Positions 1-42,200 of a DNA stretch of 42,200 nucleotides are shown one piece after another; positions within the stretch are counted from its first letter, which is position 1, and the number at the start of each line of letters is the position of its first letter. The translations under genes and the position numbers were made by a program. Below the pieces are notes generated by a model. That model saw only the letters and a program-made list of their open reading frames with translations, was not told where the DNA came from and ran no database searches. The DNA is from Kiritimatiellales bacterium. GTDB lineage: Bacteria; Verrucomicrobiota; Kiritimatiellia; Kiritimatiellales; Pontiellaceae. The DNA is taken from positions 1 to 42,200 of the forward strand of contig JADGFE010000006.1 in the NCBI GenBank assembly GCA_016744085.1. Direction: 5' to 3'.

Positions 1-123
1 AGAAAGGGTCTATTTTAAAGGAAAATCTCCTGTTTTCAGGGGTTAGGGGCATAAAAGGGCAGCATACTACCCACCGATTCTGCGGAAGAGGCGAAAAAAT
101 AATCTATGCCATCTGTAGATTCT

Positions 124-1650
124 TTATTTAGCGTGCGGAGCACAGCCTTCGCCAGCGAGGTAACGTTCAAGCAATGCATTCATTTCCTCTACCTTCTCCG
201 GGTGACTGGCATAGAGATTCTCTTTCTGCGCTGGATCCTTCTTCAGGTTAAACAGCAGACCGGCCGTGGTTTGTTTTGAATACCCATGCTCGTCCTCATA
301 CCAGGCCGGCGATTTAGAATGAGTACCGGATTGTGAATTGATGAACATCCAGTCGCCTTTACGAAGGCCATAAATTTTGGCGTACGTATTCTGCACTGTT
401 GCCACGCGAAGCGACTCTTCCAGACCTTCTCCGTCAAGCACCGGAGACAAGTCATAACTATCGACCGCTTCCTGTGCGTTCATGTCATACCCCAGCATCG
501 CTGCAAAAGTTGCCGCCAAATCCACCTGGCTGACCGTTTCATCCGAAACAGATCCGGCCGGCACTCGGCCCGGCCATTTGATTACAAACGGAACGCGGTG
601 ACCGCCTTCCCAGACATCGCGCTTCAACCCTCGCGATGGTCCAGAGCTCCAGTGGCCATAGTTCTTATACCGATCAAAAGCATATTTTTCAGGGCCATTG
701 TCAGCCGTGAATACCACGATCGTATTGTCGCCGAATCCGTTTTCTTCCAAAGCCTGGATAATTTTTCCAGCCATCGCATCGGTTTCACACACGAAATCGC
801 CATAAGGCCCCGCCTCGGACATACCCCGATATTCGTCGTTCGGGATAATCGGTGCGTGTGGCGACGGGAAAGCGAAATACATGAAGAACGGCTGATCCTT
901 TTTCTGCTGACCAATCCAGGCCACTGCTTTATCGGCCAGTGTCGGAAGCACCTTATACGGATCCCATCCTTCCACCATCGGGCCCGGACGAAATTCCCAG
1001 TTACCTTCCGGGATTTCTTTAAACAGTTTGGTATCCATCATGACCGAAGGTGCTTCCGTGACGCGGTCATTTTCAATAAAACAATATGGAGCAAAGTTAA
1101 TGGTTCCGTCGCCGAAATAATAATCGAATCCCTGATCCAGCGGACCGCGCGGAATCGACTTGCTCCAATCAAATGCCGAGGGTTTATAAGCGTTCTTCTT
1201 TTTGCCCCATTGTACGACCTCTTCGGTCTGGGCATTCTCGTTTTTGATCTCATCAAAGCCCCAACCCAAATGCCATTTTCCGACAGCCGCTGTGTTGTAG
1301 CCCTTGCTTTTGAACATTTTCGCTAGCGTAAAATCATCCGGTTTAAACACCGTATCCGCAAAACTCTGGGTAATCCCATGGAACCGTCGCCAATGATGCA
1401 TGCCCGTCAGCAGCGCAAAACGGCTCGGCGTACAGATGCCCGACGAGCTGTGGCCATCGGTAAAACGTATGCCTTCCGTAGCCAGCTTATCAAAGGTAGG
1501 CGTCGGTATTTTTGAACCGGGGTTATTGGCCCCTAGATCACCGAAACCCATATCGTCGGCATATAGAATAACCACATTCGGACGCTCCGCAGCACTGGCA
1601 ACAACTCCGGCCATCAACAGGCCGGCAAACAGAAATTTTCTCATCATCAA
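124..1650 (-). CDS. Secreted sulfatase (arylsulfatase A family, type I formylglycine-dependent)
   Basis: Signal peptide [38 protein letters not shown] metal-binding start; CTPSR (C-x-P-x-R) formylglycine motif; GKWHLG motif. Confidence 0.95.
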
Positions 1651-1685
1651 TCCCCTTGGTTTTGCTTTATTTTAAAGACAACGTG

Positions 1686-1691
1686 TATAAT
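1686..1691 (+). promoter_or_regulatory. Candidate sigma70 -10 element (TATAAT) very close to the uvrB start codon
   Basis: Perfect TATAAT at 1686-1691; a TTGCTT at 1662-1667 could be a weak -35 (18 bp spacing); ATG at 1701. Confidence 0.5.
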
Positions 1692-1700
1692 CTCACACAA

Positions 1701-3671
1701 ATGGACAAAAAATTCAAGTTAGTAGCGGACTTTGAGCCGACCGGCGATCAGCCGGAGGCAATCGACAAATTGTGTAAAGGGCTTTCCAAAGGCCAGAAGT
1801 ACCAGACCCTTGAAGGCGTTACGGGATCGGGGAAAACCTTTACCGTCGCCAACGTCATAGCAAAACATGGGCGCCCTACGCTGGTTCTTTCACATAACAA
1901 AACTCTGGCGGCGCAGCTGTATGCCGAACTCAAATCTTTTTTCCCAAATAGCGCAGTTGAATATTTTGTTTCCTATTACGACTACTATCAGCCCGAAGCC
2001 TACATTCCGCAAACGGATACATTTATTGAAAAAGACTCGGCGATCAACGATGAGATTGAGCGATTGCGGCTGGCGGCCACCGATGCCCTGCTGAATCGCG
2101 AAGACGTCATCATCGTTGCCTCCATTTCCTGCATCTATGGATTGGGCTCACCGGAAGACTATAAAAAGATGGTTGTCAGCGCCAAGGTTGGCGAAAGCAT
2201 AAACCGCGACGATATACTGAAGAAGCTGGTGGAAATTCAGTACGAACGCAATGACTACGAACCCGGCCCCGGACGCTTTCGCGTGCGGGGTGATACGCTG
2301 GATATCTTTCCCTCCTACGCCAAAGACTACGGCATGCGGCTGGAGTTTTGGGGCGATGATATTGACTCGATAAAAAAGATTGATCCACTCACGGGCGATA
2401 CCCTCGAAACCTTTGATCACATTATGATTTCGCCGGCTAAGCACTTCGTGATGCCGCAGACCAAAATCGATGCCGCCCTGGTGGCTATTCGGCAGGAAAT
2501 GGAACAGCAGGTCGCGGTCTTTGAACGGGAAAATCGGCTGATCGAAGCGCAACGCATTAAAATGCGTACGGAATACGATCTTGAGATGCTGAAGGAAATC
2601 GGATTCTGCGGCGGCATCGAAAACTATTCCCGTCATCTGGCCGGCCGCAATGCCGGCGACCGCCCGGAATGCTTACTTGACTATTTTTCCGATGATTTCC
2701 TTATGGTGATCGACGAATCCCACGTCACCTTGCCCCAGGCACGCGGCATGTATAATGGTGACCAAGCTCGTAAGGGCACACTGGTGGATCACGGCTTCCG
2801 CCTGCCCTCCGCCCTCGATAACCGCCCGATGAACTTCGACGAATTCATGGCGGTGACCAATGAAATCATTTTCCTTTCCGCTACACCCGGTCCCTATGAA
2901 AAGGAACACGGCGGCGTTCCGGTTGAACAGATTATCCGACCAACCGGCATTATCGATCCACCGGTGGAGCTGCGCCCGCTTAAAAATCAGATTGACGATC
3001 TGATAGAAGAGATCAGAAGCCGCGCCGAACGTGGCGAGCGCACCCTTTGCACCACCCTGACCAAACGCACAGCTGAGGATCTGACTGAATATCTTGAAAA
3101 AACCGGACTTAAGGTACAGTACCTTCATTCCGATATATCGGCATTGGATCGCGTTGAAATTCTTCGCGAGCTGCGTGGGGGGAAATATGACTGCCTGATC
3201 GGCATTAACCTGCTTCGCGAAGGACTGGACCTTCCCGAAGTTTCACTGGTGGCCATTCTCGATGCCGACAAGGAAGGCTTCCTGCGCTCAGAAACTTCGC
3301 TGATTCAAACTGCTGGCCGCGCGGCACGCCATATTGACGGACTCGTCATTATGTATGCGGAAAAGATTACCAATTCCATGCAGCGCATGATGGATAAGTG
3401 CGATCATCGCCGGACGATACAACAGGCCTACAATGAAAAATACGGTATTATTCCGCAGGCCATCAAAAAGGATATCGCGGAAAGTCTCAAGACGATCTAC
3501 GAAACCGCCGAAGATACCGTCGAGGCAGCAATTGCAGAAGAAGGCGTTGATTACGACGTTAATGAAACGATCCACGAACTTGAGCAGGAAATGCTCGAAG
3601 CGGCAGAATCATTGGAATTCGAACGCGCCGCTGTTCTGCGGGATCAGATCAATGATTTGAAAGCATCGTAA
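1701..3671 (+). CDS. uvrB: Excinuclease ABC subunit B
   Basis: MDKKFKLVADFEPTGDQPEAI start, GVTGSGKTFT Walker A, YYDYYQPEAYIP, C-terminal UVR motif (LEQEMLEAAESLEFERAAVLRDQI). The track ORF begins at an upstream TTG (1656); ATG 1701 is the homologous start. Confidence 0.98.
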   Translation: MDKKFKLVADFEPTGDQPEAIDKLCKGLSKGQKYQTLEGVTGSGKTFTVANVIAKHGRPTLVLSHNKTLAAQLYAELKSFFPNSAVEYFVSYYDYYQPEAYIPQTDTFIEKDSAINDEIERLRLAATDALLNREDVIIVASISCIYGLGSPEDYKKMVVSAKVGESINRDDILKKLVEIQYERNDYEPGPGRFRVRGDTLDIFPSYAKDYGMRLEFWGDDIDSIKKIDPLTGDTLETFDHIMISPAKHFVMPQTKIDAALVAIRQEMEQQVAVFERENRLIEAQRIKMRTEYDLEMLKEIGFCGGIENYSRHLAGRNAGDRPECLLDYFSDDFLMVIDESHVTLPQARGMYNGDQARKGTLVDHGFRLPSALDNRPMNFDEFMAVTNEIIFLSATPGPYEKEHGGVPVEQIIRPTGIIDPPVELRPLKNQIDDLIEEIRSRAERGERTLCTTLTKRTAEDLTEYLEKTGLKVQYLHSDISALDRVEILRELRGGKYDCLIGINLLREGLDLPEVSLVAILDADKEGFLRSETSLIQTAGRAARHIDGLVIMYAEKITNSMQRMMDKCDHRRTIQQAYNEKYGIIPQAIKKDIAESLKTIYETAEDTVEAAIAEEGVDYDVNETIHELEQEMLEAAESLEFERAAVLRDQINDLKAS

Positions 3672-3720
3672 CACGGGCATCCTGTCCATGAAACATGGGC
3701 TGGAAGCCCATGCCACAATT
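3671..3720. repeat. Palindromic intergenic repeat, REP-like
   Basis: catgggct-gga-agcccatg perfect 8-bp inverted repeat at 3694-3712, preceded by gggcatcctgtccatg; lies between the convergent uvrB and rhomboid genes. Confidence 0.6.
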
Positions 3721-3721
3721 A

Positions 3722-4507
3722 TTAGCGCGTGGCGCGTCTGAGCATTTCACGTTCTTTCGGGGATAGAGCCCCCATGCCTTCTTTTCCAATCTTATCAAGA
3801 ATGTTATCAATATCTTCTTTCGACAACGATGCAGGCCGCGGTGCGGACTTTTGTTTTGGCGCCGATTTTCCAAGTAGTGGAAATTTTCGTTTAAATTTCT
3901 CCATCACTTCCGGATGCTTCAGCGATAGGGCATAACAGAATCCTGCAATACCGCCCATGAGGTGAGCCGCATTTGCAATGCCGCCAATTAAAGGGGTTGT
4001 AATGGTTTCATGCAGTTCCCAGATAGCCAAGCCCAGTACAAGCACCCATGCCCGACAGGGAATAACAAACCACAACAGAAGCTTTGCATTTGGATACAGC
4101 GCACCAAATGCACCTAGCATACCCATCACGGCTCCGGATGCTCCAACACAGTAAGTTTCTGGTTGAGCGAGCAATGACCAACCCAGTCCACCAATAATAC
4201 CGCTCACATAATAGAGAATGAAAAAGCGGTAGGAACCAATGGTCCGCTCAACGGTCGGGCCGATAAAAAACAATCCCAGCATGTTAGCAAACAGATGGGT
4301 AGTACTCCCATGCACAAACATATAGGTAAAAAGCTGACCAATTGAAAACGTTTCCCACCAAACAGCAGGCAAGGCAAACCAGTTAGAAACCGGCATTTTA
4401 AATAGCGATTCCAATAAAAATACCGCCACGTTCAGGATCAGTAAAAACTTCACTGAGGGCGTAATGGCCGCCATGCTTCCAATATTCTGAGGTTCTCGAT
4501 TAAACAT
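3722..4507 (-). CDS. Rhomboid family intramembrane serine protease
   Basis: Multiple TM segments, GASGAVMGMLGA catalytic Ser motif, NAAHLMGGIAG catalytic His, C-terminal tail ILDKIGKEGMGALSPKEREMLRRA typical of bacterial rhomboids. Confidence 0.92.
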   Translation of the reverse strand: MFNREPQNIGSMAAITPSVKFLLILNVAVFLLESLFKMPVSNWFALPAVWWETFSIGQLFTYMFVHGSTTHLFANMLGLFFIGPTVERTIGSYRFFILYYVSGIIGGLGWSLLAQPETYCVGASGAVMGMLGAFGALYPNAKLLLWFVIPCRAWVLVLGLAIWELHETITTPLIGGIANAAHLMGGIAGFCYALSLKHPEVMEKFKRKFPLLGKSAPKQKSAPRPASLSKEDIDNILDKIGKEGMGALSPKEREMLRRATR

Positions 4508-4663
4508 GTTTTCCTTTAAAAATTCCGATGAGTAGACCGAAACACGGGGATTCGGTCAATCTTGCAAAGTCGATAACTTACCGACCCTTTGCTGGCAGTT
4601 ACGTTGAATATCGGGCTTGCCCATTTTCTCGGTCCGGATATGATGGCGCCCGAATTTTAAACG

Positions 4664-5092
4664 ATGGGATCTATTATGACCGACGAAAGTAAACTGACTG
4701 GACTGACTTTGCTCAAACAAGGTGAAACGCGTTATCCGACTTCACCGGATGAAGCTAAGCTTGAAACCTTTGAAAATGCGAATCAGCAGCGCAACTACTG
4801 GATTACCTTTGAGACCTCGGAATTTACCTCACTGTGTCCCATTACCGGCCAGCCGGATTTTGCTACGATCACCATTGAATATATTCCCGGTGAACTGTGC
4901 GTGGAAAGCAAGTCATTGAAGCTTTATCTCTTTTCCTTTCGCCAGACCGGCACGTTTTACGAAGAAATTGTAAACCGCATCTATTCGGATCTGGAAGCGT
5001 TGCTGAAACCCCGCCGCCTGGTTGTGAACGGCGATTTCACCGCACGCGGGGGAATTACCTCAGCCGTAAAGATTGATTCAGCCGAAGCTTAG
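4664..5092 (+). CDS. queF: NADPH-dependent 7-cyano-7-deazaguanine (preQ0) reductase
   Basis: FTSLCPITGQPDFATITIEYIPGELCVESKSLKLYLFSFR signature with catalytic Cys. Confidence 0.95.
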   Translation: MGSIMTDESKLTGLTLLKQGETRYPTSPDEAKLETFENANQQRNYWITFETSEFTSLCPITGQPDFATITIEYIPGELCVESKSLKLYLFSFRQTGTFYEEIVNRIYSDLEALLKPRRLVVNGDFTARGGITSAVKIDSAEA

Positions 5093-5454
5093 TCGCCCGA
5101 ATACATGCAAACGTTGGTGGGATTTTCTTTAACAACCACCTGAACCAGCTGCGGCAGGTCCGGCTTGATTTTATTCCAGAGCCAAACAGCAATCAGTTCG
5201 GCGGTCGGATTTTCCAACCCTTCGATCTCGTTCAGGACCTTGTGGTCCAGCTGATCAATCAACGGATCAACCACTTTTTTAACATCGTTAAAATCAATTA
5301 CCCATCCGAGTTTTGGATCCAGCTCCCCCGCCACGTGTACTTCCACATAGTAAGTATGCCCATGCATGTTCGCGCATTTGTGGTCTGGCGGCACATGGGG
5401 CAAAAAATGCGCTGAATCAAATTTAAACTCTTTGGAAATTTTCATTTTTGGCAT
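5089..5454 (-). CDS. queD: 6-carboxy-5,6,7,8-tetrahydropterin synthase
   Basis: FDSAHFLPHVPPDHKCANMHGHTYYVEV zinc/His motifs; adjacent to queC and queE. Confidence 0.94.
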   Translation of the reverse strand: MPKMKISKEFKFDSAHFLPHVPPDHKCANMHGHTYYVEVHVAGELDPKLGWVIDFNDVKKVVDPLIDQLDHKVLNEIEGLENPTAELIAVWLWNKIKPDLPQLVQVVVKENPTNVCMYSGD

Positions 5455-5456
5455 AC

Positions 5457-6149
5457 CTAATCCTCAACATACGGGCGCGGATCGCTTAGGCCCGCATCGC
5501 TAAATCCTTTTAGCCGTAATAAACACGAATCGCAGTGCCCGCAAGCACGGCCATCAGGCGCTGGATCATAACAACTGGTTGTTTTGGCGTAATCCACACC
5601 AAGTTCTTTACCGCGCTGAATGATTTCCGCTTTGGTTAAATCAATTAATGGCGTATGGATCTTCAGTTTATTTCCCTGTACTCCAGCCACGGTAGCCAGA
5701 TTCGCCATGGTTTCGTAAGCCGCAATAAATTCGGGGCGGCAATCGGGATAACCGCTGTAATCCAGCGCGTTTACTCCAATAAATATATCGTGGGCTTCGA
5801 GCACTTCTGCCCAAGCCAAGGCATACGACAGAAAAACGGTATTTCGGGCCGGAACATACGTAACAGGGATTTCGTCTGTCAGCTCCTCTACCCCGCCATG
5901 CTTCGGCACATCAATGTCTGCCGTGAGGGCAGATCCGCCAAATGAACTTAAATCAATATCCACAATCTTGTGCTGTATTGCGGCACCGGCCTGTTCCGCC
6001 GCACAGTCTAGTTCAATGGAGTGTCGCTGACCGTACTGAAAGGAAACCGCGTATACATCATAGCCGTCCTTCAATGCCATAGCCATCACCGTGGCAGAAT
6101 CTAATCCACCACTTAACAGCACTACCGATTTTTTCGTTGTTTCTCCCAT
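5457..6149 (-). CDS. queC: 7-cyano-7-deazaguanine synthase
   Basis: [16 protein letters not shown]-loop; C-terminal zinc-binding [20 protein letters not shown]. Confidence 0.96.
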
Positions 6150-6898
6150 TAAAGCATTTCCAGCATTTTATGGGTTTGAGGAATGACCCGAACATTTGGG
6201 AGAATAGAGGACACTTGATCCTGCCAACGGAAAATTTGCTCAACAGAAGGAACGGCATCTGTTTTCTCGGCTTTAGTCATCGGCTGAATGATTACCAGCG
6301 TGTCCTCGCCTCCGGCCTTCTTAATCCCCTTAGCGGCGGAAAGCAGCTCACTTTCATCCGTATTTGCAGAAACAACCAGCTTCGTGAAAACCTCGACGTT
6401 GTAATCTCGGCAAAGCTTTAGAAACTGCCAATGGGCCGGAAAAGTAGCTTTTTCTTCCGTGACGCTTTCCAGTTTTATATCCATAGCCACAATATCGATC
6501 CACTCAATGATCGTCTTTAATTCTTTGACTAGATCGCCGGCCGCTTCCAGATAAATACTGAGTCCCTCACTTTTCAGAATCGGCAGCAGTTTCAAAAGAA
6601 AACGCGACTGCATCAGCGGGGCACCGCCGGTTATGGAAATTCTGGAATTTCGAGTTTTTGCATCTATTTCCTTAATCACGTCGGCAACCTGTGTAACCGA
6701 CATCGCATTTTTAATTTGTTCAAACTCACCCGAACCCGGCTGTTTTTCAACAATACAATAATCCGTGAGTTCCGTATTGGTGTCGCAATAAACACATTTT
6801 CGATGACACGCACAAAAACGCACAAACAGATGGCGTTCACCAACATAGGGTCCTTCGCCCTGAACAGAACTGAATATTTCGGAAAGGTATGTTTTCAT
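6149..6898 (-). CDS. queE: 7-carboxy-7-deazaguanine synthase (radical SAM)
   Basis: [23 protein letters not shown] and CHRKCVYC (CxxxCxxC) radical SAM cluster; ITGGAPLMQ motif. Confidence 0.93.
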
Positions 6899-6901
6899 AG
6901 A

Positions 6902-7537
6902 TCAGACAAAGTACCCGACCAACTCTGAAAACGAAGCAAAATATGCATTGGGTTTATAGCCCCGTTCCTCGCCAAAACCATAGCGGACAAAAGCACTCTT
7001 GATACCCCCATTATCTGCCACCGCCAGATCCGTATAGTGATCGCCGATCATCCATGTATTGGCGGCCTCTGCACCGGAAATCTCCAGACTTTTGAATATT
7101 CCTTCCGGCTCCGGCTTGAGCCGTTCGACATCGCCAGCACCGATAATCGCGCAAAAATAGTCGCTGAGACCAAAGTGTTGAAGAATATCCCGGCTTGGAT
7201 CGCCCGGCTTATTGGTCAACAAAGCCAGTTGGTGCCCTGCCGCTGCTAATTTGGCAAGCCCCTCAGTAACTCCATCGTATAAATAGGTATGAATCGTGGC
7301 ATGTGAAAAATAGTAGTCTTTATTGATCTGCAGCGCTTCATCCACATCGACATCCGCTCCCTGCAACGAGCGTTCAACCAGCGCGCGTACCCCATTGCCG
7401 ATATACTCGCTTATCGTTTCCATTGTTAGTGGATCCAATCCATATTGACAGCGCATATGGTTAATGCCGGCCGCCAAATCGGCACGGGAATCTATCAGCG
7501 TGCCATCTAGATCAAAAATTAGTAGTTGGGAATTCAT
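6902..7537 (-). CDS. HAD-IA hydrolase, phosphoglycolate phosphatase-like
   Basis: LLIFDLDGTLIDSRADLA motif I; LLTNKP motif II; MIGDHYTDLAVADNGG motif IV. Confidence 0.9.
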   Translation of the reverse strand: MNSQLLIFDLDGTLIDSRADLAAGINHMRCQYGLDPLTMETISEYIGNGVRALVERSLQGADVDVDEALQINKDYYFSHATIHTYLYDGVTEGLAKLAAAGHQLALLTNKPGDPSRDILQHFGLSDYFCAIIGAGDVERLKPEPEGIFKSLEISGAEAANTWMIGDHYTDLAVADNGGIKSAFVRYGFGEERGYKPNAYFASFSELVGYFV

Positions 7538-8178
7538 TAAGGCATCTCCGAAAGTTTAAGCAGTTGGGACCACGTGTGCACGGCCACATCGACCGGATAG
7601 TTTATCGGTTGGTTATTATCGACCGCCACCACTTTAGCTCCCGCCGCACGGGCGGCCTCGATTCCAACCATCTGATCTTCATAGACCAGCGTTTTTTCAG
7701 GACAGACCTTCAGTTTCGTAGCGGAGACCTGAATGATTTCTGGATGCGGTTTCTTATGAGTAACTTCATCACTTGTGGTAATGAAATCAAAATAATCCAA
7801 CAGCTCAGCATCGCTTAGTGCAGGTTTAACAAACTCCAGTGGCGAATTGGATGCCAACGCCAAGGGCATCTTCCCCTTCCAGAATTCCAGGAATTCCCGA
7901 GCACCGGAAAAGGGTTCTGCAATAAAAATTTCATGAACCCGTTTTCGCTTAAAGGCGAGGACTTCTTCAGGATCTATATCGAGGTTGTAGCGTTCATTCA
8001 GAATGCCTGAAAACCAGGTACTGTGCATTCCGAAAAACTCCAGATGCTCGTCCGGTTTCAAATGATAACCACTCTGCGCCAACACGGCATCGGCAAACGC
8101 CTGAGAATGGTATTTTCCTGAATCAATCAGCGTTCCATCCAGATCCAGAATAAAGGCCTCATAGTCCCATAGCTTCAT
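7537..8178 (-). CDS. HAD-IA hydrolase, beta-phosphoglucomutase-like
   Basis: FILDLDGTLIDSGKYHSQAF; ALASNSPLEFV; KKPHPEI; VYEDQMVGIEAARAAGAKVVAVDN. Confidence 0.88.
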   Translation of the reverse strand: MKLWDYEAFILDLDGTLIDSGKYHSQAFADAVLAQSGYHLKPDEHLEFFGMHSTWFSGILNERYNLDIDPEEVLAFKRKRVHEIFIAEPFSGAREFLEFWKGKMPLALASNSPLEFVKPALSDAELLDYFDFITTSDEVTHKKPHPEIIQVSATKLKVCPEKTLVYEDQMVGIEAARAAGAKVVAVDNNQPINYPVDVAVHTWSQLLKLSEMP

Positions 8179-9130
8179 GGCTCAGCATTTCCTTTACCGT
8201 GTTAATTACAGTCTCAACTTCCACTTTCCGTATACTGTCCATGTCCTGTTTGGAATAGGTCTGCACATCCGCTTCACGCAGTATCCGATGCTGTTCACCG
8301 AACGGGCCGACACGTAACGGATCCGTTGGACCGAAAATGGCCAGACAGGGCGTGCCAGCCGCCGATGCCATATGCATCGGCCCCGAATCAACCGTCACCA
8401 CCAGGTCAGCAGATTGCAGCACGCCGCCAAGTTCGAGTAACGAGGTCTTTCCGCAAAGGTTGGTCGCCGCGCCTTCCGGCAACTTATTTTCAATCCAGGT
8501 GCAGGTTTCCAGATCATCCGGAGCACCCACGAGAATGATCTGTGCATTCAGTTTTTCACCCAGCTCAACAAATCGTTTGGCCGGCCAGTTTTTGGCGGCA
8601 TGCCGAGAGCACGGTGCAAATACAACCACCGGATGCTGATCCAGACACGGAAAGTCCACCGCAGGAAAAGTAATCGGAAATTCAACCGGACCATCCGATT
8701 TATCCAGATAGCGAAGTACATCCAGGTTTTCATTTACGGCATGGCGGTTTTTATCTTTCCGCCCTACTACCGCTGAATAAAGAAAATGAGCGCCTTCGCG
8801 TTGAAATGACGGGCCCAGAATTTTTGCGCCCTTCGACCGCTTTGCCATTCGGCAGACAAACGCGCTTTTCAGCAAACCCTGGAGATCAATCACAAGATCA
8901 TAGGTTTCCTGTTGAAGTACTTCTTTAAAGACTCCCATATTTTTAATCAAACCTTTGCGGGGAAACGGAATGACCTTCCGAACATCCGTAAAGCATTCAA
9001 CGAGTCCGGTGTACTCTGTGTTGACCACCCAATTAATCTCGGCATCAAAAGCCTGCTTCAGCAAATGCACCGTCGGCACCGCATGAAATAGGTCTCCCAG
9101 GGAACTGGTTTTGACGATCAGAATTTTCAT
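8159..9130 (-). CDS. Glycosyltransferase family 9 / lipopolysaccharide heptosyltransferase
   Basis: MKILIVKTSSLGDLFHAVPTVHLLK start; VTVDSGPMHMASAAGTPCLAIFGPTDPLRVGP GT9 motif. Confidence 0.92.
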   Translation of the reverse strand: MKILIVKTSSLGDLFHAVPTVHLLKQAFDAEINWVVNTEYTGLVECFTDVRKVIPFPRKGLIKNMGVFKEVLQQETYDLVIDLQGLLKSAFVCRMAKRSKGAKILGPSFQREGAHFLYSAVVGRKDKNRHAVNENLDVLRYLDKSDGPVEFPITFPAVDFPCLDQHPVVVFAPCSRHAAKNWPAKRFVELGEKLNAQIILVGAPDDLETCTWIENKLPEGAATNLCGKTSLLELGGVLQSADLVVTVDSGPMHMASAAGTPCLAIFGPTDPLRVGPFGEQHRILREADVQTYSKQDMDSIRKVEVETVINTVKEMLSHEAMGL

Positions 9131-9132
9131 AT

Positions 9133-9330
9133 TTACCAGACCAACTTTAAGCCATGATTGATATATTGAGCAAAGCGTTTGTCAGCAGATACCATATGAA
9201 AATCTAATGAAAGGGCTTGTTGGATCAGCATTCGGTCAAAAGGGCCGGGATGGAGAGCCGGCACATTTCCATACTCAGCAGCAAGCATTGAATCTAAATC
9301 CAGCAAATTGAAACCAATAAGTTCACGACC
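9133..9330 (-). pseudogene. C-terminal remnant of a PIN-domain (VapC-like) toxin
   Basis: Reverse-strand frame reads RELIGFNLLDLDSMLAAEYGNVPALHPGPFDRMLIQQALSLDFHMVSADKRFAQYINHGLKLVW*, matching the C-terminal half of PIN toxins (HxxPFDRxLIxQAL...VxxDxxFxxY...W). The frame is closed by a TAG at 9331-9333 and has no N-terminal half. Confidence 0.8.
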
Positions 9331-9577
9331 CTATAAACTCCTCATCAGTCATATCGAAATCATCATGGAATTTATAACTGACAATCCCCTCAAGCACACC
9401 TAACTGAACTGATTTTCTTTGGTATTTCTCGTAGGGAATGATAACCGCAACCTTTTCCTTTTTACGACCAAAACAAACTACATACTCTTCGCCTTTCTTT
9501 ACCCCCTCTAAAACCTCCGAGAAATGGGTTTTTAACTCACCTACTGCTAAAGTTTTCATGCAAACCTCCAACAACAC
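9323..9577 (-). CDS. Phd/YefM-like type II antitoxin
   Basis: MKTLAVGELKTHFSEVLEGVKKGEEYVVCFGRKKEKVAVIIPYEKY typical Phd-fold antitoxin; likely start at the internal Met MKTLAV. Confidence 0.85.
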   Translation of the reverse strand: MLLEVCMKTLAVGELKTHFSEVLEGVKKGEEYVVCFGRKKEKVAVIIPYEKYQRKSVQLGVLEGIVSYKFHDDFDMTDEEFIGS

Positions 9578-9612
9578 CCTAGCACCAGATGCCTTCTTAT
9601 CAAGTTGACAAG

Positions 9613-10551
9613 TTAACCCTGGGCCGCGCCACAGAGCATCAGAATAACTGCTTTCTGAGCGTGCAACCGGTTTTCAGCCTCGTCGAAGACAATCGACTGA
9701 GGACCGTCAATGACTCCAGCAGTCTGCTCACATCCGCGATTTGCAGGCAGGCAGTTCATAAAGATGGCATCTGGTTTAGCGTGTGCCATTAGCTCACTAT
9801 TCACCTGATAAGGCATAAACTTGGCAATTCTCGCTTCTTCCTGATCCTTTGGAATATGGTAGCTCATCCAGGAATCGGTATAGACGACATCGGCATCCTT
9901 GATCGCTTCTACCGGATCAGCCGTCACAAAAACAGATCCACCGGATTCAGCAGCATAACGTTCACAGTCGGCTACCACATCAGCCCGAGGAGAATAGTCA
10001 TCACCTGCGGGAGAGCCGATACTCACCTGCATGCCCATCTTGGTTCCGCCAAACATCAGAGAATGAGTCACATTATTAAATCCATCGCCTAAATAGGCCA
10101 GCTTCAACCCCTTTAACGCCCCCTTCTTTTCCTCGATCGCCTGCAGATCCGCTAGAATCTGACAGGGATGGCTGTCATCCGTTAACGCATTAATGACCGG
10201 CACGGTTGCAAATTCCGCCATCTCCAGCAGATCCTCATGCTTGAAGAGCCTTGCCATGATGCAATCGACAAAACGGGAAGCCGTTTTAATGGAATCGCTG
10301 ATGCTTTCCTTTCCACTGCCCATAGGCGAGTTGCCAGTATGGTAATAGATGGCATGACCGCCCATCTGGGTCATTCCCGCTTCAAACGATAACCGTGTCC
10401 GCAGGCTTGGTTTTTCAAAAATCATAAGCAGGGTTTTACGCGCCATGGCGTCGGCATACTTTTCCGGATGGTTTTTCACATCTCTTGCCAAATCGAGCAC
10501 AGTCCGTATTTTTTCAGGACTCCACTCCTTGAGTGATATTAAATGTTCCAT
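9613..10551 (-). CDS. argF: Ornithine carbamoyltransferase family protein
   Basis: FEKPSLRTRLSFE carbamoyl-phosphate motif, HPCQILADL, FMNCLPANRG, VFDEAENRLHAQKAVI. Likely start MEHLISLKEW at 10551; the longer ORF runs into an intergenic hairpin. Confidence 0.88.
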   Translation of the reverse strand: MEHLISLKEWSPEKIRTVLDLARDVKNHPEKYADAMARKTLLMIFEKPSLRTRLSFEAGMTQMGGHAIYYHTGNSPMGSGKESISDSIKTASRFVDCIMARLFKHEDLLEMAEFATVPVINALTDDSHPCQILADLQAIEEKKGALKGLKLAYLGDGFNNVTHSLMFGGTKMGMQVSIGSPAGDDYSPRADVVADCERYAAESGGSVFVTADPVEAIKDADVVYTDSWMSYHIPKDQEEARIAKFMPYQVNSELMAHAKPDAIFMNCLPANRGCEQTAGVIDGPQSIVFDEAENRLHAQKAVILMLCGAAQG

Positions 10552-10576
10552 AGTTATTCCTCGTAAAAATTGAAAA

Positions 10577-10622
10577 CGTGATAAGTGACGATTGATTCGT
10601 GACAAATCAGTCACGTTTCACG
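10577..10622. repeat. Imperfect inverted repeat between argF and pyrB
   Basis: cgtgataagtgac (10577-10589) and gtcacgtttcacg (10610-10622) pair 11/13. Confidence 0.55.
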
Positions 10623-10624
10623 GT

Positions 10625-11710
10625 TTACGCCTCAGGTTTATATTCCGCGTAGTGTTGATTTACTTCTTCCTGACGACCGAATGTCGTAAGGATCAGTGCG
10701 GCACGGATCCACATCCCATTACGCATCTGTCTCCAATAAACCGCCCGCGAATCGTTATCGATCTCTGTGCTAATTTCCTGACGTCGAGGCAACGGATGCA
10801 AAATCACCGTAGTATCTTTGATCGTATCCATGTGTTCTGCACCAATATGATAATCACAAGCCTCGGTAGTACTGCCCTCGCCTTCTACATCCCATTCATC
10901 CTGAATACGGGTCATATAAATCGCATCTGCAATCGGCATGACCGAAGCAAAGTCCTGCGTTACCACATACTTGGTTCCCGCCTTATCCAGCAGATCCAGA
11001 ATATCCTGACTGATCTGTAGCGATTCCGGTGCAATAAAATAAAGCGTCATATCTTTATAAAGCGAAAGCATCCATGCCAATGAACGTACCGTACGACCGC
11101 GAAGCAAATCGCCAACAAAAGCCACGTGCTTGCCATCGATACCGCCGATCTTTTCAAAACTCCGCTGCAGGGTGTAAATATCCAGTAGCGCCTGGGTAGG
11201 ATGCTGATCGGCTCCCGACCCTGCATTCAAAACAGAGATCTCACGGCCGGTGTGGGCCATCATCCACGCCACGCGTTCGGCAAATCCACCGACGGGATGA
11301 CGCATAATGATCATGTCCACGTAAGAACTGAAGGTCCGAATCGTGTCTTCCGGCGATTCACCCTTGATTTCACTCGATGTTTTGCTGTCGCGCACATCCA
11401 TCGTATCCAGCCCCAGAATCTGGCAGGCGGCATTGTGGGAAAGATAGGTTCTGGACGAAGGCTGGGCAAAATAGAGCATGGCCCGCTTATCCGAGAGCAA
11501 TGACTTCAGGAAGTTTGCTCCGTCGCGCCGTTTATTCATGCGCTTAATCTTTGTTGCTAACTCGCAGAGTTCTTCAATTTTTTCACGCGAAAACTGCTGG
11601 GCAATCAGCGTATGCGCCGGACTTCCCTGAAAATAGGCGCCTTTTTCGGTTAATGGCAGCGCTTTGAAATCCCGCCACGCAATATCACTCAGATTTTTTT
11701 TCGTACCCAT
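10625..11710 (-). CDS. pyrB: Aspartate carbamoyltransferase-like protein (divergent)
   Basis: QPSSRTYLSHNAACQILG, KGESPEDTIRTFSSYVDMIIMRHP, HPTQALLDIYTL, GDLLRGRTVRSLAW, HPLPRRQEI, YWRQMRNGMWIRAALI. Start chosen at MGTKKN. Confidence 0.85.
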   Translation of the reverse strand: MGTKKNLSDIAWRDFKALPLTEKGAYFQGSPAHTLIAQQFSREKIEELCELATKIKRMNKRRDGANFLKSLLSDKRAMLYFAQPSSRTYLSHNAACQILGLDTMDVRDSKTSSEIKGESPEDTIRTFSSYVDMIIMRHPVGGFAERVAWMMAHTGREISVLNAGSGADQHPTQALLDIYTLQRSFEKIGGIDGKHVAFVGDLLRGRTVRSLAWMLSLYKDMTLYFIAPESLQISQDILDLLDKAGTKYVVTQDFASVMPIADAIYMTRIQDEWDVEGEGSTTEACDYHIGAEHMDTIKDTTVILHPLPRRQEISTEIDNDSRAVYWRQMRNGMWIRAALILTTFGRQEEVNQHYAEYKPEA

Positions 11711-11807
11711 GATATAATTCCCCCTGTTCAACAATCGGACAACAATAGCGAACCCAAATATAAAGTCCACCCTTCCAATCCCACATTTCTTTCCCTAAGT
11801 TCGTCCC

Positions 11808-14800
11808 ATGAATAATCAGGAACACGACAGCACCCCCCGGGTAGACGGGGCGGTGCTTACTGGCGTTACCGCCGGAAATATGCAGATTGCCAATACGCCG
11901 ATCAGTGCTCAAGCCCTGTTGTGCCACGATATTTTTAATACGCTAAGCCAATCTATACTATGGATCGCGGCAGACGTCCGGGAAATGGAGCGGCTCTACG
12001 AATCGCTTCAAACGATTGCTTCGGCTAAGGAAAAAAGCGCAACTCAACTTTTTCAACCTATGGAAAAGGATCCGGCGGTATTCGGTGAGCACCTTAAAAT
12101 TGTTAAGCAACTGGCCGAAAATAAAACATTTATCATCATCACCTGCCCTCAGGCACTGGAGCATGAAGTCCCGCTTGCCGGAAATTCCGAGCAGGCCGTT
12201 CAAACCTTAAAAACCGGAAAGGAGCATAAACTTGAGCCACTGACCAGCTGGATGACCGACGCTGGTTATGCGTTTGGCGTGGAAGTCTATTCTCAAGGCG
12301 AAGCAGCCCTGCGCGGTGGCATTCTCGACTGCTGGCCTCCCGGAGCACCCCGCCCCGTCCGCATTGAATTTTTCGGCGATACCATTGATTCCATCCGCTA
12401 CTTTGATGATCAAACACAGTGCTCTATCGAAAAGGTAGAAAGCATTGAACTGCCGCAACTCGATTTCGGTTTTGCCGGCGATGAAACCTGTCCACTGACC
12501 GACCTGCTCCCCGAAAATACGATTCTGATTAATCCGGAAGAAAACATCACGCCTCAATCGTCATGCCTCACAATCCAAACCGGATTTAACTTCTACGACA
12601 CCGGCTTGTTTGCCGTTTCTTACAACACCCACCCAAAAGAGGCCGAACAGGCTCGGCGACGATTTGTGGACCAGCGTTGTGCGGACGTTTCCACTGATTG
12701 GACCATTCATTTCTTTTTTGAAACCTCAGGAACGTTAACCCGATTTCAGGAGCTCTATTCCGAGCTTGAGGGATTCTCAGGATTACAACTGCACCAAGGC
12801 GTCCTGCACGAAAGCGCTATCGATCATACCCGGAAAATACTACTCGTCACCGAGAGCGATTTCTATGCCTATCACACGAACCGCAGTGCCCATGCCCGTC
12901 AGGCCAAGCGCTTTCATAAACAACAGGATCGTGTTTCAGAAGCAGCCGATATCCAACCCGGCGATTTTGTGGTGCATTTCGAACACGGCGTCGGCAAATA
13001 TCTCGGACTGGTTGAGACCTCGTTCAGCGGTAAAAGCATGGAAGTCCTTTCCATCGAATATGCCAAAGGCGAAAAGGTTTACCTTCCGGTAACCCAGGCG
13101 CATCTGCTTACGCGCTATAAAGGCATGGGAAAGCAAAAACCCAAACCGCATACCCTCGGCGGACGAAAATGGAGAAACGACAAGGCCGGAGCAGAAGAAG
13201 CCATACAGGATTTTGCTTCCCAGTTACTTCAAACTCAGGCCGAGCGACAGGCCAAACGCGGCTATCGCTTTTCTAAAGATACCGCCATGCAGGCCGAGTT
13301 TGAAGCAGCCTTTCCCTATACCGAAACTCCGGATCAACTTTCTGCATCCGCAGAACTTAAACGCGACATGGAAAAACTCCGACCCATGGACCGATTGCTC
13401 TGCGGCGATGTTGGGTTCGGAAAAACCGAAGTGGCCATGCGCGCGGCATTCAAGGCAGTGATGGACGGTATGCAGGTTGCCGTACTCGTGCCGACAACCA
13501 TACTCGCCCAGCAACACTACAATAGTTTTGTAGAACGCCTTGCCGCCTTTCCGGTTCGAGTGGATATGGTTAGCCGTTTTCGTACGCGGGCCGAGCAAAA
13601 CAACACCCTTGTACAAACGCTGGAAGGCGAAGTGGACATCCTGATCGGCACGCACCGGATTCTCTCTAAGGATGTTAATTTTAAGAACCTCGGATTGGTT
13701 ATTATCGATGAAGAACAACGTTTCGGAGTAACGGCAAAGGAACATCTCAAGGAACTCCGAAAACAGGTTGACCTAATCACGATGTCGGCGACGCCGATTC
13801 CTAGAACCCTGTACATGAGCCTAACCGGTGTGCGAGATCTCAGCACCATCAAAACCGCCCCCCAGGAACGGCAGCCCATTGACACTAATGTGATCCCCTA
13901 CGACGAGGAAATCATTGCCGAAGCCATTCGCACGGAACTGCACCGCGATGGTCAGGTCTTCTATCTGCATAACCGTGTTAAAACCATCCATCTCGTTGAA
14001 ACCAAATTACGGGCACTGGTACCGGAATCCCGTATTGCCGTTGCGCATGGTCAGATGGCCGAGGGCGAGCTTTCCCAGATCATGCATGCTTTTGTTGAAG
14101 GTCGCTTCGATGTTTTACTTTGCACCACCATTATTGAAAGTGGCGTTGATATTCCCAACTGCAATACCCTGCTCGTGGAAAATGCCGAGCGATTTGGTTT
14201 ATCTGACTTGTATCAGTTGCGTGGCCGAGTTGGACGTTCCAACCATAAAGCGTTCGCCTACATGATGCTAACCCCCGGCGGCGAAGTTATTGATGCGGCG
14301 CGCGACCGCATGAATGCTATCAAGCGGTATACCGGTCTCGGATCCGGCTTTCGACTGGCCCTTCGCGACCTGGAACTGCGCGGAGCCGGCAATATGCTCG
14401 GCGCAAAACAAAGTGGTCACATTTCCGCCGTCGGTTTTGACCTCTATTGCCAATTGCTGAAACGCACGATTGCCATCATGCAGGGCAAAAAACCGCCGCC
14501 GTTAATGGATGTGGTGGTCAAACTCGACTTCCTCGACCTGTCACCCAAATCAGGCAATCGGGCAACCGGCGCCTTTATTCCCTACGAATATATGGAAGAT
14601 GAAAACCTGCGGCTTCGTCTCTACCAACGAATCTCGGCTCTCGCCACGAAACAGGAAATCACGCTGATCAAGCGCGAAATAAAAGACCGCTTCGGAAAAC
14701 TCCCGCAGGAAGTACAACGACTATTACTCATAGCCGAACTTCGCATTGTGGCAGCAGATAATCGGATTAAATCCGTCATCGTTCGGAAACAAAAAGTAAT

Positions 14801-14912
14801 GCTCTCAACCGGCAAGGATTATCTGACCTATGGCGGGCAGCATCCCTGGTTAGATGAGAGCCATGCGACTCCTATGCTGAAAGAATTGATTCGGCTGATT
14901 ACCGACTACTAA
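11808..14912 (+). CDS. mfd: Transcription-repair coupling factor
   Basis: CarD-like RNAP-interaction domain (QPGDFVVHFEHGVGKYLGL), MDRLLCGDVGFGKTEVAMRAAFKA Walker A, DEEQRFGV DExx, LRGRVGRSNHKAFAYMM. Confidence 0.97.
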   Translation: MNNQEHDSTPRVDGAVLTGVTAGNMQIANTPISAQALLCHDIFNTLSQSILWIAADVREMERLYESLQTIASAKEKSATQLFQPMEKDPAVFGEHLKIVKQLAENKTFIIITCPQALEHEVPLAGNSEQAVQTLKTGKEHKLEPLTSWMTDAGYAFGVEVYSQGEAALRGGILDCWPPGAPRPVRIEFFGDTIDSIRYFDDQTQCSIEKVESIELPQLDFGFAGDETCPLTDLLPENTILINPEENITPQSSCLTIQTGFNFYDTGLFAVSYNTHPKEAEQARRRFVDQRCADVSTDWTIHFFFETSGTLTRFQELYSELEGFSGLQLHQGVLHESAIDHTRKILLVTESDFYAYHTNRSAHARQAKRFHKQQDRVSEAADIQPGDFVVHFEHGVGKYLGLVETSFSGKSMEVLSIEYAKGEKVYLPVTQAHLLTRYKGMGKQKPKPHTLGGRKWRNDKAGAEEAIQDFASQLLQTQAERQAKRGYRFSKDTAMQAEFEAAFPYTETPDQLSASAELKRDMEKLRPMDRLLCGDVGFGKTEVAMRAAFKAVMDGMQVAVLVPTTILAQQHYNSFVERLAAFPVRVDMVSRFRTRAEQNNTLVQTLEGEVDILIGTHRILSKDVNFKNLGLVIIDEEQRFGVTAKEHLKELRKQVDLITMSATPIPRTLYMSLTGVRDLSTIKTAPQERQPIDTNVIPYDEEIIAEAIRTELHRDGQVFYLHNRVKTIHLVETKLRALVPESRIAVAHGQMAEGELSQIMHAFVEGRFDVLLCTTIIESGVDIPNCNTLLVENAERFGLSDLYQLRGRVGRSNHKAFAYMMLTPGGEVIDAARDRMNAIKRYTGLGSGFRLALRDLELRGAGNMLGAKQSGHISAVGFDLYCQLLKRTIAIMQGKKPPPLMDVVVKLDFLDLSPKSGNRATGAFIPYEYMEDENLRLRLYQRISALATKQEITLIKREIKDRFGKLPQEVQRLLLIAELRIVAADNRIKSVIVRKQKVMLSTGKDYLTYGGQHPWLDESHATPMLKELIRLITDY

Positions 14913-16567
14913 AGTTCCAACATTTCCTGCGCGTGCTGAAGCGTTACATTCGTGCTGTCTTTACCACCAAGCATCCGGGCAATTTCTTCGGGGCGCGATT
15001 CGCTGTCGAGTAACCGCACTTCGGTATAGGTCCTGCCGTCTTCCACTTTTTTGGAGACCGCCAGGTGGGTTGTTCCGCATGCGGCTACCTGAGGTAAATG
15101 GGTAATACAAATTAATTGATGACATTCGGCTACCTGAGCCAGTTTACGCCCAACTGCTCCGCCGATTTCGCCGCCGATATTCGCATCGATTTCATCGAAG
15201 ACGAGCACAGGAATCTGATCCTGTTTTGCCAGCACGGCCTTCGTGGCCAACATAACGCGTGAGATTTCGCCGCTGGATGCAATCATGCGGAGCGGACGCA
15301 TATCTTCGCCGGCATTCGGAGCAAACCCGAAATCAATTTCATCCATCCCCAAAGGACCTGGGTCACAGGGATTAATCTCCACATCAAAAAATCCGTGTTC
15401 AAATCCGATATCCACCAGCTCACGCGTAATCGATTCAGAAAGATTATCAGCCACGTTTTCACGTTGTTTGCGCAGTACCTCTCCAACCTTTTTCAGCGAT
15501 TTAAACATGGAGTTCAGCTCATTCTGGAGTTCCGATCGGCGTTTATCGCGGCCACGTAAATCCTTGAGTTGCAACTTCCAGGCTTCCCCGTTTTCCAAAA
15601 CTTCTTCTACGGTTGCACCATATTTTCGTTTAAGCGTTTGGTAGGTCGTTAGACGATCATCCAGCCACTGCATGCGCTCTGCACTGGAGTCAATTCCTGC
15701 CACCGAATTTTCGATGGACCGAACCACCTCCTGAACCGACGTAACCGCACTTTCAACCTCATCGTGCCATTCCTGTGCTTCCGGCATAAGCTTGATCAGT
15801 TGATTCATCGATTGTTGCGCGGCAACCAAAGCATCGAAGGCGCAACCTTCTCCTTCGGTAAGTGCCTGAACAGCTCCGTTGGCCAACTCGATTACTTGTT
15901 GGGAATTTGCGATTACACCGTGCTCTTCCTCAACTTCGAGTTCTTCGTCGACGGTCAGCTTTGCGGATTCAATTTCATTCACACGGTAATCGAGAAACTC
16001 GACCTGACGCTCAAGGTCTTCCTCGTTATCTGAATTCAGTGCTACGATCTTTTTTTGGATCTCACGATATTGGGCATATTCTTGAGCATAGGCCGCTTTA
16101 GCTTTATCCAACTGTCCAAACGCATCCAGTATTTCAAGCTGAACCGATTGATCCAGCAACGATTGATGATCATAGGGGCCATGCATATCGACCAACACTT
16201 CCCCCAGCCGTTTTAAGACCGTCAGCGTAACCGATTCGTCATTTACAAAAGTTTTATTTGAGGATTCCGTGATGATCCTGCGGATAATCAACAGCCCACC
16301 ATCGCAGGATTCCATGCCTATATCCGAGAGAACGGCATCCACCTGGGCAGAATTATCGAGACCAAACTCAGCATGGACCGAACAGGAACTCTCTCCGGTG
16401 CGAATCATCGACTTGTCGGCACGCTCGCCCAAAAGCAAACGAAGGGCGCCAATCATCAATGATTTACCGGCCCCGGTTTCTCCGGTAATCACATTCAGGC
16501 CCTCATTGAAGCCCACCTGCACATCATCAACCAGTGCAAGATTCTTAATTTTTAGCGTTCTGAGCAT
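14909..16567 (-). CDS. recN: DNA repair protein RecN
   Basis: MLRTLKIKNLALVDDVQVGFNEGLNVITGETGAGKSLMIGALRLLLG; SGGEISR-like ASSGEISRVMLATKAVLA; VLVFDEIDANIGGEIG. Confidence 0.97.
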   Translation of the reverse strand: MLRTLKIKNLALVDDVQVGFNEGLNVITGETGAGKSLMIGALRLLLGERADKSMIRTGESSCSVHAEFGLDNSAQVDAVLSDIGMESCDGGLLIIRRIITESSNKTFVNDESVTLTVLKRLGEVLVDMHGPYDHQSLLDQSVQLEILDAFGQLDKAKAAYAQEYAQYREIQKKIVALNSDNEEDLERQVEFLDYRVNEIESAKLTVDEELEVEEEHGVIANSQQVIELANGAVQALTEGEGCAFDALVAAQQSMNQLIKLMPEAQEWHDEVESAVTSVQEVVRSIENSVAGIDSSAERMQWLDDRLTTYQTLKRKYGATVEEVLENGEAWKLQLKDLRGRDKRRSELQNELNSMFKSLKKVGEVLRKQRENVADNLSESITRELVDIGFEHGFFDVEINPCDPGPLGMDEIDFGFAPNAGEDMRPLRMIASSGEISRVMLATKAVLAKQDQIPVLVFDEIDANIGGEIGGAVGRKLAQVAECHQLICITHLPQVAACGTTHLAVSKKVEDGRTYTEVRLLDSESRPEEIARMLGGKDSTNVTLQHAQEMLEL

Positions 16568-16612
16568 GTTGGGGAGGAGTATTCAATGAAGCTGGGGCTA
16601 GCGCAAGCCGGA

Positions 16613-17006
16613 TTATTTTGAACGAGCATTTTCGCTGGCCGTAGCCCGTTGCTCTTCTTTTCGTTTTTCCTCAAACCCGTTAAGGAAAATGATCAGAACA
16701 CGCAATAATATCAAAAGAAAGATGGGGCCGCCAATAAAGTAGAAAGCATCCGGCAGATCAAAACCCGGACGCGATCCTGACCTACGGACATTGGGTCGAA
16801 GATGCCGTCGAGCCTCCTCTATAGTAGGCAAATAGTCATCTGCCGTAACACCATAAACCGCAGTAACCGTGGATTCTTTCTTTTCTTCGACAGCCGGTTC
16901 CGTTGAGAGCACGGGCTTAATTCCAGCATCTTCCTGCTGCGCAAGCCCCCCCAGCGGTATTATGATTACTGAAATCAGTAAAATTATGTATGTGAAAATC
17001 TTCATC
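16613..17006 (-). CDS. Hypothetical membrane protein with N-terminal signal/TM and C-terminal TM
   Basis: MKIFTYIILLISVIIIPLGGLA leader and FYFIGGPIFLLILLRVLIIFL TM segment; no family recognised. Confidence 0.55.
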
Positions 17007-17113
17007 TCTCCCTTCAGCGCTTCTCCCAAAAGCTGAGTCCTGTAACATTGAACGTGATCACGGTAACAAAAATGACACCATAGAGAATGTTAAATTGCCA
17101 ATTAGTGATACTC

Positions 17114-17133
17114 CCCCGGGGCAAGCCCCGAGG
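17114..17133. repeat. GC-rich palindromic intergenic repeat, REP-like
   Basis: ccccggggc-aa-gccccgagg inverted repeat (8/9 pairs), in an intergenic region followed by gtatgctgcgac. Confidence 0.6.
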
Positions 17134-17282
17134 TATGCTGCGACGATTTCTATAAATAAATACGCTTATTGGCACCCTCAACGCGTCATCGTGGGGAACT
17201 ATCTGAAAACGTATTATTATTGCACCGGAAAAGGCTATTCGGCATAAATGTACGTCTTGTGACAAACGAAGGTTTATAAACT

Positions 17283-18248
17283 ATGGCAAAACCAATTTAT
17301 GCAGGCTCCTACAACAACCGCGGAAGCGGCCGCTGGAAGAGCGTTTTCATTGTAATTATACTGATTCAGATCGTTCTGGTAGCCACCTACCTGATGTATA
17401 CAAAAGGGAAAAAGGACGATAACGAGACTCCCGAAGCACCGGCGCCAACAGCATCAGCACCGATGGCTGGCGAACCGATTCCGGTTCCCCTGCTGGATCT
17501 TGCACCTGCGGCTCCTGCTGCAGTGGCGGCCACGCCCCAATCCAGAGCCGTTGTATCCGACGCGCAAGCGGCCATTGATGGCGGCCAGTTGGCTGATGCC
17601 AAGATCATGCTGGATCGACTCGTAGCGTCCTCTCCCGATGCTGAAGCGATTAAGCTGTTGGGCGAAGTGAATATAAAACTGCTCAAATCACCCTTAATGA
17701 TGCCGGGCAAGGAATATTACGTTATTCAGTCGGGTGACTATCTTCAGAAAATCGCAAAAAACCATAAGACAACCGTAGCGCTCATTAAGAAAATGAATGG
17801 AATGGAGACGGATACCATTCGGCTTGGAGCTCGGTTGCTGGTATTTAACAGTGACTTTACGATGCGCGTTTCCAAAACGCGCAATGAACTCGACCTGTTT
17901 ATGGGCGATAAAATTTTCAAACGCTATTCTGTTGGCACCGGTAAGTTTGGAAAAACCCCAGCAGTACAGTTTACCATTATTGATAAAATCATTGAGCCCC
18001 CATGGACACGCCCTGCCGACAATAAACAGATTGAATACGGCGATGCGGAAAATGTGCTTGGCACCCGTTGGATGGCTATTAAATCTGCAGACCATCCTGA
18101 GCTGACCGGATTTGGCATTCACGGCACCTGGGAACGGGACAGTATTGGACAGCAATCCAGCGCGGGTTGTATCCGCATGTTAAACGAAGATGTTGAGGAA
18201 CTGTTTGATCTGGTTCCCCGCAAATCAACCGTTATAATCAGCGATTAA
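17283..18248 (+). CDS. LysM-domain L,D-transpeptidase (YkuD/ErfK family)
   Basis: N-terminal TM; YYVIQSGDYLQKIAKNHKTTVALIKKMNGM LysM; HGTWERDSIGQQSSAGCIRM YkuD catalytic motif. Confidence 0.93.
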   Translation: MAKPIYAGSYNNRGSGRWKSVFIVIILIQIVLVATYLMYTKGKKDDNETPEAPAPTASAPMAGEPIPVPLLDLAPAAPAAVAATPQSRAVVSDAQAAIDGGQLADAKIMLDRLVASSPDAEAIKLLGEVNIKLLKSPLMMPGKEYYVIQSGDYLQKIAKNHKTTVALIKKMNGMETDTIRLGARLLVFNSDFTMRVSKTRNELDLFMGDKIFKRYSVGTGKFGKTPAVQFTIIDKIIEPPWTRPADNKQIEYGDAENVLGTRWMAIKSADHPELTGFGIHGTWERDSIGQQSSAGCIRMLNEDVEELFDLVPRKSTVIISD

Positions 18249-18271
18249 TTTTCACGGACGAGGAGTACTGC

Positions 18272-19240
18272 ATGAGCGCACCAATCAGCTTACCTTTTGA
18301 AGCCCCTATTGCGGAACTGGAAACCAAGCTCAAGGAGCTTGAGGCTTTCAGTCAGGAGCAGGATATCGATGTTTCCCATGAATTAAAAAACATGAAGGCT
18401 AAGATCGAACAAACCCGCACAGATATTTATGCAAACCTCTCCGCCTGGCAAAAGGTACAGGTTGCGCGTCATCCAGACCGCCCCTACACCATGGATTACA
18501 TCAATACCATGACGACGGACTTTGTTGAGATTCATGGCGATCGGATTCATCGCGACGACCGGGCCATTGTTGGCGGGTTCGCCAAAATTGATGGTAAGAA
18601 AGTAATGATTATCGGTTCACAGAAAGGCCGCGACACTAAAAGCAATGTGGAATGCAACTTTGGTTGTGCTCACCCGGAAGGCTATCGCAAAGCGCTTCGT
18701 TTGATGAAGCTCGCTGACAAATTTGGGGTTCCAATTGTTACCCTGATCGACACCAAAGGTGCCTATGCAGGACTCGAATCGGAAGAACGGCACATTGCGG
18801 AAGCCATTGCTGTAAACCTACGTGAATGCTTTAACATCAAAATTCCAATCGTCTGCGTCATTATTGGCGAAGGCGGAAGCGGCGGCGCTCTCGGAATCGG
18901 TATCGGAAACCGAATCCTTATTCTTGAGCATGCCTACTACTCCGTGATTTCTCCTGAAGGCTGCGCTGCGATCCTCTGGAAAGACAGGGCTTTCTCCGAC
19001 AAGGCTGCTGAAGCTCTTAAGATTACAGGACCTGACCTGATTAAGCTTAAACTAGCTGACGAAGTTATTCCTGAACCGAAAGGCGGCGCGCACGCCAACC
19101 AGGAAGAGGCCGCAGCTAACTTAAAGAATGCCATTCTCAAACACCTTGAGGAACTTTGCAGGATGTCCAACGAAGAGATTCTGCAGGATCGTTACGATAA
19201 GTTCCGGGCTATGGGTCAATTTGAAGGTTCCGTTGAATAG
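18272..19240 (+). CDS. accA: Acetyl-CoA carboxylase carboxyltransferase subunit alpha
   Basis: PFEAPIAELETKLKEL, GDRIHRDDRAIVGGFAKIDGKKVMIIG, FGCAHPEGYRKALRLMKLADKFG, GEGGSGGALGIG. Confidence 0.97.
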   Translation: MSAPISLPFEAPIAELETKLKELEAFSQEQDIDVSHELKNMKAKIEQTRTDIYANLSAWQKVQVARHPDRPYTMDYINTMTTDFVEIHGDRIHRDDRAIVGGFAKIDGKKVMIIGSQKGRDTKSNVECNFGCAHPEGYRKALRLMKLADKFGVPIVTLIDTKGAYAGLESEERHIAEAIAVNLRECFNIKIPIVCVIIGEGGSGGALGIGIGNRILILEHAYYSVISPEGCAAILWKDRAFSDKAAEALKITGPDLIKLKLADEVIPEPKGGAHANQEEAAANLKNAILKHLEELCRMSNEEILQDRYDKFRAMGQFEGSVE

Positions 19241-19264
19241 ACCGTAATTCAGGTTGAATCATTC

Positions 19265-19292
19265 GGGCAGGCTTCTAAGCCTGCCCTTTTTT
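19265..19292 (+). terminator. Rho-independent terminator downstream of accA
   Basis: gggcaggct-tcta-agcctgccc followed by tttttt. Confidence 0.9.
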
Positions 19293-19662
19293 ATGAGGAA
19301 GACCGGGTTCTGGTAATTTCAACAGCCGATGCTTTTGCAAAACGCAACGCACCGGGTTTATCAATCGTTATAATCACCTGCTGCACTTTTTCGTCAGCCA
19401 ATGCAATATCGGCCATCCGCTCCGCCAGAGACTCAATTAGTTCAAAGCCGCTACCATCAACCAGTTTTAAAATAGCCTTCTTGATGGACTTATAATCAAC
19501 CGTATCTTCCAGTTTGTCAGAACGCCCTGCTTTTCGCAGGTCCGCATGCATTTCAACATTGATGACAATATCCTGCTTTTCCCGCCGCTCTTCTGGAAAG
19601 ATTCCAATGATGCAACGTAACGCAAGGTCACGAATAAATATTTTATCCATATTAAACTCCAT
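19291..19662 (-). CDS. folB: Dihydroneopterin aldolase
   Basis: MDKIFIRDLALRCIIGIFPEERREKQDIVINVEM; DTVDYKSIKKAI; FELIESLAERMADIAL. Confidence 0.92.
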   Translation of the reverse strand: MEFNMDKIFIRDLALRCIIGIFPEERREKQDIVINVEMHADLRKAGRSDKLEDTVDYKSIKKAILKLVDGSGFELIESLAERMADIALADEKVQQVIITIDKPGALRFAKASAVEITRTRSSS

Positions 19663-20347
19663 TTCCTAAAAGGTGTTGGCCGCCATCCACATAAATGACC
19701 TGACCGGTACAATAGTCCGCCTGTAATAAATAAATTGCCGCTTCTGCAACATTTTCAGGTGTGGGAAAATATTCAAGCGGTACACATCCGGCTCGTTCAG
19801 CAAAGTTTTCACCGCTCTCACCCGGAGGAGGAAGAATCGGTCCCGGAGCAACGCCGTTGACCCTTATGCGAGGAGCCAATTCAAGCGCGCTTATTTTAGT
19901 AAGCTCCTCCAACCCTTTCTTCGTGATGGAATAAGACAACGCCGTTGGATCATTTGCACGGATACGTCGATCCAGCATATTAATAACTGCGCCTTCTTTG
20001 GCTTGAACAGCAAATAAACGAGTCAGCTCCATAGGGGCAAATAGATTAACCTGAAATTCCCGTTGCACCCGCTCAGGATATCCTTCTGCTAATCGATCTT
20101 TGGTGAAAAGAGAGGCGTTATTGACCAGAATATCGAGTGGGCCTGCCTGTTCGATCATACGAGCACAGTCATCCGATGATTGCAGGTTTCCCTGAACGGT
20201 ATGCGATGACAGCGCGTCTGCTTCCTCCATGGAACTGAGGTAATGAACAACAACTTCGGCACCAGCTTCCTGCAGCGCTTCTGTTATGGCCCGTCCAATA
20301 CGCACCGCACCACCTGTCACCAAGGCCCGTTTTCCTTTAAGAATCAT
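19652..20347 (-). CDS. SDR-family pteridine/dihydromonapterin reductase-like protein
   Basis: RALVTGGAVRIGRAITEAL (TGxxxRxG as in PTR1/FolM rather than TGxxxGxG), NNAS, Y-x3-K active site SYSITKKGLEEL; overlaps folB. Confidence 0.75.
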   Translation of the reverse strand: MILKGKRALVTGGAVRIGRAITEALQEAGAEVVVHYLSSMEEADALSSHTVQGNLQSSDDCARMIEQAGPLDILVNNASLFTKDRLAEGYPERVQREFQVNLFAPMELTRLFAVQAKEGAVINMLDRRIRANDPTALSYSITKKGLEELTKISALELAPRIRVNGVAPGPILPPPGESGENFAERAGCVPLEYFPTPENVAEAAIYLLQADYCTGQVIYVDGGQHLLGNGV

Positions 20348-20447
20348 GGTTTATTTAATACCTGCATTTACCAGACATTGAAAGTTTAGCCTTTCCTTTT
20401 TCCGGGTACTGGAAAAAAATGATTCCGTACTTACAGGAGAATATCCC

Positions 20448-21836
20448 ATGTTACGGAAAATCCTATTTACCCTGATTGCCGGTCTGTCTATCACAACCGC
20501 GCATGCCCAAATAACCAACGATGATTCTCTGGTATACATTATACCCATTAAGAAAATGATTGAGCCGGCTCTGCTCTATGTCATTCGGCGCGGAATCGAC
20601 GAAGCAACGCGCAGTAATGCTGATGCCATTATATTGCATATGGATACAACGGGCGGGCGGGTGGATTCCGCAGTTGCCATTGTCGGCGCCATTGGGCACT
20701 CCACCATCCCCATCTATACGTTTATAGAAAAAGAAGCGATTTCAGCCGGTGCCATGATTGCTCTATCCACTCCCTCCATCTACATGAAGCCCGGTTCGGT
20801 AATTGGTGACATTACCCCAATCTCCATGGGGCTGACCGGTGGCGTTCAGGATATGCCTGAGGCCGAGAAGGAAAAAATGACCTCCTATGTCGCCGCGCAT
20901 GTTCGCTCTGCAGCGGAACAAGGCGGACACGATGTCGAACTGGCAGAAGCCATGGTACGGCGGGATATAGAATATAAAAGCGGCGATACCATCATCAGTA
21001 AAAGCGGCAACGTGCTTACCCTTACCAATACAGAAGCGGAACAGCTGACAGGCGAAGAACAAAAACCATTGCTTTCGAAAGGCACTGTCGAAAACATCGA
21101 TGAAATGCTCGAAAAGGTTGGACTGGCCAATGCACAGAAAAAAACACTTGAAGTAACCAGCTCAGAAAAGGTTGCCCGTCTGATTGCCGGTATTGCACCT
21201 ATTTTAATGATGCTGGGTCTGGGTGGTTTATGGCTCGAATTCAAAACTCCGGGATTCGGAATTTTCGGTATTGCAGGTATCTTCTGCCTGATCCTGTTTT
21301 TCTTCGGGCATCATATTGCCGGATTGGCCGGCATGGAGGATCTCTTACTTTTTGTACTGGGAGTAACATTGCTAGCCATCGAACTTTTTGTCATCCCCGG
21401 CTTTGGGGTATTAGGGTTCAGCGGATTGTTACTTATCTTCATTTCATTTATCAGTGCCATGAGCGAACGTCTTCCCGGATCATGGAGACCGGTTTCATTT
21501 GATGTAGAAACATTTTCATTGCCCATGCTTAAAGTCCTGCTGGCCTTCATCGGTTCATTTGCCCTCGTAGCGCTTGCCGGAAAATTTCTACCCAAGACAA
21601 AGGTATTTCAGAGCATCACGCTCGACACGGTTCTGGAAGAGATGGATGAAAATACAAACCTATTAGGCATGGAAGGCTCAGCACATTCCGATTTACGACC
21701 CAGTGGCACGGCCTATTTCGGCGAACGGAAAATTGATGTGGTTACGCATGGCGAATATATCCAGGAAAACCAATCTATCCGGATAGTAGAAGTTCACGGA
21801 AATCGTATTATTGTCGAAAAAGTATCCAACGGCTAA
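20448..21836 (+). CDS. NfeD family membrane-bound serine protease (ClpP-class N-terminal domain)
   Basis: Signal peptide; ADAIILHMDTTGGRVDSAVAI and EAISAGAMIAL Ser motif; multi-TM region; C-terminal OB-fold-like NfeD domain. Confidence 0.92.
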   Translation: MLRKILFTLIAGLSITTAHAQITNDDSLVYIIPIKKMIEPALLYVIRRGIDEATRSNADAIILHMDTTGGRVDSAVAIVGAIGHSTIPIYTFIEKEAISAGAMIALSTPSIYMKPGSVIGDITPISMGLTGGVQDMPEAEKEKMTSYVAAHVRSAAEQGGHDVELAEAMVRRDIEYKSGDTIISKSGNVLTLTNTEAEQLTGEEQKPLLSKGTVENIDEMLEKVGLANAQKKTLEVTSSEKVARLIAGIAPILMMLGLGGLWLEFKTPGFGIFGIAGIFCLILFFFGHHIAGLAGMEDLLLFVLGVTLLAIELFVIPGFGVLGFSGLLLIFISFISAMSERLPGSWRPVSFDVETFSLPMLKVLLAFIGSFALVALAGKFLPKTKVFQSITLDTVLEEMDENTNLLGMEGSAHSDLRPSGTAYFGERKIDVVTHGEYIQENQSIRIVEVHGNRIIVEKVSNG

Positions 21837-22786
21837 GAGTGCATCTTTTTTTGGAACTCCATCCACTCGTCGTAGTGCTCTTCAATTACTGCCAGATCTT
21901 TCTCATTATCGGCATCGAGCGCCGCGCCACCAAAATGGGTATAGACAATCTGCAAACGGGCACCCAACGCATTGCCAATGCCCTCGGCCAACCGGTTGAA
22001 ACCGACCAGTGACCGGAGACGATCCGAAAGATGAGGATGACCATGCCGATCATAGTAGAGCGATAGTTGCATGAGGATAAAAATGCGCACGCTTTTCATC
22101 AGCCGCCAGCCATTGCACAGGAGCGAAAATAACATCCGCAGAATATTGGCCAAGCGGGTTTGGTAGCGCCATTCATACATTTTCTCGATGTAATCAAGGT
22201 GTGCGAATGTAAGCGGCTTTGCAATGTGCAGATTATTGTGGCGGATTAGGTCTTCCTTCACATGGATATAGATCATCTGAATGCCGGACTTATCTTTTTG
22301 AGGATGGTAGTGCGAAAGCACTTGGCTGGAGGTCACTCCGATGGAGTAGTCGTATTCATGCATGTTGCTGCGCATCAGGAATTCATCCACTTCTTCCGGC
22401 ATCAGCATGGGAATATCGCACGGGGAAACCAAAGCGGGAGTCTTTTCATGTTCCGTCCCTTTGAGGCTCCAGAAGTCAACGGTATCGGCCAAGCCAAGCG
22501 ATGCGACATAGCCGACCTTAAAATTTTCGATCATGTTGTCGCGCTGCTCAACGACCACCACATTGGAATTAATTCCATGTTCACGGAGAGCCGTTTCTAT
22601 TCGATCCGAAGGACCGACAACCGCTACAAGGCCGACATGATCCGCCTCAAGCAAGGCGCGCAACACATGAATAAAAAGTGGTATCCCTTTAAGTTCAAAA
22701 AAGGCCTTATTATCATCGTGTAACGCGATGCTGGCCCGGCGATCGCCTGCCAGCAGAACAGCATTGACCTTATTCGTTGCCTTCAT
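21833..22786 (-). CDS. Nucleotidyltransferase (MobA-like NTP transferase fold)
   Basis: VNAVLLAGDRRASIALHDDNKAFFELKGIPLFIHVLRALLEA N-terminal NTP-transferase pattern; PALVSPCDIPMLMPEEVDEFL. Confidence 0.75.
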   Translation of the reverse strand: MKATNKVNAVLLAGDRRASIALHDDNKAFFELKGIPLFIHVLRALLEADHVGLVAVVGPSDRIETALREHGINSNVVVVEQRDNMIENFKVGYVASLGLADTVDFWSLKGTEHEKTPALVSPCDIPMLMPEEVDEFLMRSNMHEYDYSIGVTSSQVLSHYHPQKDKSGIQMIYIHVKEDLIRHNNLHIAKPLTFAHLDYIEKMYEWRYQTRLANILRMLFSLLCNGWRLMKSVRIFILMQLSLYYDRHGHPHLSDRLRSLVGFNRLAEGIGNALGARLQIVYTHFGGAALDADNEKDLAVIEEHYDEWMEFQKKMHS

Positions 22787-22850
22787 AGCACCCCTCGTTC
22801 CAAAGACATGCTACTAGACTGATCTCGCTGTGTCAAAACGGCAAAATAAA

Positions 22851-22873
22851 AAGGGCGGTGATTAACCGCCCTT
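22851..22873 (-). terminator. Intrinsic terminator downstream of rho
   Basis: aagggcggt-gatta-accgccctt; read on the minus strand the stem is followed by tttttattttg. Confidence 0.88.
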
Positions 22874-22895
22874 CGCCAAACCGTTGAAAATCCCT

Positions 22896-24530
22896 CTACT
22901 TATTACCCTGCAGGGTCATCAGGAATTCCAGATTGGTATTGGTCTTTTTCAAGCGATTGATCAGCAGTTCCATCGCCTCGACCTGCGGCACATCCTTAAG
23001 CGCTTTGCGAAGCGTCCAGATCCGCTGCAATTCATCGGGATGCAGCAGCAACTCTTCTTTCCGAGTGCCGGAACGTTCAATATTAATGGCCGGATAGATG
23101 CGCTTGTTCACCAGCTCGCGATCCAGTCCCAGCTCCATATTACCCGTGCCTTTGAATTCCTCAAAAATCACTTCATCCATACGGCTTCCGGTATCGACCA
23201 GCGCCGTAGCGATGATGCTCAAACTGCCGCCATTTTCGATGTTCCGCGCCGCACCAAAGAAACGTTTAGGTTTGTGCAATGCATTGGAATCAACACCGCC
23301 GGACAGAATCTTGCCGCTGTGCGGTGAGGTCGTATTGTAGGCACGCGCCAGACGGGTGATGGAGTCGAGCAGGATGATAACATCCTTGCCTTGCTCAACT
23401 AAACGCTTGGACATTTCAATCACGATTTCGGCTACCTGTGTGTGGCGTTCCGGTGGCTCATCAAACGTTGAGGCCAAAACCTCGGCCTGTGTAGTGCGCC
23501 GCATATCAGTCACTTCCTCGGGACGCTCGTCGATCAGCAGAACAATCAACTTGGCCTCGGGATTATTTTTAGAAATGCTGTTAGCCATTTTTTGCATCAG
23601 TACGGTTTTACCCGTACGAGGAGGTGCCACGATTAAGCCACGCTGACCTTTACCGATCGGAGTGACGATATCCATCACCCGCATGGAGATTTCTTTTGCA
23701 TCCGTTTCCATCACCAAACGTTCGTCAGGGAAGAGCGGCGTCAGGTTTTCGAATGGAACCCGCCTTCTCGCCAATTCAGGATCTTCTTTGTTGATTTGAT
23801 CAACGCGAAGCAGCGCAAAGAAACGTTCCTTTTCTTTTGGAGACCGAATGGAACCCGTCACATAGTCACCGGTACGAATACCGAATCGGCGAATCTGGGA
23901 TGGAGAAACATAAATATCATCCGGTGCTGGCTGATAGCTGTTCAAAGGAGAACGTAGGAAGCCAAATCCGTCGGGGAGAATTTCAAGAACACCGCGACCC
24001 AGCAGTGGACCACCGCGGCGGCCATGCGTTTTGAGTAGCTCAAAAATAAGCTGATGCTTTCCTACTCCATCGTATTCCTGCATGCCATACTCTTCGGCAA
24101 GCTCTTTGATGTCATTAATCGGGGTAACCTGCATCTCGTGCAGGGAAAGTGGTGGTAGATTATCTACGTTTGGCGGTGGGACATCTCTCTCACGGCGGTT
24201 GTTGTTATTGTTATTTTTCTTATTCCGATTCTTTTTTCCGTGCCGTCCCTGATTTCGATCCCGTTGCGGGCGATCATTATTCGATCGATTTTCCTTTTTG
24301 GCAGGAGCTTCGGATTCCGGCGCAGTAACTGATTCTGTCGGTTTATCGGCTGGCGGTGCAGTTGGTTCTTTGCTTTCAACAGCAGGCGCTGCCTCTATCT
24401 TCTCCGCAACATCTTTCTTTACCGCCGCTTTTTTAGTGGCCTTCTTTTTTGCTGTCTTTTTCTTAGCCGGAGCTTCGTCCTTCTCGACTTTTTTAACTGC
24501 TGCTTCAACCACTTTGTTTTCGTCGCTCAT
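22896..24530 (-). CDS. rho: Transcription termination factor Rho with extended low-complexity N-terminal region
   Basis: [103 protein letters not shown]. First ~118 residues rich in K/A/P/E then R/N with an N6 run. Confidence 0.97.
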
Positions 24531-24532
24531 AA

Positions 24533-25150
24533 TTACCTTCCACCTGCTATAGCCTTCACAACATTGTGAACAGCCAACTTAAGTTCCACCAGCGTTCCTG
24601 TATTAGAAACAACATAATCCGCCAGGCTTTCTTTTTCTGCCAACGGCATTTGGGAACCAATTCTTTGTTTAGCCTCAACCTTATTCAGTCCACGGTTTTC
24701 CAGTCGTTGAAAAACCGCATCCTGATTGCTCGACACACACACCACCGAATCCCAGCCTAAATCCTGCATTCCGCTTTCATAAAGCAAAGGGATTAAAACG
24801 GCGGCGTTTTTACCATCGGATCTGTACTGAGTGATCCGTTCCAATAAATATTTCTTTATCACCGGATGAACTATCCGGTTTAAAACTTCTCTTTGTTCGG
24901 GATTTTCAAAAACAATTGCAGCCAGAGCAGGACGGGATATTTCACCTTGCTCTGTTAAAATATATTTCCCGAAATAATCAACTACCTGCTGATAGACGGG
25001 TTGTCCTACTGTCATCAGCTCATGCGCAACACGATCTGCGTCACATACGGAGAATCCCATCCGCTCCAATATTGTCCCGACTTCTGATTTTCCACAGGCA
25101 ATTCCTCCGGTCAAACCGATCACTATTGAATTACCATCAGGCTGTGACAT
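24533..25150 (-). CDS. coaE: Dephospho-CoA kinase
   Basis: [21 protein letters not shown]-loop, [27 protein letters not shown]. Confidence 0.94.
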
Positions 25151-25404
25151 GAAAATAATGAGCTGGAGTCGATGTTTTGGAAATCCGGGAATAAGAAGAA
25201 CTCGTTTCCCCCTGAAACTGTTGCCTTTTTAAGTCTATTTGGATGGATTGTCAACTCTTGGTCTATGAAGAATCTATGATCCTTTCTCAGTTAAAACCGT
25301 GTTGACACACGGCAAGTTCTGACAACAGAACCAAATCGTTTTTATTTTGCTTTTTCAGCATACTGCTCATAGCTTGTACGTTGAACTTTTTTAAGAGGTA
25401 AACT

Positions 25405-26010
25405 TTGTCAGCTGAAGACCAGTATCAAACAAGAGCAACGCTGATTCAGCGTGTTCAAAACCAACAGGACGATCAGTCCTGGGAAGAGTTTGTGCGTGTT
25501 TATCGGCGCTATATCTATGCGATTATTCGCAGCATGAATATTTCTGAACACGATACTGAAGACATTCTTCAGCAGGTATTAATCAACCTATGGAACAGTC
25601 TTCCGAAAATGGATTATAATAAGATCAACCGTTTTCGCAGTTGGCTGAGTACCGTAACAAAAAACTGTGTAACCGATTTTATCCGCAAGCGTATCCGGGA
25701 AGCCAACCGCTTAGAAAAGGCCAGTAAGGATGACACGCTGACCTATCTAAAAGCCATTCGTCTTCCTGAGATTGACACTATTGCTGAACGGGAATGGGAA
25801 ATCCACCTGACCAACCTAGCTTTGGATAATATTGCTCCTCTGTTTTCCGGGAAAGCCGTTGATGCATTTCGTCTGACGCTGGAAGGCAAAAGCGTTGAAG
25901 AGATTGCAAAGAAGCTCGAGCTCAAGGAAAACTCGGTATACCGGCTTAAAAATCGAGTTAAGGAGCGGCTGATTCAGGAGATTCGGCATCTGCGGGAAGA
26001 TTTGGAGTAG
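25405..26010 (+). CDS. RNA polymerase sigma factor, ECF family (TTG start)
   Basis: Region 2 SEHDTEDILQQVLINLWNSL, RFRSWLSTVTKNCVTDFIRKR; region 4 LEGKSVEEIAKKLELKENSVYRLKNRVKERL; SD-like aagagg upstream of TTG at 25405. Confidence 0.88.
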   Translation: MSAEDQYQTRATLIQRVQNQQDDQSWEEFVRVYRRYIYAIIRSMNISEHDTEDILQQVLINLWNSLPKMDYNKINRFRSWLSTVTKNCVTDFIRKRIREANRLEKASKDDTLTYLKAIRLPEIDTIAEREWEIHLTNLALDNIAPLFSGKAVDAFRLTLEGKSVEEIAKKLELKENSVYRLKNRVKERLIQEIRHLREDLE

Positions 26011-28090
26011 GCACCTTCCGACCTGTCTTTGAATCAACAACCACCATCTTCTGCGTTAACTCAGCAATGGTTTCTTTGGGATAATCACTGATGGTTAGAA
26101 AAACCTTTTTCAGCTTCAGTGATTCCAGCTGACGCGGCAACTGCCTGGGCGCATCAACCTTCACCCCTGCCATTCGAAGTTCATTTAACCTCATACCGCG
26201 TAGCTCAGCCAGATTGCCTAGCTTCGCATCACTTATATCCAAGGTAGCCAGTTTAAATGGTGCCAGTACGTTTCTTCGGTAGACGCCGATAATGTTCATG
26301 GAAAAGACCGAATAGTTTGTTCGGGACAAATTCAGCAGGAGCCCATTCTTCGTTTTAAAAAGCTTAAGTGGATTTTTTTTTGATCGCCTAGTGTAGTTTA
26401 ATTTATCGAGAACAGCGCCCGCCAACTTAATATATTCTTCCGGTGATGCCGAAGCGGGACGACGGCGCATGTGGTGATAGTAGAGATAGAACAGTGTCAT
26501 CTGGTTTGCGGTTTTAGCTTCACTAAACAGTTCGGCCAGTTGATTGTCGCTTAACCGACTTTTATCTATCGGTTTTATTTTTGCATATTTTTGACTCAAC
26601 ACGCGAAGCTGACCGATACGCTTGCTTTTTCCCGCCGTGTTAAAACATTCATTCGCTGCATGAAATTCCTCCAATACGAAATGAAGAATCCCCTTTTGCT
26701 CGTATAGATTCTGCCGTTTAACCGTATCAATATTTTCATCCAGCCCAGTTTCAAGCAAATGAATCATCGACGGCGCATTCACAAAATCGCGGCTACGCAC
26801 AGTGAACGATACTGCCTGCCCTAATTCCTGGCCCAGCGCAGCCGCGACCTGTTGCTCATTCCTATAAAGTTGAAAGTTTTCTTCTGCGGTCGTTCTTGCC
26901 GCTACGGCCTCCGATTTTTCTTTGCTGATGGCAAGAAGATTTACGCTGACCACAAAGGCCAGCAGCAACAGAAAAAATATGAGCAAAAATGAAACTCGAT
27001 TATGGCGCCGAAGTAAAAGCGAAGCCTTGGTTATCCACCCTGCGCTTTCGGCTTTTGTCGGATGCCCTGATAGATAGCGGCTAATTTCATGGCGAAGGTC
27101 GCCCACATCTTCATATCGGTCGTCCGGTTTTAAGGCCAACGCCTTCATGGTGACAGCGTTCAGGCTTTGCGGAGTATGAAAATCAGGGTTCCGGCGGCGC
27201 ATTGAAATGATTTTACCCTCTCGGGTATTCTGAATCACCTTGTTTGCAGACTCTCCTTCCACCGGAAGTTTGTAGGTCAACAGCATATAAAGCAGTGCGC
27301 CCAGCGCATAGATATCGGTATGTTGCTTTTTATCACCATACGCCTGCGTTTGTTCGGGCGCCATGAACCCAGGAGTTCCTTTTAACGTTCCAGAAAGGGT
27401 CATGTCGTTCAGGATATCACCATCCAGCAAAGCAGAATCATCTGAGAGATCATGGTCTTCGTCATTGATGACTCGGGCAAGTCCCCAATCGCACACCAAT
27501 ACTTCACCAAATTTTCCAACACGGATATTATCCGGTTTAATATCAAGATGAAGAACCCCTCGTGAATGGGCATAAGCGATGGCATCGCAGATTTTCAGAT
27601 AAATATTAAGTAGGGTATCAAGCGGATAGTCTCGGCGATAGTCCGCATCACCATCTCTTAGTTTACGAACAATGGTTTTGAGACTGTCGCCGGGAATCAG
27701 TTCCATGGAGAAAAAAGGTTCCCCATCAGGATCAAGACCCATGTTATAGACCGGCATAATATTCGGATGGGCAAGATTAGCCGTTAAACGGGCTTCCCGC
27801 AGAAATTGTTCTAAATCCTGCGATCCTTTATTACGAACCGATCGAGCCATAGCGATTCTCCGATCCAGCCGATGGTCATGGACTAGCGTAATCCGCTTTT
27901 CTCCCCCTTCGGCAATCTTTTCAATTTCCCGATAGCGGGCAATGTCGTCTTTCAGCGAGTTAAGGATCGGGGTTAACGAATCTTTCTCATCTTCCGAGAG
28001 CTCCAGCGCTGCGGTATTATAAAAACTGCGCAATGTTTCATTACGGTCGCTGAATACTTTTTCGAGATCCTTATTTTCTTCATCCGCCAT
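25958..28090 (-). CDS. Membrane Ser/Thr protein kinase-like protein with WNK-like lysine arrangement and LRR-like C-terminus
   Basis: HLDIKPDNIRV, CDWGLA, GTPGFMAPEQ, HTDIYALGALLYMLLTYKLP; TM VSFLLIFFLLLLAFVVSVNLLAI. beta3 position reads IAMAR (no VAxK lysine); glycine loop AEGGEKRI. Confidence 0.9.
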   Translation of the reverse strand: MADEENKDLEKVFSDRNETLRSFYNTAALELSEDEKDSLTPILNSLKDDIARYREIEKIAEGGEKRITLVHDHRLDRRIAMARSVRNKGSQDLEQFLREARLTANLAHPNIMPVYNMGLDPDGEPFFSMELIPGDSLKTIVRKLRDGDADYRRDYPLDTLLNIYLKICDAIAYAHSRGVLHLDIKPDNIRVGKFGEVLVCDWGLARVINDEDHDLSDDSALLDGDILNDMTLSGTLKGTPGFMAPEQTQAYGDKKQHTDIYALGALLYMLLTYKLPVEGESANKVIQNTREGKIISMRRRNPDFHTPQSLNAVTMKALALKPDDRYEDVGDLRHEISRYLSGHPTKAESAGWITKASLLLRRHNRVSFLLIFFLLLLAFVVSVNLLAISKEKSEAVAARTTAEENFQLYRNEQQVAAALGQELGQAVSFTVRSRDFVNAPSMIHLLETGLDENIDTVKRQNLYEQKGILHFVLEEFHAANECFNTAGKSKRIGQLRVLSQKYAKIKPIDKSRLSDNQLAELFSEAKTANQMTLFYLYYHHMRRRPASASPEEYIKLAGAVLDKLNYTRRSKKNPLKLFKTKNGLLLNLSRTNYSVFSMNIIGVYRRNVLAPFKLATLDISDAKLGNLAELRGMRLNELRMAGVKVDAPRQLPRQLESLKLKKVFLTISDYPKETIAELTQKMVVVDSKTGRKVPTPNLPADAESPESAAP

Positions 28091-28118
28091 GAATGCGCCC
28101 TACCGAGCATTAAAACCG

Positions 28119-28760
28119 CTAAACTGTGGGAAATATATCGAGTAACTGGCTCGGCTCATTAACTAAATAATCCGGATGAACACGTGCCAGTGCCTCAGTG
28201 GTATTAAGCCCCCAGCTGACTGCAATGGTTTTTGCACCTGCATGACGGGCACTTTCGACATCGATGGTGGTATCTCCGATATAATACAGACTGGATGGAT
28301 CGAGGCCTTTCTGCCTGATATATTTTTCGACGCGCCGCTTCTTACTGAGGATTGCGCGTGTGGATTCCACATCGTCGAACCAGTTGATTCGATGCTGTGT
28401 AAGAAATTTTAAAACATTTTTCTGACGGTTAGACGTCAGAATATCCATAATATATTCTCCACTGTCATGAATCTGAGTCAGTACATCCACCAATCCTTTC
28501 GGCGGATGAATCTGATCCATATCACGATGCATCAACCGGCGGGCATGAATTGCAATGATCGGAACCTTCCAGTGCGGAATCTCACAGTGCTTTATGAATT
28601 CCTGTATACTCATATGGCGGCAGGCCTCGACGTCTTCTTCAGGAAGATGACGATAGCCATAAACTCCGGACAGCCGATTGAATACATCATGAATAAGCAT
28701 CATGGTTTCCGCCAACGTACCGTCAAAATCGAAAAGGATAGTAATTTTTTTCTTTGCCAT
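28119..28760 (-). CDS. HAD-IA hydrolase, phosphoglycolate phosphatase-like
   Basis: ITILFDFDGTLAETMMLIHDVF; ILTSNRQKNV; YYIGDTTIDVESARHAGAKTIAVSWG. Start chosen at MAKKK. Confidence 0.88.
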   Translation of the reverse strand: MAKKKITILFDFDGTLAETMMLIHDVFNRLSGVYGYRHLPEEDVEACRHMSIQEFIKHCEIPHWKVPIIAIHARRLMHRDMDQIHPPKGLVDVLTQIHDSGEYIMDILTSNRQKNVLKFLTQHRINWFDDVESTRAILSKKRRVEKYIRQKGLDPSSLYYIGDTTIDVESARHAGAKTIAVSWGLNTTEALARVHPDYLVNEPSQLLDIFPTV

Positions 28761-28856
28761 TGGATTCAAAAGATAATGGCTGACCGGTGTCAAAACCAGT
28801 AGAAACCGTTCGTCTTATTATAAAAGGACTGTACATCGATTAATCCAAACTCTTAA

Positions 28857-31256
28857 ATGGATATCATGAATACAATTTCACTCAAAACACTGCTCACAAC
28901 CACTTTTCTTCTGTCAGGGTTCAGCGCCTTGGCCATAGATTTTACAGAGCAAGGCGAATATCTTGGATCGTCCGACTGCATTTCCTGCCATGAACGCTTT
29001 TATGAACTCTGGAGCACATCCCACCACGGGAAAGCCATGGAGGCATTCAGCGTCTCTCTGGCCAAAACCCTTGAGCCAATGACTGAACCTATCCAGGTTG
29101 GCGAGGAAAAGTTTATTGTCGAGTTTGATGATGGCGGAGGCATCCTCAGGAGCGTCTCCTCGTGCGGCGAGGAAGAGACTTGGCGTCTCCGCTTTTCGTT
29201 CGGCGGCCGTAATGTGCGCTATTTTCTGATTCCAATGGATAAGGGTAAGCTCCAGGTCGCCCCGCTCGCGTACTATGTCCACCAGCGAAAATGGTACGAC
29301 TCTGCCGGCAGCATGGTTCGCGATTTTCAGGATGAAGGCCCTGCGGATGAAGCCCTGCACTGGACCGATCGCCAACTGACTTTTAACACCTCCTGTCACG
29401 ACTGCCATGTCAGCCAGCTCGAGAAAAACTACAATCCCGAAGACGATAGCTATACCACCACATGGAAAGAGCCCGGCATCAATTGCGAAACCTGCCACGG
29501 CCCTGCAGAAGCCCACGTACTCGCCGCCAAAAAGGCCGCTGCCGAAGGCGAGATACTCACAGACCTCAAGTTACTCACCTTCCATGGAGATCTCAACATG
29601 GCCCAGCGTGATTCCACTTGCGGCCCATGCCACGCCAAGGGCAACATACTCACGCGCGACTTTACTCCCGGCGAACTATACTTCGACCACTATGATCTGA
29701 CCTCCTATGAAGACCGTGATTTCTGGCCCGACGGACGCGACCTCGGCGAAAACTATACCCAAACCGGATGGATGGCTAATCAGTGCGTAATTGCCGGTGA
29801 ACTCGAGTGCATTCATTGCCACACTTCCAGTGGCCGATTTCGCTTTGAGGATAATCCCAACCAGTCGTGTCTTCCCTGCCACGAGAGGCGTGTCGATAAT
29901 ATTCTCGAGCACTCACATCACACTGCTGAAGCTGGCGTAACCTGCGTCGATTGCCACATGCCCACCACCGCACAAGCCTTCATGTCGCGTTCCGACCACA
30001 CCTTCCGCCCGCCCTCTCCAGCCGCCACACTTGAATTCGGATCTCCGAATGCCTGCAACCTTTGCCACAACAACGCAGAAGCCATTATGGGAAACTATAG
30101 CGGTCACAAAAAAGAAGATGTGAAGTGGGCCGATGCACTCGTAAAGGAATGGCATGGCAGCAGCTCGGGTGCGCCCATCATCAAGCTTGGCCGTATAATT
30201 CAGGCCTGTCGAGCCGGTGAATGGGATAAACTTCCCGAAATTCTGGCCTACCTCGACAGCCCTCAATGTGATTCACCTTCCGCCGTGGCTATCCTGCGTC
30301 TACTTAACAACTGCCCTCAAGCTGAAAAATGGCCCGCCATCCGCAAGCAACTTAAACACAAACACGAATGGGTACGCGCCACCGCTGCAGCCTCGTTACA
30401 ATATGACTCTTCGACCGAAACAACCAAAGGTCTGCTGAAAGCCGCATCCGACCGATACCGAACTGTTCGTATTCGCGCTGGCGGAGCATTACTCGGCCGC
30501 AATCTGGCGGGCTATCCCAAAGAAGAGCAGGAGACTTACAAAAAAGCCCACGCCGAATACTGGAACTCACTCGTAATCTTCCCCGACCGTTGGTCCACAC
30601 ACTATAATCAGGGCATCTATTTCGACCGTACCGGAAAATCGGAAGAATCGCTCGCGGCCTATAAAAAATCATTGGAACTGCGTAACGATGTCATTCAACC
30701 AATGATTAATGCCTCGATGGTGTATGCCCGTGCAGGAAATAGTACCAACGCCTACGAGATGCTGAAAAAAGCACTTAAGGTTGAGCCGGATAATCCAATG
30801 GTCAACTTTAACATTGCGCTGCTCGATGCCGAGTTCGGCAATCTGATTCAGGCCGAAATCCATCTCAGAGCCGCGTTAAAAACTTCTCCACCCATGCCGC
30901 AGGCGGCTTACAATCTGGGGATTCTGCTCTTACGCGACAACAAACCAGAGGGATTCAAATGGTTGGAGGCAGTGGCACTTTCTGAGCCGGAAAATTGGAA
31001 TTATACATCGTCCTACATCTACTTCCTGAATCAGGCGAAACGGGGAAACGAAGCGGAAGGTGTGTTGCAAAGCGTCATAGCAACAGGAAGGGCGTCAGCC
31101 GATGTCTACTTCATGCTGGCAAACAATTATCAACGCGAAGGCCGAATTTCAGAAGCGATTGAAATCTTCAAAAAGGCCAAGCTTGATAAGCGCCTGCCCA
31201 TGGATGCCAAACGTTACGCGACCCAAATGGAACAGCAGCTCCGTTCCGGCGATTAG
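28857..31256 (+). CDS. Octaheme c-type cytochrome with HEAT-like and TPR C-terminal region
   Basis: Signal peptide; eight CxxCH motifs (CISCH, CHDCH, CETCH, CGPCH, CIHCH, CLPCH, CVDCH, CNLCH); EWVRATAAASLQ / VRIRAGGALL HEAT-like segments; several TPR units (e.g. AAYKKSLELRNDVIQPMINASMVYARAGN). Confidence 0.9.
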   Translation: MDIMNTISLKTLLTTTFLLSGFSALAIDFTEQGEYLGSSDCISCHERFYELWSTSHHGKAMEAFSVSLAKTLEPMTEPIQVGEEKFIVEFDDGGGILRSVSSCGEEETWRLRFSFGGRNVRYFLIPMDKGKLQVAPLAYYVHQRKWYDSAGSMVRDFQDEGPADEALHWTDRQLTFNTSCHDCHVSQLEKNYNPEDDSYTTTWKEPGINCETCHGPAEAHVLAAKKAAAEGEILTDLKLLTFHGDLNMAQRDSTCGPCHAKGNILTRDFTPGELYFDHYDLTSYEDRDFWPDGRDLGENYTQTGWMANQCVIAGELECIHCHTSSGRFRFEDNPNQSCLPCHERRVDNILEHSHHTAEAGVTCVDCHMPTTAQAFMSRSDHTFRPPSPAATLEFGSPNACNLCHNNAEAIMGNYSGHKKEDVKWADALVKEWHGSSSGAPIIKLGRIIQACRAGEWDKLPEILAYLDSPQCDSPSAVAILRLLNNCPQAEKWPAIRKQLKHKHEWVRATAAASLQYDSSTETTKGLLKAASDRYRTVRIRAGGALLGRNLAGYPKEEQETYKKAHAEYWNSLVIFPDRWSTHYNQGIYFDRTGKSEESLAAYKKSLELRNDVIQPMINASMVYARAGNSTNAYEMLKKALKVEPDNPMVNFNIALLDAEFGNLIQAEIHLRAALKTSPPMPQAAYNLGILLLRDNKPEGFKWLEAVALSEPENWNYTSSYIYFLNQAKRGNEAEGVLQSVIATGRASADVYFMLANNYQREGRISEAIEIFKKAKLDKRLPMDAKRYATQMEQQLRSGD

Positions 31257-31317
31257 TCCTTTCCTTAGCTCGGGAAAGCCCATTGTTTCCATATTATGAA
31301 CATGTTATAGATTCGCG

Positions 31318-32025
31318 ATGTGGAAATTTTTTAAAATGCTAATCGGGATCATCATGATTCCGTTTTGCTGGTCCGTATCGGTCGCCGTGTACAAATTGTA
31401 CCAGACTTCATTAGGGGCAGGTCTCTCCAGTGATTGGGAGTTATGGGCACTACCCATTGGCTTTCTAATTTGGGTGATACTATTCTTTCTACTACCCCGC
31501 CCCTTCCGGACCTATGTTCTTGCGCATGAACTGACCCATGCCCTCTGGGCTCTTATGATGGGTGGCCGCGTCGGAAAAATGAAAGTTGAAAAAACAGGAG
31601 GTCACGTTGAGCTTTCAAAAACCAACTTTATTATTACCCTCTCCCCCTATTTTTTTCCTTTTTATACCGTCTTGGTAATTGCCGCATATTATCTAACCGG
31701 TTTAACCACTGATGTTGAACCCTATCGATGCTGGTGGCTTGGAACGATCGGCTTAACCTGGGCCTTTCACATTACATTCACTGTAAACATGCTTTCTCAA
31801 CATCAGCCGGATGTACAGGAGCACGGCCGCATATTTTCCTATACCGTAATATTTAGTATGAACGTCTTGGTAATCGGAATCTGGATGGTTCTGATCGGCT
31901 CCCCGCGCCTTATCAGTTTCGGAGAATTACTCGGCCATGAGACGGCGAGTGTCTATAACTTTTCCTATCAACAACTATTGAGTGGATGGATTGCTGTGAG
32001 TCGTTTTTTCGAACGTGGAGCCTGA
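31318..32025 (+). CDS. M50-like integral membrane zinc metallopeptidase
   Basis: Multiple TM segments with HELTH (HExxH) in YVLAHELTHALWALMMGGRVGKM; LSPYFFPFYTVLVIAAYY. Confidence 0.7.
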   Translation: MWKFFKMLIGIIMIPFCWSVSVAVYKLYQTSLGAGLSSDWELWALPIGFLIWVILFFLLPRPFRTYVLAHELTHALWALMMGGRVGKMKVEKTGGHVELSKTNFIITLSPYFFPFYTVLVIAAYYLTGLTTDVEPYRCWWLGTIGLTWAFHITFTVNMLSQHQPDVQEHGRIFSYTVIFSMNVLVIGIWMVLIGSPRLISFGELLGHETASVYNFSYQQLLSGWIAVSRFFERGA

Positions 32026-32028
32026 CCG

Positions 32029-33804
32029 CTACTCCGAAAGTTCGAGGACTTCCGGCGCAATTTCTCGAATCATGTCATGGCAAATTTGCTCAACATGTTC
32101 GGCGGTAGATGAAATCAAGGCCTTCTGTGCCAATTTTATGGCTCCGGAATAATACAATTTTCGAATAACATCCTTAACCATTGGTGCCTGCGACGGGCTT
32201 ACGCTGAGCTCATCAACACCTAGGCCGATAAGCAAAGGAACCAGCACTGGATTGGCTGCCATCTGCCCGCACACACAGGTCCAGAGACCATGTTTATGAC
32301 TAACCTTTACTACATGATCAATCAGCCGAATGATCGCCATGTGCGTCGGTTTATAGAGATGCGCGACATTTTCATTTCCCCGATCAACGGCCATCGTATA
32401 TTGAATCAGATCATTTGTTCCGAGACTGAAATAGCTGACATGCGGCGCTATAATATCAGCAATCAATGCTGCCGAAGGAACCTCGATCATTGTCCCAATC
32501 GGTATGTTCTGATTAAAATCATACCCTTCTTTACTCAATTCCATCATGCACTGCCGCAATAGCGTATTGGCATCCATAACTTCCTGAACACAGGAAACCA
32601 TGGGGTACATGATCCGAACATTATCATGCTTGCTGGCCCGAAGAATGGCCCGCAATTGAGGTTTAAACAGCTCAGGATGAGATAAGCACAAACGTATGGC
32701 CCGATCACCTAGGAATGGATTCAGTTCATTGGGGTTACTAAATCCGACCGGCAATTTATCTGCACCGAGGTCCAACGTTCGAATGACAACCGGCGAGGGA
32801 TACTGACTTTCCGCCGCTTTGAGATACGCCTGATACTGAGCTTCTTCGTCCGGGAGTGTATCCACGCCCAAAAATAAAAATTCAGTTCTGAATAAACCGA
32901 TTCCCTTTGCACCACGCTCTCCAACAACTTCCAGCTCTTCGAGCAACTCAATATTGGCGGTAATCGGAACCAGATAACCATCTCGTGTCTCAGGAGGCTT
33001 GTCGCGGAGCGTATTGAGCTCTAGATGAATAAGCTCCTGATATTTTGCCCGTTTTCGGTATTTTTCAAGCCGCTCACTGGTGGGATTAATAAAAACCAAT
33101 CCCTTGGCACCGTCAATCAGCAGCATGTCTCCAGAAGCAACCACTGCGGTAACATTATGAAGCCCCACAACAGCTGGAACCTCCAGCGCTTTGGCCATAA
33201 TAGCAGTATGCGAGGTCGAACTTCCCAGATCGGTGACGAAAGCTTTTACTTTGTTGCGGTCAATACTGGCGGTATCCGAGGGAGAAAGATCATGAGCAAC
33301 AACAATACATTCCTCACTAATCTGTGCCATCTGATCGAGTGTTTCTCCTGCCAGGTTAGCCATGATTCTTTTAGTGACATCACGAATATCAGCCGCTCTT
33401 TCAGAAAGATAGGAATCTTCCATTTTGGAGAGCATATCCGCATAGCGATTGGAAACAGCCTGCATAACAGGCTCAACGTTAACTAAATCTTTTTTAACCG
33501 TTCGGATGACATCTTCAATAAAGGTCCGATCATCAACTACCAGCATATGCGCATCAAAAATGCTGGCATGCTCATCGCCAAGAACTTCCGCGACCTGTTT
33601 TTGGATATGCTTTATCTGCTCGTGTGTAGCAATAAGCGCTTCTTCAAAACGCGCAATCTCCAAGGGAACTTCAGTTACAGCAATCGTTCGCTGGACAGCC
33701 TTATCGGTCTGCTGTGAAAGCAGTTGTGCCTTGAACACAACGATACCGGGAGAGACCCCGATTCCCTTAAGGATGATTTCACTTTTTTCGTATTCTCCGG
33801 CCAC
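32029..33804 (-). CDS. ptsI: Phosphoenolpyruvate-protein phosphotransferase (PTS enzyme I)
   Basis: GSSTSHTAIMAKALEVPAVVG active-site His, GIGLFRTEFLFLG, DLGADKLPVGFSNPNELNPFLGDRAIRL, FSLGTNDLIQYTMAVDRGNENVAHLY. Confidence 0.97.
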   Translation of the reverse strand: MAGEYEKSEIILKGIGVSPGIVVFKAQLLSQQTDKAVQRTIAVTEVPLEIARFEEALIATHEQIKHIQKQVAEVLGDEHASIFDAHMLVVDDRTFIEDVIRTVKKDLVNVEPVMQAVSNRYADMLSKMEDSYLSERAADIRDVTKRIMANLAGETLDQMAQISEECIVVAHDLSPSDTASIDRNKVKAFVTDLGSSTSHTAIMAKALEVPAVVGLHNVTAVVASGDMLLIDGAKGLVFINPTSERLEKYRKRAKYQELIHLELNTLRDKPPETRDGYLVPITANIELLEELEVVGERGAKGIGLFRTEFLFLGVDTLPDEEAQYQAYLKAAESQYPSPVVIRTLDLGADKLPVGFSNPNELNPFLGDRAIRLCLSHPELFKPQLRAILRASKHDNVRIMYPMVSCVQEVMDANTLLRQCMMELSKEGYDFNQNIPIGTMIEVPSAALIADIIAPHVSYFSLGTNDLIQYTMAVDRGNENVAHLYKPTHMAIIRLIDHVVKVSHKHGLWTCVCGQMAANPVLVPLLIGLGVDELSVSPSQAPMVKDVIRKLYYSGAIKLAQKALISSTAEHVEQICHDMIREIAPEVLELSE

Positions 33805-33809
33805 TGAAA

Positions 33810-34088
33810 CTAATCCTCGTAGAATTTGTTAACAAACAACTCCTCAATCGCATTCATGGCGTCCTCAGCATCAGCACCTGATGTTGTCACCGCCATGGTG
33901 CTGCCGGGGTAACCCTCAATAGTCATTAAGCCCATGATGCTCTTGCAGGAGACCTTGTTTCCATCTTTTTCCATGAAAACATCACATTCAAACTGACCGG
34001 CAGCTTTCACAAGTAAAGCAGCAGGACGTGCATGAATTCCATATTCATTCGTTACTTTAAATTTTTTAACCAGCGTGGTATCAGCCAT
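33810..34088 (-). CDS. ptsH: HPr family phosphocarrier protein
   Basis: YGIHARPAALLVKAAGQF (His15 site) and KSIMGLMTIEG (Ser46 site). Confidence 0.94.
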   Translation of the reverse strand: MADTTLVKKFKVTNEYGIHARPAALLVKAAGQFECDVFMEKDGNKVSCKSIMGLMTIEGYPGSTMAVTTSGADAEDAMNAIEELFVNKFYED

Positions 34089-35019
34089 TGCGCACCCGCC
34101 CTTTGGTCAACCGAGTTATAATCTTATCGTCCAGTTCCTTAGCGGCGTCATGCCCCAGTTCCTTCAGCTTCTGATTAAGAGCTGCCACTTCAACAATATT
34201 TGCCATATCCCTTCCGGAACGAACCGGTAACGTGAGGCAGGGAACTTCCACCCCCATAATCTTAACCGTATCCGGATCTACACCGGTCCGATCTTCGTTT
34301 CCGGATGGCGTTTTTAAGTCTATCACAAGATCCAGTTCCGTTTGCCGGCGTATCGCCGCCACTCCGAAAAGACTGGGGACATGTATAATACCAAGTCCCC
34401 TGATTTCCATATGGTAGCGCGTCACTTCATTCGCCCAGCAAACAAGCCTGCCCCGACTTGTACGGCGAACTTCGGTCACATCATCAGAGACAAGGCTATA
34501 GCCGCGTTCGATTAACGAAAGCGCCGTCTCGCTTTTACCAATGCCCGGATCTCCGCGCAACAGCATGCCGATTCCCATCAGCTCCAGACAGGTTCCCTGA
34601 ATCCGCTCCTGCGGGGCGGTCAGTTTTTCCAGAATAACCGTGCACTCATTCACAAAGTTCATCGTCACCATCGGTGTGCGAAAAACAGGTACTTTATGTT
34701 GCTCGGCCAGCTTTAGAATTTCTTCAGGAATCTTACGATTTCGCGTAATCACAATGCCAGGAATCTGTTGTTCGAACAGCTCTTTCAGACGCTTTAACTT
34801 TTCGCCTTCCTTTAAACTCTTCAGATAGGTGAATTCAGCCAAACCAAAAATTTGCAGTCGCTGGTTAGCAAAATACTGGAAGAATCCCGTCAACGCCAAA
34901 CCGGGTCGATTCATCGCGGTTTCCGGAAGTTTCCGATCTAGATGCTGTTCTCCTGCAATCACGCTGAGTGATAATTTCTCAGCGCCCTCATCCCACAAGG
35001 TCTTAACGGTAATGGCCAC
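34081..35019 (-). CDS. hprK: HPr kinase/phosphorylase
   Basis: GDPGIGKSETALSLIERGYSLVSDD Walker A and EIRGLGIIHVPSLFG signature. Confidence 0.96.
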   Translation of the reverse strand: MAITVKTLWDEGAEKLSLSVIAGEQHLDRKLPETAMNRPGLALTGFFQYFANQRLQIFGLAEFTYLKSLKEGEKLKRLKELFEQQIPGIVITRNRKIPEEILKLAEQHKVPVFRTPMVTMNFVNECTVILEKLTAPQERIQGTCLELMGIGMLLRGDPGIGKSETALSLIERGYSLVSDDVTEVRRTSRGRLVCWANEVTRYHMEIRGLGIIHVPSLFGVAAIRRQTELDLVIDLKTPSGNEDRTGVDPDTVKIMGVEVPCLTLPVRSGRDMANIVEVAALNQKLKELGHDAAKELDDKIITRLTKGRVRNG

Positions 35020-35048
35020 AATTCGCCTCCTGAAGTCGTTGCTTAGTA

Positions 35049-35348
35049 TTATTTGTGCTTTTCTTGGATTTTATCACGCTGCTTACGCATTTGCCGTTCA
35101 GCATGTTCAATCGAACGATCGATCGCATCGTAGAGATTATCTGATGATTCCTTCGATGTTACCCGGATATGATTTGAGCCTTGGATAACTATTTCTGAAA
35201 CTTGATCACGATTTTCGTTATCCAGAATAACATGAATACTTTCTATTCGAGGAAACACGCCCAAACATCGTTCCAGCTTATTCTGGATATGAACTTTAAC
35301 GTTGTCGGTTACCACTGCATCATGCCTACCTGTGATACTAACCTGCAT
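35049..35348 (-). CDS. hpf: Ribosome hibernation-promoting factor (short HPF/YfiA type)
   Basis: MQVSITGRHDAVVTDNVKVHIQNKLERCLGVFPRIESIHVIL; DNLYDAIDRSIEHAERQMRKQRDK. Confidence 0.9.
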   Translation of the reverse strand: MQVSITGRHDAVVTDNVKVHIQNKLERCLGVFPRIESIHVILDNENRDQVSEIVIQGSNHIRVTSKESSDNLYDAIDRSIEHAERQMRKQRDKIQEKHK

Positions 35349-35369
35349 GGTTTGCTCCTTTCGTTTGTG

Positions 35370-36107
35370 TTACATACTGAACCGCGGGCCCAGATAGAGC
35401 TCGCGGCTCACCTCGTCGTTTACTAAAAATTCGCTATTTCCTTCGCTCAGCACCTGCCCTTCACAAAGCAGATACGCCCGATCCACCACCGCCAGTGTTT
35501 CCCGGACGTTGTGATCTGTAATCAAGACACCCAGCCCTTTATCACGGAGGTCACGGACAATATCCTGCACATCGTTCACCGCCAGCGGATCGACCCCACT
35601 GAAGGGTTCGTCCAACAGAATAATCGAAGGGTTGGTTACCAACGCACGGGTAATCTCAAGACGCCGCCGTTCACCACCACTCAAGGTATAGGCTTTTTGT
35701 TTCGCCAGATGGCTGATCTTCAAATCATCAAGCAATTGCTCTAACCTTTTTTTACGTTCCTTTCCCGAGATCGGAAGCGTTTCCAAAATCGATAAAACAT
35801 TTTCCTGCACGGTCAGTTTTCGGAATATAGAAGGTTCCTGCGAGAGATAACCCATGCCCATACGAGCACGCTTATACATTGGCGTGTTGGTCACATTCTT
35901 ACCATCGAAAAATACCTTACCGCTTGTCGGACGCACCAGGCCGACAATCATGTAAAAACTGGTAGTTTTCCCAGCACCGTTAGGACCAAGCAAGCCGACA
36001 ATTTCGCCGGCCTTTACATTAATGTCCACTTCCCGAACAACCTTACGGCCTTTATATGCTTTAACCAGTTTCTCGGTTCGGATCAGATAAGTTTCTTCAG
36101 TTGCCAT
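35370..36107 (-). CDS. lptB: LPS export ABC transporter ATP-binding protein
   Basis: GLLGPNGAGKTTSFYMIVGLVRP, GYLSQEPSIFRKLTVQENV, LSGGERRRLEITRAL, LLDEPFSGVDPLAV. Confidence 0.96.
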   Translation of the reverse strand: MATEETYLIRTEKLVKAYKGRKVVREVDINVKAGEIVGLLGPNGAGKTTSFYMIVGLVRPTSGKVFFDGKNVTNTPMYKRARMGMGYLSQEPSIFRKLTVQENVLSILETLPISGKERKKRLEQLLDDLKISHLAKQKAYTLSGGERRRLEITRALVTNPSIILLDEPFSGVDPLAVNDVQDIVRDLRDKGLGVLITDHNVRETLAVVDRAYLLCEGQVLSEGNSEFLVNDEVSRELYLGPRFSM

Positions 36108-37211
36108 TTAATCGTTCAAATCTTTCAGGAATTTCGCTTTGGTTTCTTCATCCGGATACAGCAGAACGCGCGCATTCGGTTCGCAAACCATTCGCCGTGT
36201 TTCGTGCCAGAATGTAATCCGGTCGCCAGTCATAATATTCTTTCCCTGCTTAACCTTCGGATCGCCTTCCAGCGCAAATTTTCCTTCATCTGCATAATAG
36301 GTTGCAATGTCAGCCAGCGCCTTCCTGTCGTCTGATTGAATTATTACCTCGGACGTCGCTTCGATCCAATCTATTTCGTTATCATCTTTCAGGAAAAGTC
36401 GCACCATTCCGCAGTTCATTGCGGCTCGTGGATCCCGCACCCGCACATTTCCAAACAGCTCTGCCATGCCTTTACTTTCGTCGTAAACCACTTTGTTCGC
36501 ACGGATTTCCGTATCCGCAACATCCGTTTTAGAATCGGCTTTCTGCTCAAGACCAGGTATCCCGAAAATCTCCAGTAGCGCATTGGGTTCACAGATCATT
36601 TTTCGGTCACCCTGAATATAAAGTTCAATCCGCTCACCCGAAAGTCGATTTTTTCCTTCGAAAGCCGTAGCCTGCCCTTCCAACCGAACCAGCCCTGTTG
36701 CGTAGTCATATACTGCTTGCTCGCCGGAAGCCTCGCGGTCTTCACTACGGATCACGACGCCATCCTTAGCCTCAACATACTGAACGGTATTAGAATTCGA
36801 AAATCGGCCAATCAAGCTTGCGGTTTCAAGCGTACCCTGATCATCGGTCACAACCACATTTTCATCCATGCGTACAAAACGTTTGTCATGATCAAAAACA
36901 AGACGTTCACCGGTAAGCAATGTTTGTCCTGCCCCGCGCTCCACGGTCTTCATCTGCGCCAGGCGCTGAATAAAAGCGTCGAACTCCCCTTCCGGACCCT
37001 GATTTACAGTAACCGATTTAATTACCTCGTTGGTTTGAATCGCACTGGTTGGAACTTCTTCAACGGCTACCGGCAAAACAGAAGCATCATCAGCCAATGC
37101 CTGAATCGTCTGCCATTCCTCTGCATCCGGATCCGAGCGCTCCCGTTTGGAACAAGAAATCACCCCAATCAAACCCGCGCAGAGAAACAATCTGATCGAT
37201 AGGCCGATCAT
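36108..37211 (-). CDS. lptA: LptA/OstA-like protein, predicted lipoprotein with three repeat units
   Basis: Lipobox LIGVISC; repeated units TGERLVFDHDKRFVRMDENVVV / SGERIELYIQGDRKMICEPNALLEIF / TGDRITFWHETRRMVCEPNARVLLY; between lptC-like gene and lptB. Confidence 0.8.
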   Translation of the reverse strand: MIGLSIRLFLCAGLIGVISCSKRERSDPDAEEWQTIQALADDASVLPVAVEEVPTSAIQTNEVIKSVTVNQGPEGEFDAFIQRLAQMKTVERGAGQTLLTGERLVFDHDKRFVRMDENVVVTDDQGTLETASLIGRFSNSNTVQYVEAKDGVVIRSEDREASGEQAVYDYATGLVRLEGQATAFEGKNRLSGERIELYIQGDRKMICEPNALLEIFGIPGLEQKADSKTDVADTEIRANKVVYDESKGMAELFGNVRVRDPRAAMNCGMVRLFLKDDNEIDWIEATSEVIIQSDDRKALADIATYYADEGKFALEGDPKVKQGKNIMTGDRITFWHETRRMVCEPNARVLLYPDEETKAKFLKDLND

Positions 37212-37684
37212 AAATCCATCCCCTTGCTGCTCCTTGCCGATTCTTTCACAAGAACTTTCGAGTCGTGCAAAATTTCAAACTGGTTCTTCTCTGACGTAAA
37301 ACGAAATCCTTTCCCGGAAATCGTCATTTCATCCATATCGATCAGCACGTAACCATCGGAATAAACCGAAAGGATTTTCTGCTCATCCATCTTCGTGTAA
37401 CACTGCGGCGCAAATACTGACATCAAAACTTTTTTATCCTCGAAGACGTCAATGCGCAAATTAGAGACATCCGCCACGCCGCCTTCCAGAACTTTGGCAT
37501 AACCACCATAAAGCTGAGCCTGCAGATTGCCGTCCTCATCATAATACGGAGCACGAACACCCGCCACTTCCATACCGGTTTCCATATAGTCATCCAGCAT
37601 GGAGGGTGCAGGTGCGGAATCCTTGGCATGCACAACAGTGCACATACAAAGCAGAAGCAACAGATGGTATAAGACTCGTTTCAT
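37208..37684 (-). CDS. lptC: LptC-like LPS export protein
   Basis: N-terminal signal/anchor; APYYDEDGNLQAQLYGGYAKVLEGGVADVSNLRIDVF and ISGKGFRFTSEKNQFEI resemble LptC; overlaps lptA by 4 nt. Confidence 0.7.
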   Translation of the reverse strand: MKRVLYHLLLLLCMCTVVHAKDSAPAPSMLDDYMETGMEVAGVRAPYYDEDGNLQAQLYGGYAKVLEGGVADVSNLRIDVFEDKKVLMSVFAPQCYTKMDEQKILSVYSDGYVLIDMDEMTISGKGFRFTSEKNQFEILHDSKVLVKESARSSKGMDL

Positions 37685-37709
37685 AAAACTATGATTCCGA
37701 TTTAACCAA

Positions 37710-37755
37710 AAGGTCGCAAAGAGTTAAAGCACGAGCTCTACATCTTTGCGACCTT
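37710..37755. repeat. Long-looped perfect inverted repeat, possible interspersed repeat
   Basis: aaggtcgcaaaga (37710-37722) and tctttgcgacctt (37743-37755), 13/13 paired across a 20-nt loop. Confidence 0.65.
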
Positions 37756-37785
37756 GGCGCACTAGGGCATTTATACCGACGGAAA

Positions 37786-39435
37786 TTAACCCACTTCAAC
37801 GATGCTTGGTGTGTAATCGGTAGGAGGCACATAGCCCAGCAACGTAATACAGGTTGCAGCCAGATTGGCTATTCCGGCACTTTCAACAGCAACTTTACGA
37901 ATATTGGATTCCCCAGATGGATCATAAACATAAGCCGGAACCGGATTCAGCGAGTGCGATGTTTTAGGAAGCGTCTTACCTGCCGCATCATGCTTAATTT
38001 CGCCGGTCTTCTTATCCAGCTCACACATATCATCTGAATTACCGTGGTCGGCCGAACAAACCAGAACGCCGTTGGTTTTCTTCAACGCTTCAATAATGCG
38101 GGTAAGACCTTCGTCTACCGCTTTAACTGAAACCTTAACGGCTTCGAAATCGCCGGTGTGCCCTACCATGTCGCCATTTGGATAATTCAAACGGATAAAA
38201 TCATAGTCGCCGCTTTCGATCGCCTTAACCACTTCATCGGTCACTTCATCAGCTTTCATGCGCGGCGCATCTTCGAACGGGCAGACATCGGAAGGAATTT
38301 CCATCCAGGTTTCCGTTTCAAATTTTCCGGAGTTGTTTCCATTAAAGAAGTAAGTCACGTGACCGAACTTCTGGGTTTCGGAAATCGCAAACTGCTTCAC
38401 GCCTTCGTTCGAAAGGTATTCGCTCATGGTGCGGTCGATCGCCGGCGGAGTCACCAGATATTTTTCAGGCACGCCGAGATCGCCGTCATACTGCATCATG
38501 CCGGCATACAGAACCGCCGGTTTAGGACCACGATCAAACTCACTGAGCTCGTCCGCTTCGAATGCTTTCGTGATTTCCAGCGAACGGTCACCGCGGAAGT
38601 TAAAGAAAATCACGCTGTCGCCATCAACAATCGGGCCAACCGGAGCACCGTCGCGCTCAATTACAAAGGCCGGCAGGTCCTGATCGAGGATGCCCGGCTT
38701 TTCAGAACGGAATGATTCAATGGCGTCGGTCATGGAGGCGAAGCTGCGGCCTTCTGCTTTCACATGGGCTTTCCATCCACGATCCACCATGCTCCAGTCT
38801 GCATCATAACGATCCATAGTAATGTTCATACGACCGCCACCGGAGGCTACGCAATAGTCCACAGATCCGTCGGCATTGATTCCTTCGAGAAATTTATCGA
38901 AGCGTTCAACATATTCCAAAACAGAGGTTGGAGGAACGTCACGGCCATCGATCAGCGGATGAATACGAGCTTTCTTAACGCCCTGCTCTTTCGCTTTGTT
39001 GAGCATCGCTTCCAAATGGTTAATATTGGAATGCACGTTGCCGTCAGAAAAGAGGCCGATAAAGTGAAGTGCCGATTCCTTTTCCGTTGAGTTGGAAATT
39101 AATTCCTTCCAAACAGAACCTTCATACATGGAACCGGAGGAAATAGCCGCGCCTACCAGCGCCGCACCTTGTTCAAAAACTCGGCCACAACCAATCGCAT
39201 TATGGCCCACTTCCGAGTTACCCATATCGCCGTCATCAGGCAAACCAACCGCAATCCCATGAGCCGCAAGCTCCGTGTAAATTGCATTGTCGTGCAGCCA
39301 GTCCAGCATTGGGGTATCCGCCAGCTTAACGCAATCGCTCTCCGGATTTTTACCGATCCCGACACCATCCATAATGGCCAATACAACTGGACCTTTCGGG
39401 CCGCCAAAAGCTTCGTTTTTCTTTAGATTTTCCAT
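37786..39435 (-). CDS. gpmI: 2,3-bisphosphoglycerate-independent phosphoglycerate mutase
   Basis: PVVLAIMDGVGIG, DDGDMGNSEVGHNAIGCGRV, HPLIDGRDVPPTS, FFNFRGDRSLEI, CSADHGNSDDM. Confidence 0.95.
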   Translation of the reverse strand: MENLKKNEAFGGPKGPVVLAIMDGVGIGKNPESDCVKLADTPMLDWLHDNAIYTELAAHGIAVGLPDDGDMGNSEVGHNAIGCGRVFEQGAALVGAAISSGSMYEGSVWKELISNSTEKESALHFIGLFSDGNVHSNINHLEAMLNKAKEQGVKKARIHPLIDGRDVPPTSVLEYVERFDKFLEGINADGSVDYCVASGGGRMNITMDRYDADWSMVDRGWKAHVKAEGRSFASMTDAIESFRSEKPGILDQDLPAFVIERDGAPVGPIVDGDSVIFFNFRGDRSLEITKAFEADELSEFDRGPKPAVLYAGMMQYDGDLGVPEKYLVTPPAIDRTMSEYLSNEGVKQFAISETQKFGHVTYFFNGNNSGKFETETWMEIPSDVCPFEDAPRMKADEVTDEVVKAIESGDYDFIRLNYPNGDMVGHTGDFEAVKVSVKAVDEGLTRIIEALKKTNGVLVCSADHGNSDDMCELDKKTGEIKHDAAGKTLPKTSHSLNPVPAYVYDPSGESNIRKVAVESAGIANLAATCITLLGYVPPTDYTPSIVEVG

Positions 39436-39545
39436 GATTTATTCTCCTGAGAGGTTTCGAATGATTAAAATTGGGCGCAAATATGCCTTTCGAGGCCAAT
39501 TCGGGCAATGAAATAAAGCATTTTGAAAGGTGTCTTGTTAAAACG

Positions 39546-39599
39546 ACTATCCCACCCGTTTCCAACAACAAGGTCGCATTTGAATCGGCGGGCATTGCT
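39546..39599. repeat. Copy A of an imperfect direct repeat flanking the TA module
   Basis: actatcccacccgtttccaac ... atttgaatcggcgggcattgct; compare copy B at 40240-40296 (first block 19/21 identical). Confidence 0.55.
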
Positions 39600-39696
39600 C
39601 TATTATTTGGATGCGGCAGTCTACTTCAACACAGTACCACGAATCTCGGCTGATAGGTTTGTTGAAATTACCCCAGAACTAAGGTAGATAAAACCT

Positions 39697-39924
39697 ATGA
39701 GCACTTTACTTAAGAACGACATCCTGAACCTTAGCGTGGCAGAGCGAATCCTACTGGTGGAAGATATTTGGGACAGCGTAGTCGAGGTTCCTGAATCGGT
39801 TGAACTGTCCGAATCCGACAAGACCGAGCTGAATGAACGCCTTGCGCTTTATCATCAGGATCCAGATACAGGTTCCCCCTGGGGCATGGTCAAAGAACGC
39901 ATAAAGAAGAATTATGGTGTATGA
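39697..39924 (+). CDS. Addiction module component antitoxin
   Basis: LSVAERILLVEDIWDSVVEVPESVELSESDKTELNERLALYHQDPDTGSPWGMVKERI matches the putative addiction module component pattern. Confidence 0.9.
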   Translation: MSTLLKNDILNLSVAERILLVEDIWDSVVEVPESVELSESDKTELNERLALYHQDPDTGSPWGMVKERIKKNYGV

Positions 39925-40210
39925 CCTCATCATACGACCACAGGCAGAGGCAGAGCTTTCCGACGCTTTCAACTGGTACGAAGATCAGGTTTCCGGTCTT
40001 GGTTCAGAATATTTAAATGCCATCGAAGCAGCCCTGTTTGCTATTAAGCGAAACCCCGAAACCTATCCGACTATACACGGGGCAATCCGACGATGTCTCA
40101 TCCGCAGGTTTCCATATGCAATTTTTTATTGCGTCGAAGCATCGTGTGTCGTCGTATTAGCCGTGTTCCACGTACGACGGAAACCAGCGGACTGGAAAAA
40201 ACGACGATAG
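39914..40210 (+). CDS. RelE/ParE family toxin
   Basis: YDLIIRPQAEAELSDAFNWYEDQVSGLGSEYLNAIEAALFAIKRNPETYP...RRCLIRRFPYAIFYCVEASCVVVLAVFHVRRKPADW; overlaps antitoxin by 11 nt. Confidence 0.92.
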   Translation: MVYDLIIRPQAEAELSDAFNWYEDQVSGLGSEYLNAIEAALFAIKRNPETYPTIHGAIRRCLIRRFPYAIFYCVEASCVVVLAVFHVRRKPADWKKRR

Positions 40211-40239
40211 CTGTCTTGTATTTTTCACGCATTGGAACC

Positions 40240-40296
40240 ACTATCCCGCCCCTTTCCAACTTATCAGGAACTGTTTATGAATCCGTGGGTATTACT
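40240..40296. repeat. Copy B of the imperfect direct repeat, spanning the start of the methyltransferase-like gene
   Basis: actatcccgcccctttccaac ... tttatgaatccgtgggtattact; also preceded by attggaa, giving a ttggaa/ttccaa inverted pair. Confidence 0.55.
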
Positions 40297-40948
40297 AGAC
40301 GAAGTGGTTGTTCCGGGCGATGGAGGTGCTATGAAGCTCTTCCAGCGCGCCTTTGAGTTTTCCATTTCAGTTAAAAACGATGAGCTGATGAACAGCCGTA
40401 TGCACGGATCCGAAGACGCCCTGGCTGAACTCTGCTGCAAACCGATAGCCGATCGTAAAAACCCGCGCGTTCTGATTGGCGGGCTCGGAATGGGGTTCAC
40501 CCTGCGGGCAGCACTGGATAATCTGGGAGATACTGCTGAAGTCGTCGTGGCCGAACTGGTGCCGGCGGTCATTAAATGGAATCAAACCCACCTGGCCGAG
40601 CTGGCCGGCAAACCGCTCGAAGACCCCAGAACGGTAGTTAAACAATCGGATGTCGGCCTCGTGATTAAAGAGCAGGCCGATGCCTACGATGCCATCATGC
40701 TGGATGTCGACAACGGCCCCGACGCTCTAACGCATGAGGGAAATAATAAGCTCTATACCCGCGCCGGAATTGATGTGGCGAAAAAAGCGCTCAGACCCGG
40801 CGGACTGCTCGGCGTATGGTCCGCTGAACCCGGCACCTCTTTTACAAAACGATTACGCGGTGCTGGCTTTAAGGTCGAGGAAGTCACCGTCCGCGCCCGC
40901 GGCACTAAAGGCCGGCGACATACGGTTTGGCTGGCAGAAAAAAAGTAA
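40277..40948 (+). CDS. Spermidine-synthase-like (Rossmann methyltransferase-fold) protein
   Basis: VLIGGLGMGFTLRAALDNL glycine motif, VVVAELVPAVIKWN, YDAIMLDVDNGPDAL, LYTRAGIDVAKKALRPGGLLGVWSAEP. Confidence 0.8.
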   Translation: MNPWVLLDEVVVPGDGGAMKLFQRAFEFSISVKNDELMNSRMHGSEDALAELCCKPIADRKNPRVLIGGLGMGFTLRAALDNLGDTAEVVVAELVPAVIKWNQTHLAELAGKPLEDPRTVVKQSDVGLVIKEQADAYDAIMLDVDNGPDALTHEGNNKLYTRAGIDVAKKALRPGGLLGVWSAEPGTSFTKRLRGAGFKVEEVTVRARGTKGRRHTVWLAEKK

Positions 40949-41040
40949 CGAATGGCCAATAAAAGTCCCTTAACTCTTCACTGATCAACAGGTGTTAATT
41001 TATCCAACGTCATTTGGGCTATTTGCTTAATTTGTTTATC

Positions 41041-41957
41041 TCAGGAAGCTGCATACGTTTCAAGCTGTACGTAATCTTCTTCCGTTCCAAGTTCTCCAAG
41101 AGTGGCGATGGCTGCACAACGAATCATCGTGGTATTTCCGTTCGCAGCAAGATCACGGGCGGGTTCCAGCGCCTGAAAGTTACCCTGTTCACCACATAGG
41201 CGAAGAGCGGTTACTCGGTTGGCGAGCGAAGCTTGCTCATCGATGGCCAGATCGATCATTGCGGCCCGAATCTCTTCCTTCGCGAATTCATCATGATTGC
41301 GGGAGAGTTTATCCAAAGCGAGCAGTGCTGTCCCGGCATTGGAGTTGTCCCGTTCGTCCAACGCATCCCACAGGAAATCCTGCACGGACTGAAGTTGATT
41401 CGTTACACCCGATTCCTTGGCCTGCCGCTCATAGTAGAGTTCCATGAACTGAATACAATAGTTTCGCCACATGTCATCCTGCTCAGGATTATTGTAGACC
41501 CCGGTTAATAGCTCGCCCATGCCGTCGGGTAACTCTTTCTGACGAAGCAAAATTTCCAACGTATCATTTCTGACGGAATTGAACGAGAGCGGGCGGAGTT
41601 TGGAATCGGCGGGCATTTGACAGGAAAGGAACTCCATCAAAACCTCAACATCCTGTAGTTGGACTTCATAGCCCAATTCACGCATCGCGGCCAGACGCTC
41701 CTTATAGGTCGCATCTTTGCCCGTAAGAGTCAGCACGGCAGCGGAAACCTGATCATCGACGGGTAGTGATTCCGGAGCACTGGCGCAGCGTTACCCGACA
41801 GGTCATCAACCGGCCTATCATCTTGCCGCTCAAAATTCTGTTCAACCAAAACCGGTTCAATCTTCTGGATCTGATTTCCCGAATCCTTGCGGCTCATTAA
41901 AACAACCAGCAACAGAATCCCCACAAAACCTGCACCTATCAAAACTATTTTTTTCAT
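41041..41957 (-). pseudogene. Membrane-anchored HEAT-like repeat protein split by a 1-nt frameshift
   Basis: ORF 41730..41969 (MKKIVLIGAGFVGILLLVVLMSRK...SGNAAP) and ORF 41041..41736 (upstream codons of the same frame read ASAPESLPVDDQVSAAVLTLTGKD...) join naturally with a -1 shift between 41730 and 41793. Confidence 0.65.
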
Positions 41958-42200
41958 CTTAACCCCCACATTAGGGGTCAGTCCCGAATGGCACTTCCTT
42001 AAGGGCTTCTATCACATAAAAAACCATGATTTTAGGATGAATTATCACGCAATTAAATTGTCATTACTCACGAAGTATATCATTATCTTGCATGAACAAT
42101 GCGACTCCATTATTTCCGGGCTTTCACCTTCAATCGCTTCGCAAAAAACCGCGCTCTTCGGCACAAGTAATGGCCGATGAAATGAGGTGTAAAATCGAAA

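Follow-up and report, generated by a model that had tools for sequence, protein, structure and literature searches.

A likely active clade of bacterial Hanks-type kinases with a WNK-like relocated lysine and, in Pontiella-type genomes, paired ECF-like sigma factors

A 2007 survey of the microbial kinome described the WNKs as the only functional eukaryotic-type kinase family without the beta3 lysine (PMC1821047), and as the mutation K233M kills WNK1 (PMC9496095) the relocated-lysine geometry is known to support catalysis. Parallels to the change described here are the lysine migration in WNK and POMK and the charge shift in the CAK-chloro family (PMC1821047, PMC10211241). For bacterial pseudokinases a review names seven groups (ActPs1-3, GLW, CP1, DYD and DLHK), with divergent ATP- and metal-binding motifs of which several families have lost all three (PMC12599244). 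The phosphorylation of a paired ECF sigma factor by a Hanks-type kinase has been established for PknT-EcfP and PknS-EcfK (PMC13147305). A WNK-type swap in a bacterial Hanks-type family was not reported in the literature searched, which excluded a 42-family kinase atlas where a prior description is possible.

The window, meaning the whole stretch of 42,200 nucleotides that was analysed, encodes such a kinase. Its features are given below, with fractions referring to the 112 lysine-swapped kinase domains of the family collection.

25958..28090, minus strand: gene for a 710-aa membrane Ser/Thr kinase with relocated lysine (open reading frame; Pfam Pkinase, 107 bits)
27056..27937, minus strand: Hanks-type kinase domain, about residues 52-345 (Pfam, phmmer to PknB, AlphaFold2 model, Foldseek)
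27890..27913, minus strand: glycine-rich loop A60-E-G-G-E-K65-R-I67 (translation)
27896..27898, minus strand: K65, the proposed relocated ATP-phosphate lysine at the WNK1 K233 position (invariant in 112/112; WNK1 alignment)
27845..27856, minus strand: beta3 motif I79-A-M-A82, with Ala for the usual Lys (A82 in 112/112)
27794..27796, minus strand: E99, helix-C glutamate (Glu in 112/112; model helix 90-104)
27527..27550, minus strand: catalytic loop H181-L-D183-I-K-P-D-N188, HLD for HRD (D183 and N188 in 112/112; Leu182 in 108/112)
27482..27490, minus strand: metal-binding D201-W-G motif (D201 in 112/112)
27380..27382, minus strand: K237, a clade-enriched basic residue directly before GTPGFMAPE (Lys/Arg in 97/112 of the clade)

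The original prediction, made from the sequence alone, had claimed that beta3 reads I79-A-M-A82 without the usual lysine, that K65 sits at the third-glycine place of the loop AEGGEKRI with a spacing of 17 to A82, the same as K233 to C250 in WNK1, and that Asp183, Asn188, Asp201 and the helix-C Glu99 are retained. All of these claims held: both motifs are read directly from the translated 710-aa frame (codons 27898-27896 for K65 and 27847-27845 for A82, minus strand), the alignment with WNK1 supports the place of K65 and confirms the register of the spacing, and the four catalytic residues are found in every swapped member (112/112). The protein exceeds the Pfam Pkinase cut-off of 31.7 with its 107 bits and possesses the HxD Asp, the catalytic-loop Asn, the DxG Asp and the helix-C Glu of Hanks-type kinases, and it lacks the beta3 (VAIK) lysine, with Ala at position 82 here and in 112/112 clade members. 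Upstream of the kinase gene and divergent from it lies a large open reading frame (28857-31256) in which the haem-binding motif CxxCH recurs alongside TPR-like repeats and which is likely a multihaem cytochrome.

For a view of the whole family, which the original prediction did not cover, relatives were drawn from the genus of the window (probably Pontiella), from the best 80 loci among 84,980 species genomes, and from 388 genomes of the phylum. Among 210 distinct related kinase domains in the alignment, 112 carry Lys at position 65 together with Ala at 82, and 97 carry Lys at 82 together with Gly, Ala or Ser at 65 (one Val, one gap). None of the 210 aligned domains has both lysines and no full-length one has neither, the sole such case being truncated. 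The exchange of the loop lysine against the beta3 lysine, proposed earlier as a check of the WNK-like reading, is therefore all-or-none: the K65/A82 pair is present in 112/112 swapped members and in 0/97 conventional relatives, a pairing well beyond chance. The swapped kinases share a median pairwise identity of just 42% and only 18 of 292 positions are invariant among them, including K65, A82, E99, H181, D183, K185, N188, D201 and G203. A coupled change, also beyond the original prediction, is HLD instead of HRD in 108/112; L081 and L203 are swapped kinases with HRD intact, so the swap does not strictly depend on losing the Arg. Position 237 is mostly hydrophobic in conventional kinases, whereas Lys or Arg is found there in 97/112 of the swapped clade. 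The swap is spread over about 75 genomes or records of Kiritimatiellota, Lentisphaerota and Verrucomicrobiota, and it was not seen in relatives from Planctomycetota, Myxococcota and Chlamydiota, which with only the best 80 loci of the species scan included does not show a wider absence. In conventional kinases residue 190, two after the catalytic Asn (R190 in the window, codon 27521-27523), is M/L/I/V, whereas Q/R/H/N prevail in the swapped clade. We take it to be the equivalent of PKA L173 beneath the adenine, and its polar character hints at an altered nucleotide binding.

The kinase domain was modelled with AlphaFold2 (residues 30-352, 73-row alignment) and reached a pLDDT of 89.9, its closest solved folds in Foldseek being PknB and PknA with a TM-score of up to 0.88 on target length. 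In window numbering the model shows strands beta1 at 53-61, beta2 at 65-72 and beta3 at 77-84 and helix C at 90-104, so that beta2 begins with K65 while A82 lies within beta3 and E99 within helix C. K65 should face the nucleotide because it shares a strand face with I67, which we take to be the counterpart of PKA V57, a residue lining adenine. The structure prediction suggested with the original claim is compatible with it, and this orientation is inferred from the strands of the model and not from distances between K65 and the phosphates or E99. Two further features complete the protein.

26915..27007, minus strand: single transmembrane segment, about residues 362-391 (hydropathy)
26021..26908, minus strand: presumed extracytoplasmic sensor with a long helix, helical repeats and an LRR-like C-terminus (AlphaFold2, pLDDT 84.4)

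The transmembrane segment is similarly placed in most paralogs. The C-terminal sensor half gave only weak Foldseek matches to TPR/LRR proteins, none of them below an E-value of 0.1.

In order to compare the clade with WNK1, its kinase-domain sequence was confirmed against PDB chain 5W7T and added to the 210-sequence alignment. The register pairs K65 with K233, A82 with C250, E99 with E268, D183 with D349, N188 with N354 and D201 with D368. Judged by this alignment and the secondary structure of the model, the lysine arrangement of WNK, a beta3 strand without Lys and a Lys opening beta2, is met by the window kinase, whereas HRD and DLG of WNK1 are not, as it has HLD and DWG. Phylogenetic trees were built with columns 65, 82 and 182 blanked, and even so the swapped kinases form one clade inside the bacterial Hanks-type kinases. 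This clade is supported at 77/86 and 94/87 in two careful trees, each of which needs one change for the swap, and two changes are needed in a 170-row quick tree; we regard a single origin as likely. As the swap is then essentially one evolutionary event, the split into 112 and 97 does not amount to many independent confirmations. Three kinases, L051, L208 and L215, have HLD and a basic residue 237 yet a normal GGMG loop and beta3 Lys (VAMK). The second careful tree joins them with the swapped kinases in one set, starred at 99/95. They are likely living intermediates between the conventional and the lysine-swapped kinases. Because this sister group combines HLD with a normal lysine, loss of the Arg probably preceded the move of the Lys, and the likely order is a change of HRD to HLD along with a basic 237, followed by the move of the Lys with residue 190 turning from hydrophobic to polar.

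The kinase gene overlaps by 53 bp at its 3' end with a convergent sigma factor gene, a partner that had not been part of the original prediction.

25405..26010, plus strand: partner ECF-like sigma-70 factor (Pfam Sigma70_r2, NCBIfam sigma70-ECF; pairing, mirror trees)
25429..25443, plus strand: N-terminal T9-R-x-T12-L motif of the sigma factor, candidate phosphosites (T9 in 20/20; T12 as 19 Thr and 1 Ser of 20)

A homologous ECF-like sigma gene, convergent or on the same strand, is found nearby in 20 of 21 Pontiella-type kinase loci. Among the kinases of the named genomes, 12/21 swapped vs 0/59 conventional ones have a related sigma gene within 1.5 kb. The genome of the window itself encodes a second swapped kinase (GGMK / VAMA) on another contig (G000 contig C204, L235:2920-5752), followed immediately by a sigma gene of its own in the same orientation, and the T-R-x-T-L motif is also present in a second sigma factor of this genome. 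In one of the 20 loci, L155, the sigma factor most like that of the window is encoded almost 4 kb away from the kinase with other genes in between. Kinase and sigma distances correlate with r = 0.92 overall, and within two single genomes with 0.76 and 0.96. At most 1 in 20,000 permutations matched such correlations; kinase and sigma factor are thus co-inherited in Pontiella-type genomes. As both trees mirror each other the sigma factor is suggested as the kinase substrate, and we consider it likely that it is switched on by the kinase, with both the phosphorylation and the direction of control being inferred. Mirror trees report co-inheritance and not phosphorylation, and it remains possible that the adjacency reflects scaffolding or anti-sigma control. 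Furthermore, many Lentisphaerota members have no adjoining sigma gene and some have no sensor, and therefore control of a sigma factor is not universal in the clade. Lentisphaerota-type swapped kinases of this kind (L044, L045, L053, L056, L142-L145) are about 370-460 aa long with little or no C-terminal sensor and no adjoining sigma gene. With a Hanks kinase gene (25958-28090) beside an ECF sigma gene (25405-26010) the locus has the gene arrangement of an ECF43-type pair. The region 2.2 signature of ECF43, a phosphorylatable Thr and no acidic DxxD, is not met by the window sigma factor, which retains DTED. A charge supply in region 2.2 as in ECF43 was rejected for this sigma factor, where it need not apply, and since the acids are retained the mechanism must differ from that of ECF43 or be additional to it. 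Paralogous kinase-sigma pairs adjoin genes for sulfatases, GH10, GH95 and secreted Ig or CBM96 proteins, neighbours that fit bacteria which are known to carry about 500 sulfatases (PMC7356697).

From these data we propose that the gene product is a catalytically competent PknB-like Hanks-type Ser/Thr kinase and belongs to a separate clade that is widespread in Verrucomicrobiota (in the GTDB sense), in which the ATP-anchoring lysine would have left beta3, with Ala82 in its place, for position 65 at the start of beta2. There, K65 would contact the ATP phosphates and pair with E99, as K233 does in WNK1. The presumed extracytoplasmic sensor of helical repeats and an LRR-like end, anchored by a single transmembrane helix, would control the cytoplasmic kinase, which in turn may phosphorylate the genomically paired ECF-like sigma factor and thereby switch on a gene set. 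What the computation shows is the residue swap, its family-wide fixation with the other catalytic residues retained, a probable single origin, the fold, and the pairing and co-inheritance of kinase and sigma factor. The mechanism as a whole, an active relocated-lysine kinase under sensor control that phosphorylates its paired sigma factor, is likely, and its K65 contacts, catalysis, direction of control and substrate are inferred.

The alternative that survives best is a pseudokinase, either a non-catalytic scaffold, perhaps nucleotide-sensing, or an anti-sigma docking module, in which K65 would be incidental or merely an aid in ATP binding. In its favour, pseudokinases are usually recognised by their missing beta3 Lys, HLD replaces HRD, position 190 in the floor of the adenine pocket is polar, and the tight pairing with the sigma factor would also suit a binding partner. 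Against it, D183, N188, D201 and E99 are retained in 112/112, and since this catalytic set is invariant at a median identity of 42% a simple or decaying pseudokinase is disfavoured. Moreover, several motifs decay together in most of the bacterial pseudokinase families described (PMC12599244), whereas the swapped clade shows a change in place of the beta3 Lys alone together with a new loop Lys, and keeps the Asp of both HxD and DxG, a comparison that rests on the published descriptions (PMC12599244) and not on family profiles. Finally, K65 occurs only where the beta3 Lys is gone. We therefore consider a pseudokinase unlikely and the clade as likely consisting of active Hanks-type kinases with a WNK-like lysine geometry; the original prediction of an active kinase rather than a simple pseudokinase is supported by the co-variation and the retained catalytic set, with catalysis itself inferred, as we found no assay of any enzyme of the clade.

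Common ancestry with the eukaryotic WNKs, for example by transfer, instead of an independent relocation appears very unlikely. It would explain why lysine positions and spacing are identical to WNK1, and a joint clade of the swapped kinases and WNK1 is not rejected by the AU test (p 0.26), in which the branch of WNK1 is very long. However, the free tree groups WNK1 on a very long branch among the conventional kinases (starred set, 17 conventional rows and WNK1), the swapped clade joins the bacterial HLD kinases with normal lysine (starred 99/95), and WNK1 has retained HRD and DLG. Membership in the WNK family was not assigned, with HRD and DLG absent and the free tree separating both groups, even if the AU test leaves a joint clade possible, and a relocation independent of WNK is favoured but not proven.

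An active kinase using R83, R77 or K237 in place of the beta3 lysine, with K65 not being the anchor, is also very unlikely: R83 directly follows A82 and had been named at the outset as an alternative at beta3, but its position is variable with Arg in only 30/112, R77 is nearly invariant (111/112) but equally conserved (97/97) in conventional kinases with the beta3 Lys, so that this conservation pattern rules out both, and K237 is enriched in the clade but not invariant and is basic also in the normal-lysine sisters (two of three Lys, the third Arg), the perfect exchange with the beta3 Lys being seen for K65 only. With 112 members spread over about 75 genomes and records, a sequence error or single oddity was rejected. 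A viral origin or spread was rejected as well, on the basis of three of the 9 kinase loci obtained in a scan of viral contigs: these three, which were translated and include the best match, have normal lysines.

Under the preferred reading of an active relocated-lysine kinase, the bacterial clade is a second, apparently independent case of the swap within Hanks-type kinases. As living sisters have the lysine in its usual place, it can now be tested how an 'essential' residue comes to move. Annotation by the missing VAIK lysine would wrongly flag a large and probably active family, its activity being inferred, as pseudokinases. In these specialists for sulfated polysaccharides, which have up to about 26 kinase matches in a single genome, the clade further provides a system in which kinases and sigma factors duplicate together. 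A bolder reading, to which we incline by a narrow margin, is that this is the first bacterial Hanks-type family with an independent WNK-type relocation that is still active, has normal-lysine sisters (HLD, VAMK) in which the order of the steps is preserved, and co-duplicates with dedicated sigma factors running polysaccharide-degradation regulons.

In comparison with known systems, CAK-chloro is a prokaryotic kinase-like family in which a positive charge is possibly shifted from position 72 to 55 (PMC1821047), but it uses Arg and not Lys, has Met at 72 and Phe for the helix-C Glu, and is related to choline/aminoglycoside kinases and not of the Hanks type. POMK (SGK196), a eukaryotic enzyme of the kinase fold, has its lysine moved to beta2 where it is needed for activity (PMC10211241), but it is a sugar kinase in which other motifs moved too, whereas those of the swapped clade stay put. 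PknT-EcfP and PknS-EcfK (ECF43) share with our locus a transmembrane Hanks kinase encoded beside its ECF sigma factor (PMC13147305), but ECF43 sigma factors typically lack the acidic DxxD in region 2.2, where the window sigma factor has DTED, and PknT and PknS are not described as lysine-swapped. PknB/PknD-type kinases agree in fold, domain order and transmembrane receptor design and are the best sequence and structure matches to the window kinase, and they differ in retaining the beta3 Lys, the loop Gly and HRD. WNK1 and WNK3 share the absent beta3 Lys (A82 / C250), the Lys at the third-glycine place opening beta2 (K65 / K233), and a helix-C Glu, HxD Asp, Asn and DxG Asp all in register with the swapped clade. 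In contrast to WNK, the swapped clade nests within bacterial PknB-like kinases and reads HLD and DWG in place of HRD and DLG, and where WNK has chloride sensing and SPAK/OSR1, the clade described here has a membrane sensor and a sigma factor partner.
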